From positions 1 through 64,000 of IMG/VR virus record IMGVR_UViG_3300046501_000132: a stretch of 64,000 bases of DNA. One strand, given 5' to 3'. Position 1 is the first letter of the stretch. Every line of letters begins with the position of its first letter. The notes beneath the pieces were generated by a model. It ran no database searches. It was not told the DNA's origin and saw only the letters and a list, made by a program, of their open reading frames with translations. Made by a program: the position numbers and the translations under genes. This document shows positions 1 to 64,000 of the stretch, piece by piece. The DNA is from a virus.

Positions 1-283
1 TATTTGTCATGGTCAGGAAATAGACCTTACAGCCATTTTTGAATCGAATCATATCCTTCAGAACCTGATCAACTTCCGTATACAGATCCAGAGAATCAAG
101 AATCTCGCGGAACAACTCACGCGGATGGCCGCTTTCTGGAGCATAGATGTAGGCCAGGGTTCCATTCGGCAGTAGCTCAGCGCTTTGAGCCATGAGAACC
201 AACTCAGCGGTGGAAACACCCACGGAACGTCCTGTCTTGCGTCCCTCAATCACATCATGAAGCTGATCAATATCAATATTCAT
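1..283 (-). CDS. Hypothetical protein, C-terminus cut by window edge
   Basis: An open frame runs from an ATG at 283 off the window edge, giving about 94 residues with no stop. Its start overlaps the end of the DUF4326 gene by 11 nt, as in the rest of this operon. The visible part begins MNIDIDQLHDVIEG and continues GRKTGRSVGVS, with no signal peptide, membrane segment or motif I recognise. The function is unknown and the missing C-terminus could change this. Confidence 0.7.
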   Translation of the reverse strand, partial: MNIDIDQLHDVIEGRKTGRSVGVSTAELVLMAQSAELLPNGTLAYIYAPESGHPRELFREILDSLDLYTEVDQVLKDMIRFKNGCKVYFLTMTN

Positions 284-548
284 AATCAAACAATCTATTC
301 TTGTTAGCTAATTCGACAAGTACATCCCCGTGACAGGCTTGAGGACTACACCAACAACCCAGCGTCTTTCCGCGAATCTCAGGAAGGGAATCCAGAAGAT
401 GAGGCTGTGTCTGTATCCACTTCCTGAACTTGGCGATTACTTCTTGCCGAGTCCCATCCTTTCCAATTTCAAAAGGATTGCCCCATTTGCTCGGTCTACC
501 AATATAGACGTCAAATGGGGCTTTCTTACAATGTACTACTTGGCTCAT
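273..548 (-). CDS. DUF4326 domain protein
   Basis: This 91-residue protein consists almost entirely of the small DUF4326 fold. Seen: an N-terminal VVHCKK, then GRPSKWGNPF, and a C-terminal LGCWCSPQACHGD with clustered Cys and His that could bind a metal. Known: the family is common in phages and bacteria, but I know of no settled biochemical role. It overlaps both neighbours and lies in the early minus-strand operon. The family call is firm; the function is open. Confidence 0.8.
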   Translation of the reverse strand: MSQVVHCKKAPFDVYIGRPSKWGNPFEIGKDGTRQEVIAKFRKWIQTQPHLLDSLPEIRGKTLGCWCSPQACHGDVLVELANKNRLFDYEY

Positions 549-873
549 TAATATTAGGTTTGCGCCGGGTCATAATCTCCACCAACTGCTTTCCCACCAT
601 ATCGCACATCCCCTTCGGCCAACGATCAAGGTTGGCCCGTTCGTCAACCTTGATCGTTTCTCCCTTAAATTCAAACACGATTTCTTCGTGCTTCAATTCT
701 CCCCGACGCACACGGACCCGGAATTCATTCACCAGTTCTCCATTTCCAACAAAGCAAGACAACCGATCAACGAGTTGGAAACGATCCAGAATCTTATTCA
801 CATGGCTAGCAACCCGGTTATCCGGAACTACAACCCCATTATCGCCATCGAATACAACCGTTAGCAGTTTCAT
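526..873 (-). CDS. Hypothetical protein
   Basis: This 115-residue soluble protein is not recognised. It opens MKLLTVVFDGDNG and is rich in charged residues, with KFxxK-like strands in the middle and a helical C-terminus. The ATG follows the upstream stop after one base, and the 3' end overlaps the DUF4326 gene by 23 nt, so translation is probably coupled. Confidence 0.65.
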   Translation of the reverse strand: MKLLTVVFDGDNGVVVPDNRVASHVNKILDRFQLVDRLSCFVGNGELVNEFRVRVRRGELKHEEIVFEFKGETIKVDERANLDRWPKGMCDMVGKQLVEIMTRRKPNINEPSSTL

Positions 874-874
874 T

Positions 875-1342
875 TCACTTAACCAGCTTCAGAACTTCAA
901 TGATCTTGGATGCGTTGTCGATCAAGTTTTGTAGAGTGATTTCACTCGGGCTGTTCAGCGCGTCTTGAAGCAGCCACTTCACACAATGATCGCGGGCTTC
1001 CTTCTCGGTGGCGAACTTGTAGACGCCAACACGATATACCAGATCACGCTCAATCGTGTAAGGACCAACACGCGGGGTGTCGTCGTCTTCCACAACTTCA
1101 ACAAATTCGTTCTCATCTTGAACAAGATCCAGAGCGCCATGGGGCCAACCGAAGGTATCGTTTTCCAAGAATCGAATACCAGCGTGATTCACTTCACCCA
1201 CGGTGAATACTTGAGGCTTGCCGACATATTGCACCATATCGTCAATACCACCCGCATCGAACCAAAGGTTAGCCCAACCTTCTTCCTTATCCACTCGCCG
1301 CGCCACGCGGACCTTTTCACCAACTACAAACTTATGAGTCAT
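875..1342 (-). CDS. Hypothetical protein with SH3-like N-terminus
   Basis: A 155-residue protein starting MTHKFVVGEKVRV. I place the start at 1342 because GGAAAG lies just upstream; a TTG 12 nt further up is possible. The first 80 residues (VGEKVRVARRV, then a Trp/Gly-rich part ending FGWPHGALDLV) look like a small SH3-type beta barrel, similar to the N-terminus of the gene at 7612-8010. The remainder is acidic and helical. No catalytic motif is visible; a nucleic-acid or protein-binding role would be guesswork. Confidence 0.65.
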   Translation of the reverse strand: MTHKFVVGEKVRVARRVDKEEGWANLWFDAGGIDDMVQYVGKPQVFTVGEVNHAGIRFLENDTFGWPHGALDLVQDENEFVEVVEDDDTPRVGPYTIERDLVYRVGVYKFATEKEARDHCVKWLLQDALNSPSEITLQNLIDNASKIIEVLKLVK

Positions 1343-1343
1343 T

Positions 1344-1478
1344 TCACTTTCCAAATTGGTTTTGGGTCAGGGCATCAATAGCCCAAACCACACCAGCCAC
1401 CAGCAGCAAAAATACGGCAACTCCATAGGAACCGCCGAGAATTGCACCGAACGCACCGCCTACAAATAGAGCCCACAT
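1344..1478 (-). CDS. Small membrane protein, 44 residues
   Basis: The ATG at 1478 lies one base after the stop of the upstream gene. The product is a single hydrophobic hairpin: FVGGAFGAILGGSYG, then VAVFLLLVAGVVWAI, then a short polar tail. The Gly-rich first segment could pack in a membrane. An in-frame start further upstream would overlap the neighbour by about 60 nt and is less likely. Function unknown. Confidence 0.6.
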   Translation of the reverse strand: MWALFVGGAFGAILGGSYGVAVFLLLVAGVVWAIDALTQNQFGK

Positions 1479-1479
1479 T

Positions 1480-1899
1480 TTACTTACCCAGACTTTCGAA
1501 AACCTTCTTGGCCAGCTTTCCGTCATAGCGCTGAGCAAAGTTTGTCTTCAGGTGAGCCATCCAATCCTTCAGAGCCTTCGGCTGGAGTTCTTGTAGAATC
1601 GCAACCAGGGCTTCTTCAGCCAGCTGTGCCGGACGCAGACTTTCAAGAATTTCCTTCTCGCGTTCCTTCAGAGCGACTACATCAGCTTCGACCTTGCCCT
1701 TGATGTGTTCAAGGGTTTCAACGACACCATCCAGGTGCTTCTTCACAACCTTCTGTACCGTTTCATCGGTCGGCGGTGTGGTGTTCGTACCAACCGGGTT
1801 CACATCAGAAAACAGATTGGTCATCACGCTATGCAGAAACTTATCCCCGCTCTTCAGCGCCTGGGTTCGCATTTCCTTGATCTTTTCAAACAGTTCCAT
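1480..1899 (-). CDS. Hypothetical helical protein
   Basis: This 139-residue protein begins MELFEKIKEMRTQALKSG. The middle (about residues 50-100) is a charged heptad-rich coiled coil, and the C-terminus carries Lys and Trp in a basic helix. It is the first gene after the promoter at 1929-1957 and is preceded by GAGAGG. No family is recognised. Confidence 0.65.
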   Translation of the reverse strand: MELFEKIKEMRTQALKSGDKFLHSVMTNLFSDVNPVGTNTTPPTDETVQKVVKKHLDGVVETLEHIKGKVEADVVALKEREKEILESLRPAQLAEEALVAILQELQPKALKDWMAHLKTNFAQRYDGKLAKKVFESLGK

Positions 1900-1928
1900 T
1901 TTAATCCTCTCGTTTTACATCTATAGCT

Positions 1929-1957
1929 ATTATACCCGACTATGTAAGCCGGGTCTA
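1929..1957 (-). promoter_or_regulatory. Sigma70-type promoter
   Basis: Reading the minus strand, TAGACC is followed by 17 bp and TATAAT. The -10 sits in the context GGTATAATAG, which recurs at the other minus-strand promoters here. It lies about 30 nt upstream of the gene starting at 1899. Confidence 0.6.
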
Positions 1958-1964
1958 TGCTTCA

Positions 1965-2135
1965 TTACTGAATCGCGTTTCTCAAATCTTGGACAAGACG
2001 ACAATATTCAACCGCGTTATACTTACTAACAACCAGCTGTCCCATATCGCTTGGATATACCGCATCCTTTTCAAAATCAAGGAAATCTTCTACAATAGAA
2101 CGTAGAACTGCAAGTTCAACATGTGCTGGGGCCAT
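1965..2135 (-). CDS. Small hypothetical protein, 56 residues
   Basis: The ATG at 2135 overlaps the stop of the P-loop kinase gene by one base (TAATG). The sequence starts MAPAHVELAVLRSIVEDFL and ends LVQDLRNAIQ; it is acidic and probably all helical. Coding is supported by tight packing and by the next gene's promoter lying just after its stop. Function unknown. Confidence 0.6.
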   Translation of the reverse strand: MAPAHVELAVLRSIVEDFLDFEKDAVYPSDMGQLVVSKYNAVEYCRLVQDLRNAIQ

Positions 2136-2674
2136 TAGTCAATGTCCTGGTGAATTAGTCTCTCAATATATTCAAGCATCTTTTCCGGGGCGCTGTTATC
2201 TGCTACGATCTCAACAAATGGAACTTGCAATTCCTGGAGCATCGTCAGAGCCTTATCGTCCAAGTCCTTAGCCTGTTCTTCCGTCTGGGTACGTCCAATC
2301 GGGACATACTTCTTCGTTCGCTTCAGGTAGAAGTTAATATTATTGTACTTGTTATGATAAGCAAGTACGATCTTTCTGAAATCTGCATCCGGGATATGAT
2401 AGTCATCTTTGCGATACAAGATGGAATTCAAAATCGCTCCATCTGTAATAGCAAAGTCTACCTGCCCCACTAACATCCTCAACCGGCGATCTTGCTCATC
2501 AAGTACATGAGTCTGTTGACTCAAACGTTCCCAATCTTTCTCGTAGGTGAGTTCTTTCGCATACTCGCGCACGAGTTCAACGTTATAATATCGGCGCTTC
2601 ATCAGCGAGTACAGCCCCGCTGCGTTTGTCGACTTGCCGGCTCCAGGTCCGGCGAACAGATCAATTACAATCAA
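2135..2674 (-). CDS. P-loop kinase/ATPase, AAA_28/NadR-like
   Basis: About 179 residues with a Walker A, FAGPGAGKST, right at the N-terminus and a kinase-like core (VREYAKELTY, a DEQDRR stretch, FAITDGAILNS). This matches the AAA_28/NadR-type P-loop fold common in large phages, whose members include nicotinamide riboside kinase domains. The best start is a TTG at 2674 overlapping the upstream stop (TTGA) with GGAG before it; a GTG at 2698 would add 8 residues. A link with the NAD operon at 47-50 kb is possible, but the substrate is not shown by the sequence. Confidence 0.75.
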   Translation of the reverse strand: MIVIDLFAGPGAGKSTNAAGLYSLMKRRYYNVELVREYAKELTYEKDWERLSQQTHVLDEQDRRLRMLVGQVDFAITDGAILNSILYRKDDYHIPDADFRKIVLAYHNKYNNINFYLKRTKKYVPIGRTQTEEQAKDLDDKALTMLQELQVPFVEIVADNSAPEKMLEYIERLIHQDID

Positions 2675-3153
2675 GCTGGCGTCTCCGAGATTTCCCACTT
2701 CATCACGACCCAGTTTCCACGAAGTCTGTTCTGTCGAATGCGCATCTCAGCTTTGGCCTTGGAGCTATACAATGCTGGGCAAGAAGAACGAAGACGACGA
2801 TTCGTGTGATATGATCCGGTGTCCAAATTCTTAATCACATAGAACACCGGCTCGGAAACTTCAATGTCCAGATTCACATCCTCTCTTTTAACCATACGGC
2901 TGCAGCAGGCTCCGATGTTCTCATCGTAGTATTCGATGAAGAAGTGTCTATCAAATTCTAGCAGAATGAAGCAAGTCTTCATGTAGCTGCCGGCATAGGA
3001 CGAGAACACAAACTCCCCCATTTTCTCGCCCTTGTCGTAGGATCGCTTGTAGTTATCCATCTCAGAGTGCAGGCGATCAATAAATCGCTTTGCCTGTTCA
3101 GACGTCAAAGCGTATCGTATAGCCTGTTCGGCCGTCATTGCGTTGTGGCTCAT
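2671..3153 (-). CDS. Hypothetical protein
   Basis: This 160-residue soluble protein starts MSHNAMTAEQAIRYAL. The N-terminal 50 residues are helical; the middle alternates aromatic beta strands (FVFSSYAGSYMKTCF, then HFFIEYYDENIG); the C-terminus is basic (RLRSSCPALYSSKAKAEMRI). No family recognised. It overlaps its upstream neighbour by 4 nt. Confidence 0.65.
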   Translation of the reverse strand: MSHNAMTAEQAIRYALTSEQAKRFIDRLHSEMDNYKRSYDKGEKMGEFVFSSYAGSYMKTCFILLEFDRHFFIEYYDENIGACCSRMVKREDVNLDIEVSEPVFYVIKNLDTGSYHTNRRLRSSCPALYSSKAKAEMRIRQNRLRGNWVVMKWEISETPA

Positions 3154-3332
3154 TCAAAAATTTCTTGGTTCAAAAGGTGGTCAATATTAGGCTTCGTCTC
3201 ACCATGCGCAAAAATAAGAAGATCGTAGGCCGCTGCGAATACATACGGCTTCAGATCATCTTGTCCCTCTTTGATTGTGAATCCGTTCCGCATGAAAATC
3301 TCGCGGATATCATCCTTGGATACCGGCCTCAT
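3150..3332 (-). CDS. Small hypothetical protein, 60 residues
   Basis: The gene starts and ends in 4-nt ATGA overlaps with its neighbours, which supports it as a real operon member. The sequence begins MRPVSKDDIREIFMRNGF and has a helix-rich, mixed-charge composition. Function unknown. Confidence 0.6.
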   Translation of the reverse strand: MRPVSKDDIREIFMRNGFTIKEGQDDLKPYVFAAAYDLLIFAHGETKPNIDHLLNQEIFE

Positions 3333-3532
3333 ACTACATCGACTCCATTTTCAAAAGTATCCAACGATTCCAAGCAGGTTAGCAAGGTATGAGGACAGAT
3401 ATAATCCAAATTATATTGATCCGTATCGCCGGGACGCGCGTAATAATCTCTGCTGGGAATAAGAATCGTCTTATTCATAGTAGATTTTTCAATAATGTCC
3501 TTTAGCGTGGAGACACTAATCGCACTCAGCAT
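3329..3532 (-). CDS. Small hypothetical protein, 67 residues
   Basis: Begins MLSAISVSTLKDIIEKS and is preceded by GGGA 8-10 nt before the ATG. It overlaps the upstream gene by 7 nt and the downstream one by 4 nt. It contains two Cys (ICPHTLLTC) but no clear metal motif. Function unknown. Confidence 0.6.
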   Translation of the reverse strand: MLSAISVSTLKDIIEKSTMNKTILIPSRDYYARPGDTDQYNLDYICPHTLLTCLESLDTFENGVDVV

Positions 3533-3873
3533 ATCACCGTCCCTGGAGGAACCGGAATCTTGCCGGTATCAAGCCACTGTCCAGGATAGTGTGGCATAAA
3601 TGGAGTCGGCGCTGGTGATGGCATCACAGGGAATTTCTTGTACATTTCTAGCAGGTCATCCAGGGTTGATGATTTCTTGACAACGGTCTTGTCTTCTTCA
3701 TTGACCTTCTTATCTTCCCAAACCGAATTATCATCAAGTCCAGGAGTGACCTTTTGATAGACAAGCTTCAGATGGTCAACGATCATCTTCCACTGGTCAG
3801 CAGTCGGTGTCTTACCATTTTCTAGTTCAACCCAACCTTGTAGCCAACGAGTAAATTCTTGTTCCGTCATCAC
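3526..3873 (-). CDS. Hypothetical protein with Pro-rich tail
   Basis: This 115-residue protein starts MMTEQEFTRWLQGWVEL. The N-terminal half is helical and acidic. The C-terminus is Pro-rich (FPVMPSPAPTPFMP, ending PVPPGTVIC). The family is not recognised. It sits in the overlapping small-gene operon upstream of 3329. Confidence 0.6.
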   Translation of the reverse strand: MMTEQEFTRWLQGWVELENGKTPTADQWKMIVDHLKLVYQKVTPGLDDNSVWEDKKVNEEDKTVVKKSSTLDDLLEMYKKFPVMPSPAPTPFMPHYPGQWLDTGKIPVPPGTVIC

Positions 3874-4469
3874 AGACCCTTCAACAATTCAATTACAACT
3901 TCTTTATGTTTAACTAAACTCATCACGAGTTTGGTAGCGTCACTCACGTCAACAGCACCGTTGCTCTCGATTAGGTCTTGGAGTTTCATCACAGACAAAT
4001 ATTTTTGTAGATCATCTTGAGTCTTGAAGAACTTACCATCCACATAGTAATGAACTTCACGTTCTTGGAATTTGAACACATTGGATGCTTCAATCGTCTT
4101 GATCTGACCGCTGGCGATTTCCCGCTCCAGCCATTCCGCGAATTCTTTCAGAGTCAAAGCGAATGGATGTACTGTTTCCAGAAATTCATTATTGATATCG
4201 ACAGCAAAAGATCGCGCACCCCATGTGGCTCTGAATGTACTTTTACCGAACCAACCGTGGCGGCGTCCGCGTTCTAGATAATTCTCGATTGCTAGCTTGG
4301 CATCCGCGATTCCGTCTTTGTCTTTAAAGACCCAAACGTAAAATCCTTCCTTAATGTCAAACGTCACAACCACATTAGCAACGGTGGGTTCCCTATCAAA
4401 TCCTTCATCGCGGGATGCAACCAGGGCTTCGCTGACAACGGCATTATAGATATCATTAACAGTCTTCAT
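3870..4469 (-). CDS. Hypothetical protein
   Basis: This 199-residue protein starts MKTVNDIYNAVVSEALV. Residues 30-120 look like a mixed alpha/beta domain with conserved-looking aromatics (GFYVWVFKDKDG, RRHGWFGKSTFRATWG). The C-terminal third is helical with repeated short hydrophobic helices. No catalytic motif recognised. It overlaps the membrane protein gene by one base. Confidence 0.65.
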   Translation of the reverse strand: MKTVNDIYNAVVSEALVASRDEGFDREPTVANVVVTFDIKEGFYVWVFKDKDGIADAKLAIENYLERGRRHGWFGKSTFRATWGARSFAVDINNEFLETVHPFALTLKEFAEWLEREIASGQIKTIEASNVFKFQEREVHYYVDGKFFKTQDDLQKYLSVMKLQDLIESNGAVDVSDATKLVMSLVKHKEVVIELLKGL

Positions 4470-4753
4470 TATTCTTCCTTTTGTTTAACTACATTGATCC
4501 GATCAAGACGGTCGATGAACCGCCGCATGTAATAGAAAATCGACAATATCACTAGTCCGGTATTCGCAACTGGGATAAGCCCCAACAGGAATCCACATGC
4601 GATATGGGCATAGGTCATGCTATACCTCAGAGGCAACGCAGACAAAGCATCACTAGAGTCGCGCTTACGCATTGCCGTCTCAAATGGCAATAGAATTGCA
4701 CAGAGAACTGCGCTGATCAGGTAGAAAATCTCAATTACAATAATAAGGTCCAT
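4469..4753 (-). CDS. Membrane protein with three predicted segments
   Basis: 94 residues from the ATG at 4753, chosen because AGGAG lies 5 nt before it; a GTG at 4759 is an alternative. Hydrophobic segments are near residues 1-22, 45-65 and 66-80, separated by a basic loop (FETAMRKRDSS). The tail is charged. It is the first gene of the transcript from the palindromic promoter just upstream. Function unknown. Confidence 0.65.
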   Translation of the reverse strand: MDLIIVIEIFYLISAVLCAILLPFETAMRKRDSSDALSALPLRYSMTYAHIACGFLLGLIPVANTGLVILSIFYYMRRFIDRLDRINVVKQKEE

Positions 4754-4773
4754 CTTCACTCCTATTAACGAAA

Positions 4774-4814
4774 AACATCCATAGTATTATACTATGGATG
4801 TTCTCGAAAGTCTA
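4774..4814 (-). promoter_or_regulatory. Promoter with -10 inside a perfect inverted repeat
   Basis: Positions 4774-4802 form a perfect inverted repeat of two 13-nt arms around TTA. On the minus strand the centre reads TATAAT, with TAGACT 17 bp upstream (4809-4814). The arrangement parallels the palindromic promoter at 8038-8079. The palindrome could be an operator or an RNA hairpin. Confidence 0.6.
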
Positions 4815-4818
4815 CTAC

Positions 4819-5271
4819 TCAGTATGAATTCAGTGCCTCTTTCAGTTCCAGATACATACGGTTGTACTTCTGGAGGCGCTTGAAATCCTTTTCCGTCAAG
4901 CCCTTGAGCCGACGAATATCTGAGTTGTGTTGAAGATCACACAACTTAACTCGGATGGAATCAGGAGAAGATTTGACCCTCTCCATATATTCCTCATAGG
5001 TTTCTCCGGGGAACTTCGTGAGATTGCGGATACCCTCAATAACACGGTCGGTGAAACCCAGTTCCTTCAGTTCAGCAAACGTGGTTCCAGTATCCTCAAC
5101 AAGATCGTGACCCACCGCGATGCAGTTCAGTTCCTCATCATCGGTCCTCAGCTTGTGCATCACAGCAAGAGTATGGAGGATATAGGGCTTCCCAGCCTTA
5201 TCATACTGACCTGCGTGACGGGTCACAGCCAGAACCAGCATCTTGCTGAGTTGTTCGCCTTGTTTTAGCAT
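4819..5271 (-). CDS. HD-domain alarmone hydrolase, MESH1/SpoT-like
   Basis: A 150-residue protein made of one HD hydrolase domain. Seen: the first His in TRHAGQYDKAGKPYILH, the HD pair in GHDLVEDTG (HDxxEDT is typical of SpoT/MESH1 hydrolases), and a C-terminal metal Asp in KLCDLQHNSD. There is no synthetase domain, so it should only hydrolyse. Known: this family removes the 3'-pyrophosphate from (p)ppGpp and, in some antitoxins, acts on (p)ppApp. Inferred role: blunting the stringent response or alarmone-based toxins during infection. Confidence 0.85.
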   Translation of the reverse strand: MLKQGEQLSKMLVLAVTRHAGQYDKAGKPYILHTLAVMHKLRTDDEELNCIAVGHDLVEDTGTTFAELKELGFTDRVIEGIRNLTKFPGETYEEYMERVKSSPDSIRVKLCDLQHNSDIRRLKGLTEKDFKRLQKYNRMYLELKEALNSY

Positions 5272-5281
5272 ACCTTATCCT

Positions 5282-5623
5282 TTATAGTTGCTTTTCGATC
5301 AGATCGGCAATTTGTTCGAACGGCATATGTTCAAAATCGTTCAAACTCATCAGCGATTGTCGTCGTCCTTTGTGGACGACCGACAACGAATCTTTAATAT
5401 TCGCCCACCGCTTTACTTCTTCCGGCAGCCCATACTTCTCGCCCAGATACCGAGTGGGATCAGTTTGAGTCTCGGCAATATTAGGATTCATCACAGCGTG
5501 GACGTTGCAAAGCACCCCAAGAACACACATGCTTCCATCCACATCGCGGAGCATTCCTTGACTTTGCTCAATCTCACCGCTTCGCAGCTGACGAATCCAT
5601 TCTTTCTTGACGGAGGGTTTCAT
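5282..5623 (-). CDS. Conserved phage hypothetical protein
   Basis: 113 residues from the ATG at 5623, which has a strong GGAGGAAAG site; an ATG at 5671 would add 16 residues. The N-terminus MKPSVKKEWIRQLRSGE with a following CVLGVLCNV matches a small protein seen in many phages and bacteria, whose function I do not know. The C-terminus (SLMSLNDFEHMPFEQIADLI) resembles a short helical repeat. Confidence 0.7.
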   Translation of the reverse strand: MKPSVKKEWIRQLRSGEIEQSQGMLRDVDGSMCVLGVLCNVHAVMNPNIAETQTDPTRYLGEKYGLPEEVKRWANIKDSLSVVHKGRRQSLMSLNDFEHMPFEQIADLIEKQL

Positions 5624-5672
5624 CTTTCCTCCAACCGTATTTTGAATCGTCTTATTAACGCTGGTTGCCATA

Positions 5673-6869
5673 TCAACCCTTCTTCAGCAGATAGCTGTTG
5701 GAAATCGCCTTAAATGAGAATTCCGAAGGATATGAACCATCGCTGTTCGACTTGAACACAACACCTTCACGCTTCACACCTTGGTTCATACCCGGACCTT
5801 CCGCATAATCCAAAATCTTCTGAACCACGTCTCGCATCGTCTCTGGAGTCATCTCACCAAATTGATTGGAAAGATCCATCGCCTGATCCAGCACCGGAAC
5901 GTATTCCAGGCCCAGTTCGAAAGCAATAGCACGAGCCATCGACGGACGCATATACTTCTGGGCATCAATATCGAAGACATCATACACGTAGAATTGGAAG
6001 TCTTCCACCTTCTCATAATTCTCTTGAATCGAAGGGCCGATGAGTTCGCCTTGAACGGCTACGTTCATATTCAGCTTCCTCAGATTCTCCAGAATTCCTT
6101 CCTTCTTCACGAAATTGCTGAAGTGGTTGCTGTGGTTTGGATCCAGTTGGATGTTCCGCGAGCACAGGCCGTCCAGATACTCCGGAGCCTTGTTATAGCC
6201 GAACATCTTACCAATCTTATACACCAGCTTCTTCAGAGCGCCCATCTTGCGCAGTTGACGAGTCTCGATGTCCTTCCAAGCGTAATCAAAGTGATCCGAA
6301 CGGTCGTTGATGTGGAATACTGTCATCGAAGACCCATCAAGCTTGATCGTAACTTCAAAAGTCTCGTTCTTGTGCTTGGGCAGTTCATTGATGTAGTTCT
6401 GCACACGTTCCTGGTCCGTCTTACGGATGAACGATGGGAACGGTTTGGCACCAGCGGTCTTACCTCCCATACCACCACCGCCGTTACCTTGCGATTCCGA
6501 CAGACTCTCCCACTTTTCAATCTTCAGCAGTTCGGTAACGTCATCACCTTCTTGCGGATTTTTGATCTCAGGAAATTCCTTCAGCGGCAGAGTCAGACCT
6601 TGAGAAATCTGCTTACGCAGCTTGATCGTCTTCAGACGCATACCGCGCTTGTCACCCCAGTTGATGAATCGTTCTTCAAACGATGCAAAACGTGGGTCTT
6701 CCGCGTTTAGAAACGAGTCGATCTCAAAATAGATGCAAAGATCACCCACATTATAGTTACCCTTCTGAGTGACCACGGTCCAACCAAGAACATCCACCGC
6801 TTCGATCAGATCAGCGCCGGGAATCGGACGGATGTTTTGAATCTTTTGAATTGTTGCAAGTTTTCTCAT
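5673..6869 (-). CDS. RNA ligase, DRB0094/Rnl5 type
   Basis: This 398-residue protein has the N-terminal OB-like domain of the Deinococcus DRB0094 ligase (MRKLATIQKIQNIRPIPGAD, then GNYNVGDLCIYFEID). A nucleotidyltransferase domain follows: motif I KLDGS with the adenylated Lys near 176, motif III GELIGP, motif IV REGVVFKS and motif V FSFKAIS. Known: such ligases seal nicked RNA or RNA in duplexes. A Gly-rich linker (about residues 128-137) joins the domains. It is encoded far from the kinase and Rnl1-like ligase at 60-62 kb, so the phage has two ligase families. Confidence 0.88.
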   Translation of the reverse strand: MRKLATIQKIQNIRPIPGADLIEAVDVLGWTVVTQKGNYNVGDLCIYFEIDSFLNAEDPRFASFEERFINWGDKRGMRLKTIKLRKQISQGLTLPLKEFPEIKNPQEGDDVTELLKIEKWESLSESQGNGGGGMGGKTAGAKPFPSFIRKTDQERVQNYINELPKHKNETFEVTIKLDGSSMTVFHINDRSDHFDYAWKDIETRQLRKMGALKKLVYKIGKMFGYNKAPEYLDGLCSRNIQLDPNHSNHFSNFVKKEGILENLRKLNMNVAVQGELIGPSIQENYEKVEDFQFYVYDVFDIDAQKYMRPSMARAIAFELGLEYVPVLDQAMDLSNQFGEMTPETMRDVVQKILDYAEGPGMNQGVKREGVVFKSNSDGSYPSEFSFKAISNSYLLKKG

Positions 6870-7030
6870 TCTTCTTCCTTAATATTATCAATCCATTCAT
6901 CAAGGTGCTCTCGGACTTCCTCAAGAGTATCCACCGGAGGTGAGATCACAACAGCCCGAAAGGCGGGGCCGCTGTGGGATAGCTTGATGACCTTACGCCA
7001 ACGCTCGGCGTCTTTCTGGTCGTCAGTCAT
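6866..7030 (-). CDS. Small hypothetical protein, 54 residues
   Basis: Found in the gap between two larger genes. The ATG at 7030 and the stop at 6866 both form 4-nt ATGA overlaps with the neighbours. The sequence starts MTDDQKDAERWRKVIK and ends WIDNIKEEE; it is acidic and helical. The overlaps make it a likely real gene; function unknown. Confidence 0.65.
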   Translation of the reverse strand: MTDDQKDAERWRKVIKLSHSGPAFRAVVISPPVDTLEEVREHLDEWIDNIKEEE

Positions 7031-7242
7031 AGGTTAGTACGACCTTTCTTGACTGCTTCCCGGACACGCCACATCGGATCATACTTGTCCATAAGTTTCT
7101 CCAGAATGGCGATTAGAATATACAAGCCAAGCTCGATATATACAGGAATGAATACCAGCCACCAAGACCAGTCGATTGTCCCAACCAACTTCAGAACAAC
7201 GAAGATGATCAGGAAAATATTAAGCAGACTCAGATTCTTCAT
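7027..7242 (-). CDS. Small membrane protein, 71 residues
   Basis: Two hydrophobic segments, roughly residues 5-23 (LNIFLIIFVVLKLVG) and 28-48 (WLVFIPVYIELGLYILIAIL), are followed by a basic cytoplasmic-type tail (VREAVKKGR). It overlaps the upstream gene by 23 nt. Function unknown. Confidence 0.65.
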   Translation of the reverse strand: MKNLSLLNIFLIIFVVLKLVGTIDWSWWLVFIPVYIELGLYILIAILEKLMDKYDPMWRVREAVKKGRTNL

Positions 7243-7630
7243 CTTTCACTTTCGGTTGTACTTCTTCAACAATCGGACCAGGCGGCGGAAGTTCCGTAAC
7301 AACTTGGGCAAACAATTGATTCAATCGGTCGGTATAAACAAAGTCAAAGCTAGCAAACTTGCCGTGGCCTTTCAGCTTCAGAGTGATGTTTTCGCCCTTG
7401 AAAAGATCAAAACCTTGATACTTAGACATCAGACCGCGCAGGAGTTGCTTGATCTGAACCACAAGCATCGAATTCATGACGGTGCCGCTGTCATAGATTC
7501 GCTTCTTGATCATCTTGAGTTCGAGCAGCAGTTGCTTCGCTGCTTGCAGTTCAAGTTCTTCAAGAGTCGGTTCGAATTCTTCAATGTCGATGGATTCGGC
7601 AACATCGGCCATTACTTGAGCTTGAGACAT
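7220..7630 (-). CDS. Hypothetical protein
   Basis: This 136-residue acidic protein starts MSQAQVMADVAESIDIEEF; an inner ATG 18 nt later is an alternative start. A helical region spans residues 20-75 and a beta-rich part around residues 80-110 (ENITLKLKGHGKFASFDFVY), and the tail is acidic. It overlaps the next gene's stop by 19 nt. No family recognised. Confidence 0.65.
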   Translation of the reverse strand: MSQAQVMADVAESIDIEEFEPTLEELELQAAKQLLLELKMIKKRIYDSGTVMNSMLVVQIKQLLRGLMSKYQGFDLFKGENITLKLKGHGKFASFDFVYTDRLNQLFAQVVTELPPPGPIVEEVQPKVKDEESESA

Positions 7631-8010
7631 ACTTCCTTCAGTTCCTGCAGCTTGGTAATTTGTTGATCAATGGTATCTGGGGTGATGTTAAAAACATCGA
7701 AATATACAGTGATGTCTTTGTACATTTGAGCCAGAACCTCACGACGATTCTTGAATCTGGTGAAGCCGTCCATCACATATTCTTTAACGATGGTCTCTTG
7801 GATCTTCACCGAACCAAGGAGACTCGGCTTCAACCAACTGTCTCGGAAATATAGCTGTTTGTCGTCTTCAAATTTGACTCGGAATGCATCTTGTGTGATG
7901 CCGATGATTTCACCTTCCTTACCAAGATACGACTCCAGCTCAATCCGATAAATCGGATCGCCTGGGTGAATAGTTGCCACCCGCACAATACTACCTACAC
8001 TAAAACTCAT
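7612..8010 (-). CDS. Hypothetical protein with SH3-like N-terminus
   Basis: This 132-residue protein starts MSFSVGSIVRVATIHPGD. Residues 1-65 resemble a small barrel that recognises a ligand through aromatic residues (GKEGEIIGITQDAFRVKFED), comparable with the N-terminus of the gene at 875-1342. The rest is helical. It is the first gene after the palindromic promoter at 8038-8079. Function unknown. Confidence 0.65.
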   Translation of the reverse strand: MSFSVGSIVRVATIHPGDPIYRIELESYLGKEGEIIGITQDAFRVKFEDDKQLYFRDSWLKPSLLGSVKIQETIVKEYVMDGFTRFKNRREVLAQMYKDITVYFDVFNITPDTIDQQITKLQELKEVCLKLK

Positions 8011-8037
8011 ACTACTTTCCTTCGCTCCATAGAAAAA

Positions 8038-8079
8038 GGTCCATAGTAGAATTCTACTATGGACCTCGTATGAAGTAAA
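8038..8079 (-). promoter_or_regulatory. Promoter with -10 inside a 28-bp perfect palindrome
   Basis: Positions 8038-8065 are a perfect palindrome centred on GAATTC. On the minus strand TTTACT (8074-8079) is followed by 17 bp and TAGAAT (8051-8056), which lies in the palindrome. It faces the gene starting at 8010. Confidence 0.65.
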
Positions 8080-8094
8080 ATGAGTACTATGAGA

Positions 8095-9378
8095 TTAGAT
8101 CGTGACCGATTGTATCACATATGTTCCGATACTAGTCGGCTTCTTGTTATAAGAAGCAAGTGTCTCATCAAACGAATACATCGGTTCGTCGTCAACATTC
8201 TGTAGATCAACCTTGACACCGTCAATCTCACCGAACTTCGGATGAACCAAGTAGATATTCTGTGAGGCACGACCAGATAGATTCAAGGCTCGTTCCGAAT
8301 ATGCATTACTGCCAGGCAGACCTGATGACCGAGCGTATAGGTCAGAGACTTGAGCACAATGTATGTGACCCATCAACACATAGGAGACTAGTGTGCCTCG
8401 TATTGCGTATCTGGCTTTGAGCTTCTCGATTTCGGATTCAGGATTTCTAGCAATACCTTTGTGTAGATTCCCATGAACAAGTAGAATATTGTTGCCATTG
8501 ACATTTACAACTGCCTCAACCGGATTTTGAACCGGAATAAAGTTCACGCCTGCCGATCCCTTGAACAAGTAAGTCAGCATATTATGAATCACGATATCAT
8601 ACGAATCTCCCGCTAGGAAATCCGAATAGTGGATATGTTCACCAACGCGAGATTCATTACCAGTGACCGAAGCAACTGTCACGTTAAACTCGGTATTCAG
8701 ATCACGGATGATTTGCTGAATGATATCAACAGCCAAGAACACGGCGCGGCTGCGGTTAGTTGCAGCGTTCGTGATTTCATCCAAGCGACGGTCGCTATTC
8801 AGCAAGTCACCTGTTAGGAACAAGGCTACTTCCTTGACTCCGTTAGCTCTGAAGATCGGCTTGGCCTTACGGATCAACTTATGAAGACGTTTAGATGCGA
8901 TTTCGAAGTTGAACGAGTTATCAGCAATATCATCAATCAGTTCATTGAAGTGAACGTCGCTTAGTTGAACAACGCCAACCGGATTGACTCCACCCACATT
9001 ATGGGTATGTAGTGTCGTGTTGAACTTGTTGTTGACCAACACATTCTTCATTTCCTCGTGTAGAATCAGAATTGTGTTATCAACACGCGAGTGCTCGCGG
9101 AAAGACTTACGTTCCAGACGTTGAGTGTCCTGAAGACGAAAGACCTTCTTGGCCAGCTTAATGTTCTCATCGACCAATTCAGCATCATCAATGCCTTCTA
9201 CGTCATTAGAGCATTCTACGTTGGTAGGGATGCCCGAGACTTGGGCTAGGATGCGGCTGACTGTTGAACGGGATACCCCCACGGTGCGAGCGATTGCAGA
9301 CTTGCTCTCACCATTTTCTCCCATATCAACGATCTGTTGAACCTCATCCGATGATAGTTTGGTTCTTAGGTTACTCAT
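8095..9378 (-). CDS. HTH and calcineurin-like phosphoesterase fusion
   Basis: A 427-residue protein with two parts. Residues 1-50 are a helix-turn-helix of the resolvase/transposase type (SKSAIARTVGVSRSTVSRIL). A metallophosphoesterase core follows from about residue 130: LSDVHFNE, LTGDLLNSD, then TGNESRVGE, LLVHGN and MGHIHCA. The usual GNH(D/E) reads GNES here, so one metal-site His is missing from its usual place. Known: related proteins occur in large phages without a settled role. The HTH suggests it acts on DNA or is targeted to it. Confidence 0.78.
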   Translation of the reverse strand: MSNLRTKLSSDEVQQIVDMGENGESKSAIARTVGVSRSTVSRILAQVSGIPTNVECSNDVEGIDDAELVDENIKLAKKVFRLQDTQRLERKSFREHSRVDNTILILHEEMKNVLVNNKFNTTLHTHNVGGVNPVGVVQLSDVHFNELIDDIADNSFNFEIASKRLHKLIRKAKPIFRANGVKEVALFLTGDLLNSDRRLDEITNAATNRSRAVFLAVDIIQQIIRDLNTEFNVTVASVTGNESRVGEHIHYSDFLAGDSYDIVIHNMLTYLFKGSAGVNFIPVQNPVEAVVNVNGNNILLVHGNLHKGIARNPESEIEKLKARYAIRGTLVSYVLMGHIHCAQVSDLYARSSGLPGSNAYSERALNLSGRASQNIYLVHPKFGEIDGVKVDLQNVDDEPMYSFDETLASYNKKPTSIGTYVIQSVTI

Positions 9379-9931
9379 TTCGCTTCCTTTTCTTCATAGT
9401 TTCACGAATCTTCTGCTTGGTCTCTTCAGACCTCTTTTTACCACGCATTGACTCGCTGATTTTCTGTTTTGATTCAGCGGAATGAGTTGTACCCAAACGA
9501 CCCGCATGATTCGACGACATCTTCAACTTTGTTTCCTCAGAGTGCTTAAATCCTAAAGTTCCAATATGGTTCTCTCGCATCTTTGCTTTCGTCTCATCGG
9601 ACATTGGGCCAAATCGTCTATATGCACCTTGTCCGGCTTCCATATCGACATATGCCTTGTTGAGACAAAGAGGATCGTCAATGTACTCTCTGATCAATGT
9701 TTGTTCATGCGTAAAAGCATCTTCCCTAGCGGATTGACCATCGAACTCTTTAATAACCTCAGCAATGAAGTTATCAAATCCCATTTCCTTCACTACCTTA
9801 GAGGAAGAACGGTATTTATGACCAATGTCTTGATTCGCAGGTAATATATTACCCATCCGGTATCCAATATAGAATTGTCCTGTTTCTTTGTGGGTTAATC
9901 TATACACATATGGCCGCGCTTCCTCAGTCAT
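9371..9931 (-). CDS. GIY-YIG homing endonuclease with NUMOD3 repeats
   Basis: 186 residues. The N-terminus carries the GIY-YIG core (YVYRLTHKETGQFYIGY). From about residue 110 there are about four NUMOD3 DNA-binding repeats of the form HSEETKxKMxxNHxG, and a basic tail closes the protein. It is a free-standing mobile endonuclease, overlapping the HTH-phosphoesterase gene by 8 nt and adjoining the primase gene. It probably cuts phage genomes lacking it and spreads by repair. Both flanking genes look intact. Confidence 0.88.
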   Translation of the reverse strand: MTEEARPYVYRLTHKETGQFYIGYRMGNILPANQDIGHKYRSSSKVVKEMGFDNFIAEVIKEFDGQSAREDAFTHEQTLIREYIDDPLCLNKAYVDMEAGQGAYRRFGPMSDETKAKMRENHIGTLGFKHSEETKLKMSSNHAGRLGTTHSAESKQKISESMRGKKRSEETKQKIRETMKKRKRNE

Positions 9932-10957
9932 TTAACAACCCTTTAGCTTATTGAACATTAGCTTGGCTTTGAGACCTTGATAAGTGTTCTGTTTGATAAG
10001 ATTTTCTATGTCATATGTATTTAAGCCGCCATCAGTGACTGCTTCGTTGATGTCTTTAAACTCAAACTCTTTCGGGAAAAGAACCACCTTCACTCCAGAA
10101 TCAATAGCCTTCTGGATATGTCGACACACGTCTTTATTCCGATACTGGGAGTCATAGATATACACATCACCTTCGATCTTCGTCAAGTCCGCATCCGCAG
10201 ACGCTAGACAGTTTTCGATAAACATTGAATCAATCGGCCCCTCACATACCCTGACTTCCCGGCTGCGGTCCACCCTATCCATCCCAAACACTTTTTTGAC
10301 TGAGTCATTTTGTTTTACGGTGATGTAGCGCATTTTGTTAGCAGGATCCAGAGAACGACCTTGATAGCAAAGCAGTTCACCGAACTCCGTGTAGAATGGA
10401 ATGATGAGGCGGGCATCTTCAGGCATCTTCTTTGCATATTCGGCATCTTTAAATGAAGCCGTCACCGCTTGGAAGTTGTCGGTATACATCAGGTAATCAA
10501 GATACTTGTCTGGAATTTGACGTTTCTTGACGTACTGGACGCAAGGATGATCTTCTGGCAGCTCAGATAGCTTCACCGCGCCGCTCATATCAACGGTATC
10601 TAGAAGTGGCTCAACCACGCTGCTTGTCTCAGTCTTTTCTTCCTGAAACATCTGACGTGGTTCTCTACCAAACTTATCTCGGAATTTCTCTAACCGATAC
10701 TCAGCGAACAGTGTGGGATCAAATCCTTTTAGAAAGTTATGAAAGCTCATACTAAAACCACAATTTTTACATTCTACATTGTAGTTATATGTACCATACT
10801 TCATGTCCTGGTAGATATAAAAACGTGTTCGTGTTCCCTTCTTACCGTCCCCGCAATATGGACAGCGACATAGAGCGACTGTAGGACGAATCCACTTGAA
10901 TCGCTCAAGACGGCTTGATAGGTAATTCAAAAACTGCTTGTCAATCAAGCCACTCAT
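9932..10957 (-). CDS. 61: DNA primase, T4 gp61-like
   Basis: This 341-residue primase makes the RNA primers for lagging-strand DNA synthesis. Seen: an N-terminal zinc ribbon with CRCPYCGDG near residue 30 and CKNCGF near residue 62, then a TOPRIM core with VCEGPIDSMF and an acidic VYIYDSQYRN. The length matches T4 gp61 (342 residues). No helicase domain is fused, so the helicase must be elsewhere. It lies in the replication/recombination operon with gp46 and gp47. Confidence 0.88.
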   Translation of the reverse strand: MSGLIDKQFLNYLSSRLERFKWIRPTVALCRCPYCGDGKKGTRTRFYIYQDMKYGTYNYNVECKNCGFSMSFHNFLKGFDPTLFAEYRLEKFRDKFGREPRQMFQEEKTETSSVVEPLLDTVDMSGAVKLSELPEDHPCVQYVKKRQIPDKYLDYLMYTDNFQAVTASFKDAEYAKKMPEDARLIIPFYTEFGELLCYQGRSLDPANKMRYITVKQNDSVKKVFGMDRVDRSREVRVCEGPIDSMFIENCLASADADLTKIEGDVYIYDSQYRNKDVCRHIQKAIDSGVKVVLFPKEFEFKDINEAVTDGGLNTYDIENLIKQNTYQGLKAKLMFNKLKGC

Positions 10958-10963
10958 TTTACT

Positions 10964-11194
10964 TCACTCGTAGATAACAAACCACTTAAACGATTCCATA
11001 AAGGATTCTTCATCCATCTGGTTTGTGAACAACCAATGGAACCAACCATCCTTCTCAGGACCGATACTGATGATACTAAGATCAGACAACTTCTTTCTCA
11101 GAAGGTTATAGGTCGGATTCTCGGTGTTGTGTTCAGCCTTGAATAGCTGAATACACTCTCCGGGAGTCTTATATGAGATCACAATGATACTCAT
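10964..11194 (-). CDS. Hypothetical protein, 76 residues
   Basis: Begins MSIIVISYKTPGECIQLF and shares one base with the end of the gp46 gene (TAATG). The composition is mixed alpha/beta with a Trp-rich C-terminus (GWFHWLF). It sits between recombination and primase genes, but no function can be assigned. Confidence 0.65.
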   Translation of the reverse strand: MSIIVISYKTPGECIQLFKAEHNTENPTYNLLRKKLSDLSIISIGPEKDGWFHWLFTNQMDEESFMESFKWFVIYE

Positions 11195-12912
11195 TAAACC
11201 TCCACCGTCATATCGTTCTTGAGAGCGTATTTAATCGTCCGATCAAAATACTCATCGAACTCCGCTGCTCGCTGCGAGATAACTGTTAGGTTTGTCTCTT
11301 GACCGATGATCTGCCACATTTCCATGAACTCATCAACTCCAGACGCAGAAAGGTTTTCCAGAATCTCATCTAGAATCAAGACGTTGCAATCCACAGAAGC
11401 CTTATTCTTAGCGATTTCACGCCAAGCTAGAAGTACAGCAAGATCAATTCGGCGTAGCTGGCCTGTGGAGAGATTTCCTAGGGTCTGGCCTTTGCGGTCA
11501 GGGGCGAACATCGACACGTTGAACTCTGAGTCGATGTTGATCTGGACATATAGATTCAGCCGGTCTAGTATACCGTTTACTGTCTGGTTCAGATATGGAA
11601 CATACTGAGCGACGATACTGGCCTTGATCCCGTCATCCTTCAGAACCTGAAGCAACTGAAGATGTTCACTTTCCTGTCCAGACAGATCGTTGAGTTCCTT
11701 CGTCTTAGCAACAAGCGAATCACCTAGTGTGTTACATTCGCCTTGCTCCACAGCAATCATATCGTCTTCGTTGGAATCAACCAACTTAGATTCAATAGAC
11801 CGAATCGAAGACTCAACAGACGCCAGCTGCGCTTCCATCTGCATCTTGAGACCAATCACCTTCGTCGCCTCAGCGGATAGCTCACCATTACGATCCACCA
11901 CTGCCTGATGCTTTAAACGCTCATCCTCCAGTTTTCGTAGAGGCTCCACTAGCTTACCAGCTTCCGTCTCCGCAGCGTCTCTAATCGCTGATTTATGCGC
12001 TTCCTGAACCTCCTGCTTACACGTAGGACATTCATGCAGATCAGCGATCTTATCCGCAGACTTTTTGATCTCATCAACCTTATAGTTGAACCGAGAGATC
12101 ATAGTCTTGACTTTCTCAAGAGCAGGAAGCGCCTCAGGCTGTCGTTGGGAGTCGATCACTTCGATCTTCTCCATAGCCTTGTTAATCAGGCCCACCAGGC
12201 CGTTCTGCTTAGTCTTGAGTTGTTGAAGTTCATCGCCGGTTTCCGCTAGGCGTTGACGCTTCTTCTCTTGAAGAATCTCTACCGTGCGCTGACGACCAGA
12301 TAACTTAGACTCAATGATGCCGATGTCGTAGTTGACCTGTTCGATCTTCTTGCGGATTTCCTTGACTCTATCCTTCGTCCGAGTGTTCATGGACGAGATA
12401 ACAACCAAATCAAGCATCTGCTCAACGAAATCCCGACGATCTTGGGTCTTCATCTGAACGAAGGGCACAAATCGGTTCACCCCCAGAGCCACGATATTAC
12501 AGAAAGATCGTTTATCCATCCCAATCACAGTCTGGAGATATTTCTGGTGATCGCCGTTGGCCGCTTCGTTCTCAACCAGCTTACCATCTTTATAGATTTC
12601 AAAGATGGAAGGCTTATAACCACGCCGAACCAGATATGGAATGCCCAGTGCCTCAAACTCTAGTTCTGTGATACAATCCTTACCAGACTTAGAATTGACT
12701 AGACCACCGATCTTACAATCAGGGCTGTAAGGTTCTCCGAATAGTGCAAAGAACAGAGCCCAGATAGCCAGAGTGGACTTTCCGCTGCCATTGTCTGTTG
12801 AAGCAATCAACGTAGTCAACGAACCAAGGTAGTCCAGTTCTAAAGGCATATTACCTACTGAACGAAAGTTCTTGGCTCGTACCTTCTTGAAAATTACCTT
12901 ATTGCCCGCCAT
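11194..12912 (-). CDS. 46: Recombination nuclease subunit gp46, Rad50/SbcC-like ATPase
   Basis: This 572-residue SMC-type ATPase pairs with gp47 to process DNA ends for recombination-dependent replication. Seen: Walker A STDNGSGKSTLA near residue 40, long coiled coils with a zinc hook CPTC at about residues 290-300, the ABC signature LSTGQLRRIDLAV near 490, and Walker B VLILDEILENL near 520. The length fits T4 gp46 (560). It overlaps the gp47 gene by 14 nt, ensuring coupled synthesis. Confidence 0.93.
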   Translation of the reverse strand: MAGNKVIFKKVRAKNFRSVGNMPLELDYLGSLTTLIASTDNGSGKSTLAIWALFFALFGEPYSPDCKIGGLVNSKSGKDCITELEFEALGIPYLVRRGYKPSIFEIYKDGKLVENEAANGDHQKYLQTVIGMDKRSFCNIVALGVNRFVPFVQMKTQDRRDFVEQMLDLVVISSMNTRTKDRVKEIRKKIEQVNYDIGIIESKLSGRQRTVEILQEKKRQRLAETGDELQQLKTKQNGLVGLINKAMEKIEVIDSQRQPEALPALEKVKTMISRFNYKVDEIKKSADKIADLHECPTCKQEVQEAHKSAIRDAAETEAGKLVEPLRKLEDERLKHQAVVDRNGELSAEATKVIGLKMQMEAQLASVESSIRSIESKLVDSNEDDMIAVEQGECNTLGDSLVAKTKELNDLSGQESEHLQLLQVLKDDGIKASIVAQYVPYLNQTVNGILDRLNLYVQINIDSEFNVSMFAPDRKGQTLGNLSTGQLRRIDLAVLLAWREIAKNKASVDCNVLILDEILENLSASGVDEFMEMWQIIGQETNLTVISQRAAEFDEYFDRTIKYALKNDMTVEV

Positions 12913-13981
12913 TCAGCACCTCAATATAAATCTGCTTCGCTAGACTCTTCACGCTGTCCTTATTAAATTCATCACCTTGCTTGTCGATAAAGGCGTTCAT
13001 AGCAGATAGAGTGTCCAACGACAACACTTCTTCACTAATCTCAACCTTTTCGATCTCAACCAGAGTTGTATCGATGATCTTATAGTCAATCATCCCAGAC
13101 TTCGTAAGCAATTCTAGGAATTTCTTATAATGCTTCGCTTCGGGCTTTTCTTTCACCAGAATCTTAGCAATCGTTCCTCGATAGTTGATAAAGGAATTAT
13201 CATTATATTGTTCTTCTGGATCATACTCAATCACTGAGAACAACGTCATGAATTCATCATTGCGATGTAGAGCTAACTCATCTGTTTCAGTGTCCAAAGT
13301 CCAGAACCCTCGATTAGTTCCGTCTTGAACGTCACCCCAAGTGATGTGGTATGGCGTACCAACCATCGTCACGTTAAGACTTTGAGATACCGTGTGGAAG
13401 TGACCGCTGATGACTCTCTTGAATTTTCTGAAGTTCTGAGGATCAAGACCATGTTCGCAAGCAACTCCTGGGATCATCGGCATGCCCATCATCTCAAAGT
13501 GTCCGAACACATAATCGGCGTCAGATGATAGGACATCAGTCAAAAGACGTTCCTGATTATTCTTGTTCAACCAAGGAACTAGAGCAACCTTCTTTCCTTC
13601 GAAGTCAACGTATTCGACTCTGTCGGTGACGATTCTGAATTCCAAACAGCGGTCGATACTATTAACCTTCAAAAGATCCAAAGAACATATGGCGTTGGAA
13701 TCACGATAGTACATATCATGATTACCGCCGTATGCGATCCACTCTTCAATATCAAAATACTTGAGCATGTCTGGAAACTTGTTGATGATGAAGTCCATGA
13801 CATTCAACTTCATATTCTGACGAGTATCGAACATATCTCCAGTCTGGATGATCTTCGTGATTCCCAGAGCTTGAATCTTCTTCAGAGCATTCTCAAGCCA
13901 GGCAATTTGAAAGTCAAGGAAGTCCTGATTTCCACCTTTGACCCCAAAATGCATGTCGCCAATAATAGCAACTTTACTCAT
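12899..13981 (-). CDS. 47: Recombination nuclease subunit gp47, Mre11/SbcD-like
   Basis: This 360-residue metallophosphoesterase is the nuclease of the gp46-gp47 complex. All metal motifs are visible: GDMHFGVK near the start, TGDMFDTRQN, GGNHDMYYRD, GHFEMMG and SGHFHT. The length is close to T4 gp47 (339). The start forms an ATGA overlap with the small upstream gene, and the end overlaps gp46. Confidence 0.93.
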   Translation of the reverse strand: MSKVAIIGDMHFGVKGGNQDFLDFQIAWLENALKKIQALGITKIIQTGDMFDTRQNMKLNVMDFIINKFPDMLKYFDIEEWIAYGGNHDMYYRDSNAICSLDLLKVNSIDRCLEFRIVTDRVEYVDFEGKKVALVPWLNKNNQERLLTDVLSSDADYVFGHFEMMGMPMIPGVACEHGLDPQNFRKFKRVISGHFHTVSQSLNVTMVGTPYHITWGDVQDGTNRGFWTLDTETDELALHRNDEFMTLFSVIEYDPEEQYNDNSFINYRGTIAKILVKEKPEAKHYKKFLELLTKSGMIDYKIIDTTLVEIEKVEISEEVLSLDTLSAMNAFIDKQGDEFNKDSVKSLAKQIYIEVLNGGQ

Positions 13982-14139
13982 ACTAGCTTCTTCACCTCAT
14001 ACTTATGATATGGGTGTAGGACATTCAATTCACGACAAGCCTCAGTCGCTAGATCCAGATCACCAACCATCTTAGGTGGTCTCACATCCCAGTCAAGGAC
14101 CATAATCATTTGATGTTCCAAGCCTAGAACCACATACAT
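13978..14139 (-). CDS. Small hypothetical protein, 53 residues
   Basis: Fills the gap between gp55 and gp47. The ATG is at 14139 and the stop overlaps the gp47 ATG (ATGA). The sequence starts MYVVLGLEHQMIMVLDWD and ends HKYEVKKLV. The tight packing supports a real gene, possibly translated by coupling. Function unknown. Confidence 0.65.
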   Translation of the reverse strand: MYVVLGLEHQMIMVLDWDVRPPKMVGDLDLATEACRELNVLHPYHKYEVKKLV

Positions 14140-14143
14140 TTCA

Positions 14144-14866
14144 TCACTCAAATTCAATCTCCACGTCTTGATCCAAGTCTACTTCTTCGGGCACTTCTTC
14201 AGTCGAAGAACCAATATCAAACATAAAGCCATCAAAAGCAACTTTCTTCTCCTTGGGCTTACGGAAGGAGTCCAACCCATTCTTTTCTTCGTATTCGCGT
14301 GCTTTGGTGATAAAATCAGAACCAAGCACACCAACCGATAGACCGCCCTCATCACCATCCGAACCACCGGAAGCCGATTCCAAGTCTTCATCTTGGAATG
14401 CGTCCATACCACCCATCAACTCGAAGGACTTATACTTCAGATACTGCTCGCGCTTCTCAGCGTCAATACGGTGAGTGAAGGAACGCCAGATAATCATATT
14501 AATATATCCGAACGCACTAACCTTACCTTTCTTCTGTGACTTCTTCTCGGGGTTGAAGTTATGGATATACTTCACACAATGTAGAATCGCATCTGACTTC
14601 ATTTCATCAAGATACGAATAGCCTGAGAAGTTGTGGCGCTTACCAAGGGCTTCGGCCATATCAAAAATCGCTTCGCCTACCGCCTCGGGCAGCTTCGGAC
14701 GTTCCTTGCCTGCTGCAATATCAGCATCAAATACTTTCTTCCACTCAGACAAAATGCCGGTGAGGTGCTCATCATCAATGTAATGTCGAGGGGCACGAAC
14801 CACTGGCTTTTCTACTTCAACGAGAGTTAGACTCTCAACTTCATCATCTTCAATTAGTTCTGGCAT
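14144..14866 (-). CDS. 55: Late transcription sigma factor, gp55-like
   Basis: This 240-residue protein resembles T4 gp55, the sigma-family subunit that directs host RNA polymerase to late promoters. Seen: the gp55-type core with LGKRHNFSGYSYLDEMKSDA (T4 has SKRFNFSGY), then a helical region with HNFNPEKK and HRIDAEKREQYLKYK. The C-terminus is long and acidic. It is larger than T4 gp55 (185), mainly through an acidic insertion and tail. Its presence fits the CTAAATA late promoters in the virion module. Confidence 0.85.
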   Translation of the reverse strand: MPELIEDDEVESLTLVEVEKPVVRAPRHYIDDEHLTGILSEWKKVFDADIAAGKERPKLPEAVGEAIFDMAEALGKRHNFSGYSYLDEMKSDAILHCVKYIHNFNPEKKSQKKGKVSAFGYINMIIWRSFTHRIDAEKREQYLKYKSFELMGGMDAFQDEDLESASGGSDGDEGGLSVGVLGSDFITKAREYEEKNGLDSFRKPKEKKVAFDGFMFDIGSSTEEVPEEVDLDQDVEIEFE

Positions 14867-14871
14867 AACTT

Positions 14872-15363
14872 TTAAAACTTGATCACAGGAACCATCTTAA
14901 TGTCATAGGTGTCAGAAACCATCGTTCGGTTGATGTTTCTGCTACCAAGACCCGCATATTCATCAGCAAGCTCATTTCCGAAAGTACCGGCGTGACCCTT
15001 GACCCAGTTGATGGTCGCATTGCCGTGTTCATCCCAAGCGTTGAATAACGGGACTAACAGGTCAGGGTTCTTGATGCCTTCGTAATTTGAACGTTTCCAC
15101 TTGTGTCGCCAATCATTAATCGACTTGACAACATACTGGGAATCTGATCTGATTTGGATGTCCCAGTCTTTCTTATCCCGGAACATCATCATTGTGTAGA
15201 GCACGCCGTAAATTTCACCACGATTATTCGAGGACGGCGCGGGCAGGTGCCCATAGCGAATGTACTTCTTATTACCCATTAGAAAGACTGCAGACCATCC
15301 ACCAACACAATTAGGTTTCCCGTTGTCGATAGATGAACCATCAGTCCAAACATCAATCTTCAT
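14872..15363 (-). CDS. rnhA: Ribonuclease HI
   Basis: This 163-residue bacterial-type RNase HI should remove RNA primers and R-loops. The four catalytic acids are visible: D8 in WTDGSSIDNG, E in NNRGEIYGVL, D in IRSDSQYVV and D in GNELADEYAG. The length is typical of RNase HI and the fold differs from T4's FEN-type rnh. It is the first gene of the transcript from the promoter at 15393-15421, followed by gp55. Confidence 0.92.
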   Translation of the reverse strand: MKIDVWTDGSSIDNGKPNCVGGWSAVFLMGNKKYIRYGHLPAPSSNNRGEIYGVLYTMMMFRDKKDWDIQIRSDSQYVVKSINDWRHKWKRSNYEGIKNPDLLVPLFNAWDEHGNATINWVKGHAGTFGNELADEYAGLGSRNINRTMVSDTYDIKMVPVIKF

Positions 15364-15392
15364 ACTGCTCTGGTTCGTTTAACATAGGGTCT

Positions 15393-15421
15393 ATTATAGT
15401 ATGAGATATGGGGAAAGTAAA
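15393..15421 (-). promoter_or_regulatory. Sigma70-type promoter for the RNase H-gp55-gp47-gp46 operon
   Basis: On the minus strand TTTACT (15416-15421), 17 bp, TATAAT (15393-15398), about 30 nt before the RNase H start. It is divergent from the plus-strand promoter at 15474. Confidence 0.7.
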
Positions 15422-15473
15422 GTGATAGATATGTCTTTCTATGGAATGATCATAAATTATTTTATGAAAGTGG

Positions 15474-15502
15474 TTTACTTTTCGCATATAACCAGTTATA
15501 AT
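15474..15502 (+). promoter_or_regulatory. Sigma70-type promoter facing an orphan RNA
   Basis: On the plus strand TTTACT (15474-15479), 17 bp, TATAAT (15497-15502). The hexamers and spacing are the same as at the minus-strand promoters, but no plus-strand gene lies downstream before the terminator at 15807. Confidence 0.7.
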
Positions 15503-15508
15503 ATCCGC

Positions 15509-15806
15509 CTGTAGTAGAGGATTGTCTGGACGGTAAACAGACGGTGGCGGACAATCCTAACCGGGCAACCACGGATCGAATAAAGCCCAAACCCCGCAAT
15601 CTAAGCGCAATGCTTGCATAGTCCTGGGGATTCGACTGAAGACACCCTTTCAGCGTAAGAGGACATAGCTTTCATCGGGCGGTGTAGCAACCGATGAGCC
15701 TGGCCGGCTCCGCGTACTGGACGGTTAGGAAGATGAGCCACCCACTTAATTGTGGGGGCTATCTTTCGCCTATACCTCACCACCCTGGGTAAATAGAAGA
15801 AATAAG
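15509..15806 (+). ncRNA. Orphan structured RNA, about 300 nt
   Basis: Between the promoter at 15474-15502 and the terminator at 15807-15836 there is no convincing gene, but there are strong helices. These are a perfect 9-bp stem closing 15518-15562, a 7-bp stem with a 12-nt loop at about 15673-15698, and a long hairpin at about 15731-15766 pairing AGCC/CCCAC with GTGGG/GGCT. The sequence is more GC-rich than its surroundings. It is not an RNase P, 6S or convincing tmRNA. The exact ends are inferred from promoter and terminator. Confidence 0.6.
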
Positions 15807-15836
15807 AAACCCCTCAAGATTTCTCCTGAGGGGTTT
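15807..15836. terminator. Bidirectional terminator hairpin
   Basis: Arms AAACCCCTCA and TGAGGGGTTT enclose a short loop. On the minus strand a T-rich run follows, so it ends the fibre transcript from 18193. On the plus strand it follows the orphan RNA, with a weaker T-rich tail. Confidence 0.8.
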
Positions 15837-15856
15837 GATATTATAGTAGATATGTG

Positions 15857-18193
15857 TTACTGCCTATCCCCTGTCAGTAACCAAGCATTAGTAGCTATCT
15901 TAATGATTGATACCGGGGAATACTGAACCCTAGTATTTGTAGTGCCTGCTGAATATAGGGTGACTCCTGATCCAGCTGATACTGTAACCTGCCCAGCTCC
16001 CATTTGTACGATGTTAATACAAGCACCGACTTGAAATGCAGCGCTCGCATTCGGAGGAATGGTTACATTGATAGCTGAAGCATTGTCCATTAGTAACCAA
16101 CCTTTATAAGTCGGTTTAGGTGCGTGAGACAAAGCTAATGTGACTGCTGTGGAAGTCGATGTCGTTACAGCATCTAATATTGGTATACTCTCTCCACTAA
16201 TCGTCTTTTGCCACTTGGCCGTATCTACATACGGCGGCGTCGTGGAAAGGTATGGAGTAGTTCCCAACAAATTGAAGATAGCAGTTGAGGATTCAGGGAA
16301 TGCTAGAACAGATGCATCAACTACGTTATTATCAACGATGTATTGATATCCGTTGAGCAAAGCGTGTAGTCCATCATCCGTCCAACCTGGAGCCTTCCAC
16401 TTACCGGAGTCTCTTGCGGATTCAAGAGCATCGGCAATTTCAAAGTACCCTGCCCATCCCGCAGGCATTGCTCTAACCGCTGCGTTATACAATAGTCTTT
16501 GAGCATTTGACGAATGTGACGTTTGATTATTCGTTGTTGCCCAAGAGTCTGTTGAAGTAGTCACTGGAGGTAGAGTTGTGCCATACCATTCCTTGCCTGG
16601 GAAGAATCCTCGGCAAGTATTCATATCATTAATAGCGGCTGATGCTGTGTTGCCGTTACGAATGTCATTAGTTCCCAAACCACAAATGACGTGAGTCAAA
16701 TATGGTAGTAGTGAACCAAAACCAGAGCCATCTTGAACAAGATTCTCTGCAGTCTTGCCGTAATTACCAGACACTGAGAATGCAATATTTTGTTCAAACA
16801 GGCTAGGCGTAATGATACCGTTTTCGGTGGTTCCCGGAATACCGCCATAGTTATTGAAACCGGCAGTCATAGAGCCGCCGACTGCAAACACCGAAGGTTT
16901 ATTGGTTTGACCAATAATGGCGCAAGGTCCATAAATATGCTCATTGAACATATTAGGAATTGTTCCGCCCATAGTTCTATTGGTCAATGTGATGCCGTAT
17001 TCAAGAGCTTCACCCATACCCGCGTCTCCGCCGTTGGTGATACGGGCATACATCAGTCCATTTGGGTGGCGTAGGAAACTACGAACCCAGAAGCCTACAC
17101 CGTCTGGAATTGCAACAGAAACACTATCAGAAGTGAGAGTTAATCCATTAGGAATCGTACCATCCGCTGAACCTCCGAATAAAACTTGAGTGAACACTCC
17201 AGCCGGATATTCAATAGACGCACTAATGGTACAATCTGCTCCTGTCGCCTCATTAAAACTGATAAAGTTGGGGAACATCAACTTCAGGCTAGAGATAGAC
17301 TCAGTGGCCTTGTGATATGTGCGACTATTAGATTGTCTATTTGACGTATAGAAGTAGAATGGGAAGATGCCGTGGGTGGCTACCAATCCTTCATAGTCCC
17401 CACCAGAAGCTGCTGTGTTTGCAAACACATACGATCCAGATGGGTATATTGTCCCCGCTGTCCAATCTCCGGCAATCCCATTTGGGCCAGTGGCTCCTGC
17501 TAGTCCAGTAGGGCCAGTTGGCCCTTGGTCTCCAACAATTCCTTTATCTCCAACTGGTCCTTTATCTCCGGTGGGGCCGGTTAGCCCTTGAATTCCTTGG
17601 TCTCCAGTTATACCCTTATCTCCAACTGGTCCTTTATCTCCAGTTGCTCCAGTTGGACCTGTTGCTCCGGTGATACCTTGAATACCTTGGTCTCCTGTCG
17701 GACCCTTATCGCCGGTGGGCCCTTTATCCCCAACAATACCTTTATCTCCGGTTGTTCCTGTTGGACCTTGATTGCCGACCGGACCTTGTCCTCCAACTGG
17801 TCCTACATCGCCAGTGGCGCCTTTATCCCCAGTCGGTCCTGTTGGACCTTGAATACCTTGGTCACCTACTGGTCCTTTATCCCCAGTCGGTCCTGTTGGA
17901 CCTTGAGGGCCAGGTTCGCCAATATTACCGGCATCGCCTTTAGGGCCGGTTGCTCCTGTTGGGCCCGTATCTCCCTTGGGGCCTTGTGGTCCCTGAATAC
18001 CTTGGATGCCTGGTACTCCTGGGTCGCCTTTCGGCCCTTGTACGCCATTGCTCAAATCAGGTAGATCCGAAAGATCAAGATAACTACCTGACTTAGCAAC
18101 TTCATGCAGGCTGTTATGTTTCTGATTAAGAGTCTTGACGTCAGCCGCAATTAATGCTGATAGTTGCTTCAACTGCTGGATGATATCTGCCAT
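15857..18193 (-). CDS. Collagen-like tail fibre with SGNH esterase domain
   Basis: This 778-residue protein has three parts. Residues 1-50 are an N-terminal helix, probably for attachment. About residues 52-240 are collagen-type Gly-X-Y triplets ([13 protein letters not shown] and similar), expected to form a rigid triple helix. The C-terminal half holds an SGNH hydrolase core: GGSMTAG (block I Ser), [10 protein letters not shown] (block III) and [12 protein letters not shown] (block V Asp/His). A small beta-rich C-terminus follows. Inferred: a receptor-binding fibre that deacetylates host surface polysaccharide. It is on the strand opposite the main virion module, grouped with holin candidates. 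Confidence 0.85.
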
Positions 18194-18202
18194 CTTAAAT
18201 CC

Positions 18203-19078
18203 TTATACTTTACTGTCCTCGTAAATCGAAACAAGATCAACTTCCTCGTCTGGAATAACAACCTGACCTAGTAGGGCCGCTGTCTTCTTCACAACTTTGG
18301 TATCTACCCCATTAAATCTAAAATCCAATGATCCTAGAATATTACCATCTACTAGAGTAGACGGTGGTACGAAAGACACGCTGAACGTGTGTACATCAGG
18401 GCTGCTAATTCTGTTGATGACAACCTTTTCAAGAACTACTGTAGACAACCCATCATCAACGTCACCAACCAAACGATTACTCACCTGGATCTTAACGCTC
18501 ACTTTACTTTGTGTGCTGGCCGACACCACGATCATAACATCGCCAGCAATAGTACCTTTATATCCATCAACCTGAATATTATATTGATAGGTTCCGCGTA
18601 GAACCTGTGACGAAGCTGTGGCTGCCGCAACTGGTAGTTGAAATTGAACTAGAGCGACTGTTTCGTCAGTTTGAGTTTCATCCGCTTTAATTTGTAGATA
18701 GTTCCATGGGTCAGGTAGAACATCACGCAAGTCATATAGGTCTTGGTAACTTACCTTTGTATATACACCAGCTGAATCCTTACGATAGAGCCCGACCTTG
18801 GCGGGGACGTCACCCCAGACTCTAACTAGCAATCCAATTGCGATAGTTGCATCGGCTGCAATCATATCGTTGTATAGGCGATGATCAATTACCTTCTGAA
18901 CGTACTGGAAACGCTTTAAGTCCTTGATAGTACCCAGGAGGGTTTTAACCGTCCGGTTACTATCAAGATAGACCGTATCGTCCTCAGCACCATTTAGGAA
19001 AGTCTTGAAAGTTGCGTTTTGCTGCGCTAGTTCTTCAACCAGCGCCGCGTACTTTTGATCAAGAGTTAGGCTTGTCAT
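18203..19078 (-). CDS. Putative structural or fibre-associated protein
   Basis: 291 residues from the ATG at 19078, placed because GGAGG lies 9 nt before it; another ATG at 19087 is in frame. The N-terminal third is helical (MTSLTLDQKYAALVEEL). Two beta-sandwich-like parts follow, rich in Val, Ser and Thr. The gene precedes the collagen-like fibre in the same transcript, so a fibre attachment or chaperone role is plausible but inferred. No family recognised. Confidence 0.65.
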   Translation of the reverse strand: MTSLTLDQKYAALVEELAQQNATFKTFLNGAEDDTVYLDSNRTVKTLLGTIKDLKRFQYVQKVIDHRLYNDMIAADATIAIGLLVRVWGDVPAKVGLYRKDSAGVYTKVSYQDLYDLRDVLPDPWNYLQIKADETQTDETVALVQFQLPVAAATASSQVLRGTYQYNIQVDGYKGTIAGDVMIVVSASTQSKVSVKIQVSNRLVGDVDDGLSTVVLEKVVINRISSPDVHTFSVSFVPPSTLVDGNILGSLDFRFNGVDTKVVKKTAALLGQVVIPDEEVDLVSIYEDSKV

Positions 19079-19424
19079 TAGTTTCATCCTCCTTGGCGCG
19101 TAGATCAGCAGGGGTGACTCTGTTAAGCAAGTTCTTAACTAGAGTTGTGATATACGCATTAAAGATGTCCAGAAGCGGGAAGACGCAGAAGCCGGACATT
19201 AGTAGCAACCCGTCATGATATTGTTGAAGACTGGTTGGGATCATAGATCCAACCACTTGACCCACGAAGAAAGATAGCAGAACACAAGTGCAGAAGGATA
19301 GGATAGAGAAAGGCTTGTCCCCCTTGTACAGTTGGTATAATGCTTGAGCCGCGCCCCCGAAAGAAGCCAGAACCCCTGCGGCCGCTAGGTCAGAGATTCT
19401 GTCTATAAAGTTGGAAACTGCCAT
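19059..19424 (-). CDS. Putative holin, LydA/phage_holin_3 type
   Basis: This 121-residue membrane protein has three hydrophobic segments. The first is near residues 12-30 (AAAGVLASFGGAAQALY), the second near 40-62 (FSILSFCTCVLLSFFVGQVVG), and the third near 75-95 ending FPLLDI. The charged C-terminus (RAKEDETNDK) should be cytoplasmic. The pattern of small residues and a FGGAA-type start resembles LydA-like holins, but no endolysin lies nearby. It shares a transcript with a second membrane protein and the fibre. Confidence 0.6.
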   Translation of the reverse strand: MAVSNFIDRISDLAAAGVLASFGGAAQALYQLYKGDKPFSILSFCTCVLLSFFVGQVVGSMIPTSLQQYHDGLLLMSGFCVFPLLDIFNAYITTLVKNLLNRVTPADLRAKEDETNDKPNS

Positions 19425-19436
19425 GGTCAGTCCTTG

Positions 19437-19739
19437 TTATTGTTTATTAGTTGTATCGTGTTTTATATGATCTAGCACAAAATATGCTAGCAACAGCTGG
19501 AACATTGAAGTACCGAAGTACAAATATTCTGTTAGTTTCTGACCAGACAAGAAAATGACGCTAGTCTCTAATATAGAAATGCAATCTTTAGCGATGTTTA
19601 GACCGCAAAGAAGCAGAATCGTGATTGCGGTTACTTCTCTCTTGGATAGCCCTGCGTCTTTCAAAGATAGGAATGCACGAATACTTTGATATGCAAGGAA
19701 TATCCAAAATGCAACACTTATTATGTTAAGTACAGTCAT
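19437..19739 (-). CDS. Membrane protein, possible holin partner
   Basis: 100 residues with three hydrophobic segments: residues 3-20 (LNIISVAFWIFLAYQSI), 35-55 (AITILLLCGLNIAKDCI) and 60-92 (YLYFGTSMFQLLLAYFVL). The tail is short and polar. It is the first gene behind the minus-strand late promoter at 19812-19819. Its position before the holin candidate suggests lysis control, but this is inference. Confidence 0.6.
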   Translation of the reverse strand: MTVLNIISVAFWIFLAYQSIRAFLSLKDAGLSKREVTAITILLLCGLNIAKDCISILETSVIFLSGQKLTEYLYFGTSMFQLLLAYFVLDHIKHDTTNKQ

Positions 19740-19811
19740 TTGGAGATTTTAGGTGGTTGGTGTGTTGAAAGACGAATCCCCACGTAAAAGGACAAAATGA
19801 GGAGTCTCTAA

Positions 19812-19819
19812 TATTTAGG
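19812..19819 (-). promoter_or_regulatory. Late promoter, minus strand
   Basis: The minus strand reads CCTAAATA about 73 nt upstream of the membrane gene at 19739. It is the same motif as the plus-strand late promoters and sits back to back with the one at 19833. Confidence 0.55.
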
Positions 19820-19832
19820 TTTGAAAGTCACA

Positions 19833-19840
19833 GTTAAATA
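19833..19840 (+). promoter_or_regulatory. Late promoter for the virion module
   Basis: GTTAAATA lies 35 nt before the gp6-like start. It is a variant of the recurring (T/A)CTAAATA motif, related to the T4 late element TATAAATA. Confidence 0.5.
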
Positions 19841-19874
19841 ATAAGTATATTGGACCGTCCAACAAGGAAAGAAG

Positions 19875-21653
19875 ATGTCACAGACATACACCTCTAATGA
19901 TTTTAATGATATCATGGACTCTCTGGTTCTGTTTATGCGGAACCAAGATGAATTTCGTGATATGAATTTTGACGGAAGCGCCATTCGTGAACTATTGCGT
20001 GTTCTAGCATTCAACGCTCAACAACAGGCGTTTCAAAATAATTTTGTGTACAACGAACTTCAACTAGACACCGCCCAGCTACGTCAAAACGTGGCTTCTA
20101 TTGCGTCGCGTCTAGGATACACTCCGTCTTCGAAAACTGCTGCGAAGATGAAGGTCAATCTAACTGTAACACCTGCTGACCCGGATACTGCACCGGCCTC
20201 TTTGGTATTGGATAGAAACACTCAGTTCTATGCAACTAAGGATGGACAGACGTATATCTTCAGCGCTGATGATGCATATTCCACGGCACTGGCTGGCGGT
20301 AAGTATTTGTTCACTAACGTGACTCTACTTCAAGGTATCTGGGCGATCAACGGCTTTATGGTGCAAACTCAATATGGTACCGAAAGTTATGTGATCCCTA
20401 ATGGCGATGTGGATACGAGCACTCTTGAAATCGCGGTTCGTGTAGCGGAAACATCCGCTACGCAAGATACATATACTCAATATCAGACTGCGTATGACCT
20501 AGGCCCAGAAGCTCAACTGTTCTTCCTGCGTGAGAACCGTGATGGCCTATATGAATTCAAGTTTGGTGATAATAAGTTCTCCAAGCGTCTAGATTACGGA
20601 AATGTGATCACTGCTCGGTATCTCGTAACTTCTGGATCTGCTGGCAATAGTATCACGGGCCTATCACCAGTTGCCTCCATTGGCGGGTTCTATGATATCA
20701 CTATTGACCAAGTGGATACTCGCTCGTATGGCGGCGCTGATCAAGAAAGTATTGATTCCATCCGCTCATTGGCTCCCATCGCATTTGCCGCGTCGGGTAA
20801 CGCAGTGACTCCTGGCGACTACGTTGGTTTAGCCAAACGTCTGTTTGCTGAAACCTCCGATGCTATCTGCTGGGGTGGTGAAGACAATATTCCTCCGCGT
20901 TATGGATATGTATTCTTGTCTGTGATCCCGAAGAATAGTGATGTTCTCACCGATGAGCAGAAGGAAGCCTTGGTGGCTATCTTGAAGAAGTATAACGTTG
21001 GTTCTGTAACTCCTGTGATTGTTGATCCGGTTTACACTTACGTCAACGTAAATTCTACAGTCAAATATCGGACTAGTGCTTTGACTATTTCAACAGACGC
21101 ACTAAAGGCGAAGGTTGGTGATTACTGTCGCGCGTTTAGTAAAGACAAGATGGAAAAGTTTGGTGGATCGTTGGAAATGTCCAACCTGGGCGATTTCATC
21201 AATTCTATCGACACGGCAATTACTGGTAACAACACTCAAGTTTCTTATGAGAAACGGTTCGTGCCGACTCTGAATGTATCTGGATCTTATGTGCTTCCGT
21301 TCTCTCACAAGCTAGAGCCAGGGACTGTGAACATCACAGGATTCAAGGTGGCAGATACGGATTCGAGCGGATACATCTATTCAATGTATGATGAAGATGG
21401 TGTCTTGAAGTTAAAGAAGACTCACGCAACTGTGGTTGGCTTGACTAAGATTCTATATTCTGATGTTGGTAGGGTTGATTACGATACTGGTTTGGTTACC
21501 GTGAGTAATTTCAAACCTAATCTATTGACTGATGTATACATTACCGTTTCAGCGTCTTGTAGCCTAGCCGATGATCAATCTTTGGTTGGTGTGAAGAACT
21601 CGATTCTGAAGTTCAACACGATCAATGTTACTCCGTTGGCGGTGAAGAAATGA
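19875..21653 (+). CDS. 6: Baseplate wedge protein, gp6-like
   Basis: This 592-residue protein begins MSQTYTSNDFNDIMDSL and carries the gp6-type N-terminus (IRELLRVLAFNAQQQAFQNN), followed by beta-rich domains and a J-like core (YGGADQESIDSIR then TPGDYVGLAKR). Known: gp6 forms the dimeric ring that links the six baseplate wedges and is needed for sheath contraction. The length is near T4 gp6 (660). The stop overlaps the ATG of the next baseplate gene. It is the first gene of the virion module. Confidence 0.85.
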   Translation: MSQTYTSNDFNDIMDSLVLFMRNQDEFRDMNFDGSAIRELLRVLAFNAQQQAFQNNFVYNELQLDTAQLRQNVASIASRLGYTPSSKTAAKMKVNLTVTPADPDTAPASLVLDRNTQFYATKDGQTYIFSADDAYSTALAGGKYLFTNVTLLQGIWAINGFMVQTQYGTESYVIPNGDVDTSTLEIAVRVAETSATQDTYTQYQTAYDLGPEAQLFFLRENRDGLYEFKFGDNKFSKRLDYGNVITARYLVTSGSAGNSITGLSPVASIGGFYDITIDQVDTRSYGGADQESIDSIRSLAPIAFAASGNAVTPGDYVGLAKRLFAETSDAICWGGEDNIPPRYGYVFLSVIPKNSDVLTDEQKEALVAILKKYNVGSVTPVIVDPVYTYVNVNSTVKYRTSALTISTDALKAKVGDYCRAFSKDKMEKFGGSLEMSNLGDFINSIDTAITGNNTQVSYEKRFVPTLNVSGSYVLPFSHKLEPGTVNITGFKVADTDSSGYIYSMYDEDGVLKLKKTHATVVGLTKILYSDVGRVDYDTGLVTVSNFKPNLLTDVYITVSASCSLADDQSLVGVKNSILKFNTINVTPLAVKK

Positions 21654-22453
21654 TGATTGTGGACAAGCGTATCTCTGATCTATTGCCGGCTCACTACCGA
21701 CAATATGCTCCGAGATTCATTACGTTTCTTGAGAAGTATTATGAGTGGTTGTATCGTACCTCCGGGATGAGCGATAGTGAAATTGCTGACCTGAGAAACG
21801 ATACATCTTGGTTGGAGAAGGATATTGATCGGTTTATCGCTTCCGGAAAGTTGCGGTATTTCGATTCATCCACTGACCCTAATGTACTTGATGCGGCCCT
21901 AATCGACATCGCCTCAACCGATAACTCTGGCACTCAAGCGAAGATGCTACCAGATGCTTTCGTTATGGAAGACATCTTTGATGGCTATCGGACGGCAGAT
22001 GGCCTGGACTTTGCGGATAAGGACGAATCTAATATTGAGTTGAGCACCGTTGAGGATAATATTCTGGATGGTTGGTTCAACTCAATGGGATTCGACCGAG
22101 TTAAGCGCAGTAGGATTAAGGCTCTGGAATTAGTTGACCAGGTTCTGATGCTATCCCTATTGAAGCATATCTATGCGATCAAGGGGACAGAAGCATCTAT
22201 GAAGCTGTTCTTTGACTTGTTCTTCGATGAAGAGGTTGAAATCTTCCAACCGAAGCCATTGATCAACGTGATTGATGACAATATGATTGTTGATGGGCTG
22301 ACTCTGATTCGGGATGATGAACTATATCAAGAGTATTCATATATGATCTATGTCGCAAACGAACCTGATTATTACAAGGATGTTTTCGACACTATCTATT
22401 TGAAACTTATTCATCCTAGTGGGTTTAGAGTCGAATTGAAACAAGTGACTTAA
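21650..22453 (+). CDS. Baseplate wedge component
   Basis: This 267-residue protein begins MMIVDKRISDLLPAHYRQYA and continues FITFLEKYYEWLY. That N-terminal pattern occurs in T4-like baseplate wedge proteins of the gp7/gp53 region. A helical middle (SLLKHIYAIKGTEASMKLFF) is followed by a beta-rich end. It overlaps the gp6-like gene by 4 nt. The baseplate assignment is firm from context; which T4 counterpart it represents is not clear. Confidence 0.7.
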   Translation: MMIVDKRISDLLPAHYRQYAPRFITFLEKYYEWLYRTSGMSDSEIADLRNDTSWLEKDIDRFIASGKLRYFDSSTDPNVLDAALIDIASTDNSGTQAKMLPDAFVMEDIFDGYRTADGLDFADKDESNIELSTVEDNILDGWFNSMGFDRVKRSRIKALELVDQVLMLSLLKHIYAIKGTEASMKLFFDLFFDEEVEIFQPKPLINVIDDNMIVDGLTLIRDDELYQEYSYMIYVANEPDYYKDVFDTIYLKLIHPSGFRVELKQVT

Positions 22454-22456
22454 ATA
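22449..22456 (+). promoter_or_regulatory. Late promoter
   Basis: CTTAAATA followed by CTAAG overlaps the stop of the baseplate gene. The terminator hairpin at 22471 lies between it and the fibre gene. Confidence 0.4.
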
Positions 22457-22470
22457 CTAAGTAGGACAAC

Positions 22471-22505
22471 AAGGCGTCTCCGTTCTGGGGGCGCCTTAAT
22501 TTTTA
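22471..22505 (+). terminator. Rho-independent terminator
   Basis: A GC-rich hairpin (AAGGCG pairs with CGCCTT) is followed by AATTTTTAA, after the baseplate wedge gene. Confidence 0.75.
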
Positions 22506-22530
22506 ACTCATGGAAATGAAGTGAGAAGAC

Positions 22531-24699
22531 ATGACAGAATTCAATAATCGGTTCAAAGTTAAGAAGGGACTTGACGTTGCTGGACAGTCTACCCTAACCG
22601 GCGATCTTGATGTAACTGGAAATACCGCCCTAACTGGGAATCTGGATGTAACAGGCCCCATCACAACTCCGACTCTAGCCGACACTGAGAACTCTACCAA
22701 AGTCGCTACCACTGCGTTTGTTCGGACTGCCATCGCTAACTTGATTGCATCATCCCCTGCTACGCTAGATACTCTAAACGAGATTGCAGCTGCTTTGGGT
22801 AATGACCCGAACTTCGCAGCAACTATGACCAACAGCTTGGCATTGAAGGCTCCGCTGGCGTCTCCTGCTCTGACTGGCACTCCGACTGCTCCGACTGCGT
22901 CAACATCAGATAATACAACACAGATTGCCACAACGGCATTTGTGAAGAACCAGGCATATGCCACTCTTGCATCGCCTGCTCTGACCGGAAATCCAACCGC
23001 ACCAACAGCAGCGCCGGATACAAACACAACTCAGATCGCAACGGCCGCATTCGTGTTGGCACAAGGGTCAGCTACGACCCCGTTGATGGATGGAGCTGCG
23101 GTCATTGGTACATCCACACGATGGGCGCGGGCAGATCACGTCCACCCCACGGACACCTCTAGAGCGCCCCTAGCATCGCCCGCGCTAACGGGAGTACCTA
23201 CGGCCCCTACAGCGACCTTCGGCACCTCTAGCACTCAGCTAGCCACCACTGCGTTCGTTCAGGCGGCGATGGCTGCTACTGGTGTTGGCTCAGACGCAGC
23301 GGCGATTCCAGGAACGACGACAGCTTCCATTGATGATCAGACGGTCCCCACAGGAACCTATTACGTTACCACTACGAACACAGGAACTAAACCAGGTGGT
23401 GATACCGCTGGTTTCTTGATTGTTGCTCGCACGGGCGTATTAGCCCATCAGTTGTATATTGATGATACGACATCTAAGGTATGGTCTCGTGCTTATAGCA
23501 CTAGCTGGACTGCTTGGCGTGAAGTTGCTTATACAGACTCTCCTGCTCTGACGGGGACTCCGACTGCCCCAACCGCATCCCCTAATACGAACACGACTCA
23601 AGTAGCAACGACTGCTTATGCAGACGCGATTGCGGCTTTGAAGGCTAACATCGCCAACCCTTCGTTCACTGGCACTGCTTCTTTCGGCGGGACGTTGGGT
23701 GTGACCGGAGCAGCGACATTCAGTAACACAGTAACCATTACCGGCAACACAACGGTTGGTGGTGGTCTTGCTTCTGATGATTTTGTTACTATCGCATTCG
23801 CTGATGATAGCAACCTGGTGACTACAGCGAACCAGACTGGCGCTATCAAGATTAAGTTGCCTGTGCTCTATACCACAACTCAGTTGTCTTTCACATTGAG
23901 CGTAAATGAGGGTTCATCAGACTCTGCATTCCAAATGCGTATTAGCGGTCACAACAGAGTGTCGGATAACTCTTGGCAATTTGCTACTGCGACGTTGATT
24001 GGTAATCCTGGAAGTAAGACTCCTGCGATTCGATATGGTAATGATGGTACAACTGCCTGTATCTGGATTGGTGAATTAGCGGATGTTTGGACGGTTCCTC
24101 AAATTGAAGTATCGAACATTCATTTGGGTAATAGTGGTCTATCAGCAACATGGTTGAGTGGCTGGGCAATCTCATTCGCTACGACATTCGATACGGTCAA
24201 GACGGGGCCTGTAACTCCGTTCAAGACGGCTGGTTTAGCAAGTCCTGCCTTCACTGGCACTCCTGCAGCCCCGACTGCAAACGCAGACACGAACACGACT
24301 CAGATCGCAACCACGGCTTTCGTCATTGGTCAGGCTTCCTCGACACTACCTTTGATCAACGCGGTTGCAGCGGCTATCGGAACAAGCCTGAAGTATGCTA
24401 GGGCTGATCACGTACACCCTACTGATACGACTCGTGCTCCAGTGGCTTCTCCGATCTTCACTGGAAATCCTACTGCTCCGACTCCTGCTGATTCGGATAA
24501 CAGCACTTCTTTGGCCACTACTGCATTTGTACAGACTAGGCTGGGGTTTTACGCTCCGTTGAACTCTCCTGCTCTGACCGGAACTCCGACTGCTCCAACT
24601 GCGACTATCGGTGATGCGACGACGAAGATTGCTAATACATCATTTACTCAACAGACGGCGGATAACTCAGCAATCGTTTATTCGATTGTGTTCGGTTAA
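22531..24699 (+). CDS. Tail fibre with repeated TPTAPTA modules
   Basis: This 722-residue protein is built from at least six copies of a fibre repeat with the core SPALTGTPTAPTA followed by an NTTQIATTAFV helix. An N-terminal part begins MTEFNNRFKVKKGL, and a unique beta-rich domain lies around residues 410-570. Known: this repeat class is widespread in phage tail fibres and forms trimeric shafts. GAAGTGAG precedes the ATG. The gene is the first of a fibre group running to 28.8 kb. The near-identical repeats invite recombination. Confidence 0.85.
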   Translation: MTEFNNRFKVKKGLDVAGQSTLTGDLDVTGNTALTGNLDVTGPITTPTLADTENSTKVATTAFVRTAIANLIASSPATLDTLNEIAAALGNDPNFAATMTNSLALKAPLASPALTGTPTAPTASTSDNTTQIATTAFVKNQAYATLASPALTGNPTAPTAAPDTNTTQIATAAFVLAQGSATTPLMDGAAVIGTSTRWARADHVHPTDTSRAPLASPALTGVPTAPTATFGTSSTQLATTAFVQAAMAATGVGSDAAAIPGTTTASIDDQTVPTGTYYVTTTNTGTKPGGDTAGFLIVARTGVLAHQLYIDDTTSKVWSRAYSTSWTAWREVAYTDSPALTGTPTAPTASPNTNTTQVATTAYADAIAALKANIANPSFTGTASFGGTLGVTGAATFSNTVTITGNTTVGGGLASDDFVTIAFADDSNLVTTANQTGAIKIKLPVLYTTTQLSFTLSVNEGSSDSAFQMRISGHNRVSDNSWQFATATLIGNPGSKTPAIRYGNDGTTACIWIGELADVWTVPQIEVSNIHLGNSGLSATWLSGWAISFATTFDTVKTGPVTPFKTAGLASPAFTGTPAAPTANADTNTTQIATTAFVIGQASSTLPLINAVAAAIGTSLKYARADHVHPTDTTRAPVASPIFTGNPTAPTPADSDNSTSLATTAFVQTRLGFYAPLNSPALTGTPTAPTATIGDATTKIANTSFTQQTADNSAIVYSIVFG

Positions 24700-24702
24700 A
24701 TA
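24695..24702 (+). promoter_or_regulatory. Late promoter (weak)
   Basis: GTTAAATA overlaps the stop codon of the fibre gene and precedes the small gene at 24757. It lacks the preferred C before TAAATA. Confidence 0.4.
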
Positions 24703-24714
24703 AATGTAATCAAA

Positions 24715-24734
24715 GGAGAGGTAGAAACCTCTCC
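24715..24734 (+). terminator. Intergenic hairpin
   Basis: GGAGAGGT and ACCTCTCC enclose AGAA. There is no T run, so it may attenuate or protect RNA rather than fully terminate. Confidence 0.5.
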
Positions 24735-24756
24735 AACAACTTATTTGGAGTATTAA

Positions 24757-25095
24757 ATGGCCAACGTTCTTAACTCAGTATTGGTTACCGGAATTACAAA
24801 TAACGGTGGCTCTGGTGGTTATGCATATACAGTTCCTGCATCCACTCTGGCTACTTTAATCGGTCTAAGCATTGCAAATAATAGCACAACCAGCGCGATC
24901 ACAGTTAATGTACGAATTCTGCGTGGAGCAACAACTGTAAATTGGGTTCCTCCTGGCGCATACATCCCTGTTGGTGGTTCGATGCAGTGTATTGGTATTG
25001 AAGGCAAGATGGTTTTGAAAGCTGGAGATATTGTTCAGGTTATCCCTTCTGCCTCGTCCGTTGACACTATTGCATCTATGTTGGAGCAAAGCTAA
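24757..25095 (+). CDS. Small fibre-region protein, 112 residues
   Basis: A beta-rich Ser/Thr/Val protein beginning MANVLNSVLVTGITNNGGSG, with alternating strands suggesting a single jelly-roll or immunoglobulin-like domain. Its stop overlaps the next ATG (TAATG). By position it may be a fibre tip, decoration or adaptor. No family recognised. Confidence 0.7.
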   Translation: MANVLNSVLVTGITNNGGSGGYAYTVPASTLATLIGLSIANNSTTSAITVNVRILRGATTVNWVPPGAYIPVGGSMQCIGIEGKMVLKAGDIVQVIPSASSVDTIASMLEQS

Positions 25096-25877
25096 TGTCA
25101 TATCTTGGTAATGGCGCTGGTCGCCAAATCATTATGCCTGGGCAGATTGCTTCTGGGGCTGTAGGGTATGCTCAACAAGACTCTGCTGCACAAGTTGCTT
25201 TGACGGCAGGTGGGATGCGTAATCTTCTTATCAACCCTCTGTTCATCATAAACCAGCGGACCTATGCAGGAGGCAATGTCTCAGGAGCCAATACATACAC
25301 TTGGGATCGTTGGCGAGTGGTTACAAGCGGACAAGCTGCACCTGTATCCGGCTTCGTGATGACGGCACCTGCTGGTGGTGTAGAGCAAGTGGTGGAGGGT
25401 CTGAGCATCATTGGTGGGCAATACGTCCTATCTTGGACAGGCACTGCGACAGCGAGCTACAACGGCACGTCCATCACGTCTGGCACACCATTCTCACTAA
25501 CAGCAGGCGCCAACTGTACGATTAGATTCACTGGCGGTACAGTATCGTTTCCGCAGCTTGAACGAGGCACTGTTGTGACTGTATTCGATCAACGCGCCGT
25601 TGTTGTCGAACAAGCTATGTGTCTAAGGTACTTCCGAGTTATCAAATGGCAATGTGGGAGTGTAGCTACAGCGGCCAATCAAGACATATACTCATCCGTC
25701 AACTTCGACCCGATGCGTAGCACTGCAACCGTTACGTTGGCATCTGGAACATACGTGAATAGTACAACTCCAGGTCCGTATGCTGTCACAAATCGAGTGT
25801 TTACTGACTTCGCACGCTCTGGTGGGGCTGGAGTCGTATTCGCTGAATACACAGCGTCGCTCTCTGCTGAACTATAA
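25095..25877 (+). CDS. Putative receptor-binding protein, paralogue 1
   Basis: This 260-residue protein begins MSYLGNGAGRQIIMPGQ. It contains a carbohydrate-binding-like beta sandwich with MRNLLINPLFIINQRTY and TYTWDRWRV, and ends FARSGGAGVVFAEYTASLSAEL-like. The start, the NPLF/Q-R motif and the SAEL ending are shared with the next two genes, so the three are diverged paralogues. Likely a fibre tip module. Confidence 0.72.
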   Translation: MSYLGNGAGRQIIMPGQIASGAVGYAQQDSAAQVALTAGGMRNLLINPLFIINQRTYAGGNVSGANTYTWDRWRVVTSGQAAPVSGFVMTAPAGGVEQVVEGLSIIGGQYVLSWTGTATASYNGTSITSGTPFSLTAGANCTIRFTGGTVSFPQLERGTVVTVFDQRAVVVEQAMCLRYFRVIKWQCGSVATAANQDIYSSVNFDPMRSTATVTLASGTYVNSTTPGPYAVTNRVFTDFARSGGAGVVFAEYTASLSAEL

Positions 25878-25888
25878 GGGAAAAATAA

Positions 25889-27196
25889 ATGTCATATCTA
25901 GGTAATCAACCGCAACTATCTACAATGCGTACGGTGGTTGAAGATATTGCGTACGCAAACCAACCTGAAATTCCAGTACCTGGTGGCTTCACTCCAACTA
26001 TGGTGGATGTGATTCGGAATGGATCCACACTTGTACGTGGTGTTGATTATGATGACACCAACGGGATTTCAATCAAGCCCACAACACCGTTCGTCGCAGG
26101 CGAGTCATTTAAGGTCATTGCATGGACTCCTAATCAGACTGTCCTTAATGCTGTGGGACAAATGGCTCCATACCGCAATAAACTAATTAATGGAAACTTC
26201 GACATCTGGCAACGAGGTACGTCATTGTCAGCTGGGACTGGAGCGCCACTTCTAGCTGACCGCTGGATTGATGGAGCTGGAGGCACAACCGTTGCGCCAT
26301 CACGTCAAACCTTTACTCTTGGACAGACTGATGTACCTGGAGAGCCAAGCTATTTCCACCGGAGTGTTGTGGCCAGTTCCGCTGGCGCTAATAACTTTGC
26401 ACAGCTAGTTCAACGCATCGAGAGTGCCAGAACACTAGCGGGGCAGTATGCAACTGTATCTTTCTGGATCAAAGCAGACTCTGTAAAGACAGTGGCTGTG
26501 GAGTTCTCACGAAGCTATGGGACAGGCGGTTCACCATCCGCTGCTGAGACTGGTATCGGCGCGAGTAAGTTTGCAGTCACTTCTACATGGCAAAAAATCA
26601 CAACAAGCGTTCTTATCCCGAGTATTTCAGGAAAGACTTTAGGAACGAATGGGGATGATTATCTCGCCCTTAATTTGTGGTTTGATGCAGGGAGCACCTA
26701 TAACACTCGTACCAACAGCCTAGGTCAACAGTCAGGTACGTTTGATGTTGCACAAATTCAAGTTGAGGCAGGAACATACGCAACTCAGTTTGAATATAGA
26801 CCGCCTTCGATAGAGCTACAAATGTGTCAGCGATATTACATGCGATGGAAAAGTGATGGGTCATCACCGTTACAACTAGCGGTCACATCAGGGGCCACAA
26901 ACTCGGCCATTATTATTCTTCCATTGCTGGTGCAAATGCGCGCGACTCCAAGTATGCTAACAAGCGGTGTTGTTGGGGCTAATTACTCAGGGGCAGCCGG
27001 TCCTACCGCCACGCAGTGGACTATGGGATCTGTGGGAGTTGTATATCATAGCGTATCGTCTGGGACTATGAGTGTTGGACTTATCAATCAATCTAATTTC
27101 TGTGCCCTTTCTGCGTCAGGTATGACTCTATCTAGTATTCCAAATTTCGCTGTACTTGGAAGCAGTATGTGGGTTGACGCTTCGGCAGAACTATAA
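25889..27196 (+). CDS. Putative receptor-binding protein, paralogue 2
   Basis: 435 residues. It opens MSYLGNQPQLSTMRTVVEDI, like paralogue 1, followed by an N-terminal adaptor domain of about 90 residues. The shared binding domain then begins NKLINGNFDIWQRGTSLSAG and includes ADRWIDGAGGTT, and the protein ends DASAEL. The middle of this domain aligns with the gene at 27206 (GQTDVPGEPSYFHRSVV versus GQTDVPNGPRYFHRVGV). It is probably a trimeric host-recognition module. Confidence 0.75.
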   Translation: MSYLGNQPQLSTMRTVVEDIAYANQPEIPVPGGFTPTMVDVIRNGSTLVRGVDYDDTNGISIKPTTPFVAGESFKVIAWTPNQTVLNAVGQMAPYRNKLINGNFDIWQRGTSLSAGTGAPLLADRWIDGAGGTTVAPSRQTFTLGQTDVPGEPSYFHRSVVASSAGANNFAQLVQRIESARTLAGQYATVSFWIKADSVKTVAVEFSRSYGTGGSPSAAETGIGASKFAVTSTWQKITTSVLIPSISGKTLGTNGDDYLALNLWFDAGSTYNTRTNSLGQQSGTFDVAQIQVEAGTYATQFEYRPPSIELQMCQRYYMRWKSDGSSPLQLAVTSGATNSAIIILPLLVQMRATPSMLTSGVVGANYSGAAGPTATQWTMGSVGVVYHSVSSGTMSVGLINQSNFCALSASGMTLSSIPNFAVLGSSMWVDASAEL

Positions 27197-27205
27197 AGGA
27201 TAATT

Positions 27206-28186
27206 ATGTCTACAGCACAAAATTTGGCAAGTCTAGGCCAACTATTCAGTACGCAATCTCTGATGTTCCGTAACAAGATCATCAACGGCAACTTCGACAT
27301 CTGGCAACGTGGTGGTTCACTTAGTAATGCAGTTAACAACGCATATCTAGCAGACCGTTGGTATAACGGCGCGAGCGGTACATCTACCTCTATTTCTGCC
27401 CAAGCGTTTGTAGTTGGACAAACTGATGTTCCGAATGGTCCTAGGTATTTTCATCGCGTGGGCGTATCTTCTGTGGCTGGGGCCGGTAACTACTCATACC
27501 TTTCACAAGCCATTGAAGGTGTTGCGCAATTCTCTGGACAGACTGTAACCCTGACATTCTGGGCTAAAGCTGACGCCGCTAAAAATATCGCAATTGAGTT
27601 TATTCAAAACTTCGGCGCCGGTGGCAGTGCAGCAGTCCTTGGACTCGGTTCTCAACTTATCCCGCTGACTACTGTCTGGAAGAAGTTCAAAGTCCAAGTG
27701 GCATTACCCAGTATCTCAGGTAAGACGCTGGGGACAGCGAATACAGATAGTCTCCAGTTCATCTTCTGGATGGATGCTGGCTCCAGCGTGGCCGCTCGTA
27801 CTGCAAGTCTAGGTCAACAGTCCGGCACCTTCGACTTCTCTCAAGTTCAGATTGAAGTTGGTACGGTGGATAGTCTGTTTGAAGTTCGCCCACCTGGTCT
27901 AGAGTTGTTGCTTTGCCAACGTTACTTCTGTAGCGGCACTGATCTGGTGAACACTTCAACGTATGCAGCTAACAGCGCGTTGACCTCTCCTGTCACATTC
28001 CCGGTAATAATGCGGATTGTACCAACGGTGGTCGTTACACCATCGGCTTTCTCCGGGGTGGGGTATACTTCCAATCTTGGCAACCACCCCAGCACCCGCC
28101 AATTGATGATGGAATTTAATAGTCCCAATGGGGCCAACAACACTGGTGTCGGCACGCTTACTTGGTCGGCTAGTGCGGAATTCTAA
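27206..28186 (+). CDS. Putative receptor-binding protein, paralogue 3
   Basis: 326 residues, sharing with paralogue 2 the block FRNKIINGNFDIWQRGGSLS, ADRWYNGASGT, SISGKTLGT and the LGQQSGTFD segment. It lacks the MSYLGN adaptor domain and begins directly with a short helix, then ends WSASAEF. Divergence is concentrated in the last 90 residues, as expected for receptor-contact surfaces. A host-range function is inferred. Confidence 0.75.
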   Translation: MSTAQNLASLGQLFSTQSLMFRNKIINGNFDIWQRGGSLSNAVNNAYLADRWYNGASGTSTSISAQAFVVGQTDVPNGPRYFHRVGVSSVAGAGNYSYLSQAIEGVAQFSGQTVTLTFWAKADAAKNIAIEFIQNFGAGGSAAVLGLGSQLIPLTTVWKKFKVQVALPSISGKTLGTANTDSLQFIFWMDAGSSVAARTASLGQQSGTFDFSQVQIEVGTVDSLFEVRPPGLELLLCQRYFCSGTDLVNTSTYAANSALTSPVTFPVIMRIVPTVVVTPSAFSGVGYTSNLGNHPSTRQLMMEFNSPNGANNTGVGTLTWSASAEF

Positions 28187-28189
28187 ATA
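28182..28189 (+). promoter_or_regulatory. Late promoter
   Basis: TCTAAATA overlaps the stop of the paralogue 3 gene, 27 nt before the gene at 28216. Confidence 0.55.
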
Positions 28190-28215
28190 AGCGTATTGAT
28201 GAAGGACACTAGCAA

Positions 28216-28797
28216 ATGTATCAAGAAATTAAAGACCAAAAATCTGGGTTGGTTGTTGGAATTCTTAGAATGTCCGACGGTGCTTACATCCCTCTTTCGG
28301 ACGGAAATGTTGATTATCAAGCATATCAGACTTGGTATGATTATGGTAATCGTCCTGATCCAGATATAAATTTTTCATCAGATGCTGTAAAGGATCGTAA
28401 GTGGAGTGATATCAAGATTCAACGCGATAGTCGTAAGGCTGGAGGTGTTCAAGTGGGGTACTACTGGTTCCACACCGATGATACAAGCCGGATTCAATGG
28501 CTTGGTATTAAGGACACTGCTCGTGATATGCAAGTTAGTGGTTCTCCGGACACAACCATTATCCCGATGTTGGGACAGAATCTTCTATGGAAGACGATGT
28601 CCGGTCAGTTCGTTCCGGTAACAATCAAGACTGCATATCAGGTAAATCAAGCTGTTAAGGATATGGATGCTGCTCTTTTCGCTCTTGCTGAAAAAAAGCG
28701 TCAAGAACTTATCGCTTCATCGACTCCTGAAGACTACGACACGTCTGTTGGTTGGCCTTTAACTTATACAGAAGCAACGCATCACATCGCTGCTTAA
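28216..28797 (+). CDS. Putative tail fibre assembly protein
   Basis: This 193-residue protein begins MYQEIKDQKSGLVVGILRMS. The C-terminal helical part with EKKRQELIASSTPEDYD and its place right after fibre genes resemble tail-fibre chaperones with a DUF4376-type end. It could instead be a small structural fibre part. A UUCG-loop terminator follows. Confidence 0.6.
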   Translation: MYQEIKDQKSGLVVGILRMSDGAYIPLSDGNVDYQAYQTWYDYGNRPDPDINFSSDAVKDRKWSDIKIQRDSRKAGGVQVGYYWFHTDDTSRIQWLGIKDTARDMQVSGSPDTTIIPMLGQNLLWKTMSGQFVPVTIKTAYQVNQAVKDMDAALFALAEKKRQELIASSTPEDYDTSVGWPLTYTEATHHIAA

Positions 28798-28802
28798 TGG
28801 GA

Positions 28803-28829
28803 ATGGAGAACTTCGGTTCTCCATTTTTT
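28803..28829 (+). terminator. Rho-independent terminator with UUCG loop
   Basis: ATGGAGAAC and GTTCTCCAT enclose TTCG, followed by TTTTT, downstream of the gene ending at 28797. Confidence 0.9.
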
Positions 28830-28837
28830 GCTTATCT

Positions 28838-28845
28838 ACTAAATA
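28838..28845 (+). promoter_or_regulatory. Late promoter
   Basis: ACTAAATA lies 44 nt before the start of the 1598-residue structural gene and after the preceding terminator. Confidence 0.55.
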
Positions 28846-28889
28846 AAAGTATGACGAAGTATAAATTCACCATCCTCCTAGGATAAGAT

Positions 28890-31800
28890 ATGCAAAAGAC
28901 AAATACGAATATTTCTCCAATCTTCGATGACTTCGATGAGAGCAAGAACTACCACCGTATCCTGTTCAACGCTGGTAAGGCTGTACAAGCCCGAGAATTG
29001 ACTCAAGCTCAAACCATTCTACAGTCTCAGATTGAGAGACTAGGAAAGCACCTATTTACAGAAGGTGCGATGGTTGTTCCGGGCGGTATCAAGGCAATCG
29101 AAGCGCAGGACTACGCGAAGATCACGATGAATTCGGGTTCGGCTTACGCAGATTTCGCAGGCACGGAAAATCTATATGCCAAGGGTAATACCTCTGGTGT
29201 GATTTTCAAGGTCGCTAAGACGTTTGACGCAACTAGCACAGATCCAGTTTCTCTATTCATGGACCTAATCACCCCTGGTACTAACCAAGAGAAAAAGTTT
29301 GGGATTGGGGAAACCATCACTCTATTCTTCTACAACTCAAGTCAAGTTGAACAACCTCTTGCTCTAGCGGCGGTTGATGAATTGGGTCAAGGTCAATGGG
29401 TTAAGGTTCAAAGCGGTATCTATTTCGTGCGCGGTATGTTCGTTCGCACCGATTCTCAAGACTTTGTGGTGTCGAAATATACAACTGACACCACACTGAA
29501 GGTCGGTTTCAAGGTCACTGAAACTATCGTGACTGCGGATGATGACGTATCACTATACTCTAACGCCAATGGATTCCCGAATGAGAATGCTGCCGGCGCA
29601 TCGCGTCTAAAGATCGTCTTGACTCTGGCTGGTATCGGTGTTGATGTGGTTGATAGCGACTTCATTGAAATCGCTCGTTTCGACCAAGGTGGTCTATCAG
29701 ATAAGATCGACTACACCAGCTACTCTATCATTGAGCAAGCCATCGCCCAACGGACTTACGAGACCAACGGCGATTACGTGGTGAATGATTTCGGTGTGGA
29801 CGTTAAGGAACATTTGAAGTCTGGTAACAACGGCGGTGTCTATGAATCTGCTAATGGCGGTGATGAGACTAAGCTAGTTGCGGCTATGAAGCCTGGTATC
29901 GGTTACGTGAAGGGTTATCGCGTAGAGAATATCGGTATTCAAAACGTTGTGGTTGATAAGGCGCGTGATACTGCGTTTTTGAACAACGCGGCGTACACTG
30001 CTGACTATGGTCAATATCTAGTATTGACCAACGTTAAGTCTCTACCGGACATCGACATTAAGAAGCAACTATTGCTTCTAGACGCAACAACGGCTCAAGT
30101 CGGTACGGCGCGTGTTCGCGCGATCCGTCGTGATGGCTCGAACTATCGCTTATATATTTTCGATGTGAAGATGAATAGCGCCAAGTTTATCACTGACGTC
30201 CGCTCGGTAAAGTATACAGATTCTTCTAGCTTGTTTACTGGCGACATCGTGGACAACCCTGCCGTGCTGTACAGCACGAATACTAGCACGCTTCTATTCA
30301 AGCTGCCGGTGCCTTCGGTGAAGTCTCTATTCCAAGCTGGTGTGGGTGGTGATACGTCTTACACGGTACTGCGTACGTTCAACCTCACGACTAACTCATC
30401 TGGTCAAGTATCGGCTTCAGTAGGAGCCAATGAGTTCTTCGGTGCTGTTGATGGAATTAACTACTTCATCGCCCTAACAGGCGCAGCTTCGGTTGGTACT
30501 CAGTTCGATCCGACCACTAGCATCACGCTAGGCGGTACGATTGTCGGAACGACGATGAATATTAATCTGGGGGTTGGTTTTGCTAGCCAAGCGATTAAGG
30601 TTATTGCTCCGGTATTGAAGAGCCAGACGACTCAGAAGACCAAGACTCTGTTGACTGTGACGGATGAAGTTATCGCTTTCCCGGATACGAATCAACAAGC
30701 GTTCAGCAAGGCTGACATCTATGATGTGATATCGGTTAAGGATAATACGACTGATGCTGATATCACGTCGCTGTTCACGTTTGATAATGGTCAGAAGGAC
30801 AACTGGTATGAAAACGGTAAGCTGAAGACTGCAGATGGCAACCTAATTATCCGCACTGTTAAGGTGACGTATCGTTACTTTGCCCATTCTGCTGGTGACT
30901 ACTTCTCGGTTGACTCCTACAGCGGTTTGACTCGTAATCAGATTTCGACCTATGGTGGTAACAACCTAGCCGATTATATCGACTTCCGCCCACTAAAGGA
31001 TGCCGCCGGTAACTTCACTTCTTCAACCGTATTCGGTGAAGTGATTAAGCCTGGTGATACCATCCGCGCAGACATTACGTACTACTTGCCTCGTACCGAC
31101 ATCATCGTCGTGAATGCTGATGGCGAGTTCAAGTCTGTTCGTGGTATTCCTAGCCTAAGCCCTATTGCTCCTGAGGTGCCTACAGATTCGATGAAGTTGT
31201 ATGAGCTATATCTATCTGCTTACACAGCCAAGGTTTCTGAGGTCGGTGTGAAGTCTGTGGATAATCGCCGCTATACGATGCGTGACATCGGTAAGCTGGA
31301 GGCTCGTATCGCTAATGTTGAGTACTACACCACTCTATCGGCTCTAGAATCGCAGACGAATAAGACTGAGGTGCTAGACCCCGTTACAGGAAATAATCGC
31401 TTTAAGAACGGTTTCGCAGTGGATGGCTTTACTGACTTCCGCATGGCTGATCCTCTAAACCAGGATTGGGCGGCTGCGATGGACCTAGATAACAACTGGC
31501 TGCGTCCTATGTTTGTTGAAAACGGCGTGGACTTCGCGGTTAGTGCAACTAGCGGTGCTGGAAAGAAGACTCGTGTGTTCATGCCGAATTACACGGAAGT
31601 GAAGGCAGTGTCTCAGCCTTATGCGACGACGACTATCAACATCAACCCATACGCAGTATTTTCGTGGATGGGTACGGTGCGGTTGACTCCTGATCGTGAT
31701 TACTGGAAGGATGTTAAGTATCTTGATCCTATCATCGTAAACAACACTCTGGATTACACCGGCGGTGCTGTAGCGCAAACCTTCTGGGGTTCTTGGCAAA

Positions 31801-33686
31801 AGACGACATACGATATGCTGGGCGGTCACAAGCGTTGGAGAACCGATCAGTATGTTCAGTATCAATATCAAACAACTATCAATAGCGAGACATTTAGCTC
31901 GTCTACTGATAATTACGTGTCTTCATACTTGGAGCCATATATGCGGTCTATCGTCATCACAATTGACTGTGTTGGCTTCCGACCGTTCACGCGCTTGTAC
32001 CCGTTCTTTGACGGTGTGAATATCTCTCAAGACTGCGCTCCGCAAGGAGGTAACTATGGGGATGCTCTATACACTAATGCGAATGGCGCATTGACTGGTT
32101 ACTTCCTAGTGCCGTGTCGCGCTGACCGTAAGTTCAAGGTTGGTACTTCGGTATTGAAGCTTACGGATGACCCATCTAACACTGATGATCCGAATGTGTT
32201 GACCTCTAGCGGTTCGACAACGTTCTCGTCTGGTGGCGTTTCCGAAACGCGTCAAGTAACGGTGACTAACACTACGGTGTTGACTGCCTCTACGACGCAA
32301 ACTGGTGGAGTGAACTACATTGACCCGATTGCTCAGACGTTCTTGATGCCATCGACTGGCGGATCATTCGCCACTAAGGTTGCGGTTTACTTCTCTACGA
32401 AGGATGCAAACGTTCCAGTGACTCTACAGTTGCGCACGGCTACTTCTGGCCTGCCTTCTTCTACTGTTATTGCGACGGTGACGCTAAACCCAAGTTCGGT
32501 GAATGTATCGGCTGATGGTTCTGTGCCAACTTACTTCGTGTTTGAAGACCCGATCTATCTGCAACAAGGATCGGAATATGCGCTAGTGCTACTAGCAGAT
32601 ACCCAATCGTATAACGTATATATCGCTCGTCAAGGACAAAACGTTATCGGTTCGAATATGGCTCTATCTAAGCAAGCATACACTGGTGTGTTCTTGACGT
32701 CTTCGAATAGTTCTACTTGGAACCCGGATCAGACTGCGGATTTGAAGTTTGATATTTATCGTGCTAGCTTCGCAACCGGCACGAGCAGCGTAACGTTCGA
32801 CAGTCTCGCTCCTGTGGCGATTCCGCTACCGTTCAACGCTGTTGCAACAACAAGCGGGTCTAATAACCTAGTGGTAACTTTAGAGTCCCACGGTTTGAAG
32901 GCTGGTGATAAGGTAACTCTGAATGGTTTGGTGACCGGAAACGGCATCACTGCGGTTTCGATCAACGGAATCCAAAAGACTGTTCTGACGTCCGACATCG
33001 ACACGTTTACAATTCAAGGATCGGCAGCTGCTACTGCAACCGGAACCATCGGTGGTACTGCAATGACAGCTCTTGCGAACTATCCGTTTAACGTGTTTGT
33101 GGGTAACGTAACAACGTTTGTTCCGGATGGTTCGGAAATCACTTGGGAATATCAGTATGCTTCTCAAGCGACTCGCGTGAAGTCGGGTTGGATTAAGTTC
33201 AACCCTATGGCTGATAACTTCGTACCCGCTGAAGGTGTTGCAAGACAAGCTGGCGATGTTCAACTACGTGCTACTTTCAACGTGGTGGCCGATAACTTGG
33301 CTCCGTGTATCGAAAGCTCAGGTATCAACGCGATTCTAGTAACCAACCGAGTGGATACAACTAAGAAGGTATTCAACTATGTGTCTACGGACATTAAGTT
33401 CAATAACCCGACTACGCAGGCTCGTTTCTACATTGGTGCTAAACTACCTGGATCTGCTGGTATGAAGCTCTATTTGAAGGAAATCGACTCTGCCGACCAA
33501 GACGTTCAAGCGACGGCCTGGGTTGAGTTGAATCCGGTATCTCCGGTGACGAACAGCGAAAGCTTTATCGAGTATGAATATCACTTGAGTGGAAACTTCG
33601 TTGGTTATAAGATTAAGATTGAGTTGACTGGGGACAACAATAACCCACCTGCTCTGTCTGATATCCGGACGCTAGCATTTGCTTAA
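28890..33686 (+). CDS. Large structural protein, DUF4815 N-terminus
   Basis: At 1598 residues this is the largest gene in the window. The N-terminus (FDDFDESKNYHRILFNAGKA, then VQARELTQAQTILQSQIERL) matches the DUF4815 family of T4-like and cyanophage baseplate or proximal fibre proteins. Several beta-rich domains follow. Near 1300-1360 is an inserted domain with TSGSNNLVVTLESHGLKAGD that resembles a ubiquitous phage module. The protein probably connects baseplate to fibres. The exact T4 counterpart is uncertain. Confidence 0.8.
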   Translation: MQKTNTNISPIFDDFDESKNYHRILFNAGKAVQARELTQAQTILQSQIERLGKHLFTEGAMVVPGGIKAIEAQDYAKITMNSGSAYADFAGTENLYAKGNTSGVIFKVAKTFDATSTDPVSLFMDLITPGTNQEKKFGIGETITLFFYNSSQVEQPLALAAVDELGQGQWVKVQSGIYFVRGMFVRTDSQDFVVSKYTTDTTLKVGFKVTETIVTADDDVSLYSNANGFPNENAAGASRLKIVLTLAGIGVDVVDSDFIEIARFDQGGLSDKIDYTSYSIIEQAIAQRTYETNGDYVVNDFGVDVKEHLKSGNNGGVYESANGGDETKLVAAMKPGIGYVKGYRVENIGIQNVVVDKARDTAFLNNAAYTADYGQYLVLTNVKSLPDIDIKKQLLLLDATTAQVGTARVRAIRRDGSNYRLYIFDVKMNSAKFITDVRSVKYTDSSSLFTGDIVDNPAVLYSTNTSTLLFKLPVPSVKSLFQAGVGGDTSYTVLRTFNLTTNSSGQVSASVGANEFFGAVDGINYFIALTGAASVGTQFDPTTSITLGGTIVGTTMNINLGVGFASQAIKVIAPVLKSQTTQKTKTLLTVTDEVIAFPDTNQQAFSKADIYDVISVKDNTTDADITSLFTFDNGQKDNWYENGKLKTADGNLIIRTVKVTYRYFAHSAGDYFSVDSYSGLTRNQISTYGGNNLADYIDFRPLKDAAGNFTSSTVFGEVIKPGDTIRADITYYLPRTDIIVVNADGEFKSVRGIPSLSPIAPEVPTDSMKLYELYLSAYTAKVSEVGVKSVDNRRYTMRDIGKLEARIANVEYYTTLSALESQTNKTEVLDPVTGNNRFKNGFAVDGFTDFRMADPLNQDWAAAMDLDNNWLRPMFVENGVDFAVSATSGAGKKTRVFMPNYTEVKAVSQPYATTTININPYAVFSWMGTVRLTPDRDYWKDVKYLDPIIVNNTLDYTGGAVAQTFWGSWQKTTYDMLGGHKRWRTDQYVQYQYQTTINSETFSSSTDNYVSSYLEPYMRSIVITIDCVGFRPFTRLYPFFDGVNISQDCAPQGGNYGDALYTNANGALTGYFLVPCRADRKFKVGTSVLKLTDDPSNTDDPNVLTSSGSTTFSSGGVSETRQVTVTNTTVLTASTTQTGGVNYIDPIAQTFLMPSTGGSFATKVAVYFSTKDANVPVTLQLRTATSGLPSSTVIATVTLNPSSVNVSADGSVPTYFVFEDPIYLQQGSEYALVLLADTQSYNVYIARQGQNVIGSNMALSKQAYTGVFLTSSNSSTWNPDQTADLKFDIYRASFATGTSSVTFDSLAPVAIPLPFNAVATTSGSNNLVVTLESHGLKAGDKVTLNGLVTGNGITAVSINGIQKTVLTSDIDTFTIQGSAAATATGTIGGTAMTALANYPFNVFVGNVTTFVPDGSEITWEYQYASQATRVKSGWIKFNPMADNFVPAEGVARQAGDVQLRATFNVVADNLAPCIESSGINAILVTNRVDTTKKVFNYVSTDIKFNNPTTQARFYIGAKLPGSAGMKLYLKEIDSADQDVQATAWVELNPVSPVTNSESFIEYEYHLSGNFVGYKIKIELTGDNNNPPALSDIRTLAFA

Positions 33687-33699
33687 TAAGTAAGAAAGA

Positions 33700-33726
33700 G
33701 GGGCTGAGGAAACTCAGCCCCAATTT
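33700..33726 (+). terminator. Hairpin with GAAA tetraloop
   Basis: GGGGCTGAG and CTCAGCCCC enclose GAAA, followed by AATTT, downstream of the 1598-residue gene. Confidence 0.75.
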
Positions 33727-33741
33727 CCACAGGAGATTTGA

Positions 33742-33960
33742 ATGCAACGAGTTAAAGACCAACCGCACCTAGTACGTACTGAAGCCAACGTTATCGAAAA
33801 TATTGATCAAGAGGCTTATCAGGCTTACATGGCCAGGCGCCGCGCGGTTAGTGACACGAAGACTAGGTTGGATAAACTAGAACAAGATACAACCGATATT
33901 AAGGAAACGCTTAATGCTATTCTTCAGTATCTAAAGAACAATAAGGACGATGGCAAATGA
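33742..33960 (+). CDS. Small coiled-coil protein, 72 residues
   Basis: Begins MQRVKDQPHLVRTEANVIEN. The second half is a heptad-rich coiled coil (TRLDKLEQDTTDIKETLNAI), so it probably trimerises. AGGAG precedes the ATG, and the end overlaps the gp13-like gene by 4 nt. It may be a whisker or structural linker; the function is unknown. Confidence 0.7.
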   Translation: MQRVKDQPHLVRTEANVIENIDQEAYQAYMARRRAVSDTKTRLDKLEQDTTDIKETLNAILQYLKNNKDDGK

Positions 33961-34727
33961 AGAGAGTTCAATCACGTGCTGAACTAAAGCACAAAATTCT
34001 ATTGGAGCTGGGTCACCCATATATCAATGTAAACCTATCGGATGAACATCTTGATATGGCGATTGATACGGCCTTGCGTCACTTCTTCAAGTACAGCCCT
34101 TACGGCTCGTATGAGAATCACTACATCTACACTATCACCGCTCAAGACGTTACTCAAGGATTCATCAGCATTCCTCGGACGATTGATGCTGTGGTTGAGG
34201 TGCTGCCAAGCGGAACTTCTCTAAGTGATCTGAGCTTTGCTACTGCGGAATATCAGATGTCTCGTGAGACGTTTATGGCCGCTCAACGCTTCAACAACGT
34301 TTCCCTAGTGGATTTCGTTACGATGAAGCAACGTCTATATCACACACAACTGATCGTATCACCTCCGAAGAACTTTGAGTTTGTGAGATATCAACGTCGG
34401 TTGATTCCTTCGTTCGGTCTAATTGAAGGTCATGTTCTTGCACTACGCGTGTATGAGAATGTTGATCCTGAGGCGGCTGATGTAGGTATTGATCCATCTG
34501 ACGTGATTCCGGCTACTGATCTTTGGGATGATGAAGTCCTCAAGGAACTGGCTGTGGCTGAGTGTAAGGTTATCTGGGGTAATATTCTGAAGAAGTTTGG
34601 TCAGGTTGTTCTACCAGGCGGTGTTACGCTAGACGGACAGAAGATTTTTGATGAAGGCAAGGCTGAGTTCGATAGAATCACAGACCATATGTTATATCAA
34701 AATCCTGTTGACTTCTTCATGGGGTGA
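33957..34727 (+). CDS. 13: Neck protein, gp13-like
   Basis: This 256-residue protein begins MKRVQSRAELKHKILLELGH and has the helical N-terminus of T4-type gp13 (DEHLDMAIDTALRHFFKYS). The beta-rich middle and the helical C-terminus (DEVLKELAVAECKVIWGNIL) match the family. Known: gp13 forms the head-tail connector ring above gp14 and closes filled heads. It is shorter than T4 gp13 (309). Neighbouring gp14 and gp15 genes support the call. Confidence 0.78.
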   Translation: MKRVQSRAELKHKILLELGHPYINVNLSDEHLDMAIDTALRHFFKYSPYGSYENHYIYTITAQDVTQGFISIPRTIDAVVEVLPSGTSLSDLSFATAEYQMSRETFMAAQRFNNVSLVDFVTMKQRLYHTQLIVSPPKNFEFVRYQRRLIPSFGLIEGHVLALRVYENVDPEAADVGIDPSDVIPATDLWDDEVLKELAVAECKVIWGNILKKFGQVVLPGGVTLDGQKIFDEGKAEFDRITDHMLYQNPVDFFMG

Positions 34728-34729
34728 TT

Positions 34730-34978
34730 ATGAGTTATCGTTCAATTTTCAGCGGTCCTGAGATCGACCTGATCCTAGCTTCGATTAAGAACAAGTTGGA
34801 CAAGTCTGGTTCCTACACAGTGGCGAATCTACCGACTGACGCTTCAGAGGGCACGATTGCTTTCGCAACTAATGGTCGAAAGGTTGGTCAAGGTGCTGGA
34901 GCAGGAACCGGAGTTCCAGTGTATTTCAGCGCAGGCGCTTGGAGAGTATTCTCAACCGACTCCCCCGTGGCAGTCTAA
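34730..34978 (+). CDS. Hypothetical protein, 82 residues
   Basis: Begins MSYRSIFSGPEIDLILASI at the ATG at 34730; a GTG 6 nt upstream is in frame. The second half (TNGRKVGQGAGAGTGVPVYF) looks like a small exposed beta domain. It sits between neck genes 13 and 14. The N-terminal helix could bind the neck, but the function is unknown. Confidence 0.65.
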   Translation: MSYRSIFSGPEIDLILASIKNKLDKSGSYTVANLPTDASEGTIAFATNGRKVGQGAGAGTGVPVYFSAGAWRVFSTDSPVAV

Positions 34979-34981
34979 ATA
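34974..34981 (+). promoter_or_regulatory. Late promoter
   Basis: TCTAAATA overlaps the stop of the small gene, 26 nt before the gp14-like ATG. Confidence 0.55.
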
Positions 34982-35006
34982 ACTAATATATATTTGGAGA
35001 TTCAGC

Positions 35007-35657
35007 ATGGCGATGAATTTGATGGGCGATTTTAAGAGGCCCAATGAGCAAGACTTGATTGCTGACCTCGTGGAAGAGGCAATCGAGCAGCGCGGGGTTC
35101 CTGTCCGTTATATCCTACGCGATATGCTGAACCCGGATGAACTATTTGGTGAGTCGTCAATGTCCCAGTTCAAGGACGCATACGACTTGCCTATGTTCCT
35201 AGAGTCCGTGGAACACTTTAACGGAAACGGTGATGTGTTTGATGAATTCGGATTTGGGAAAGTCGATGCGACTATCTTCCAAGTTGGTTCACGTAGATTC
35301 CGTTTGGAACTTGCTGAGTCTGGAATTGACCGTCCTCGTGAAGGTGATTTGATCTATATGGGGATGTCTGATTCCCTATGGACTATCACTAAGGTGAAGA
35401 TGGATCTGAAGTATTACCAAGTCGGTAAGAACTATTCATATCGTTTGGTTTGTAAGCTATTCAACTACAGTCACGAGGAAATTGAGAATCCGGAAAGCGA
35501 TTTCAACGAACTCACCACTGTGGGTGATCTAGACGATGAAGGTATTAAGAAGCTGTTGGGTATTGCCCCAGCTCGTAAACAAGATGAATCGGAAGCGATC
35601 CAGGACGTTATTCAGTCCAGCATTCCGGTTCAAGACGATGAGACATTCGGTTTCTAA
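35007..35657 (+). CDS. 14: Neck protein, gp14-like
   Basis: This 216-residue protein begins MAMNLMGDFKRPNEQDLIAD. It contains the gp14-type core VRYILRDMLNPDELFGES and a beta barrel with EGDLIYMGMSDSLWTITKV and NYSYRLVCKLFNYSHEEIE. Known: gp14 lies below gp13 at the top of the tail and joins it to the head. The C-terminus is acidic. Gene order 13-14-15-16-17 matches T4. Confidence 0.82.
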   Translation: MAMNLMGDFKRPNEQDLIADLVEEAIEQRGVPVRYILRDMLNPDELFGESSMSQFKDAYDLPMFLESVEHFNGNGDVFDEFGFGKVDATIFQVGSRRFRLELAESGIDRPREGDLIYMGMSDSLWTITKVKMDLKYYQVGKNYSYRLVCKLFNYSHEEIENPESDFNELTTVGDLDDEGIKKLLGIAPARKQDESEAIQDVIQSSIPVQDDETFGF

Positions 35658-35665
35658 GGAACGAT

Positions 35666-36445
35666 ATGAGCGCACTATTTGGATTGGATAATTACTTCTA
35701 CCACGGCTCCATCCGCCGTTATGTCGCCCTGTTCGGTTCCTTATTCAAGGATGTATATATTCGTCGCGTCGCGGATGATGGTTCTAAAGAAGAATTCATC
35801 AAGGTGCCTATCCGCTACGGTAATGGTAATATGTACTTGAAGGCTCCACAGGATGCCTCCCGCGAGATTAAACAGATCGGCCGGATTCTCCCTGCGATGG
35901 CTTTCAAGCTAGATAATTTCTACAAGGACGTTAGCCGCAAGACTAACCCGATGAACCGTATCCAGAATCCGACTTTCAACGCGGCTGGAAAGCGAAACTA
36001 TCAGTTTAACAGGGTGCCTTACAGCTTTCTATTTGAACTAGAGATCAGAACAAAGAACACGGATGATATGACTCAAATCGTTGAGCAAATCGTCCCGGCA
36101 TTCGATGGCAACCTATCTGTGACTATCCAAGATACCACAGGTGTGGACGTAGAACAAGACATCATCATTTCTGTACAAGAAGTAACGATGGAAGACAACT
36201 TCGATGACGAACAGCAAGAACGTTTGATCGAATGGAAAATTGTATTTGAACTAAAGGGTTTCATCTATAAGCGAACCCTGACTGGTATTGTTGTTAACGA
36301 AGTGGATATCCAATGGGGTGATTCGTTCGATAACATTACTGACCAATTGTCGGTGACGGATCAAGGTACGATCACTGAAGAGCAAGGTGTACTTTCCAAA
36401 CTGACGGAGGTAGTGGATGGTATTGCATCCGCCCCTGCAGACTAA
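35666..36445 (+). CDS. 15: Tail terminator / sheath stabiliser, gp15-like
   Basis: This 259-residue protein begins MSALFGLDNYFYHGSIRRYV. It aligns with T4 gp15 in the RRY(V/A) start, IKVPIRYG, TNPMNRIQNP, IYELSIFTR-like FLFELEIRTKNTDDM and IVEQI. Known: a gp15 hexamer caps the tail tube and sheath before head joining. The length is close to T4 gp15 (272). Confidence 0.88.
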   Translation: MSALFGLDNYFYHGSIRRYVALFGSLFKDVYIRRVADDGSKEEFIKVPIRYGNGNMYLKAPQDASREIKQIGRILPAMAFKLDNFYKDVSRKTNPMNRIQNPTFNAAGKRNYQFNRVPYSFLFELEIRTKNTDDMTQIVEQIVPAFDGNLSVTIQDTTGVDVEQDIIISVQEVTMEDNFDDEQQERLIEWKIVFELKGFIYKRTLTGIVVNEVDIQWGDSFDNITDQLSVTDQGTITEEQGVLSKLTEVVDGIASAPAD

Positions 36446-36463
36446 CAATAATAAGGGAATAAA

Positions 36464-37030
36464 ATGAGTACAATGTCTGAAAGATTGAAAGAGACTCTAG
36501 GGATGCTAGAGAACAAGGGGATTGAGATTAAGAATGTCCCCTCATTTGAAGATGCGGAATCTGATGAAGTGGTTGGCGCTCGTGGCGGCGCCATTATTCC
36601 ATTCGTCCCCAAAGAGATCGCAACATCAATTCCTGAGACTGAAAACTCAGACATTCGTGATGACTATATTACTTCTCGTAATATCACCCACACGTTGATC
36701 GATATGGCCGGCAGCGCGCTACAGGGCGCCCTGGATGTAGCAATCGAAACGCAGCATCCGAAGGCTTACACAGTCTTCAATGAACTCGCTACGACGATGC
36801 GCGGACTATCCAAGGACTTACTTGAGATGCAGAAGATTTACAAAGAAATCTCTGCTGAGAAGAAAGCCGCTCAAGAGGCTGCAAAGAAGGTTGGTGGTGT
36901 GACTAACAACCTTAACATCACGACACACAGCGCCTCTCTGGCAGATGTGTTGAAGATGATTAAGGATGGTGTTGATCCTAACACGATTGATCTAAATTCA
37001 ATTCCAGCTGAGGTGATTGATAATGAGTAA
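36464..37030 (+). CDS. 16: Small terminase subunit, gp16-like
   Basis: This 188-residue protein begins MSTMSERLKETLGMLENKG. The central helical hairpin (LSKDLLEMQKIYKEISAEKK) suits the ring-forming coiled coil of small terminases. It overlaps the large terminase gene by 8 nt from the chosen ATG. Known: gp16 recognises DNA and stimulates gp17. Identity rests on position and helical pattern more than on strong sequence motifs. Confidence 0.78.
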   Translation: MSTMSERLKETLGMLENKGIEIKNVPSFEDAESDEVVGARGGAIIPFVPKEIATSIPETENSDIRDDYITSRNITHTLIDMAGSALQGALDVAIETQHPKAYTVFNELATTMRGLSKDLLEMQKIYKEISAEKKAAQEAAKKVGGVTNNLNITTHSASLADVLKMIKDGVDPNTIDLNSIPAEVIDNE

Positions 37031-38840
37031 GAAAGACGTTCAATTTGCTCCATATAAAGATGGAGGCGGTCACACCTTTCCGCTCCCAGACATCTTCCTA
37101 CCTTATCGGGACACCTATAATGGCAACATTCTGATCAAGAAGGCTTTCGTGAAATCTGAACTAACTGTTCAGCACATTCTGGAAGCCGCTCGTTGCGAAG
37201 CCGATCCAATCTACTTCATCGAGAACTATTGCCGTATTATTTCTCTGGATGAGGGCATCATCCCATTCCGTCTGTTCAAGTATCAGAAGGAAATGATCAA
37301 GATGTACGCGGAAAACCGTTTTAGTCTAACGCTGACCGCGCGTCAGATGGGTAAGACGGCAGCGATGGCAGCGTTTATCTTATGGTTCGCCATCTTCCAT
37401 CCGACTAAGACAATTGCTGTGTTGGCTAATAAGGGTGAACAGGCTCAGGAAATCATGGACCGTATTCGGATGGCCTTTGAATACTTGCCTTTCTTCCTAC
37501 AACACGGTGTGAAGGTTTATAATAAGCGTCGTATTGAATTTGATAACGGATCGGTCATCTTCTCTGCCGCCACGTCTGCCTCTGGTATTCGTGGTCGCTC
37601 TGTTGACCTTTGTTACATCGATGAGGCTGCGTTTATTGAAAACGATTTGACTTTCTACGAATCCACATATCCGGTTATTACGTCTGGTAGCGCGTCGCGC
37701 GTTATTATGACCACGACGCCTCGTGGTGCTCGTGGGATGTTCTATATGCTTTGGCGGGATTCGTTAGCCAATCGCAACTTCTACACTCGATTGGAAGTCT
37801 TATGGGATGCACATCCAAAGCGGGATGAGAAGTGGAAGGAAGAAACGATTGCTAATATTGGTTACTCTCGTTTCGCACAGGAATTTGCTTGTAAGTTCCA
37901 AGGTTCGTCAGGCACCTTAATCCCAACCGAAGTTCTGGAACGGATGGAGTGGATGAATCCTCTTGAAGAAGATGAACACCTGAAGGTATATCTGAAATAT
38001 CAGCACAAGTATGTTCAAGTTGCTGATCCGGAAGATGAGAAGGGCGAACGGATGATCACCGTTCCAGTTCCGCTAACCGCTGAGGATAAACCAAGACGTT
38101 ATATTGCAATTGCTGACCCGGCCGCAGGTTTGGGTCTAGACTACTCTGTTTGTACCGTATTGGATGTTACCGAATATCCATATCGTATTGTAGCCAAGTA
38201 CAGAAACAACAATATTAGTCCGTTATTGTTCCCGCATACCATTCTAAATATATGTATGTCCTATGGTAATTGTCCAGCACTCGTTGAATCTAACAACGAC
38301 GTGGGTGGTCAGGTTACTTACATCTTGTATTACGAATTGGAATATGAGAATGTTATCTTGACGTCAAACTCTGAGCGCGCAATCGGCGGCTTGCGTGAAG
38401 GCGGTAAGGGTAATCAGGCACTACCTGGCGTGCGGACTACCAAGAAGGTTAAATCCATCGGTTGCTCTAACCTCAAGACTCTACTCGAAAATGAGTATTT
38501 GGTTATTGAGGACCAAGAGACCATCGAGGAATTGGGAACATTCATTGCTAAGGGCGCAAGCTACGAGGCGGATGAAGAGTGCCATGACGATACCGTTATG
38601 CCTTTGGTATTGTTCTCTTGGTTCATCAAATCTGAGCTATTCAATGAATACTGCGGTAGCGATATTGTTGTTGATCTATATCAGAGAAACGTCAATAAAG
38701 CGATGGAACAAATCCTGCCATTCGGCTTCATCGAAAGAGCAAACGAGGAAGTTCAAGAGTACCAAGATGTTGTGGGTGGATACTCTATGAACGTAACCGA
38801 GAATAAGGTGATGACGTTTGATGAATGGATGAACACGTAG
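37023..38840 (+). CDS. 17: Large terminase subunit, gp17-like, ending in TAG
   Basis: This 605-residue packaging motor runs from the ATG at 37023; a TTG 6 nt upstream is in frame but poorer. Seen: the ATPase domain with Walker A TARQMGKTAAMA near 105-116 and Walker B CYIDEAAF near 198-205, and a TTTPRG coupling motif. The RNase H-like nuclease begins with IADPAAGLGLD and continues LVESNNDVG. Stop is TAG, and a second TAG follows five codons later. TAG ends are rare here and matter because an amber-reading tRNA is encoded. Confidence 0.93.
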   Translation: MSKKDVQFAPYKDGGGHTFPLPDIFLPYRDTYNGNILIKKAFVKSELTVQHILEAARCEADPIYFIENYCRIISLDEGIIPFRLFKYQKEMIKMYAENRFSLTLTARQMGKTAAMAAFILWFAIFHPTKTIAVLANKGEQAQEIMDRIRMAFEYLPFFLQHGVKVYNKRRIEFDNGSVIFSAATSASGIRGRSVDLCYIDEAAFIENDLTFYESTYPVITSGSASRVIMTTTPRGARGMFYMLWRDSLANRNFYTRLEVLWDAHPKRDEKWKEETIANIGYSRFAQEFACKFQGSSGTLIPTEVLERMEWMNPLEEDEHLKVYLKYQHKYVQVADPEDEKGERMITVPVPLTAEDKPRRYIAIADPAAGLGLDYSVCTVLDVTEYPYRIVAKYRNNNISPLLFPHTILNICMSYGNCPALVESNNDVGGQVTYILYYELEYENVILTSNSERAIGGLREGGKGNQALPGVRTTKKVKSIGCSNLKTLLENEYLVIEDQETIEELGTFIAKGASYEADEECHDDTVMPLVLFSWFIKSELFNEYCGSDIVVDLYQRNVNKAMEQILPFGFIERANEEVQEYQDVVGGYSMNVTENKVMTFDEWMNT

Positions 38841-38843
38841 TCA

Positions 38844-38851
38844 TCTAAATA
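38844..38851 (+). promoter_or_regulatory. Late promoter for the tail sheath
   Basis: TCTAAATA followed by TTACTAGG lies 38 nt before the sheath ATG. Confidence 0.6.
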
Positions 38852-38889
38852 TTACTAGGTTACACATTAACACTGATAAAGGAAAGATA

Positions 38890-40743
38890 ATGCTATTCTT
38901 GTCACCAGCCGTCCTTACTTCTGAGGACGATCAAACCCTATATACCCTGCAGGTGGCCAATAAAGTTGGCGCTATTGCAGGTGCTTTCCAATGGGGTCCG
39001 GTGGACACGCCGACCCTAATTACAAATGGCGAAAAGGAATTCACCACGAAGTTCGGTATTCCAGATAACGCAACATACAAGTATGTGATGCCGCTGCTTG
39101 ACTTCTTCAGCTACATGAACACTGCTTATGTAGTTCGTCAAGTTGGTACAACTGCGCGGAATGCTTTCCCCACTGGACAAACTGCTCAGCTAATCAAGAA
39201 CGACGATGCATTTGAACACGCTTCGCTAACTGGCGCTGACTTCATTGCTAAGTTCCCTGGTACGGCTGGTAACGGCCTATCGGTTGTTCTATTGAGCAAT
39301 TCCACGTTCGTTGGACACGAGCTAGCCAACCGCTTCACTTATGCTCCGCTAGCAGAAGAATATAACATCGCCGTTGTGGACACGACTGGTTATTGGACCG
39401 GAACTGCTGCTCGCAAGCAAAAGGAACGTCTAGTTGTTACTGGTACTGCCTCGGGTACGTCTTTGACTATCTTCGGCGTTCCTGTGACAGTTGCTGCTTC
39501 GGATACGGCTGCTCAAGTGGCTGCTAAGATCGGAGCAACTGCCGGTTTCCTAGCACTATTCGATACCGTGACCGTTTCTGGTAATATCGTTACCTACACA
39601 GAAAAGGTTGCTGGGTACTCTGCTGTCACCCCCGCCCCAGCAACGCAAGTTGGTTTGTCTTTCACGACCGACATCGTTGACCCAGGTAGCCTAGGCGGTG
39701 TGCTAGAAACGTATGAGTTGATGGAAGGCGTGACTACTGCTCGCTTTGCGGATGGCACTGTGAAATACTTTGCTGATGCGATCAACCAAGGTTCTAAGTA
39801 CATTCGCGTTGCTGATAAGAGTATTGCTCTATCTGCACGTACTGTGACTCTAACAGGCGGTGTGGATGACCAAACTGTTACGGTTTCTACTGGTTTCCAA
39901 CTATTGAGCAACCGTGAAGCCTACGACATTCAGTTCCTTATCGCTCCTGACGTAACCGAAGCCGAACAAAAGGCAATCATCGACGTGGCTGAAACCCGTG
40001 GTGACTGCATGCCGTTCGTGGCTCCGCGTATGGCTGACGTTGTGAACAACAAGGGTGGTGAAGTTGCTGCTGTTCGTGACTGGCGTCTGAATCGTCTAAA
40101 CAAGGATTCTAACTACGGTTTCGCAGTGGATAACTGGGGTTATATGTACGATAAGTACAACGATGTATACCGCTGGATTCCTGCAACGGGTGGCACGGCT
40201 GGTATCTTCGGTCGCACATTCGTTAACCAAGACCCGTGGATTTCTCCTGCCGGTCTGAATCGTGGTAAGTATAAGAACTACACTAAGATGGCTTGGTCTG
40301 CATCTGAAGAAGATCGCAATGCTTTGTACCCTTACGGTATCAATAGCATCGTTACCTTCCCTGCTGAGGGTATCGTTCTATTCGGTGATAAGACGCTAAC
40401 TCAACGTCCATCGGCATTCAGCCGCGTGAACGTGCGTTGGGCCTTCATCGTTGCGAAGCAATCTGTGGCTGCTATGGCTCGTTACTACTTGTTCGAAATT
40501 AACGATGAGCAAACTCGTTCGCAATTCGTGAACGCCGCTCGTCCGTTCCTTCGTAACATGATGAACCGCCGCGCCTTTGAGGACTTCCGCGTTATCTGTA
40601 ACGAGACGAACAACGATGGTGAAACACGACTACAGAACAAGATGGTGGTTCAGCTTCTATTGAAGCCGACATACTCTATCAACTGGGTGGTGCTAAACCT
40701 ATCTGCAATTCGTCCGGACGTGGCCTTCACCGAAAGCGAATAA
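38890..40743 (+). CDS. 18: Tail sheath protein, gp18-like
   Basis: This 617-residue contractile sheath subunit begins MLFLSPAVLTSEDDQTLYTL. Seen: the N-terminal arm, a variable Ser/Thr/Val-rich insertion around residues 180-260, and the conserved C-terminal sheath core with RVNVRWAFIVAKQSV, TRSQFVNAARPFL and the EDFRVICNETNN strand. Known: subunits stack on gp19 and contract on infection. It is close to T4 gp18 (659). A hairpin follows. Confidence 0.93.
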   Translation: MLFLSPAVLTSEDDQTLYTLQVANKVGAIAGAFQWGPVDTPTLITNGEKEFTTKFGIPDNATYKYVMPLLDFFSYMNTAYVVRQVGTTARNAFPTGQTAQLIKNDDAFEHASLTGADFIAKFPGTAGNGLSVVLLSNSTFVGHELANRFTYAPLAEEYNIAVVDTTGYWTGTAARKQKERLVVTGTASGTSLTIFGVPVTVAASDTAAQVAAKIGATAGFLALFDTVTVSGNIVTYTEKVAGYSAVTPAPATQVGLSFTTDIVDPGSLGGVLETYELMEGVTTARFADGTVKYFADAINQGSKYIRVADKSIALSARTVTLTGGVDDQTVTVSTGFQLLSNREAYDIQFLIAPDVTEAEQKAIIDVAETRGDCMPFVAPRMADVVNNKGGEVAAVRDWRLNRLNKDSNYGFAVDNWGYMYDKYNDVYRWIPATGGTAGIFGRTFVNQDPWISPAGLNRGKYKNYTKMAWSASEEDRNALYPYGINSIVTFPAEGIVLFGDKTLTQRPSAFSRVNVRWAFIVAKQSVAAMARYYLFEINDEQTRSQFVNAARPFLRNMMNRRAFEDFRVICNETNNDGETRLQNKMVVQLLLKPTYSINWVVLNLSAIRPDVAFTESE

Positions 40744-40749
40744 TTGAAC

Positions 40750-40769
40750 GAAGGGGAGAAATCCCCTTC
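40750..40769 (+). terminator. Hairpin after the sheath gene
   Basis: GAAGGGG and CCCCTTC enclose AGAAAT. No T run follows, so termination would be partial. Confidence 0.5.
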
Positions 40770-40788
40770 AACTAAATAAGGATTAAAC

Positions 40789-41316
40789 ATGCAGATTTCT
40801 CAATTGCGCCAAGCTGTAAAGTCTGGTCTAGTTCGTTCGAACCGTTGGCGTGTCACAGTCAACTTCCCTGGCTATGCCGGTTCGGGCGCTGACGGACAAC
40901 AAGCTTCTTTGCTAGCACGTACCACTAATACCCCTCCTTCTCAGGTCGGTGTTATTGATCTTACTTGGGGTGGTCGTAATCTACCGATCCCTGGGGATCG
41001 TACCTATGAAGAATTCACTGTGACGTTTATCGGCGTCAACGATATGAATGTGTACAACGCATTCCTACGTTGGTCTGAAAACATCAATGGTTCTGATTCT
41101 AACAAGGGTCTGACTGACCTTGATCTGATCATGAACGATATCCAACTTGAACTGTTGGACGTAAATGATACCGTGACGAAGACTTACCTGCTACACGACG
41201 CATGGCCCGCTACGGTCGGCCAGATGTCGATGGACTCTGGTGAAATGGATGGTTACTCGCAATACGATGTAACTTTCCGCTATGTGTCTTACACACAGCC
41301 GAACATCACGCTATAA
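40789..41316 (+). CDS. 19: Tail tube protein, gp19-like
   Basis: This 175-residue tube subunit begins MQISQLRQAVKSGLVRSNRW. It shows the gp19 fold: a conserved EEFTVTFIGVNDMNVYNAFL strand-helix and a C-terminal strand (YDVTFRYVSYTQPN). Known: gp19 hexamers stack into the inner tube through which DNA passes. The length is close to T4 gp19 (163). AAGGA precedes the ATG. Confidence 0.92.
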   Translation: MQISQLRQAVKSGLVRSNRWRVTVNFPGYAGSGADGQQASLLARTTNTPPSQVGVIDLTWGGRNLPIPGDRTYEEFTVTFIGVNDMNVYNAFLRWSENINGSDSNKGLTDLDLIMNDIQLELLDVNDTVTKTYLLHDAWPATVGQMSMDSGEMDGYSQYDVTFRYVSYTQPNITL

Positions 41317-41331
41317 TGCATTAGTATGACG

Positions 41332-41353
41332 GGAGGGACTTTGTGGTCCCTCC
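41332..41353 (+). terminator. Hairpin after the tube gene
   Basis: GGAGGGAC and GTCCCTCC enclose TTTGTG, directly before the late promoter CCTAAATA. Confidence 0.6.
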
Positions 41354-41359
41354 TAAATA
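41352..41359 (+). promoter_or_regulatory. Late promoter for the portal gene
   Basis: CCTAAATACTAG begins at 41352, 28 nt before the portal ATG. It is the closest of the set to the extended T4 late element. Confidence 0.6.
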
Positions 41360-41386
41360 CTAGTAACAAGTTTAACAAGGGCAATT

Positions 41387-43054
41387 ATGGCTAAATCATC
41401 ATTTCGCAATTCATTCGCTCGTCTGTTCCTAGGGGCAGAAGTTGAGAATCCGGAACGCGAAGAAGAACAAAAAATCATCGAACGTCAGACACTGGTAGCG
41501 GTCGACAACGATGATGCAGCCGATCTTGTTGATGTAAGTCATTACTATGCTTCTGGTTACACCAACCAACTTGATCTACGGAATCAAGCAGAAGTCATTA
41601 ATGAATATCGCTCTATGTCCGTTCACTCTGAAGTGGACAAGGCAATTGACGATATCATCAACGAAGCTGTTATGTCCGATGCTGATGAGTATCCCGTAGA
41701 AATCAAAATTAAGGAATCTGAAAACGTTTCTGATGAGACGAAAGATAAGATCACCAAAGAGTTTGATTCTTTGATGCGGATGCTTAATTTTGATCTTCGC
41801 TCTTACGAAATTTACAAGCAATTCTATGTGGATGGTAGACTCTACTACCACAAGATCATCGACCCGGATAAGCCTAAGAAGGGTATCTTGAAGTTGGTGA
41901 ATCTCGATCCACGTGCTATCAAGAAGATTAAGGAAATTCAGACCGAGACTGATCCGGCAACTAAGATTGACCGCATTACTGCCTCGCGCTCTTACTTCCT
42001 ATATGACCCAACATTTGCTAACGCTTCCAGTTCTGGAAACGGGAACCGTCTGAGTCTCGGATCGCGCGTGCACCAAGCTCTCGAAATGAGCCTAGATTCG
42101 GTCGCATTCGTTCACAGCGGTATTATCTCGGGTGACTCTGGAAACGTTATCCTAGGCCATCTAGAAAAGGCTAGGAAGCCCCTTAATAACCTGCGTATGC
42201 TAGAGGATGCAGCGGTGATCTACCGGATTACACGCGCGCCTGAACGTCGTATTTTCTATGTGGACGTTGGCTCACTGCCTAAGAAGGGTGCTGAAGAATA
42301 CATGATGAGTCTGATCAATAAATATCGGACTAAATTGGTGTATGATGGTAACACAGGTAAAGTAAAGGGCAATTCTCATCAAGTGTCTATGATGGAAGAC
42401 TACTGGCTGCCTCGTCGTGAGGGCGGTCGTGGTACAGAAATCACCACTCTACCTGCCGGTGAGAACCTGAACCAAATTGAGGACTTGCGTTATTTCCAAA
42501 AGCGTCTTTTGGAAAGCCTGAATGTCCCTAAGTCAAGACTAGAAAATGAAGCGACCATTTCGATTGGTAACCGTGCTACGGAAATCAACCGGGATGAAAT
42601 CAAGTTCAATAAGTTTGTACAGCGCCTACGTCGCCGTTTCAACAACTTATTCATTGATCTACTTCGCACTCAGCTAATCTTGAAGGGCATCACAACTGCT
42701 GATGATTGGGATGAATTCGTTCTACCTCTGCTAACCTTCGAATATGCTTCTGACACATTTGTGAAGGAAGAACAAGAAGCCCAGATCATGGAGAACCGCC
42801 TAGCGGCTCTTGATCAGGCTGATCCGTATGTCGGCAAGTATTTCTCAAAGAAAACTGTTCAACGTAAGATTTTGCGTATGAGTGAGTCAGAAATTGAGGA
42901 TGAACAAAAGCTGATCGACAGTGAAGTGAAGGATGGACACTACATGGACCCCGAAGACCAACGCGACTTCGATGCAGGCATCCATGACAATCAAATCGAC
43001 GCTCAAGTGAAATTGGCCAAGGCGACTCGTCCGCCTGCGCCTCCACGGAAATAA
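41387..43054 (+). CDS. 20: Portal protein, gp20-like
   Basis: This 555-residue protein forms the dodecameric vertex through which DNA is packaged. Seen: the T4-type core EYRSMSVHSEVDKAIDDIIN, RRIFYVDVGSLPKKGAEEYM and the conserved YWLPRREGGRGTEITTLP segment. The long helical C-terminus ends with a Pro-rich tail (RPPAPPRK). The length is close to T4 gp20 (524). The prohead core genes follow at once. Confidence 0.95.
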   Translation: MAKSSFRNSFARLFLGAEVENPEREEEQKIIERQTLVAVDNDDAADLVDVSHYYASGYTNQLDLRNQAEVINEYRSMSVHSEVDKAIDDIINEAVMSDADEYPVEIKIKESENVSDETKDKITKEFDSLMRMLNFDLRSYEIYKQFYVDGRLYYHKIIDPDKPKKGILKLVNLDPRAIKKIKEIQTETDPATKIDRITASRSYFLYDPTFANASSSGNGNRLSLGSRVHQALEMSLDSVAFVHSGIISGDSGNVILGHLEKARKPLNNLRMLEDAAVIYRITRAPERRIFYVDVGSLPKKGAEEYMMSLINKYRTKLVYDGNTGKVKGNSHQVSMMEDYWLPRREGGRGTEITTLPAGENLNQIEDLRYFQKRLLESLNVPKSRLENEATISIGNRATEINRDEIKFNKFVQRLRRRFNNLFIDLLRTQLILKGITTADDWDEFVLPLLTFEYASDTFVKEEQEAQIMENRLAALDQADPYVGKYFSKKTVQRKILRMSESEIEDEQKLIDSEVKDGHYMDPEDQRDFDAGIHDNQIDAQVKLAKATRPPAPPRK

Positions 43055-43062
43055 GGACTCAA

Positions 43063-43227
43063 ATGGAAAAGCAAGACATTATCAAATCGTTTCTCTCTAC
43101 AGAAACAACTAAGGTAGATGAAGCTAAGGCGGCGCTGCGCGCCCTGTTGGATGCTCGCGCTGCCCAGTTCCGCGCAGATACGACTAAGTTTGTAGCCAAT
43201 TCTCTCTTTGAATCAAAAGGGGAATAA
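43063..43227 (+). CDS. 67: Small prohead core protein, gp67-like
   Basis: A 54-residue gene between portal and protease, which is where T4 encodes gp67. The product begins MEKQDIIKSFLSTETTKVDE and is wholly helical and highly charged. The ATG is at 43063 and the stop lies 3 nt before the protease ATG. Known: gp67 is a scaffold component cleaved by gp21. The call rests on position, size and composition. Confidence 0.7.
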   Translation: MEKQDIIKSFLSTETTKVDEAKAALRALLDARAAQFRADTTKFVANSLFESKGE

Positions 43228-43230
43228 GCC

Positions 43231-43848
43231 ATGATGCTACTGCGCGAATGGGCGCCTAATATGGAAACCTTGACCGAGAATACAGAGTCCGGAAAGGTTC
43301 TATATTTGGAAGGTCCGATGATCATGACCGAAGCGAAAAACCGCAATGGTCGTATCTATGAAAAGGCTATGATGGAAGCGTCTGTAGAATCTTACATGCG
43401 TGACTATGTACAAGCTAACCGTGCTGTGGGTGAATTGAACCACCCCACGTATCCGTTCCCTAATATCAAAGAAGCTGCTGTTTATATTGAATCTCTTCAA
43501 TGGCAGGGCAACAATGTTATTGGTAAAGCACGCGTACTAAATAATATTCACGGACAACAAATTAAATCGCTGGTCGAAGCCGGATTCAAGATGGGCATGT
43601 CGACACGCGGTCTTGGTAATGTAGTTGAACGTTCCGGGACTAAATTTGTTAAAGATTATATGCTGAACGCCATTGATGCGGTGGATATGCCTTCGGGACA
43701 AATCTGCTACATGAACGCTCTACGCGAATCCACAGAGTGGGTCCAAGAAGGCGGTATTTGGGTTGAGAAGGCAAATCAAGAAAAGGCTATGGCTGTGTTC
43801 TTGGAACTGTTCGAACAATACATCCACGATCTAAAGAAGGCTAAATAA
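43231..43848 (+). CDS. 21: Prohead core protease, gp21-like
   Basis: This 205-residue serine protease matures the prohead by cutting scaffold and capsid proteins. Seen: catalytic His in GELNHPTYPF and Ser in GMSTRGLGN, and the T4-like start LREWAPNMETLTEN with YLEGPMIMTEAKNRNGR. The length matches T4 gp21 (212). It is flanked by the core gene at 43063 and the capsid-region genes. Confidence 0.92.
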   Translation: MMLLREWAPNMETLTENTESGKVLYLEGPMIMTEAKNRNGRIYEKAMMEASVESYMRDYVQANRAVGELNHPTYPFPNIKEAAVYIESLQWQGNNVIGKARVLNNIHGQQIKSLVEAGFKMGMSTRGLGNVVERSGTKFVKDYMLNAIDAVDMPSGQICYMNALRESTEWVQEGGIWVEKANQEKAMAVFLELFEQYIHDLKKAK

Positions 43849-43849
43849 A

Positions 43850-44305
43850 ATGGGTACATTTGCTAATCTGATGCTGGAAAATGCTGATGAGAAAAAGCGT
43901 CTAGCCTATGCTCATGCGATGGCTCAACACACCAGCGAAAAAGAAGGTGTTGTTCAGCACGTCAACAAGCATAAAGAAACCGGGAAGCATTACGTCAGCG
44001 ATTGGTATGACCATGAAGAAACCGTTGCTAGTTATAGCAAGGGTAAGCTACGTGAATCCACCGAAGTCAATGATATTAGAGAGCGTTCTGAATACGCTGC
44101 TAATCAGCACCTAGCTGCGGCTGCTGGTAAGGCCCATGAACCTGCTAAGGTTGGTGACACAATTCACTACACTAACGATGCTGGACATAAGCAAAAGGAA
44201 ACTGTTGCTCGTGATCTAGGCAATAAGCGTTATGGGGTGATCACCAAGGACGGAAGCAAGTTTTCTGTTCATCACAACCAAATCCATCAGATCGACAGAA
44301 GCTGA
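43850..44305 (+). CDS. Hypothetical protein of the head module
   Basis: This 151-residue protein begins MGTFANLMLENADEKKRLAY. It is rich in His, Lys and Glu (HVNKHKETGKHYVSDWYDHE), with a small beta-barrel-like C-terminus (GDTIHYTNDAGHKQKETVA). It lies one base after the protease and before the scaffold, so a core or internal head role is likely but unproven. The ATG follows the protease TAA directly. Confidence 0.65.
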   Translation: MGTFANLMLENADEKKRLAYAHAMAQHTSEKEGVVQHVNKHKETGKHYVSDWYDHEETVASYSKGKLRESTEVNDIRERSEYAANQHLAAAAGKAHEPAKVGDTIHYTNDAGHKQKETVARDLGNKRYGVITKDGSKFSVHHNQIHQIDRS

Positions 44306-44314
44306 TAGAGCCAA

Positions 44315-44322
44315 TCTAAATA
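44315..44322 (+). promoter_or_regulatory. Late promoter for the scaffold gene
   Basis: TCTAAATAGATATAAC begins at 44315, 30 nt before the scaffold ATG. Confidence 0.6.
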
Positions 44323-44351
44323 GATATAACCGATATTAAGGAACCACTGAA

Positions 44352-45224
44352 ATGGAACTACTTAAAGCACTATTCGAAAACGCTGAACTACCTACCGACT
44401 TCAAGGAAAAGACAACTACTCTTTTCGAAGCCGCTGTGGATGAGCGTGTTAAGGTTGAACTAGCCACCCTACAAGAATCTTTCGATGTTAAGCTAACAGA
44501 AGCCAAGGAAACTTTCGCTGCTGAAGCTGTTGCTAAGATTGATGCTGTTGTGGAAGCCACCGTCCTAGAATGGGCCAAGGAAAATGCAGTTGCTCTTGAT
44601 TCTGAAGTCAAGGGTCAAATCGCTGAATCTTTCCTACAAGGTCTAAAGGGCGTGTTTGAAAAGGCTGATATTGAACTCAGCGGTGATACGGCGGGTAAGG
44701 AACTAGTTAAGCTACAAGAACAAAATGCTGAACTTGCTAAGCAAGCAGAAGCCGATAAGGCCGCTCTGGTTGAAGCACAGACTCAGCTAGTACAAATTAA
44801 GATCAAGGATATTATCGAACAAGTTACCGAAGGTCTTGCAGATACTCAGGCTCACCGCGTTGCTAAGCTATGCGAAGCCTTTGATTTCAAGTCTGAAGAT
44901 GACTTCCGCGCTAAGGCCGCTCTAGTGGTTGAAGCTGTTGGCGGCATCAAGGGTACTCAGAATGCTGATGGTACGACTATCGCTGTGACTTCTAGCACTG
45001 GTGTTGTTTCCGACAAGGTTACTCCTACCGGCACTGAGAATGAAGACGGCGAACTAGTAACCAAGCCAACAGGCGCGGCTGTTCCTTCTGCTGAAGGTGA
45101 CAATGGAACCCCGAAGGAAAACAAGGGTGACCCGGTACGCGAAGCCTATGAACTAAATCGTGATACGTATGCTCCGCATTTCGAATCCGATCTAGTGGCT
45201 GAAGCTCTGAAGCTGTTCAAGTAA
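44352..45224 (+). CDS. 22: Scaffold protein, gp22-like
   Basis: This 290-residue protein is almost entirely helical and very rich in Glu, Lys and Ala, as expected for the T4-type assembly core. It begins MELLKALFENAELPTDFKEK and ends ESDLVAEALKLFK. A short Thr/Gly-rich linker lies at about residues 200-255. Known: gp22 forms the prohead core and is degraded by gp21. The length is close to T4 gp22 (269). Confidence 0.88.
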   Translation: MELLKALFENAELPTDFKEKTTTLFEAAVDERVKVELATLQESFDVKLTEAKETFAAEAVAKIDAVVEATVLEWAKENAVALDSEVKGQIAESFLQGLKGVFEKADIELSGDTAGKELVKLQEQNAELAKQAEADKAALVEAQTQLVQIKIKDIIEQVTEGLADTQAHRVAKLCEAFDFKSEDDFRAKAALVVEAVGGIKGTQNADGTTIAVTSSTGVVSDKVTPTGTENEDGELVTKPTGAAVPSAEGDNGTPKENKGDPVREAYELNRDTYAPHFESDLVAEALKLFK

Positions 45225-45233
45225 TATCTACAG

Positions 45234-45241
45234 TCTAAATA
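45234..45241 (+). promoter_or_regulatory. Late promoter 1 of 3 before the capsid gene
   Basis: TCTAAATAGTT lies just after the scaffold stop, 222 nt before the capsid ATG. Confidence 0.55.
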
Positions 45242-45272
45242 GTTTTGTAGCGAACGGGAAGTTAGGTTCGCA

Positions 45273-45291
45273 CGGGGAGTGAACCTCCCCG
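45273..45291 (+). terminator. Hairpin between scaffold and capsid genes
   Basis: CGGGGAG and CTCCCCG enclose TGAAC. No T run follows. Confidence 0.5.
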
Positions 45292-45311
45292 CCTATTTGA
45301 GATTCAATCTA

Positions 45312-45319
45312 ACTAAATA
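45312..45319 (+). promoter_or_regulatory. Late promoter 2 of 3 before the capsid gene
   Basis: ACTAAATAGATAG begins at 45312, followed by a second hairpin at 45338. Confidence 0.5.
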
Positions 45320-45337
45320 GATAGTAGATAGGAATCA

Positions 45338-45360
45338 AAAGGGAGCGCAAACCTCCCTTT
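45338..45360 (+). terminator. Second hairpin before the capsid gene
   Basis: AAAGGGAG and CTCCCTTT enclose CGCAAAC, with no T run after it. Confidence 0.5.
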
Positions 45361-45422
45361 CACAAATTCTTAATTGAGTAATGACTCGATTGGAACCAGA
45401 GGATGGCGTTTGCAAAACATCT

Positions 45423-45430
45423 TCTAAATA
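45423..45430 (+). promoter_or_regulatory. Late promoter 3 of 3, proximal to the capsid gene
   Basis: TCTAAATATAG lies 32 nt before the capsid ATG and 18 nt before its AAGGA site. It is probably the main capsid promoter. No gene is visible in 45225-45462. Confidence 0.6.
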
Positions 45431-45462
45431 TAGTTGTTAGTTAAAACTTTAAGGAAATTCAA

Positions 45463-46758
45463 ATGGCAATCGTCACTGAAGAAATGCTAAACAAGTGGAA
45501 GCCTGTTCTTGAATCTAAGGATTCTCAGACTGCCGCCGAACTTAATCAAACCAAGATTCAAGCCCGTCTTTTGGAAAACCAAGAGAAGTGGTGCCGCGAT
45601 AACCAGCAATTCCTTTTGGAAACTGCTGCTTCTAGCAACGCTACCGGCGCTGCTGTTGCCACTTGGTCTCCGGTTCTAATCAAGATGGCCAAGCGTCTAC
45701 CTCCAATGCTAATCAGCATGGAGTTCTTCGGCGTGCAACCGCTACACACTCCTGACGGCCTAGTGTTCGCTATGCGTTCGCGCTATGGTTCGCAAACTGG
45801 TACTGAAGCTCTGTTCAACGAAGCTAACTCTGCATTCTCTGGTGCGGGTACGCAAGCTGGTACTGTTGCTGGTCTTCCGCAAGACTACGTGACTACTGGC
45901 GACCCGGCTGTTGCTTCTAGCGCTGGTACTGGTATGTCTACTGCTGAAGCTGAAGCTCTTGGTTCTACCAAGACTTGGGCTAAGATGGCTGTTAGCATCG
46001 AAAAGACGACTGTGTCTGCAAAGGCACGTGGTCTATACGCTGACTACACCCACGAACTACGTCAAGACATGCAAGCTGTTCACGGTCAAGACGTGGATTC
46101 GATCCTAAGCGAAATGCTAGTGACCGAAATCCAAGCTGAAATGAACCGCGAGTTCATCCGTACGATGCTTATCGCTGCCAAGTACGGCGCGACTGGCGCT
46201 ACCAAGGCTGGTGTGTTCGACGTTACCGCCGACACCGATGGCCGCTGGATGCTAGAGCGTTGGAAGGGTCTATTGTTCCAAATCGAACTAGACGCTAACG
46301 CTATCGCTATCGACACTAAGCGTGGTAAGGGTAATCGTCTGCTAGTTTCTCCGAACGTCGCTTCTGCCCTAGCTATGGCTGGTGTGCTAGAATACAACCC
46401 GAACCTAGCTACTTCGGTTAAGGTTGACCCGACTGCTTCTACCTTTGCTGGCGTGCTAGCAAACGGTATGCGCGTGCACATCGACCCGTATGCTGACCGT
46501 GAATTCTACTCGGTTGCTTACAAGGGTGCGAACGAAATGGACGCTGGTATTTTCTACAGCCCTTACACTCCGCTTGAAATGTACCGTACCGTTGGTGAAG
46601 ACAACTTCAACCCACGTATGGGCTTCAAGACCCGTTACGCTATCTCGGCTAACCCGTTCTACAAGCTAGACGCTGCTGGCACTCCTGCCACTGGTGGTGG
46701 TCTTGGTCAAGGCGAAAACGGCTTCTTCCGTAAGGCAGTTGTGAAGAACCTATACTAA
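45463..46758 (+). CDS. 23: Major capsid protein, gp23-like
   Basis: This 431-residue HK97-fold shell protein begins MAIVTEEMLNKWKPVLESKD, like T4 gp23 (LLNKWKPLLE). It continues ARLLENQEKW, VQPLHTPDGLVFAMRSRYG and GMSTAEAEAL. It ends with the conserved DPYADREFYSVAYKGANEMD and NPFYKLDA parts. An N-terminal propeptide of about 60 residues is probably cut by gp21. By eye CTA is by far the most used Leu codon, matching tRNA-Leu(UAG). It is shorter than T4 gp23 (521). Confidence 0.95.
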   Translation: MAIVTEEMLNKWKPVLESKDSQTAAELNQTKIQARLLENQEKWCRDNQQFLLETAASSNATGAAVATWSPVLIKMAKRLPPMLISMEFFGVQPLHTPDGLVFAMRSRYGSQTGTEALFNEANSAFSGAGTQAGTVAGLPQDYVTTGDPAVASSAGTGMSTAEAEALGSTKTWAKMAVSIEKTTVSAKARGLYADYTHELRQDMQAVHGQDVDSILSEMLVTEIQAEMNREFIRTMLIAAKYGATGATKAGVFDVTADTDGRWMLERWKGLLFQIELDANAIAIDTKRGKGNRLLVSPNVASALAMAGVLEYNPNLATSVKVDPTASTFAGVLANGMRVHIDPYADREFYSVAYKGANEMDAGIFYSPYTPLEMYRTVGEDNFNPRMGFKTRYAISANPFYKLDAAGTPATGGGLGQGENGFFRKAVVKNLY

Positions 46759-46782
46759 TCAAATGGGCTTCGGCCCTTTGAT
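46758..46782 (+). terminator. Hairpin after the capsid gene
   Basis: A stem of GGGC and GCCC with a TTCG loop, extended by ATCAAA and TTTGAT, overlaps the region of the capsid stop. Confidence 0.6.
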
Positions 46783-46791
46783 GTAAAGTAT

Positions 46792-46826
46792 GAAAGCCTT
46801 GAGAGAAATCTCAAGGCTTTCTGTTT
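46792..46826 (+). terminator. Strong terminator after the capsid gene
   Basis: A 12-bp stem (GAAAGCCTTGAG) with an AGAAAT loop is followed by TGTTT. Confidence 0.8.
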
Positions 46827-46852
46827 AATCGAATCTCACTAAAGGAACTAAA

Positions 46853-47164
46853 ATGTCTAAGAGACTCAATCCCCTACTACAAGCTGTTACTACTGTATCT
46901 GCTGGTGCCGGCCTAAGCGTTATTGGTCGTTTGAATGTTCGTACTTACCAAGGCGTTGTTGCTGGTACAGGTACTTTCACTGCGACTGTTAAGATTCAAG
47001 GTTCTAACGACAATGTTAACTGGATCGACCTAACCAGCCTATCTTTGAGCAACACTACATTGACTGCTGGATATACATCCACCGACTCGTATGCATATGT
47101 TCGCGGTAACGTGACTGCTGTAACGGGTACTATCACTGGTATTGATCTAACGTTCTGTGCCTAA
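46853..47164 (+). CDS. Putative capsid decoration protein
   Basis: This 103-residue protein begins MSKRLNPLLQAVTTVSAGAG and is all beta strands and Gly/Thr turns (TVKIQGSNDNVNWIDLTSLS). The pattern is that of a small discoidin-like or immunoglobulin-like domain. Placed alone after the capsid gene with its own terminator, it may bind the head surface. It is the last gene of the plus-strand module. No family recognised. Confidence 0.68.
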   Translation: MSKRLNPLLQAVTTVSAGAGLSVIGRLNVRTYQGVVAGTGTFTATVKIQGSNDNVNWIDLTSLSLSNTTLTAGYTSTDSYAYVRGNVTAVTGTITGIDLTFCA

Positions 47165-47167
47165 AGC

Positions 47168-47201
47168 AAAAAGCCTCCGGAGAAATCCGGAGGCTTTTTT
47201 G
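47168..47201. terminator. Terminator between convergent genes
   Basis: AAAAAGCCTCCGG and CCGGAGGCTTTTTT enclose AGAAAT. It has T runs in both directions, so it serves the decoration gene and the NAMPT gene. Confidence 0.92.
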
Positions 47202-47243
47202 TTACATCGATAGATAAAGATAGGAAGTAAAAGAACCTGCTTC

Positions 47244-48698
47244 CTAGGTACGGGCGCGGTTGCGAACTTCGTCAAACGTTGGGATATATTCCCGTTCGCC
47301 ATCACAGTAGTACATCTTCCATCCATCCGTATCGCGGAAGACGCTGAACCCGTTGCCCGCCACAGTTTCAATCTGACCGTTCACCAATGCAGTATGGGCC
47401 AGGCCGGACAGCGACTTCTTACTGGAGTCAGTCTTGGGTTCCTTCAGGAGATTTACCCAACCCAGTTCCTCATCGTAGCGGGCAGTTGCCTTCATCGAGA
47501 ATGAGAACTCATCGCGGCCAGGACCATGAGTCATACCACCGCCCATACCAAAGGTCAGGTTATCCATCGAGTAATCAGCAGCCAGCAGATTGTCGATGAT
47601 CTGGGGAATACTGATGTGGTTGATACCATCGCCTTGGATAACCCGGAACGAGGGATGCAGAACCTTATACCCTGCGTCGTTCTTGGTCGAACCAACCTTC
47701 TCATCGATCAGACGGATGATTTCAATCGGCTTGGTAAGCGGGTTGCCGGAATCCGGGCGAGCAACCATCACGCCGCCAGAGGCAATAATACGGTCCCTCA
47801 GCTTACCACACAGATATTCACCGACGAAACGCTCATCGTCATAGGTGTCAATCACCACAGACTGGAGAGGAATACCGATACCTCGCTTGGTACGCGCCAC
47901 AGCTTCTTCCAGACGTTCAACCGACATTACAGCAGCGCCCCAGTCATCCTTATTGGCCGCATCTGAGTGTGAGCACATCACACTATGTTCCGTAGCATCA
48001 ACCGAACTAAACACCGGCTTGAACGTCCGGTAGATAGCCTTGATATAGGCGTTGGCTTGCAGGCAGTCAGAACCGGAGAACAGGAATCCGTGGGCGATTG
48101 CCGCAATGATTGCCGAATCGTTACCATCCGCGCCGCGATCACCGAAGTTGTGCAGCTTATACTCCAGCATGCTCATATCGGCCCCAGATTCTTGCATTGC
48201 CGCTTGAATCTTCTTGTAGCAGTAGCGGCTCATCGTGGCTACTGTGGTCATCTTCCACATGATACGCTGCACGACGGTTTCCACGTAGGACACAAGCCAG
48301 AAGAAACGTTCATCCGAGTTTACGATACCCAGGATCGGAGTATTGGGTTTCACCACCGTGCCTTCTTCCACGCCGAACACCTCCAGCGGTAGACGGCCAT
48401 CATACTCATTGGTGATGATTTCCCAGTCAGCTCGGTTGAACTCATAACCATATTGGTTGACTTCAACTTCAGCTTCATCGATCATTTCCTGAGTGATACG
48501 CACGTTTGCCAGAACAGCGGCAACCAGGGAAGCGCCAGCAGACACGATGCGATCGGTATACGACGAAGCCTTGCGCGGCACCACAGTTGAATAGATGAGC
48601 TTCGTGCCCTCGGGATATTCTGCGAAGTGGTGCAATTTATAGCTATCACAAGCGAGGATAAAGTTGCCCGGAACCAGATCATTAACGGATACAGTCAT
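47244..48698 (-). CDS. nadV: Nicotinamide phosphoribosyltransferase, ending in TAG
   Basis: This 484-residue enzyme makes nicotinamide mononucleotide from nicotinamide and PRPP. Seen: the NAMPT core with HNFGDRG near 170, SVMCSHSDAANKDDWG, the signature MVARPDSGNPL near 320 and VIQGDGINHISIPQI followed by FGMGGG. The length matches NAMPT family members. It is the last gene of the NAD operon. Its stop is TAG at 47244-47246; readthrough would add 13 residues. Known: phage NAMPT plus NMN adenylyltransferase can rebuild NAD+ after NAD-depleting defences. Confidence 0.94.
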   Translation of the reverse strand: MTVSVNDLVPGNFILACDSYKLHHFAEYPEGTKLIYSTVVPRKASSYTDRIVSAGASLVAAVLANVRITQEMIDEAEVEVNQYGYEFNRADWEIITNEYDGRLPLEVFGVEEGTVVKPNTPILGIVNSDERFFWLVSYVETVVQRIMWKMTTVATMSRYCYKKIQAAMQESGADMSMLEYKLHNFGDRGADGNDSAIIAAIAHGFLFSGSDCLQANAYIKAIYRTFKPVFSSVDATEHSVMCSHSDAANKDDWGAAVMSVERLEEAVARTKRGIGIPLQSVVIDTYDDERFVGEYLCGKLRDRIIASGGVMVARPDSGNPLTKPIEIIRLIDEKVGSTKNDAGYKVLHPSFRVIQGDGINHISIPQIIDNLLAADYSMDNLTFGMGGGMTHGPGRDEFSFSMKATARYDEELGWVNLLKEPKTDSSKKSLSGLAHTALVNGQIETVAGNGFSVFRDTDGWKMYYCDGEREYIPTFDEVRNRART

Positions 48699-48723
48699 TT
48701 GTTTCTCTTTTCTCTTTGGTAGA

Positions 48724-49779
48724 TTACTTCAACATTTCCTTGACCATAAAAACGTGGTCATCGTAACTTTCGGTCTGGATATCATCCAGGGCATTGATCT
48801 TGACCCAACGGTGACCAACCGCATCATCAGCCGGGTAGACCTCCGGACGCTCATCGAACATCGCGGTAACATCATACAACACTGCAAGAGTCGCACGCGG
48901 AATACCCAACGAACGGCTAGGGTCATCAAACAGCTTCTCTTTGACTTTACACTTCGCCAGCACGTCAGGCGGAATGTTCAGTCGGGCTTCTTCGTACAAC
49001 TCGCGCTCGGCGGCTTGAGCAAATGTCTCGTTTCGATTCTTGAACCCACCTGCCAGCGCCAGACAACCCTTACCAGGAGCCGCGCCGCGAACGATGAACA
49101 GAATCTCATCTTGCCAACGGACAATTGCGTCACCGCAATTGAAGGTCAGGGTTTCCGGGAAAGGATAGTCCTTGAACCGTTCAGTTTCCCGTTGGTAGAA
49201 GTGCCATTCCTTCTGGAGATTACTATCAATCAACTGTCGATCCATGAAGTCGGCAGTTTCCCGACTGATGAAACCTTGTTCGATGAACCGCAGAAGGAAA
49301 ACATCCGTCTGAAGACCTTCAAACCAAGCTTCCCGCAACCGAGTCGCGCAGAAGTCGGATTCATCGACTTCGGTCAGCGATTGCTTCCACTCCGGGAACA
49401 ACTTGTAGTAGAATGTAGATGCGTCCTTGTCGCAACCATACACCGTCACATCACTCGGATGATCAACATACGGGTGCACCAGTTGCTTCGCACGATCAGC
49501 CCAAGCATCGTTGTCATATGGCTCATCAATCAGCGGGCGATACACGATTCGGACATCACTCAAAATCCGACCATCGACATACGCGGATTGGACATTCGCT
49601 TCGATCATATCCACCGTTTCGTAATACGTGAACGGATTCTTGATTGAAACGCGACGATTGCTCGAACCGATCAGGATCATCACCCGGTCATTCTCACTCG
49701 CGGCCCGGATGATATGATCCATGTGGAACTTGTGAAACCCACGGAACCGTCCGATCACAACACCAACTTTACTTCCCAT
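48724..49779 (-). CDS. nadM: NMN adenylyltransferase-Nudix bifunctional protein
   Basis: This 351-residue enzyme should convert NMN and ATP to NAD+. Seen: the N-terminal nucleotidyltransferase with GRFRGFHKFHMDHI (HxGH-type site) and NPFTYYETVDMIEANV. A C-terminal Nudix domain has the box GGFKNRNETF through RELYEEARL near 230-250, and an Ala sits where Gly is usual after EE. Bifunctional proteins of this form are known in some bacteria and phages. The gene lies between the Cys protein and NAMPT in one operon. Confidence 0.93.
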   Translation of the reverse strand: MGSKVGVVIGRFRGFHKFHMDHIIRAASENDRVMILIGSSNRRVSIKNPFTYYETVDMIEANVQSAYVDGRILSDVRIVYRPLIDEPYDNDAWADRAKQLVHPYVDHPSDVTVYGCDKDASTFYYKLFPEWKQSLTEVDESDFCATRLREAWFEGLQTDVFLLRFIEQGFISRETADFMDRQLIDSNLQKEWHFYQRETERFKDYPFPETLTFNCGDAIVRWQDEILFIVRGAAPGKGCLALAGGFKNRNETFAQAAERELYEEARLNIPPDVLAKCKVKEKLFDDPSRSLGIPRATLAVLYDVTAMFDERPEVYPADDAVGHRWVKINALDDIQTESYDDHVFMVKEMLK

Positions 49780-49965
49780 TCACTTCTCCACCGGCAAGTG
49801 ATAATTACAAGCCAAGTTACCTTCTTTGTTAATCACACCCGGCACTACAGTGAAGTAAGTTTGCCGGTACGGATGGTCCTTCGCGGTGGTTCGATAGCAG
49901 TTGGAACAAACATCCTGCTTCTTACCTTGATGATACATTCCATCACACTTCGTTATGTCGGACAT
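49780..49965 (-). CDS. Small Cys-containing protein of the NAD operon
   Basis: 61 residues, beginning MSDITKCDGMYHQGKKQDVC. Cys at about 7, 20, 23 and 53 (including CSNC) with nearby His could bind one zinc. Its stop touches the nadM ATG, and it is the first gene behind the promoter at 49994. No family is recognised. Constant placement with the NAD genes hints at a regulatory or accessory part, but this is inference. Confidence 0.68.
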   Translation of the reverse strand: MSDITKCDGMYHQGKKQDVCSNCYRTTAKDHPYRQTYFTVVPGVINKEGNLACNYHLPVEK

Positions 49966-49993
49966 TATTATTCTCCAGTCGCATAATACATCT

Positions 49994-50022
49994 ATTATAC
50001 CCGCATTTACATCGTAGGTAAA
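49994..50022 (-). promoter_or_regulatory. Sigma70-type promoter of the NAD operon
   Basis: On the minus strand TTTACC (50017-50022), 17 bp, TATAAT (49994-49999) in the GGTATAATAG context. It is just beyond the terminator of the tRNA transcript. Confidence 0.7.
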
Positions 50023-50028
50023 GAAAAT

Positions 50029-50052
50029 GCCCCTCAGATTTCTCTGAGGGGC
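50029..50052 (-). terminator. Terminator of the tRNA array
   Basis: On the minus strand GCCCCTCAG and CTGAGGGGC enclose AGAAAT, followed by ATTTTCTTT. It ends the tRNA transcript before the NAD operon promoter. Confidence 0.88.
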
Positions 50053-50068
50053 TATGAACTACTATGTA

Positions 50069-50161
50069 TGGCGGTATGAGGTAGGATTTGAACCCACGCG
50101 GGAGCTTTCACTCCGTTGGTTTTGGAGACCAATGCCATCGACCGGACTAGGCGACTCACCC
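50069..50161 (-). tRNA. Class II tRNA with CCA (Trp) anticodon and Ser-like body
   Basis: The anticodon arm TTGGT-CTCCAAA-ACCAA gives anticodon CCA, which reads UGG. The rest looks like tRNA-Ser: a D-arm with AGTCCGGTCGA, a long variable arm (GGAG/CTCC) and discriminator G73 before CCA. The acceptor stem has a mismatch. It could be a Ser tRNA with a changed anticodon, or a Trp tRNA with an unusual arm. Confidence 0.75.
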
Positions 50162-50170
50162 TTTGAAACT

Positions 50171-50245
50171 TGGTACTGCGTGCGGGAATTGAACCCGCCT
50201 TACCGGGTTGAAAACCCGATGTCCTAACCGATAGACGAACGCAGT
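50171..50245 (-). tRNA. tRNA-Glu (TTC)
   Basis: Acceptor ACTGCGT pairs with ACGCAGT. The anticodon loop TTTTCAA gives TTC. The D-arm TCGTCTATCGGTTAGGAC is typical for Glu. CCA is encoded. A second Glu tRNA lies at 54071. Confidence 0.9.
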
Positions 50246-50250
50246 ATATT

Positions 50251-50346
50251 TGGCCCACATCCTAGGATTCGAACCTAGATTTAACCCAATCGGAATCGAA
50301 CCGATTAGCCTCCGCGCGCTGTGAGGCTGCCGTCCAGCTGATGTGG
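50251..50346 (-). tRNA. tRNA-like gene, isotype unresolved, 10-nt anticodon loop
   Basis: Acceptor CCACATC/GATGTGG with CCA, D-arm and T-arm (CTAGG TTCGAAT CCTAG) are all good. The anticodon arm has stem GCCTC/GAGGC with a 10-nt loop (ACAGCGCGCG), so no anticodon can be read. The long variable arm itself ends in a T-arm-like TTCGATT loop. Confidence 0.55.
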
Positions 50347-50355
50347 TATGAAATC

Positions 50356-50433
50356 TGGTGGACCAGGTCGGATTCGAACCGACAACCCTCTGCTTGCAAA
50401 GCAGTTGCTCTACCCAATTGGAGCTACAAGCCC
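50356..50433 (-). tRNA. tRNA-Ala (TGC)
   Basis: Loop TTTGCAA gives TGC. Body GTAGCTCCAATTGGGTAGAGC, T-arm GTCGG TTCGAAT CCGAC, CCA encoded. The acceptor stem has G-T pairs and one T-T mismatch. Confidence 0.88.
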
Positions 50434-50472
50434 ATATCCCGTTTATTTAACGTGTACCGGGGAACACAAACT

Positions 50473-50566
50473 TGGCGGAGACTGTGAGGCTTGAACTCAC
50501 ACACCCATTTCTGAGCCTTCGACTTTCAAGGTCGCTGCCGCTAGGCCACACTCGGCTAAAGTCTCC
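50473..50566 (-). tRNA. tRNA-Ser (TGA)
   Basis: Class II, with acceptor GGAGACT/AGTCTCC, G73 and CCA. Loop CTTGAAA gives TGA, reading UCA. A proper Ser tRNA beside the odd CCA-anticodon one. Confidence 0.9.
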
Positions 50567-50575
50567 ATATTATTT

Positions 50576-50670
50576 GAAGGGTGGGAGCATACCCCACTTG
50601 CGCCTCTTATCGATTTACAGGCTCTGACGCACTCAACGCTGACTAGCCGTCTGCTTTCGGCATTTCCTTC
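50576..50670 (-). ncRNA. Structured non-tRNA element in the tRNA array
   Basis: GAAGG and CCTTC close a 95-nt stretch between tRNA-Ser and tRNA-Gln. It contains a GTGGG GTATGCT CCCAC hairpin at the T-arm position but no anticodon arm, T-loop consensus or CCA. It may be a stable RNA like T4 RNAs C and D, or a decayed tRNA. Confidence 0.4.
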
Positions 50671-50675
50671 AAATT

Positions 50676-50751
50676 TGGCAGCCCCACTAGGGATCGAACC
50701 TAGAATCCAGGAGTCAAAGTCCTGTGTTATAACCAGTTTAACTATAGAGCA
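50676..50751 (-). tRNA. tRNA-Gln (TTG)
   Basis: Loop CTTTGAC gives TTG. Acceptor TGCTCTA/TGGGGCT has an unpaired T1-T72, tolerated in Gln tRNAs with a weak first pair. G73 and CCA are encoded. Confidence 0.88.
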
Positions 50752-50762
50752 ATTGATCTTAC

Positions 50763-51011
50763 TTACATCTTTGCGAGAATCTCGTATTCCCGAATAAGAA
50801 ACACGGTTTCGCCATCCACCACTGTCCGCTTGGCCTCAGCCCAATTCGGAACAATTACATCATCAATCTCGATGAGTCCGGCGCTTACTTCATCACCAAC
50901 AGCGATTACCTTACCATAAGTGGCAGTGTTAGTGCTCGTGATGATAAGAGTGGTACTTTGCGCTTCAACCTTTACTTCGGTAAAGGCAACATTATCAAAA
51001 AGTGGCTTCAT
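50763..51011 (-). CDS. GroES-like co-chaperonin
   Basis: This 82-residue protein resembles the GroES/gp31 family that caps the GroEL ring. Seen: MKPLFDNVAFTEVKV at the start, YGKVIAVGDEVSAG in place of the GxVxAVGxG core, and a C-terminal DGETVFLIREYEILA typical of GroES. The mobile loop (around 17-30) is short, and the protein is shorter than GroES (97). Inferred: it adapts host GroEL for folding the capsid protein, as gp31 does. It is embedded in the tRNA array between Gln and Thr. Confidence 0.85.
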   Translation of the reverse strand: MKPLFDNVAFTEVKVEAQSTTLIITSTNTATYGKVIAVGDEVSAGLIEIDDVIVPNWAEAKRTVVDGETVFLIREYEILAKM

Positions 51012-51032
51012 TTATGTTCCATTTAAAATTCT

Positions 51033-51109
51033 TGGTGCCCCCGGAGAGATTTGAACTCCCGACCCTCCGCTTACAAGGCGGACGCTCTGGCCAGCTGAGC
51101 TACAAGGGC
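51033..51109 (-). tRNA. tRNA-Thr (TGT)
   Basis: Loop CTTGTAA gives TGT. Acceptor GCCCTTG/CGGGGGC with two G-T pairs, A73, CCA encoded. Confidence 0.9.
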
Positions 51110-51164
51110 ATAGACCGATTTTTAACGTTGCTACGGTCGTCAACGCTTCCCATCCCTGAGAATT

Positions 51165-51249
51165 TGGTGCGAGCGGAGAGACTTGAACTCTCAATCCCGA
51201 AGGCCACGGCTTCTAAGACCGTTGCGTATGCCAATTCCGCCACGCTCGC
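51165..51249 (-). tRNA. tRNA-Leu (TAG)
   Basis: Class II; loop CTTAGAA gives TAG, reading CUA/CUG. Acceptor GCGAGCG pairs with CGCTCGC, A73, CCA. It fits the CTA-rich late genes. Confidence 0.92.
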
Positions 51250-51254
51250 AAATA

Positions 51255-51302
51255 TAGGAGGGAACCAGTAACTTCGGGGAACTGGCGCCGCGATCATCCC
51301 TC
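51255..51302 (-). ncRNA. Small hairpin element in the tRNA array
   Basis: On the minus strand GAGGGA pairs with TCCCTC and CCAGT with ACTGG, around a short loop. It is about 48 nt, with no tRNA features. It may be a processing signal or a stable hairpin. Confidence 0.35.
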
Positions 51303-51347
51303 TCAGCGGTCTTCATTTGCAAGTCCAATGGTGGCCAGGCAAATTCT

Positions 51348-51740
51348 TTACAACGGGAATTTCTTCCCAGCGCTAATCAACGCTTTCTTCTTGATCTTGA
51401 AGCTCGTACTTTCTTGTCCACCAAACATCTTACAGTTGGCGATTATCTCAGCCCAAGCAGTAAAATATAAGGATGGAGCTAGAGGATGTTTCCAAAGATT
51501 AACAATATCATCACCCTTCAGTGTATGGAACTCCATATCCTTTAAGATGAGTATTGCCGTCTCAAGATCGTCCGGCCAGATCGTAAAGTATTGAGCACAA
51601 GAATACTTAGCGTGATCAGGAAAACGTTGCTTACCATCTTCTCCCACGACTCTAGCTAGATGCTTACCGCAATCGTGGTAAATATGATACTGCTTCAAAT
51701 CCTTAATGTAATGTTTAGTCCGTTCATATATCTCTCCGAT
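51348..51740 (-). CDS. Hypothetical protein in frame after an amber codon
   Basis: The frame starts immediately after the TAG that ends the gene at 51741-51905, and has no ATG, GTG or TTG for its first 14 codons. The first possible start is a TTG at 51698 with AAGGA almost touching it. The first codons already look like protein (GEIYERTKHYIKDLKQYHIY). From 51740 it encodes 130 residues ending SAGKKFPL. It is either the C-terminal part of a readthrough product made with the amber-reading tRNA at 52280, or uses a poor start. No family recognised. Confidence 0.6.
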   Translation of the reverse strand: MGEIYERTKHYIKDLKQYHIYHDCGKHLARVVGEDGKQRFPDHAKYSCAQYFTIWPDDLETAILILKDMEFHTLKGDDIVNLWKHPLAPSLYFTAWAEIIANCKMFGGQESTSFKIKKKALISAGKKFPL

Positions 51741-51905
51741 CTACGGAGGAAGATCAATGATTTGCTCACCACCCTCAAGCTGATTAATCAACTCTTGGTA
51801 CGCCTCGTGAACCGCGTTTCCGTGATCCAACATATTCATCGTTTCGAACTGGTAGCAATTACTCATCGCTTCTTTCAGTTCGTATAGAGATTTAGCTAGC
51901 TGCAT
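51741..51905 (-). CDS. Hypothetical protein, 54 residues, ending in TAG
   Basis: Starts at the ATG at 51905, overlapping the PTH2-like gene by 14 nt. The product begins MQLAKSLYELKEAMSNCYQF and ends GGEQIIDLPP; it is helical. The stop is TAG (51741-51743) and the next frame continues in register for 130 residues, giving a possible 185-residue readthrough product. Function unknown. Confidence 0.62.
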   Translation of the reverse strand: MQLAKSLYELKEAMSNCYQFETMNMLDHGNAVHEAYQELINQLEGGEQIIDLPP

Positions 51906-52209
51906 TTGGACCCTTCCAGAGTTTATACTTACTGAACGTCTTACGTTGCTCAGCCGTGATCGGTTCAGTTGCGAAAGAAGTGAATCCATAATCCCAATCA
52001 GGCTCATAGAAGGCTTCACATCGAATCCCACGATCAATAGTACGTTTCATTGCTACCTCCAACTTTTCCTTATTAGGAATTTGGAGCATAATCAACGAGG
52101 AAGGTTCATTTGACTTTCTATCAAATGAATGACCGGCTTCTAGCGCGGCGTGACAAGCCTGAACGATCTGCTGTTCAATCGGCAAGTCGGTACGGATGAA
52201 AACATACAC
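51892..52209 (-). CDS. Peptidyl-tRNA hydrolase 2-like protein
   Basis: This 105-residue protein begins MYVFIRTDLPIEQQIVQACH and continues AALEAG, the hallmark of the PTH2 family (RxDL, then AQCxHAA). The middle (LIMLQIPNKEKLEVAMKRTI) matches the second strand-helix. The protein is slightly shorter than PTH2 (about 115-120). Known: PTH2 recycles peptidyl-tRNA. Inferred: it prevents tRNA loss during intense late translation. It lies within the tRNA array, next to the amber-reading tRNA. Confidence 0.78.
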   Translation of the reverse strand: MYVFIRTDLPIEQQIVQACHAALEAGHSFDRKSNEPSSLIMLQIPNKEKLEVAMKRTIDRGIRCEAFYEPDWDYGFTSFATEPITAEQRKTFSKYKLWKGPNAAS

Positions 52210-52279
52210 CCAAGTCTTTTCAGCGTTCTACGATTTCATTTCTATCTCACTTTGTTTAACTACATTAAAACCAAATATA

Positions 52280-52355
52280 TGGTGGCTCGTACCGGGATCG
52301 AACCGGTGACCAGCGGATTTAGAATCCACCGCTCTACCAACTGAGCTAACGAGCC
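52280..52355 (-). tRNA. Amber-reading tRNA (anticodon CTA)
   Basis: Standard numbering gives GGCTCGT, D-arm GCTC/GAGC, anticodon arm GTGGA-TTCTAAA-TCCGC, variable TGGTC, T-arm ACCGG/CCGGT, acceptor ACGAGCC, A73 and CCA. Positions 34-36 are CTA, the complement of UAG. All stems pair. The body closely resembles tRNA-Lys of Escherichia coli, so Lys charging is possible but not certain. Confidence 0.9.
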
Positions 52356-52365
52356 ATTATATATT

Positions 52366-52451
52366 TGGTACCTCGGGTGGGATTCGAACCCACACTCCCT
52401 TTCGGGAAGGGGATTTTGAATCCCCCGCGTCTACCGTTCCGCCACCAAGGC
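52366..52451 (-). tRNA. tRNA-Leu (CAA)
   Basis: Class II; loop TTCAAAA gives CAA, reading UUG. Acceptor GCCTTGG pairs with CCGAGGT, and the variable arm is CCC GAAA GGG. CCA encoded. Confidence 0.9.
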
Positions 52452-52453
52452 AA

Positions 52454-52532
52454 TGGTCTGGGTGGTAGGATTTGAACCTACGACCTCCTAGTTCCAAACC
52501 AGGCCGTCTGACCAGACTGACATTACACCCAG
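52454..52532 (-). tRNA. tRNA-Pro (TGG)
   Basis: Loop TTTGGAA gives TGG. Acceptor CTGGGTG pairs with CACCCAG; A73 and CCA encoded. It lies 2 nt from tRNA-Leu. Confidence 0.88.
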
Positions 52533-52540
52533 ATAAAACT

Positions 52541-52622
52541 TTGATCCTCTTTGTGGGCATCGAACCCACGTCTCCAGCGCATCAACGCCCCGGTATGCTA
52601 TCCATCTACACCATCAGAGGAT
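52541..52622 (-). tRNA. tRNA-like gene, isotype unresolved
   Basis: Acceptor ATCCTCT pairs with AGAGGAT and the T-arm GTGGG TTCGATG CCCAC is good. The anticodon arm is CCGG...CTGG with a long interior containing GCG-TTGATG-CGC, so it has a 10-nt class loop or a 6-nt inner loop. GAT (Ile) could be read but is not secure. No CCA is encoded. Confidence 0.5.
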
Positions 52623-52629
52623 TAAAACT

Positions 52630-52705
52630 TGGCCCCGCCCTCAGGTTACGATCCTGACCCTCAAGCTTTTCAAGCATGCGCTTCCACCAGGTTAGCTTGA
52701 GCGGG
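52630..52705 (-). tRNA. tRNA-Phe (GAA) with altered T-loop
   Basis: Loop TTGAAAA gives GAA. Acceptor CCCGCTC pairs with GGGCGGG. The T-arm is TCAGG ATCGTAA CCTGA: A54 and T58 replace T54 and A58. CCA encoded. Confidence 0.85.
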
Positions 52706-52712
52706 ATAAAAC

Positions 52713-52785
52713 TGGATGCGGGCGCAGGTAACGATCCTGCTTCCATCAAGGCTTATGAGACCTGAGTCCACCACTGGAACCCGCA
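52713..52785 (-). tRNA. tRNA-Met (CAT) with altered T-loop
   Basis: Loop CTCATAA gives CAT. Acceptor TGCGGGT pairs with GCCCGCA; the T-arm is GCAGG ATCGTTA CCTGC with A54/T58. T73 precedes CCA. Elongator, initiator or Ile2 use cannot be told by eye. Confidence 0.82.
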
Positions 52786-52793
52786 TTTGAAAC

Positions 52794-52869
52794 TGGTACA
52801 GACTGTAGGGATCGAACCTACGACAGCCATCTTGTAAGGATGGAACTCTACCAACTGAGCTAAGTCTGC
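52794..52869 (-). tRNA. tRNA-Val (TAC)
   Basis: Loop CTTACAA gives TAC. Stem CCATC/GATGG, T-arm GTAGG TTCGATC CCTAC, A73 and CCA encoded. Confidence 0.92.
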
Positions 52870-52878
52870 ATTAAAACT

Positions 52879-52955
52879 TGGTGGATGTACTAGGACTTGA
52901 ACCTAGAACCTTCCGGGTAAGAGCCGGATACTCTATCCAATTGAGTTACACATCC
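52879..52955 (-). tRNA. tRNA-Lys (CTT)
   Basis: Loop CTCTTAC gives CTT, reading AAG. Acceptor GGATGTG pairs with TACATCC. A second Lys tRNA (TTT) is at 53904 and shares its anticodon stem, so one is probably a duplicate of the other. Confidence 0.92.
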
Positions 52956-52962
52956 ATATTAC

Positions 52963-53049
52963 GATTGAGACACCCAGGCCCTTGTTGTAGTGGTAGGGGC
53001 TTAACCTACCGGCAATAGAGTCCAGACTTTGCCGCAATACATTCTCGGG
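52963..53049 (-). ncRNA. Structured non-tRNA element
   Basis: GAGA...TCTC with adjacent GGG/CCC pairs closes about 87 nt. Inside is GTAGG TTAAGCC CCTAC, resembling a T-arm. There is no anticodon arm and no CCA. It is one of several such elements between tRNAs. Confidence 0.4.
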
Positions 53050-53170
53050 CATCTCAAAACCTTAAATTCCTGGTTGATCTTGCGACTAAACGCCACTCCC
53101 ATCTTGAACCGGACCAACCACCGGTACAGAGTGTCATCATATCCTAGTCGTCACTAGGACAAAGAATCTT

Positions 53171-53407
53171 GCCAATAATTTTGCTAACTGCCTCAGACCG
53201 CCACAACATCGGTCTTCATTATCCGGAAATTTTCGCGCGTCCGGTGGTGCAATTGCTTGCTTTGATGTATGCTACTTGGGGCCTACTTATCGTCTCTCCA
53301 GAGATACGCGGGAATCGAACCCGTCAATTTTCTCAAATCTCTGACTCTGCAGAAGTCTCGGAAAAGGATTTGGTACCTTGCTAGTAACAGTTAGCAAAAT
53401 TATTGGC
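53171..53407 (-). repeat. 237-bp element bounded by 20-bp perfect inverted repeats
   Basis: Positions 53171-53190 and 53388-53407 are exact reverse complements. The right arm contains the 3' CCA end of tRNA-Asn. The 197-nt interior holds several hairpins (AGACCG/CGGTCT, CCGGA/TCCGG) and, at about 53302-53344, a minihelix with AGAGAT/ATCTCT ends and a CGGG TTCGATT CCCG T-arm. No gene is visible. It is either one large RNA hairpin or an inserted element. Confidence 0.65.
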
Positions 53408-53482
53408 TCCGCATCTGAGTAACGATCTCAGCTAATCTCTGATTAACAGTCAGGTCCGTGCACCATGCTCGAATTCTGCGGA
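53404..53482 (-). tRNA. tRNA-Asn (GTT) with altered T-loop
   Basis: Loop CTGTTAA gives GTT. Acceptor TCCGCAG pairs with ATGCGGA; T-arm CTGAG ATCGTTA CTCAG with A54/T58; G73 and CCA. Its 3' end lies in the inverted repeat at 53388-53407. Confidence 0.82.
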
Positions 53483-53500
53483 ACAGCACAAAACTACTTA

Positions 53501-53575
53501 GGGGTGACTAGTCGGACTTGAACCGACACTTACCTGACTCACAATCAGGTTCTCTACCGATTGAGATATAGCCAC
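53501..53575 (-). tRNA. tRNA-His (GTG)
   Basis: Loop TTGTGAG gives GTG. Acceptor GTGGCTA pairs with TAGTCAC, and C73 fits His identity. CCA is not fully encoded, and the base at -1 is T rather than G. Confidence 0.88.
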
Positions 53576-53599
53576 ACCTAAGCACTCTTGTAGAATTAC

Positions 53600-53716
53600 T
53601 TAGGGAACATCTTTTTCTTGTACTTCGCGCCTCAACAGCCACTCCACCAACCCACGACTGATAAAGGCAAACAACAACCAAATACCTAGGAACCAACAAG
53701 CTTCAGTCTTTTCCAT
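53600..53716 (-). CDS. Tiny membrane protein, 38 residues
   Basis: ATG at 53716 overlaps the end of the neighbouring small gene by 14 nt. Sequence MEKTEACWFLGIWLLFAFIS has a single membrane segment and a basic/acidic tail (WLLRREVQEKD). The coupled arrangement supports it, though a chance ORF remains possible. Function unknown. Confidence 0.5.
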   Translation of the reverse strand: MEKTEACWFLGIWLLFAFISRGLVEWLLRREVQEKDVP

Positions 53717-53891
53717 TCATTCGGTCAAACCACTCTTTCGTACACTGAGGATATTGTCTCAGAAACTCAGCGTTAGATTGTTTATACAACTTCTCAACTA
53801 GCTTGCTATCTTTCTTCTCAACCTTCGCGTCATAGACAGCGGTGCCTTTGGCAAACTCGATGTCTCTGACCCAAACCGACCTACTAGCCAT
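53703..53891 (-). CDS. Small hypothetical protein, 62 residues
   Basis: Starts at the ATG at 53891 with AAGGA upstream; an ATG 24 nt earlier lies in the tRNA-Lys leader. The sequence begins MASRSVWVRDIEFAKGTAVY and ends KEWFDRMNGKD; it is basic and helical. It lies between tRNA-His and tRNA-Lys. Function unknown. Confidence 0.6.
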   Translation of the reverse strand: MASRSVWVRDIEFAKGTAVYDAKVEKKDSKLVEKLYKQSNAEFLRQYPQCTKEWFDRMNGKD

Positions 53892-53903
53892 CTTTCTAAT
53901 CCT

Positions 53904-53980
53904 TGGTTGGAGCACTGGGATTTGAACCCAGAACTTTCCGGGTAAAAGCCGGATACTCTATCCAGTTGAGTTATACTCCA
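53904..53980 (-). tRNA. tRNA-Lys (TTT)
   Basis: Loop CTTTTAC gives TTT. Acceptor TGGAGTA pairs with TGCTCCA; T-arm CTGGG TTCAAAT CCCAG; A73 and CCA. Confidence 0.92.
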
Positions 53981-53986
53981 TTTAAC

Positions 53987-54063
53987 TGGAGCGGGTGACA
54001 GGATTCGAACCTGCGACGAACTGCTTGGAAGGCAGACACTCTACCGAGCTGAGTTACACCCGC
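53987..54063 (-). tRNA. tRNA-Gly (TCC)
   Basis: Loop CTTCCAA gives TCC. Acceptor GCGGGTG pairs with CACCCGC; T73 and CCA encoded, as in Gly tRNAs. Confidence 0.92.
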
Positions 54064-54070
54064 ATAAAAC

Positions 54071-54148
54071 TGGCGTCCCCACCGGGGGTCAAACCCGGTT
54101 CTCGTCCTTGAAAGGGACGGGTTCTAATCTACCGTAAACTACAGGGAC
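54071..54148 (-). tRNA. tRNA-Glu (TTC), second copy
   Basis: Loop CTTTCAA gives TTC. Acceptor GTCCCTG pairs with TGGGGAC; G73 and CCA, like E. coli tRNA-Glu. The T-loop is TTTGACC and the D-arm is unlike the first Glu tRNA. Confidence 0.85.
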
Positions 54149-54157
54149 TTAAAACTT

Positions 54158-54234
54158 TGGCGACACGTAGGGGATTCGAACCCCTGACCTTCGGATAGAC
54201 AATCCACTGCTCTACCAGCCTGAGCTAACGTGCC
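54158..54234 (-). tRNA. tRNA-Asp (GTC)
   Basis: Loop TTGTCTA gives GTC. Acceptor GGCACGT pairs with ACGTGTC; G73 and CCA. One anticodon-stem pair is mismatched. Confidence 0.9.
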
Positions 54235-54277
54235 GTATTTCTTTCTCGCTTCGTATTACTACTTAGTCGATGTAATA

Positions 54278-54306
54278 ATTATAACCCCGACTATGTGATA
54301 AGTAAA
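54278..54306 (-). promoter_or_regulatory. Promoter inside the tRNA array
   Basis: On the minus strand TTTACT (54301-54306), 17 bp, TATAAT (54278-54283). It faces tRNA-Asp and the remainder of the array toward 50 kb. Confidence 0.7.
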
Positions 54307-54313
54307 ATGAATC

Positions 54314-54388
54314 TGGAGTGGGTAACTGGATTCTAACCAGTGTAGCAAGGTTTTGCAGACCTGCACCTAAACACTCGGACACACCCAC
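54314..54388 (-). tRNA. tRNA-Cys (GCA)
   Basis: Loop CTGCAAA gives GCA. Acceptor GTGGGTG pairs with TACCCAC; T73 and CCA, as expected for Cys. Confidence 0.9.
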
Positions 54389-54396
54389 ATAAATGA

Positions 54397-54472
54397 TAGG
54401 CCGGTGGGGTGTCAGCAATAACCCTTACCCAAGGGTCCGTGTTTCCCATCCTCCGTTTACTTTCCTTACCTA
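54397..54472 (-). ncRNA. Structured non-tRNA element
   Basis: GATAGG and CCTATC close about 76 nt between tRNA-Cys and tRNA-Ser. An inner hairpin ACCCTT/AAGGGT lies in the middle. There is no anticodon or T-loop consensus and no CCA. Confidence 0.4.
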
Positions 54473-54491
54473 TCGGGACTTGCATGCAACT

Positions 54492-54579
54492 TGGCGGAAG
54501 ATGAAGGATTCGAACCTTCGTGCCGTTTCCAACGCGCTCCTTAGCAGGGAGGCCCAATAAGCCACTCTGGCAATCTTCC
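54492..54579 (-). tRNA. tRNA-Ser (GCT)
   Basis: Class II; loop CTGCTAA gives GCT, reading AGC/AGU. Acceptor GGAAGAT pairs with ATCTTCC; G73 and CCA. Confidence 0.92.
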
Positions 54580-54580
54580 T

Positions 54581-54745
54581 TTACTCACTATGAAACTTAT
54601 CAACCATTCGATTGAATTTCTTCTTGAATGATCGCATCACACGCTTGCGGGATTTCCTTGGAGGACAACAGCATCGGCAATGCCAACCACCGCCTCCAAT
54701 ACAAGCGTGTACCATTTTCATAAAACAGCCTTTCTCTTTCATCAT
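54581..54745 (-). CDS. Small Cys-rich basic protein, 54 residues
   Basis: From the ATG at 54745 (a second ATG follows immediately), with GGAG upstream. The product has a GGGGWHCRCCCPPRKSRKRV core and a basic helical end (SFKKKFNRMVDKF). Similar short proteins with a WHCRCC motif occur in other large phages. The stop is 2 nt from tRNA-Ser(GCT). A longer ORF in another frame overlaps the next tRNA and is not credible. Function unknown; zinc binding is possible. Confidence 0.65.
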   Translation of the reverse strand: MMKEKGCFMKMVHACIGGGGWHCRCCCPPRKSRKRVMRSFKKKFNRMVDKFHSE

Positions 54746-54794
54746 GATCTCCATTTGGTGTTATACCTAATGTCGCATCATAATCTCCTAATCT

Positions 54795-54882
54795 TGGAGG
54801 AAAGTCAGGGATTCGAACCCTGGAACCCTTTCGGGTTTCTTGCTTTCTAGACAAGTGCAATCGACCGCTCTGCCAACCTTCC
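54795..54882 (-). tRNA. tRNA-Ser (AGA), class II, T73
   Basis: Loop CTAGAAA gives AGA, reading UCU. Body TGGCAGAGCGGTCGA and the long variable arm (ACCC GAAA GGGT) are Ser-like. The discriminator before CCA is T, not the G normal for Ser. An A34 Ser tRNA is unusual in bacteria. Confidence 0.8.
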
Positions 54883-54932
54883 AAAACCCAAACGCATCCT
54901 CTACCGCGAAGAATTGCCCAGGTGTTATAATC

Positions 54933-55007
54933 TGGTACCGGGTAGTGGATTCGAACCACTGACCTAACGATTATCGATCGTTTGCACTACCGCTGTGCTA
55001 ACCCGGT
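54933..55007 (-). tRNA. tRNA-Ile (GAT)
   Basis: Standard numbering gives anticodon arm AACGA-TCGATAA-TCGTT, so the anticodon is GAT and position 33 is C instead of T. Acceptor ACCGGGT pairs with ACCCGGT; A73 and CCA. Confidence 0.85.
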
Positions 55008-55009
55008 AT

Positions 55010-55125
55010 TGGCGAATACGTATGGAATTGAACCAATCTGTGGAACGTGATCACCTGGAAGGACAGACGCCTGTTTTGTCACTTCCCCACATTTCTCTAT
55101 GATCCTAGACCCTCGTCACATATTC
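55010..55125 (-). ncRNA. tRNA-like RNA with CCA end, 116 nt
   Basis: Acceptor GAATATG pairs with CGTATTC and G73-CCA is encoded. The T-loop is TTCAATT, though its stem pairs only partly. Instead of D and anticodon arms there is about 75 nt with a long helix (GGAAG plus GACA against TGTC plus CTTCC) capped by ACAG/CTGT. It could be a tRNA with an insertion, or a tRNA-mimicking RNA. Confidence 0.45.
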
Positions 55126-55132
55126 GTAAAAC

Positions 55133-55208
55133 TGGTAGTAATGGACGGATTCGAACCGCCGACCAATTCCGTATGAAGGAACTGCTCTACCAACTGAGCT
55201 ACATTACC
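55133..55208 (-). tRNA. tRNA-Met (CAT), second
   Basis: Loop TTCATAC gives CAT. Acceptor GGTAATG pairs with CATTACT; A73 and CCA. Elongator Met or Ile2 (with a modified C34) are both possible. Confidence 0.88.
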
Positions 55209-55212
55209 ATAG

Positions 55213-55317
55213 AAGTGACCCAAGTTTTAGGATAATAGACACCGCTTCTACCATCGTCGTTCTATCATTTTATCTCCATAACAACAATAGACACTTTGGC
55301 GATGGTCAAGGCCAGTC
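55213..55317 (-). ncRNA. Structured non-tRNA element
   Basis: AAGTGAC and GTCACTT close about 105 nt, and ACCATCG pairs with CGATGGT further in. There is no anticodon arm, T-loop or CCA. The perfect 7-bp closing stem is similar in length to a tRNA acceptor stem. Confidence 0.42.
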
Positions 55318-55332
55318 ACTTATATTTACATC

Positions 55333-55421
55333 TGGTGGGGACGGTAGGACTCGAACCTACAGCGTTTCTTATGTCACAGATTTACAGTCTGCTGCCTTCG
55401 ACCAATTCGGCACACATCCCC
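55333..55421 (-). tRNA. tRNA-Tyr (GTA)
   Basis: Class II; loop CTGTAAA gives GTA with stem CAGA/TCTG. Acceptor GGGGATG pairs with CGTCCCC; A73 and CCA. Confidence 0.93.
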
Positions 55422-55432
55422 AATAAAACTAC

Positions 55433-55621
55433 TTAGTTGCCCTTCCGAGCAACTGGAGCCTTGTCATCCGGACCACGACGCTTCGCGGTGTACAGACGCT
55501 TGGAAGCATCCTTACCGTGAAGAGGCTTGGTCTTTGCCGGACCACTACCACCGCCCTTACGAACAGCGGAGATTTGCTTTGCTGCTGCATTCTTCTTTGC
55601 AGCCTTGCTTTGACGAGACAT
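55433..55621 (-). CDS. Small highly basic protein, 62 residues
   Basis: Begins MSRQSKAAKKNAAAKQISAV and continues with a Gly/Ser/Pro-rich middle and KRLYTAKRRGPDDK. The composition is Lys/Arg/Ala-rich with no hydrophobic core, so it is probably disordered and could bind nucleic acid. AAAGG precedes the ATG. The gene is upstream of tRNA-Tyr. Function unknown. Confidence 0.65.
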   Translation of the reverse strand: MSRQSKAAKKNAAAKQISAVRKGGGSGPAKTKPLHGKDASKRLYTAKRRGPDDKAPVARKGN

Positions 55622-56036
55622 CCTTTAAATCCTTTTCAATGATTTTAACCGTTAGGCTTGAGAAGGAATCTGTTCACAAATTCCTTCCTCAGCCGAATTC
55701 CCAGCACGCCAGCCCAGAGCACACATCGGGGTCAATTCAATGATCACCCACTACACTATTATCTGGGATTTGAAGAATCTCTAAGACTTGATGATTTGAG
55801 TTTTGAAAATCTTAAACTTTAAACATCTGATCTTTCAACCTTCAGCTTTAACCTTTGAGCTTTGATGTCTGTTGCGGGCATCCTAGCCCGCAATATTGTC
55901 TTTTCGATAAGAATTCGAAATACAATGCACCTTAGCATGGTTTTGGCTCTCGCAGTTTTTACGTCCTAGCGAGAAGTGGACGCCGAAAGTTTTGACGCGT
56001 TCGACGTACCAGGAATTCAGATTACTACAAAACTAC
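55622..56036 (-). other. Gene-free region with purine heptads and a hairpin cluster
   Basis: No credible gene. At about 55780-55870 the minus strand repeats an AAAG element at roughly 7-nt spacing (TCAAAGC, TCAAAGG, TTAAAGC). At 55870-56020 there are several hairpins: TTGCGGGC/GCCCGCAA (55872-55893), TTTCGA/TCGAAA, TCTCGC/GCGAGA and an ACGCCGAA/TTCGACGT pair. Two loops share GCTAGGA. It may be a leader RNA, non-coding RNA or origin. Confidence 0.45.
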
Positions 56037-56672
56037 TTAGTCGGCAATTTCGATCTCAGTGCGAGCATTCGACTCCGACAGAACAAAATCAACTTCCGTC
56101 ACGAAGTCCGAGAACTTCGTTTGTAGTTCCTTGATCTTGTCTGCAATCTTAACCGGATCCAGCAACTTCGCTTCCGACTCACCCTTAACCGCCTGAGCGA
56201 TCAGGTTGTATTGATCTTCGTTGACCTTGCCCTTGTCATTACCATAGGCGGCCATCACACGCTTTTCGATGTCAGCTTCAACACGAGTGTTTTGCTGGTT
56301 CACCGCATTCGTCGCCTGGTTGTAATGAGCAACCAGAGTGTTGATGAAGTGCTGGGTATAACCAATCGAACCCTTACGCTCGATAGCCTCAGCAACAGTC
56401 ATTTCCGTACCGCTGATGTTCACCTTGGTGGAACCGTTCGATACGATGATGGCTCGCTTAATGGCATCACGCCGAGCAATGAGAGCCTCAACTTGTTGGA
56501 ACGACGCTGTGATTGCCGATTCGATCTGTTCCTTGGTCACCGCCGAGTTCAGCGGGACTTCCTTCTTGCCGCGTACTGCAGCGACATACGTACCACCCAC
56601 GATAGCGGAGTTGATACGTGAATCCAGGGTCTTCAGTTCGGCCAGGCCGCGCGTTACCGTAATCTTTGTCAT
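56037..56672 (-). CDS. Conserved phage protein, possibly DIP1984-like
   Basis: This 211-residue protein begins MTKITVTRGLAELKTLDSRI. Its centre, LIARRDAIKRAIIVSNGSTK followed by MTVAEAIERK, matches a helical-bundle pattern seen in phage and bacterial proteins, some labelled DIP1984. The C-terminal half is coiled coil (VDPVKIADKIKELQTKFSDF-like). No catalytic motif. The family assignment is tentative. Confidence 0.65.
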   Translation of the reverse strand: MTKITVTRGLAELKTLDSRINSAIVGGTYVAAVRGKKEVPLNSAVTKEQIESAITASFQQVEALIARRDAIKRAIIVSNGSTKVNISGTEMTVAEAIERKGSIGYTQHFINTLVAHYNQATNAVNQQNTRVEADIEKRVMAAYGNDKGKVNEDQYNLIAQAVKGESEAKLLDPVKIADKIKELQTKFSDFVTEVDFVLSESNARTEIEIAD

Positions 56673-56711
56673 ACTTTCCTTTCTCTCTTTTCGTAAAATT
56701 ACTTAGTCTGA

Positions 56712-57272
56712 TTATTTCCGGCGAGAAAATCCGCCGAAAGAAGAACTTTTGGAAGCTGAAGGCTTGTCCAACGACAGCTTCTTCGGGGTGGATGGTGCGA
56801 TCGGTGAAGGTGCTGCCGGAATAACCTTGGAAGCCGATACCGGAACAGACTTCATTTGTGTCGGAGCCGTGGCAACAACTGGTGCAGGTTTCGGCGTTTC
56901 CTTCACATACTGCTTGACGATCACAGTCTTGTTGACCACCGTCGGACGGTTGTAATACCGATCCTGACCATAACGACGATCATCATAGTAGCGCGGTTGG
57001 TTGTTGTTACTTGCCGATCCCAGGGCATAACCCAGGGCCGCACCAGCCAGGGCGCCGGTCATCGTATCGCCAGAATGGCTCTGGGCCGGGGCTTGATTGA
57101 TGATCACCGGAGCGGGTGTAGTAGCCACAGGGGCGGAAGCGACCTGGGTCTGAGCCTGAGCAGCTTGAGCTGCAAACACACCCGGAGGAACAGGGTTGGA
57201 TACCTGTTTATCCTCACCACAACCGGCCAGGAAAGCCAGCGATACCGCCACTACAAGCAGAGTCTTCTTCAT
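56712..57272 (-). CDS. Lipoprotein with glycine-zipper segment
   Basis: This 186-residue protein has a type II signal peptide: MKKTLLVVAVSLAFLAGCGED with lipobox LAGC, giving a lipidated Cys near 18. A glycine-zipper stretch (GALAGAALGYALGSA) lies around 70-85, followed by Tyr/Arg-rich and Pro/Ala/Ser-rich tails. It resembles OmpA-like or Rcp/SmpA-type envelope lipoproteins in style. Possible roles are superinfection exclusion or envelope stress; none is shown. Confidence 0.78.
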   Translation of the reverse strand: MKKTLLVVAVSLAFLAGCGEDKQVSNPVPPGVFAAQAAQAQTQVASAPVATTPAPVIINQAPAQSHSGDTMTGALAGAALGYALGSASNNNQPRYYDDRRYGQDRYYNRPTVVNKTVIVKQYVKETPKPAPVVATAPTQMKSVPVSASKVIPAAPSPIAPSTPKKLSLDKPSASKSSSFGGFSRRK

Positions 57273-57298
57273 TTTCTTACAAAGGTTGAGTTTTGAAA

Positions 57299-57508
57299 TT
57301 ACTTCTTAGTGTGTTCCACGATACCGATCAACACCGCCATACGTCCTTTAATGCCATGCAGATTCTTGATCGAGCCGGATTCAAACAACACACCATTACT
57401 ATAGAACGAGGCATCAACCATCTTGATAACATCCGCTGCGACAGATTCAATCAAACTCAGGACATCCAGACTAACATTAGTCGGAATATCTTTGTTCACA
57501 TTCAACAT
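57299..57508 (-). CDS. Small hypothetical protein, 69 residues
   Basis: Start chosen at the ATG at 57508 because GGAGAAGTG precedes it; an ATG 21 nt upstream is in frame. The product begins MLNVNKDIPTNVSLDVLSLI and ends IGIVEHTKK, an alpha/beta pattern. No family recognised. It is the next gene after the 176-residue hypothetical. Confidence 0.6.
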   Translation of the reverse strand: MLNVNKDIPTNVSLDVLSLIESVAADVIKMVDASFYSNGVLFESGSIKNLHGIKGRMAVLIGIVEHTKK

Positions 57509-57547
57509 CACTTCTCCAAAAGCTATCATACATCATACATCATACCA

Positions 57548-58078
57548 TTAATTCGGTAGATTGAACTGTGCTGAAGCAATCAGCTTATTTAGACACACCA
57601 AGGTCTTGGGTGTGATGTAATGATCTGACGCAAATTCTTCAATGTCGAAGTCGATCATCCGTTCACGATCATACGAACGCTTGATGCGCATAATATATGC
57701 CAAATTCGGATTACTATCCGAAATGAACTTAACTTCGGACTGACTCCAATTAGGAATCCACTTACCGTAGTTGTCCTGATAGTATTCATCAGGCAATTCC
57801 TTCACCTTCTGAACATACCCACGAGCTTGCTTCAGGATTTCGAAGACGTCATCGCCAATAATCACTCCCTCTTTGGAGGCATCCAAGACCAGAGTTTGAT
57901 CAGACTGAGACATCCAGAACCAGAACTTGAATTCAAGAGAAGTCTGGTCAACTCGACTGATACCAAAGCTGCGACGCATTTCAATCCGAGGATTTTGTCC
58001 CTTGGCGTAAATCTTTGCCGCTTCGAAGGCCATCGTTCCGATGTATTCTCCGACCGATACTTTGAAATCTTCAAGCAC
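57548..58078 (-). CDS. Hypothetical protein
   Basis: This 176-residue protein begins MLEDFKVSVGEYIGTMAFEA. Residues 35-70 are beta-rich (SLEFKFWFWMSQSDQTLVLD) and the rest alternates helices and aromatic strands (DEYYQDNYGKWIPNW). The ATG is 4 nt after the upstream stop. Nothing matches a family I know. Confidence 0.65.
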   Translation of the reverse strand: MLEDFKVSVGEYIGTMAFEAAKIYAKGQNPRIEMRRSFGISRVDQTSLEFKFWFWMSQSDQTLVLDASKEGVIIGDDVFEILKQARGYVQKVKELPDEYYQDNYGKWIPNWSQSEVKFISDSNPNLAYIMRIKRSYDRERMIDFDIEEFASDHYITPKTLVCLNKLIASAQFNLPN

Positions 58079-58082
58079 GCTA

Positions 58083-58562
58083 TTACTCCCAGTTGACGTC
58101 TTGGGTCGACGCCATTGCTTCGATCTTCATCACGACAAACTTCTTCTGCTTGTCGATAGCAGCCAGGCGCGCCGCTTCAGCCTTTGCGCTATCCTTAGTC
58201 GGATGACGTGCCGGAGCAGACGACATCGAGAACATGCCACCAATCTTGGTAATCGAACCAACGATCCAATCACCAGTCTGAACAACACCACCAACGCTTG
58301 TCTTCATAGGACTATTCACTCTCACAGCGGCTTTTGCCCGCTCAACATTTACAATTCGCTTCAGCTCATCAACCGTGATGAACTTCGTTTTGCCGTTGTT
58401 ATACAACCTATAACCGATTCGGTATTGATCGTCAATATTGTGTTTCCGAATCTTACCAGCACGGGAGTAGTGATATGAAATCACCTCAATATCATCCAAA
58501 CTCTTACCAACGCTGATCTCATACTGAGGAAACCCGTAAATCGGGTACTTATCACTATCCAT
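58083..58562 (-). CDS. Hypothetical protein
   Basis: 159 residues from the ATG at 58562 (MDSDKYPIYGFPQYEIS). A longer frame would run into tRNA-Arg, so the later start is right. The N-terminal half has aromatic strands (YHYSRAGKIRKHNIDDQYRI). The C-terminus is a basic/Ala-rich helix ending MASTQDVNWE. Function unknown. Confidence 0.65.
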   Translation of the reverse strand: MDSDKYPIYGFPQYEISVGKSLDDIEVISYHYSRAGKIRKHNIDDQYRIGYRLYNNGKTKFITVDELKRIVNVERAKAAVRVNSPMKTSVGGVVQTGDWIVGSITKIGGMFSMSSAPARHPTKDSAKAEAARLAAIDKQKKFVVMKIEAMASTQDVNWE

Positions 58563-58574
58563 CAAATAATCCTT

Positions 58575-58650
58575 TGGCGCAACGAGAGGGATTCGAACCC
58601 CCGACAAACGGGGTAGAAGCCCGCTGCTCTATCCACTGAGCTACCGTCGC
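58575..58650 (-). tRNA. tRNA-Arg (TCT)
   Basis: Loop CTTCTAC gives TCT, reading AGA/AGG. Acceptor GCGACGG pairs with TCGTTGC; G73 and CCA. It is 3.2 kb from the main array and just behind the promoter at 58684. Confidence 0.92.
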
Positions 58651-58683
58651 ATTTCGATTCTTCTCTAACTCAGCATAACATCT

Positions 58684-58712
58684 ATTATACCGAGTCCTAT
58701 GTAAAAGTAAAG
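58684..58712 (-). promoter_or_regulatory. Sigma70-type promoter before tRNA-Arg
   Basis: On the minus strand CTTTAC (58707-58712), 17 bp, TATAAT (58684-58689) in the GGTATAATAG context. It probably drives tRNA-Arg and the genes beyond. Confidence 0.7.
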
Positions 58713-58726
58713 CGATGTACTATGAA

Positions 58727-58900
58727 TTATAATGTCGCTTCGAAATACAGATGATCAAAGTCCATCACTTGACCACAATCATCACGCACGGAAACAGTTG
58801 TATCGTCGGTGTGGATGATGATATATTGCCGACCACGAGTCAAATGCGGAGGATGATTAACTACGGGACTGACTTTGGTGCAACCTTCGAAAATCGCCAT
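58727..58900 (-). CDS. Small hypothetical protein, 57 residues
   Basis: The ATG at 58900 overlaps the macro-domain stop (ATGA). The product begins MAIFEGCTKVSPVVNHPPHL and contains GRQYIIIHTDDTTVSVRDD, a small beta barrel-like pattern. The coupling with the macro gene supports it. Function unknown. Confidence 0.62.
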   Translation of the reverse strand: MAIFEGCTKVSPVVNHPPHLTRGRQYIIIHTDDTTVSVRDDCGQVMDFDHLYFEATL

Positions 58901-59364
58901 CACTCATACTCCACTAACGTTATTTGTATGCTTGGGCTAGCACTATTAATAATTCCTGCAATAGTTGCCCAATCGCCACGAGCAAGACCTGCACCGATTT
59001 TAGGAATTCCCAAAATGAAAGGTTCAGGACTAAATGTTCTAACATCTTCATTAATCTTTACGAAAGCACTTTTAATGGAATCGTAAAGACGCTTTCGATC
59101 TTCACGCCCAGGTCTGAATTGAGTGTAGGCGTTATAGATCCAACCGAAGTCGGTTTCACAAACTGAAAATTCTCCAAGCTTTCCGGCTTCGCCATAGGGA
59201 GACTTTTCATCCTCCCGAAGCGCCTCAGGAAACTCTTGTGCAATCGACGCTGCAACTCCAGCGCCCATCGTATGGAAGCAGTTACACCCGTGGGCAATCC
59301 CATGGAACTGTCCCTGCTTGAACATCGTGATCAGGTTTCCCTTGGTCGTCTTAACTATCGGCAT
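58900..59364 (-). CDS. Macro domain protein, ADP-ribose binding
   Basis: This 154-residue protein is one macro domain. Seen: TTKGNLI at the start, HGCNCFHTMGAGVAASIAQE (the ligand loop) and a second loop GIPKIGAGLARGDW. Known: macro domains bind or hydrolyse ADP-ribose derivatives, including ADP-ribose-1''-phosphate from RNA repair and ADP-ribosyl groups. Phage relatives are annotated as phosphatases. Its gene is next to RNA-repair and nuclease genes. Substrate is not visible in sequence. Confidence 0.88.
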   Translation of the reverse strand: MPIVKTTKGNLITMFKQGQFHGIAHGCNCFHTMGAGVAASIAQEFPEALREDEKSPYGEAGKLGEFSVCETDFGWIYNAYTQFRPGREDRKRLYDSIKSAFVKINEDVRTFSPEPFILGIPKIGAGLARGDWATIAGIINSASPSIQITLVEYE

Positions 59365-59383
59365 CTAAATCTCCATTACAGCT

Positions 59384-59412
59384 ATTATACCGAAATACAT
59401 AGCTAATAGGAA
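59384..59412 (-). promoter_or_regulatory. Sigma70-type promoter of the macro gene
   Basis: TATAAT (59384-59389) in the GGTATAATAG context with TTCCTA 17 bp upstream. It lies 20 nt before the macro ATG. The -35 is poor. Confidence 0.5.
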
Positions 59413-59415
59413 TGA

Positions 59416-60168
59416 TTAACAGAAGTCGAACACTGAAGATGTGGTGGACTTCTTCGCTTCATTCTTCGCTCGGAATTCTTTGATCTTATCGGCCAGCAAC
59501 TGCATATAATCTCTACGGTCACGCACGAATACCTGTGCATCCTTCGCATTCTCAACCGAGATAATGATTACCAACTTCTCTGCCTTCAGACCATATAGTT
59601 CCTCCAGCATAATGGAGTAACAGGTTGCCTGTAGGAAATAGTTTGTGATCCACTTCGCCAGCTTCTCTTTAGTCGCTGTCTTGAAGTCAATGATTGCCAG
59701 TTCGCCTTTATACTTCGCAATGCAGTCAACTCGCCCGGCTAACTGCATCACCTTAGACCACAACGGGAGTTCCAACGCGTGAATATCATCCACGTGCATT
59801 CTTAGAACCCGTTCGATCTGTCGGTACATAAATTTGTAATCACCAGCGTGTGCATCATCTGGGCGATTCTTCAATAGATATTCAAGTGCCAAGTGGACAC
59901 CAGTACCGCGATTCGCGCAACGCTCCGACTCAGCATTTGCCTTATCAACCCCACCCAACTTCTCAGCCCAACGTTCAAACCAATCGCTGTCTTCCTCGAA
60001 TGAGCCCAAGAAAGTGGTGACGGACGGATACCTACTTCCGTCCGGGGTTACATACAACCGTCCCGTTGGACTGTCGATGTTGTAACAATCGTACTCAGTC
60101 AAAAAACACTGCCGAAATGTCTTATCGGCAGTGTTTTTGCGTTGCTTTAGTATATCAAACGACGGCAT
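59416..60168 (-). CDS. PD-(D/E)XK exonuclease, RecB/MGME1-like
   Basis: About 250 residues from the ATG at 60168; a GTG 6 nt upstream is in frame. Seen: RYPSVTTFLGSFEED near 50, RCANRGTGVHLALEYLL near 90, and the catalytic set GRVDCIAKY (Asp) and AIIDFKTAT (D-x-K). A conserved Gln/Tyr helix (YFLQATCYSIML) closes the active site. Known: such single-domain nucleases degrade or process DNA ends in phage replication. It overlaps the phosphoesterase gene. Confidence 0.87.
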   Translation of the reverse strand: MPSFDILKQRKNTADKTFRQCFLTEYDCYNIDSPTGRLYVTPDGSRYPSVTTFLGSFEEDSDWFERWAEKLGGVDKANAESERCANRGTGVHLALEYLLKNRPDDAHAGDYKFMYRQIERVLRMHVDDIHALELPLWSKVMQLAGRVDCIAKYKGELAIIDFKTATKEKLAKWITNYFLQATCYSIMLEELYGLKAEKLVIIISVENAKDAQVFVRDRRDYMQLLADKIKEFRAKNEAKKSTTSSVFDFC

Positions 60169-60718
60169 TACCACGTCGCTTTTGGATGATCTCCATCACT
60201 TCATCGAAGTGGAATGGCATCATATCCTTTTGCGGACGAGCATCAATTCCCACATCAACACGATTCTGGATAGTACGACACTCGTGGTGATCGTCCCCAT
60301 GAATGTGTCCATGCAGGTGAATCGTACCGCGATGCATTTGATCCCAACTTTCGATAGGATAGTGCATCATTACAATCCGGTGATCTCCTACCTTGATAGT
60401 TCCGTAGGTCTTGATCGAAGCAAAGTAGTAGGTCAGGCGACCTTCCATGATGTTTCGACCATCGTGATTGCCAGCCTTGAGGTGAATATCACCATTCAAC
60501 CGAGTTAGAACATTCTCAGTCTGAGTCGTGGTTCCGAAACTAAAATCGCCAAGGTGGTGAACCGTATCACCTGGCTTAATACGACTGTTCCAGTTTTCGA
60601 TCATCAGTTCCGTCATTTCAACCTCATCCTTCCCTTGGCGGGTGGTTGGGCAGAACTTCAGAATGTTCTTATGATAGAAGTGGGTATCACTAGTAAACCA
60701 AATATTAGGTTGACTCAT
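60155..60718 (-). CDS. Calcineurin-like metallophosphoesterase
   Basis: 187 residues from the ATG at 60718, which overlaps the RNA ligase stop. All metal motifs are present: FTSDTHFYHKN, LGDFSFG, AGNHDGRN, VMMHYP and LHGHIHGDDH. It is a compact single-domain enzyme of the type found in T4-like phages. The substrate (nucleotide, RNA end or protein) cannot be told; its place beside ligase and kinase favours an RNA-end role, as inference only. Confidence 0.82.
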   Translation of the reverse strand: MSQPNIWFTSDTHFYHKNILKFCPTTRQGKDEVEMTELMIENWNSRIKPGDTVHHLGDFSFGTTTQTENVLTRLNGDIHLKAGNHDGRNIMEGRLTYYFASIKTYGTIKVGDHRIVMMHYPIESWDQMHRGTIHLHGHIHGDDHHECRTIQNRVDVGIDARPQKDMMPFHFDEVMEIIQKRRGNAVV

Positions 60719-61637
60719 TCTCTTTTTCCAAATATGTTTTGATCTCACTGATCCTAGTCTGTTCATCCATCAGCAGGAACTTGTCCTTGATGGTGTATAG
60801 ATAATCAATCAGTGGATAGTATTCTTCTTCAAACTGTTGACGTGCAGTGTAGCGGTTGTCCGACAACACACCCTTCAATAGTTTAGTCTCCCCGGCACGA
60901 GCCAGGAACTTCGTCACCTTGTAATACGGCGACTTGATCTTGAGAGCCTTACCATCGCCATAGACCATATATCCTTCATGAGTGCACATCTGAGCCATCT
61001 TGACGATGTCAGAGAAACGCATATTATAGGTGGATTCTGGGCGCTTACAACCAAATACATTAGCTGCATGATCCAATACTGACTCAAAAGCTTCAGCGAT
61101 AAACCCATCTTCATGATAAGTGCATGCCCCGATCAACCAAGCCCCTAGTTCTTCCTCGATGATGTGAGGGTCGGTTTCATCACAGATCTCAAAGATGAAA
61201 GTACTGTTGGGGAAAGACTTGATCCAATTCTCATACTGAGCAACGTGCTTCTCGATCAGATCAACAAAATCGCTATCCAGACTTCCAGTGGTCGAATAGA
61301 TAATCTTGTCCGAGATTTCAGGACGATAGGTTGCGCAGCCCATGAAGCCATTGATCTTCCTAACAGCCAAACACAGCTCATCCCGGTCAATGATGGTTCC
61401 GTTCTCCATGTAATTAAACACCTTGGTGAAGGGCTTCACCACCACATTATAGTCCGCATCAACCACCAGACCGCGAGCATACTTGATCATATCATGCTCG
61501 TTCCACAACGCATCATAGAATACGTTTGCAGAATACTTCAGCACATACAACCCAGGCCAGCGTACCGACTCACGCCGTTTCACCAGCTTGGGATTTTCTT
61601 CAACGAACTTCTTCAGTTCAGTGGGGTTGATATGCAC
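60705..61637 (-). CDS. RNA ligase, T4 Rnl1-like
   Basis: This 310-residue ligase joins RNA ends. Seen: a Rnl1-type N-terminal block ARGLVVDADYNVVVKPFTKV FNY, motif I RKINGFMG with the adenylated Lys near 94, motif IIIa FIFEICDETD, motif IV EGYMVYGDG and motif V ALKIKSPYYK. The length is shorter than T4 Rnl1 (374), with the C-terminal domain reduced. It overlaps the kinase-like gene by 20 nt; together they would repair cleaved tRNA anticodon loops. Confidence 0.88.
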   Translation of the reverse strand: MHINPTELKKFVEENPKLVKRRESVRWPGLYVLKYSANVFYDALWNEHDMIKYARGLVVDADYNVVVKPFTKVFNYMENGTIIDRDELCLAVRKINGFMGCATYRPEISDKIIYSTTGSLDSDFVDLIEKHVAQYENWIKSFPNSTFIFEICDETDPHIIEEELGAWLIGACTYHEDGFIAEAFESVLDHAANVFGCKRPESTYNMRFSDIVKMAQMCTHEGYMVYGDGKALKIKSPYYKVTKFLARAGETKLLKGVLSDNRYTARQQFEEEYYPLIDYLYTIKDKFLLMDEQTRISEIKTYLEKENEST

Positions 61638-62097
61638 GCAACTTCTCCATGAACGAGTCGTGAGACTCCATCTTATTATACATACGTTCCATCACTTCAG
61701 CAGGAACGTTGTGGATACTTCCGTAATTGACTTCCTTCAGAGTCGAATAAACAACGATGTTAGTCGTGCCCAGGCGCTTGGCGAAATCCACATAGGGCTT
61801 CGCATCTGCAAAAGTCAGGTTGGTATTAGCAACCACCACATCACGATCCTGAACCAAAAAGGCTTCAGCCGTTTGAAGACACCAACGATGAGCGCGAGAC
61901 AGATGCTCCATCTCAAAGTTATAGGTGCGCTCGGGGTTGCGATACCAATACATATCCGCTTCAATCAGCAGGGATTCATCTGCCTTGAAATCCCGAGCCA
62001 GCGTGGACTTGCCGGACCCAGGAAGTCCACGCACAATCACCAAGGTGTTTTTGACAACACGTGGCGCGCAAATACTCACTTCAAAACCGAGACTCAA
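61618..62097 (-). CDS. Polynucleotide kinase-like P-loop protein
   Basis: This 159-residue protein has Walker A VRGLPGSGKSTLA near 22-34, then an AEADMYWYR-type loop and RAHRWCLQTAEAFL, ending VVVANTNLTF. That matches kinase domains of T4 Pnkp and N4BP2-like P-loop proteins. No 3'-phosphatase (DxDxT) domain is fused. The start is a TTG overlapping the upstream stop (TTGA), with GGAAG 7 nt before. It forms an operon with the RNA ligase. Confidence 0.83.
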   Translation of the reverse strand: MSLGFEVSICAPRVVKNTLVIVRGLPGSGKSTLARDFKADESLLIEADMYWYRNPERTYNFEMEHLSRAHRWCLQTAEAFLVQDRDVVVANTNLTFADAKPYVDFAKRLGTTNIVVYSTLKEVNYGSIHNVPAEVMERMYNKMESHDSFMEKLRAYQPH

Positions 62098-62423
62098 AAT
62101 TTTACTTCCTTATAGATTTTGAAATCGTCCCGCAGTTCCTTCAGGATTTCCCTAATAGGAGTGTCGCAAGATTCATTCAGAGAAAACACACCCTGCGTAC
62201 AACGCCCATCAGAGGACTTGAACGCAAGCCATTTGTCTATTACCCCGCCGCTCAAACTTTCATGATGAAATTCTTCTACTCGCTTGGTAAGACGGTCATC
62301 ACGCCAGAATAGAACCAACCTTGGATCTTTATCCAGTTTGGCGTTTAGCCTGTCGATGAAAGCCTTGGCGGCTTCCCAACGGGCTAGTTCACGTTTAGTA
62401 TATGGCTTGTGCTCGTAGATCAT
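62094..62423 (-). CDS. Hypothetical protein
   Basis: 109 residues from the ATG at 62423, which follows one base after the end of the EF-Ts-like reading frame. The product begins MIYEHKPYTKRELARWEAAK; a helical N-terminus is followed by a mixed part with LVLFWRDDRLTKRVEEF. A longer frame from 62489 would overlap the EF-Ts-like gene. No family recognised. Confidence 0.65.
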   Translation of the reverse strand: MIYEHKPYTKRELARWEAAKAFIDRLNAKLDKDPRLVLFWRDDRLTKRVEEFHHESLSGGVIDKWLAFKSSDGRCTQGVFSLNESCDTPIREILKELRDDFKIYKEVKF

Positions 62424-62424
62424 T

Positions 62425-62636
62425 TTATTGTTTAAATCGAGTACCGCATTGAGGGCATTCACAAATACGTCTAGACAACCTACCGGCACGACGAATGTGC
62501 AACGGCGTATCTCTTAGATAACTAAGGGCTTTATCGAAGTCGCCTCAAACTCAGTCAAAACTATCTTACAGTCCATTATACTTTCGTTGGTCTCCGCCCG
62601 TAGGCGGTAAACCATTTCAGCAGTAATTGCAGGCAT
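62425..62636 (-). pseudogene. EF-Ts N-terminal-like protein with one-base frameshift
   Basis: From the ATG at 62636 (directly after the upstream TAA) the frame encodes ITAEMVYRLRAETNESIMDC then KIVLTEFE, close to the N-terminal ubiquitin-associated-like domain of EF-Ts. It then leaves register near 62544. The -1 frame continues GDFDKALSYLRDTPLHIRRA and a CECPQCG end, stopping at 62425, one base before the next ATG. The match through both frames indicates an ancestral 70-residue gene and a one-base deletion, or a sequence error. Confidence 0.72.
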
Positions 62637-63080
62637 TTATAGACCCAGCATCATCTTCCGATAGTCGATCGCATTCTTGATATCGAAACCGCGTTGACGG
62701 AGTTGACCCTTAGCATCCTCAAGGAACTTCACCGTGCGCTCGGTTTCCTTCACAATAGTTCGCATCTCAACCACAAGCGGGTCGATGTTCATATGGCTGG
62801 GAATATCGGTCTTCAGAATCGCCTCGGTTAGAGGCTCTTTCTTGTAGACTTCTGACGACTCTTTACCTGCGTAGTAACGCTGACGCTTGTGTTCGAGCTT
62901 GTGAAGCGCTGTGTATAATTCACCGAGCTTCCGAGACTTGAGGATGTAAATTCGGTTAATACTCGTGAAGATTTTCGAGTTTCGAAGGGCTTCCCCGTCA
63001 AGATCATCAGGGTTGATAGCCAGAAGGCGATCAACTTCGCCCTCAATTTCTTCATACGTTGCTTCCTTGTGGTCCATCAT
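62637..63080 (-). CDS. Hypothetical coiled-coil protein
   Basis: This 147-residue protein begins MMDHKEATYEEIEGEVDRLL and is helical throughout, with Lys/Arg/Glu heptads in the middle (KSRKLGELYTALHKLEHKRQ) and a C-terminal basic segment. It overlaps the antirepressor gene by 29 nt and shares the operon. No family recognised. Confidence 0.65.
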   Translation of the reverse strand: MMDHKEATYEEIEGEVDRLLAINPDDLDGEALRNSKIFTSINRIYILKSRKLGELYTALHKLEHKRQRYYAGKESSEVYKKEPLTEAILKTDIPSHMNIDPLVVEMRTIVKETERTVKFLEDAKGQLRQRGFDIKNAIDYRKMMLGL

Positions 63081-63963
63081 TTTCCTTCAGTTTCACCTGG
63101 GCGATGATACTCTTGATCTTCGCGTTCAGGTCTTGGTTATCGAGTTCATAGTGAGTCCGGTGATCACCCAGAATCCCGGTGTAGCGGCGATAGCTGACAT
63201 GTGGTAGGAAAGTTTGGATGATCAGGTCATCCAGTTCCTTCTCCAGCTTCTCGCGCTCAGTCGCACCCTTCTTGGCGAAAGACAGTACGTTGGTCTCACG
63301 CTCCGATTCCAGACGCGCCTTGACGAATTCTAGACCCTTGGTTGTCAGCTTCGCAACGTTCGATTCACGCACACCCCTGTTATCGCTGATAACCGGGCGA
63401 GTACCATAGCATTGTTCCTTGAACCACTTCTTCCAGAACAGAGCGTTGTTGCTGACATAGCGCCCGGCATAGCCTTGTGCTACCAGCCAATCCGAAAGAG
63501 CACCAGCTGTCATATTCAGAGTCTTGGCTGCTTCCTTGATGCCAAGTAGAGTCGGAAGCGCAGCCGGCACATCCATATTTCGGAATACGGGAACGGCAGT
63601 ATTTTGCTTTGCAGACTTCACTGATTTCTTACGCGGCGTGGTCTTCTTCGAATGGTGTGCTGTCGGCTGGGATTGAGCGAGAGCAAGTACTTGATCAGTG
63701 ACTTGCTTTGCCCAGTTAGCAAACGGGGTCACGTTGATGTTGGATGCGTCACGACCAATCTTACCAAGCGTCTTCGCGCTAAGATAGATACCATCGAACA
63801 GATTAACCTCACGGTTCTTGCCCTTGGTGTGGTGACGAAGCGAGGCGGTGCGCGAATAGCCAGTGGCCGGCACACAGTCGATCAGGTTGAAAAGCACTTG
63901 ACCATTTTCGTAGGCACCACGAATCGTATGGCCGTTGTAGGTACGTTGGAAACGATTGCTCAT
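63052..63963 (-). CDS. KilA-N / KilAC domain antirepressor-like protein
   Basis: 303 residues in two parts. The N-terminal 85 residues resemble KilA-N (a start with GHTIRGAYENGQVLFNLID and EVNLFDGIYLSAKTLGK). A basic linker (PRKKSVKSAKQN) leads to a KilAC-type C-terminus with GIKEAAKTLNMTAGALSDWL and RESNVAKLTTKGLEFVKARL. Known: these proteins bind DNA and act as antirepressors. It is at the window edge and the function in this lytic context is not clear. Confidence 0.78.
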   Translation of the reverse strand: MSNRFQRTYNGHTIRGAYENGQVLFNLIDCVPATGYSRTASLRHHTKGKNREVNLFDGIYLSAKTLGKIGRDASNINVTPFANWAKQVTDQVLALAQSQPTAHHSKKTTPRKKSVKSAKQNTAVPVFRNMDVPAALPTLLGIKEAAKTLNMTAGALSDWLVAQGYAGRYVSNNALFWKKWFKEQCYGTRPVISDNRGVRESNVAKLTTKGLEFVKARLESERETNVLSFAKKGATEREKLEKELDDLIIQTFLPHVSYRRYTGILGDHRTHYELDNQDLNAKIKSIIAQVKLKENDGPQGSNV

Positions 63964-64000
63964 TTAGAAATTTCCATTCTATGTTAGGAAAGTCGTATTC

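What the first reader, a model, noticed from the sequence alone, without database searches (positions are those of the whole stretch)
52280..52355. Complete amber-suppressor-type tRNA, anticodon CUA
Seen: all four arms pair, A73 and CCA are present, and positions 34-36 are CTA by standard numbering. It should read UAG. The body resembles tRNA-Lys. Few phages carry such a tRNA, and those that do often use it to time late protein production or to read a reassigned stop.
Basis: partly seen in the sequence, partly recalled or inferred. Interest (0 to 1): 0.8.

Follow-up and report, generated by a model that had tools for sequence, protein, structure and literature searches.

The report
Amber tRNA unlocking two phage genes
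This virus of bacteria carries a tRNA that reads the 'stop' signal UAG, and the two genes right beside it each contain a UAG; the same pairing recurs in about a hundred large phage genomes, which suggests a stop-codon lock on two tRNA-handling genes that opens only when the phage's own tRNA key is present.

Summary
The tRNA is real: 52280-52355 (-), anticodon CUA, canonical fold, Lys-like body. Instead, 40 nt downstream on the same strand begin two overlapping genes with in-frame UAGs: a PTH2-fold gene (UAG at codon 4, 52228-52230) and an HD-hydrolase gene (UAG at codon 55, 51741-51743). Relatives make this more than coincidence. In 109 non-identical loci, 95 have a UAG-gated copy, mostly at codon 3 or 4. 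A CUA tRNA was found for 75 of these, the local ones all co-oriented. The three UGA-gated records carry UCA tRNAs and no detected CUA tRNA (at least two independent switches). The base after the gate is A 86, G 21, C 6, U 0, which favours suppression. Other genes in the same loci show such gates in about 2%; the only clear recurrent other family is again PTH2. Best reading: a dedicated suppressor tRNA is the key to a start-proximal stop codon on a tRNA-3'-end cassette. Read-through and its regulatory purpose are inferred, not measured. No description was found in the literature searched; the XacN1 paper says its suppressors' targets were not found.

The parts
52280..52355 (-). amber suppressor tRNA, anticodon CUA (52320-52322), Lys-like body, A73 and CCA encoded
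51892..52239 (-). PTH2-fold (peptidyl-tRNA-hydrolase-like) gene read from ATG 52239: MKS-UAG-NAEKTWVYVFIRTDLP...; TAA stop at 51892-51894
   Evidence: Pfam PTH2 E 4e-4, just under the curated cut-off; AF2 pLDDT 92, best fold matches are PTH2 structures 2zv3, 1q7s, 3erj, 1xty; conserved in many phages
52228..52230 (-). gate: in-frame UAG at codon 4 of the PTH2-fold gene, followed by A
51348..51905 (-). HD-domain hydrolase-like gene, start overlaps the end of the PTH2-fold gene (14 bases); TAA stop at 51348-51350
   Evidence: PHROG 14850 E 3e-59; invariant H28, H77-D78, H98, D123, H127; AF2 pLDDT 96
51741..51743 (-). internal in-frame UAG, codon 55 of the HD gene, followed by A

Best explanation
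The tRNA is a dedicated key. The phage keeps the standard code, but its PTH2-fold gene and HD-hydrolase gene each carry an in-frame UAG (in most relatives at codon 3 or 4 of each separately started polypeptide). Host RF1 ends translation there, after a few residues in the case of the early gates; the phage's own CUA-tRNA lets some ribosomes through, so full-length protein appears only once that tRNA has been made, processed and charged. Shown at sequence level: conservation of the stop, its gene specificity, its position, the matched anticodon, a suppression-friendly next base. Inferred: actual read-through; insertion of Lys here (possibly Gln). More speculative: the purpose. I think the lock ties the dose of a tRNA-3'-end cassette (peptidyl-tRNA release plus a CCA-enzyme-like HD hydrolase) to the presence of functional phage tRNAs.
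For: (1) Both genes read cleanly through UAG and give confident models. (2) 95 of 109 non-identical relatives are UAG-gated; 113 gates scored: stop at codon 3 in 58 and codon 4 in 30. (3) Matched decoding: CUA tRNA found for 75 of 95; the 75 local CUA tRNA calls counted are all co-oriented with the cassette. (4) Covariation: L041, L113 and L115 have UGA instead and carry UCA tRNAs, with no CUA detected; at least two switches on the tree, L041's sister L040 being UAG/CUA. (5) Base after the stop: A 86, G 21, C 6, U 0. (6) Specificity: 95 of 4461 other ORFs (2.1%) against 71 of 87 PTH2-fold genes; the only clear recurrent other gated family was another PTH2. (7) In this record the PTH2-fold gene is the only UAG gate with a Shine-Dalgarno-like site and a coding-like ORF behind it. 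(8) Eight tRNA-rich phages without the cassette, 150 tRNAs: no CUA. (9) Sup tRNA bodies are very diverse but most keep the loop YUCUAAA. (10) Where the two domains are fused (XacN1, RAS14, pT24) one gate at codon 3 serves both.
Against: Nothing was measured: no expression, charging or peptide data. The window's Shine-Dalgarno (GUGAG) is weak and a GTG at 52209 downstream of the UAG could start the gene. In 20 of 95 UAG-gated loci no CUA tRNA was confirmed; several are short contigs and five records hold candidate tRNA-like matches not called by ARAGORN. Seven CUA-bearing loci lack a detected gate (L062, L063, L065, L075, L099, L202, L203). The internal UAG in HD lies at different places in the window and in CBB-like phages and is absent in ME3 and Arash. 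Gates are not phylogenetically independent, so the next-base p-value is too small.
Confidence: 0.88

Rival explanations
1. The early UAGs lie upstream of the true starts; the genes begin at downstream GTG/TTG/ATG codons and the stops are incidental, or the HD UAG is a pseudogene or assembly error.
For: A GTG at 52209 gives an open 105-aa PTH2-fold ORF; RaK2's annotated gene starts downstream of a UAG.
Against: Many gated relatives show no ATG between the stop and the conserved core; 76 of 113 gates have a Shine-Dalgarno-like site before the upstream ATG; next-base bias; UGA/UCA covariation; the same internal HD UAG in CBB, GAP32, XbC2, Kaldavass, BF and SNUABM_49.
Confidence: 0.06
2. The suppressor serves genome-wide recoding or late-gene timing, as in code-15 phages.
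For: CUA tRNAs accompany UAG reassignment in other phages (PMC13037316; PMC9523058, listed).
Against: UAG still ends four genes here, with at most 13-residue extensions; no other coding-like UAG joins; no release-factor gene.
Confidence: 0.03
3. The gate works but has no regulatory value: once a suppressor tRNA was present, a UAG drifted in and now locks the tRNA in place (neutral ratchet or addiction).
For: The circuit looks self-contained: the only detected targets are the two cassette genes; the inserted amino acid appears unconstrained.
Against: Stops cluster at codons 3-4, occur in both genes separately, persist through gene fusion and domain-order changes, and were re-matched after the change to UGA; drift would scatter them along the genes.
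Confidence: 0.25
4. AUG-x-UAG acts as a minigene: termination or drop-off at the short ORF makes peptidyl-tRNA, and the PTH2-fold protein is part of a feedback loop sensing that.
For: Gate at codon 3 of a peptidyl-tRNA-hydrolase-like gene; drop-off of short peptidyl-tRNA in early elongation is established (PMC10192219).
Against: HD genes carry the same gate; the next base favours suppression rather than release; the catalytic Lys of PTH2 (from memory) seems absent from the window's type.
Confidence: 0.1

Closest known systems
Stop-codon reassignment with suppressor tRNAs in phages (code 15, crAss-like, Lak, jumbo phages)
   Same: A phage-encoded CUA tRNA reads in-frame UAG in a host using the standard code.
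   Different: There many genes are recoded; here UAG remains a stop in this record and only one two-gene cassette is detected as recoded, mostly at codons 3-4 in relatives.
Suppressor tRNAs of XacN1 (PMC5852040) and annotated Sup/Pyl tRNAs of CBB, GAP32, BF, ME3, pT24
   Same: Same pairing: CUA tRNA plus gated PTH2/HD genes.
   Different: The XacN1 authors tested 18 amber stops and found no target; the HD-PTH2 fusion ORF364 with MK-UAG-TIKAM upstream fits.
PTH2 peptidyl-tRNA hydrolase of jumbo phages (PMC7824862)
   Same: Fold and several conserved residues; proposed there for ribosome rescue after tRNA cleavage.
   Different: The passages read do not mention a stop gate; ungated PTH2 paralogues exist beside gated ones (L054, L066; XacN1 ORF295 as named).
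Bacterial tRNA nucleotidyltransferase (3wfo/3wfp/3wfr, 'tRNA processing enzyme')
   Same: Closest solved fold to the HD protein; that these entries are tRNA nucleotidyltransferases is from memory.
   Different: Weak match (E 0.03, TM 0.58 of query); stand-alone or PTH2-fused in phages.
Selenocysteine and pyrrolysine decoding
   Same: A dedicated tRNA reads a stop in few genes.
   Different: No special synthetase found; tRNA bodies are ordinary and varied; the gated residue is N-terminal or near a helix start, not known to be catalytic.

Membership tests
amber suppressor tRNA | canonical tRNA with CUA at 34-36 | tested here: met
amber suppressor tRNA | anticodon loop with A37-A38 (efficient suppressors, established knowledge) | tested here: met
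   loop UU-CUA-AA
amber suppressor tRNA | aminoacylated and inserts a residue at UAG | not testable with these tools
   needs bench work
tRNA-Pyl | pylS present in the same genome | tested here: not met
   no tRNA-synt_2d match in the record
UAG-reassigned genetic code | UAG as sense in many genes and not as terminator | tested here: not met
   four UAG terminators, one cassette recoded
PTH2 | PTH2 fold | tested here: met
   Foldseek top hits are PTH2 structures, TM about 0.7
PTH2 | Pfam PF01981 curated cut-off | tested here: inconclusive
   21.1 bits against 23 for the window protein; 20 of 28 relatives match at E up to 0.1
PTH2 | catalytic Lys of the GKxxAQ motif (from memory) | tested here: inconclusive
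   position reads E/Q in the window type (alignments); present in the L117-type gated PTH2
HD phosphohydrolase | H...HD...D metal-binding residues | tested here: met
   invariant H28, H77, D78, D123 in 28 sequences
HD phosphohydrolase | Pfam HD match | tested here: inconclusive
   6 of 28 members, best E 0.007

The most novel reading that the evidence does not exclude
A widespread class of gene control in large phages: a stop codon placed within the first few codons of a specific gene as a lock, paired with a dedicated suppressor tRNA whose anticodon coevolves with that stop, so that the state of the phage's tRNA pool, or of RF1, sets expression of a tRNA-rescue module.
Probability: 0.6. Interest if true: 0.95.

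Novelty: new variant of a known kind. Interest (0 to 1): 0.9.

Why it matters
It offers a target for the orphan amber suppressor tRNAs of many large phages, a question the XacN1 paper left open, and makes it testable with a simple reporter. It would show stop-codon suppression used as a gene-specific lock rather than as a changed code, with the stop and the anticodon coevolving. It also exposes genes that annotation splits or truncates, and links a peptidyl-tRNA-hydrolase-like protein and an HD hydrolase in a tRNA-handling module worth studying in phage-host conflict over tRNAs.

Tried and rejected
Whole-genome reassignment and release-factor replacement. Pyrrolysine. Other UAG-gated genes in this record and recurrent gated families near the cassette: the only clear one was PTH2 again; a two-member cluster of ORFs on the minus strand of L122 and L148 was not pursued. 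Defence-system library: no match. PDB sequence search of the PTH2-fold protein: nothing meaningful. NAMPT as a control query gave only 14 loci, but its closest relatives L199-L201, tRNA-rich, lack both cassette and CUA tRNA in the stretches held.

Full report
Observation. The feature is a canonical tRNA, 52280-52355 on the minus strand, anticodon CUA (52320-52322), A73 and CCA encoded. Rfam gives 69.2 bits, second best in the array. Several of the best full-length phage DNA matches are annotated tRNA-Lys, up to 82% identical. The window is part of a 170,684-base virus record with T4-like structural genes (my reading of the ORFs) and about 25 tRNAs.

What it is not. Over the whole record my gene calls end in TAA 117, TGA 78, TAG 5. 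One of the five is the internal UAG of the HD gene described below; the other four would be extended by only 3-13 residues. There is no release-factor gene and no pylS-type synthetase. So the genome is not UAG-reassigned and I see no set of late genes with UAG.

What lies beside it. Forty bases downstream, same strand, ATG AAA TCG TAG AAC... opens a 115-codon frame (51895-52239) whose product beyond the UAG is PTH2-like; its end overlaps the start of a second frame (51351-51905) with UAG at codon 55, whose product is HD-like. The second frame was found because it is the only place in the record where two coding-like halves are joined by TAG. Read through, the two proteins give confident models: pLDDT 92 and 96. 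The first matches solved PTH2 structures; the second is nearest, weakly, to a bacterial tRNA-processing enzyme that I take to be a tRNA nucleotidyltransferase. Both candidate folds act at the 3' end of tRNA.

Relatives. Neighbouring homologues of both genes exist in phages CBB, GAP32, XbC2, Kaldavass, SNUABM_49, BF, ME3, Arash, and more distantly pT24, RAS14, XacN1 and LR745206; LR756511 has the PTH2-fold gene. In these the first gene starts M-x-UAG or M-x-x-UAG (MAQ, MAH, MTH, MT, ML, MK, MNN), including the fused forms. Several records annotate a Sup or Pyl(CTA) tRNA nearby. CBB-like phages also carry an internal UAG in HD, at a different site from the window's. RaK2 has no clear gate and no CUA tRNA was found in its record by pattern search.

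Scale. Two scans of IMG/VR gave, with the named phages, 109 non-identical loci. Of these 95 are UAG-gated and 75 of the 95 have a confirmed CUA tRNA, found locally by ARAGORN or elsewhere in the record by pattern search plus ARAGORN, one (L035) by Rfam and reading. The classification was made by script plus hand reading of the table. The 75 local CUA calls counted are all on the cassette's strand; 32 lie within 1 kb. Three bacterial-bin contigs (Obscuribacterales, Cyanobacteria) show the HD gate MT-UAG or ML-UAG with a CUA tRNA within about 250 bases downstream.

Covariation. Three records have UGA in place of UAG: L041 (PTH2-fold, MES-UGA), L113 and L115 (HD). All three carry UCA tRNAs; no CUA tRNA was detected in them, although for L041 and L115 only the fetched stretch was scanned for CUA. 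On an HD tree these are two separate changes; L041's sister L040 is UAG with CUA.

Selection for read-through. Among 113 gates the stop is codon 3 in 58 and codon 4 in 30. The next base is A 86, G 21, C 6, U 0. A purine after UAG is the context known to favour suppression (established knowledge). The p-value ignores shared ancestry. The suppressor bodies differ widely, while the loop is mostly YUCUAAA; the early-gate residue falls in a flexible N-terminus (window model), so its identity probably matters little.

Controls. In the same loci 95 of 4461 other ORFs (2.1%) look UAG-gated, at rates like UAA and UGA, against 71 of 87 PTH2-fold and 45 of 83 HD genes; clustering of the other gated ORFs with a ribosome site gave a five-member family that is itself PTH2, plus one unexplained pair. 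Eight tRNA-rich phages without the cassette hold 150 tRNAs and no CUA; one has UCA (falkor), one UUA (L201). L054 and L066 hold a second, ungated PTH2.

Mechanism. Shown by sequence: locked reading frames, matched tRNA, conserved position and context. Inferred: RF1 ends most translation at the gate; charged tRNA-CUA lets a fraction continue; protein level follows the ratio of tRNA to RF1. Speculative: the cassette recycles or trims tRNA 3' ends, as proposed for jumbo-phage PTH2 in tRNA rescue (PMC7824862), and the lock delays it until phage tRNAs are working, or reports on them. A neutral ratchet cannot be excluded.

Exceptions. Twenty gated loci lack a confirmed CUA tRNA; in the records of L102, L109, L114, L124 and L148 CUA-loop matches exist that ARAGORN did not call, four of them with odd D-arms or linkers. 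Some CUA carriers (L062, L063, L065, L075, L099, L202, L203) show no gate in what I could search.

Literature. Searches of the held library found no description. The XacN1 paper states that no target of its suppressors was found. The library lacks most subscription journals, so novelty is provisional.

Noticed in passing
L181, L169, L185, L167, L165 (near position 1500): tRNA-like sequences with a CUA loop, four of them with an unusual D-arm or a long acceptor-D linker, in records with gated genes; ARAGORN does not call them and Rfam scores those tested below its cut-off.
   Followed up: partly
window 54317-54388 (-): tRNA found by Rfam (44 bits) but not by ARAGORN.
   Followed up: no
window 52540-52625 and 52715-52790: Two further tRNA-like stretches with a T-loop-like motif between called tRNAs; not called by ARAGORN or Rfam, perhaps degenerate or noncanonical tRNAs.
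   Followed up: no
window 52270-52279 and 52360-52369: Inverted repeat ACCAAATATA/TATATTTGGT flanking the CUA tRNA gene; could extend its acceptor stem in a precursor.
   Followed up: no
L225 (Salmonella phage falkor) 23380-23453; L201 1130-1202: UCA and UUA tRNAs in phages without the cassette; targets unknown.
   Followed up: no
L152 7324-7649: tmRNA (permuted or beta type) match in a phage contig with a gated cassette.
   Followed up: no
L217 (Pseudomonas serbica, 1.06-Mb 'plasmid'): PTH2 and HD genes side by side on a bacterial replicon; no early stop seen in the part read.
   Followed up: partly
window 47244-49779: NAD-salvage pair: nicotinamide phosphoribosyltransferase-like gene and an adenylyltransferase/Nudix-like gene beside the tRNA array.
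   Followed up: no
window 15857-18193 (-): Long collagen-like Gly-X-Y repeat protein, probably a tail fibre.
   Followed up: no
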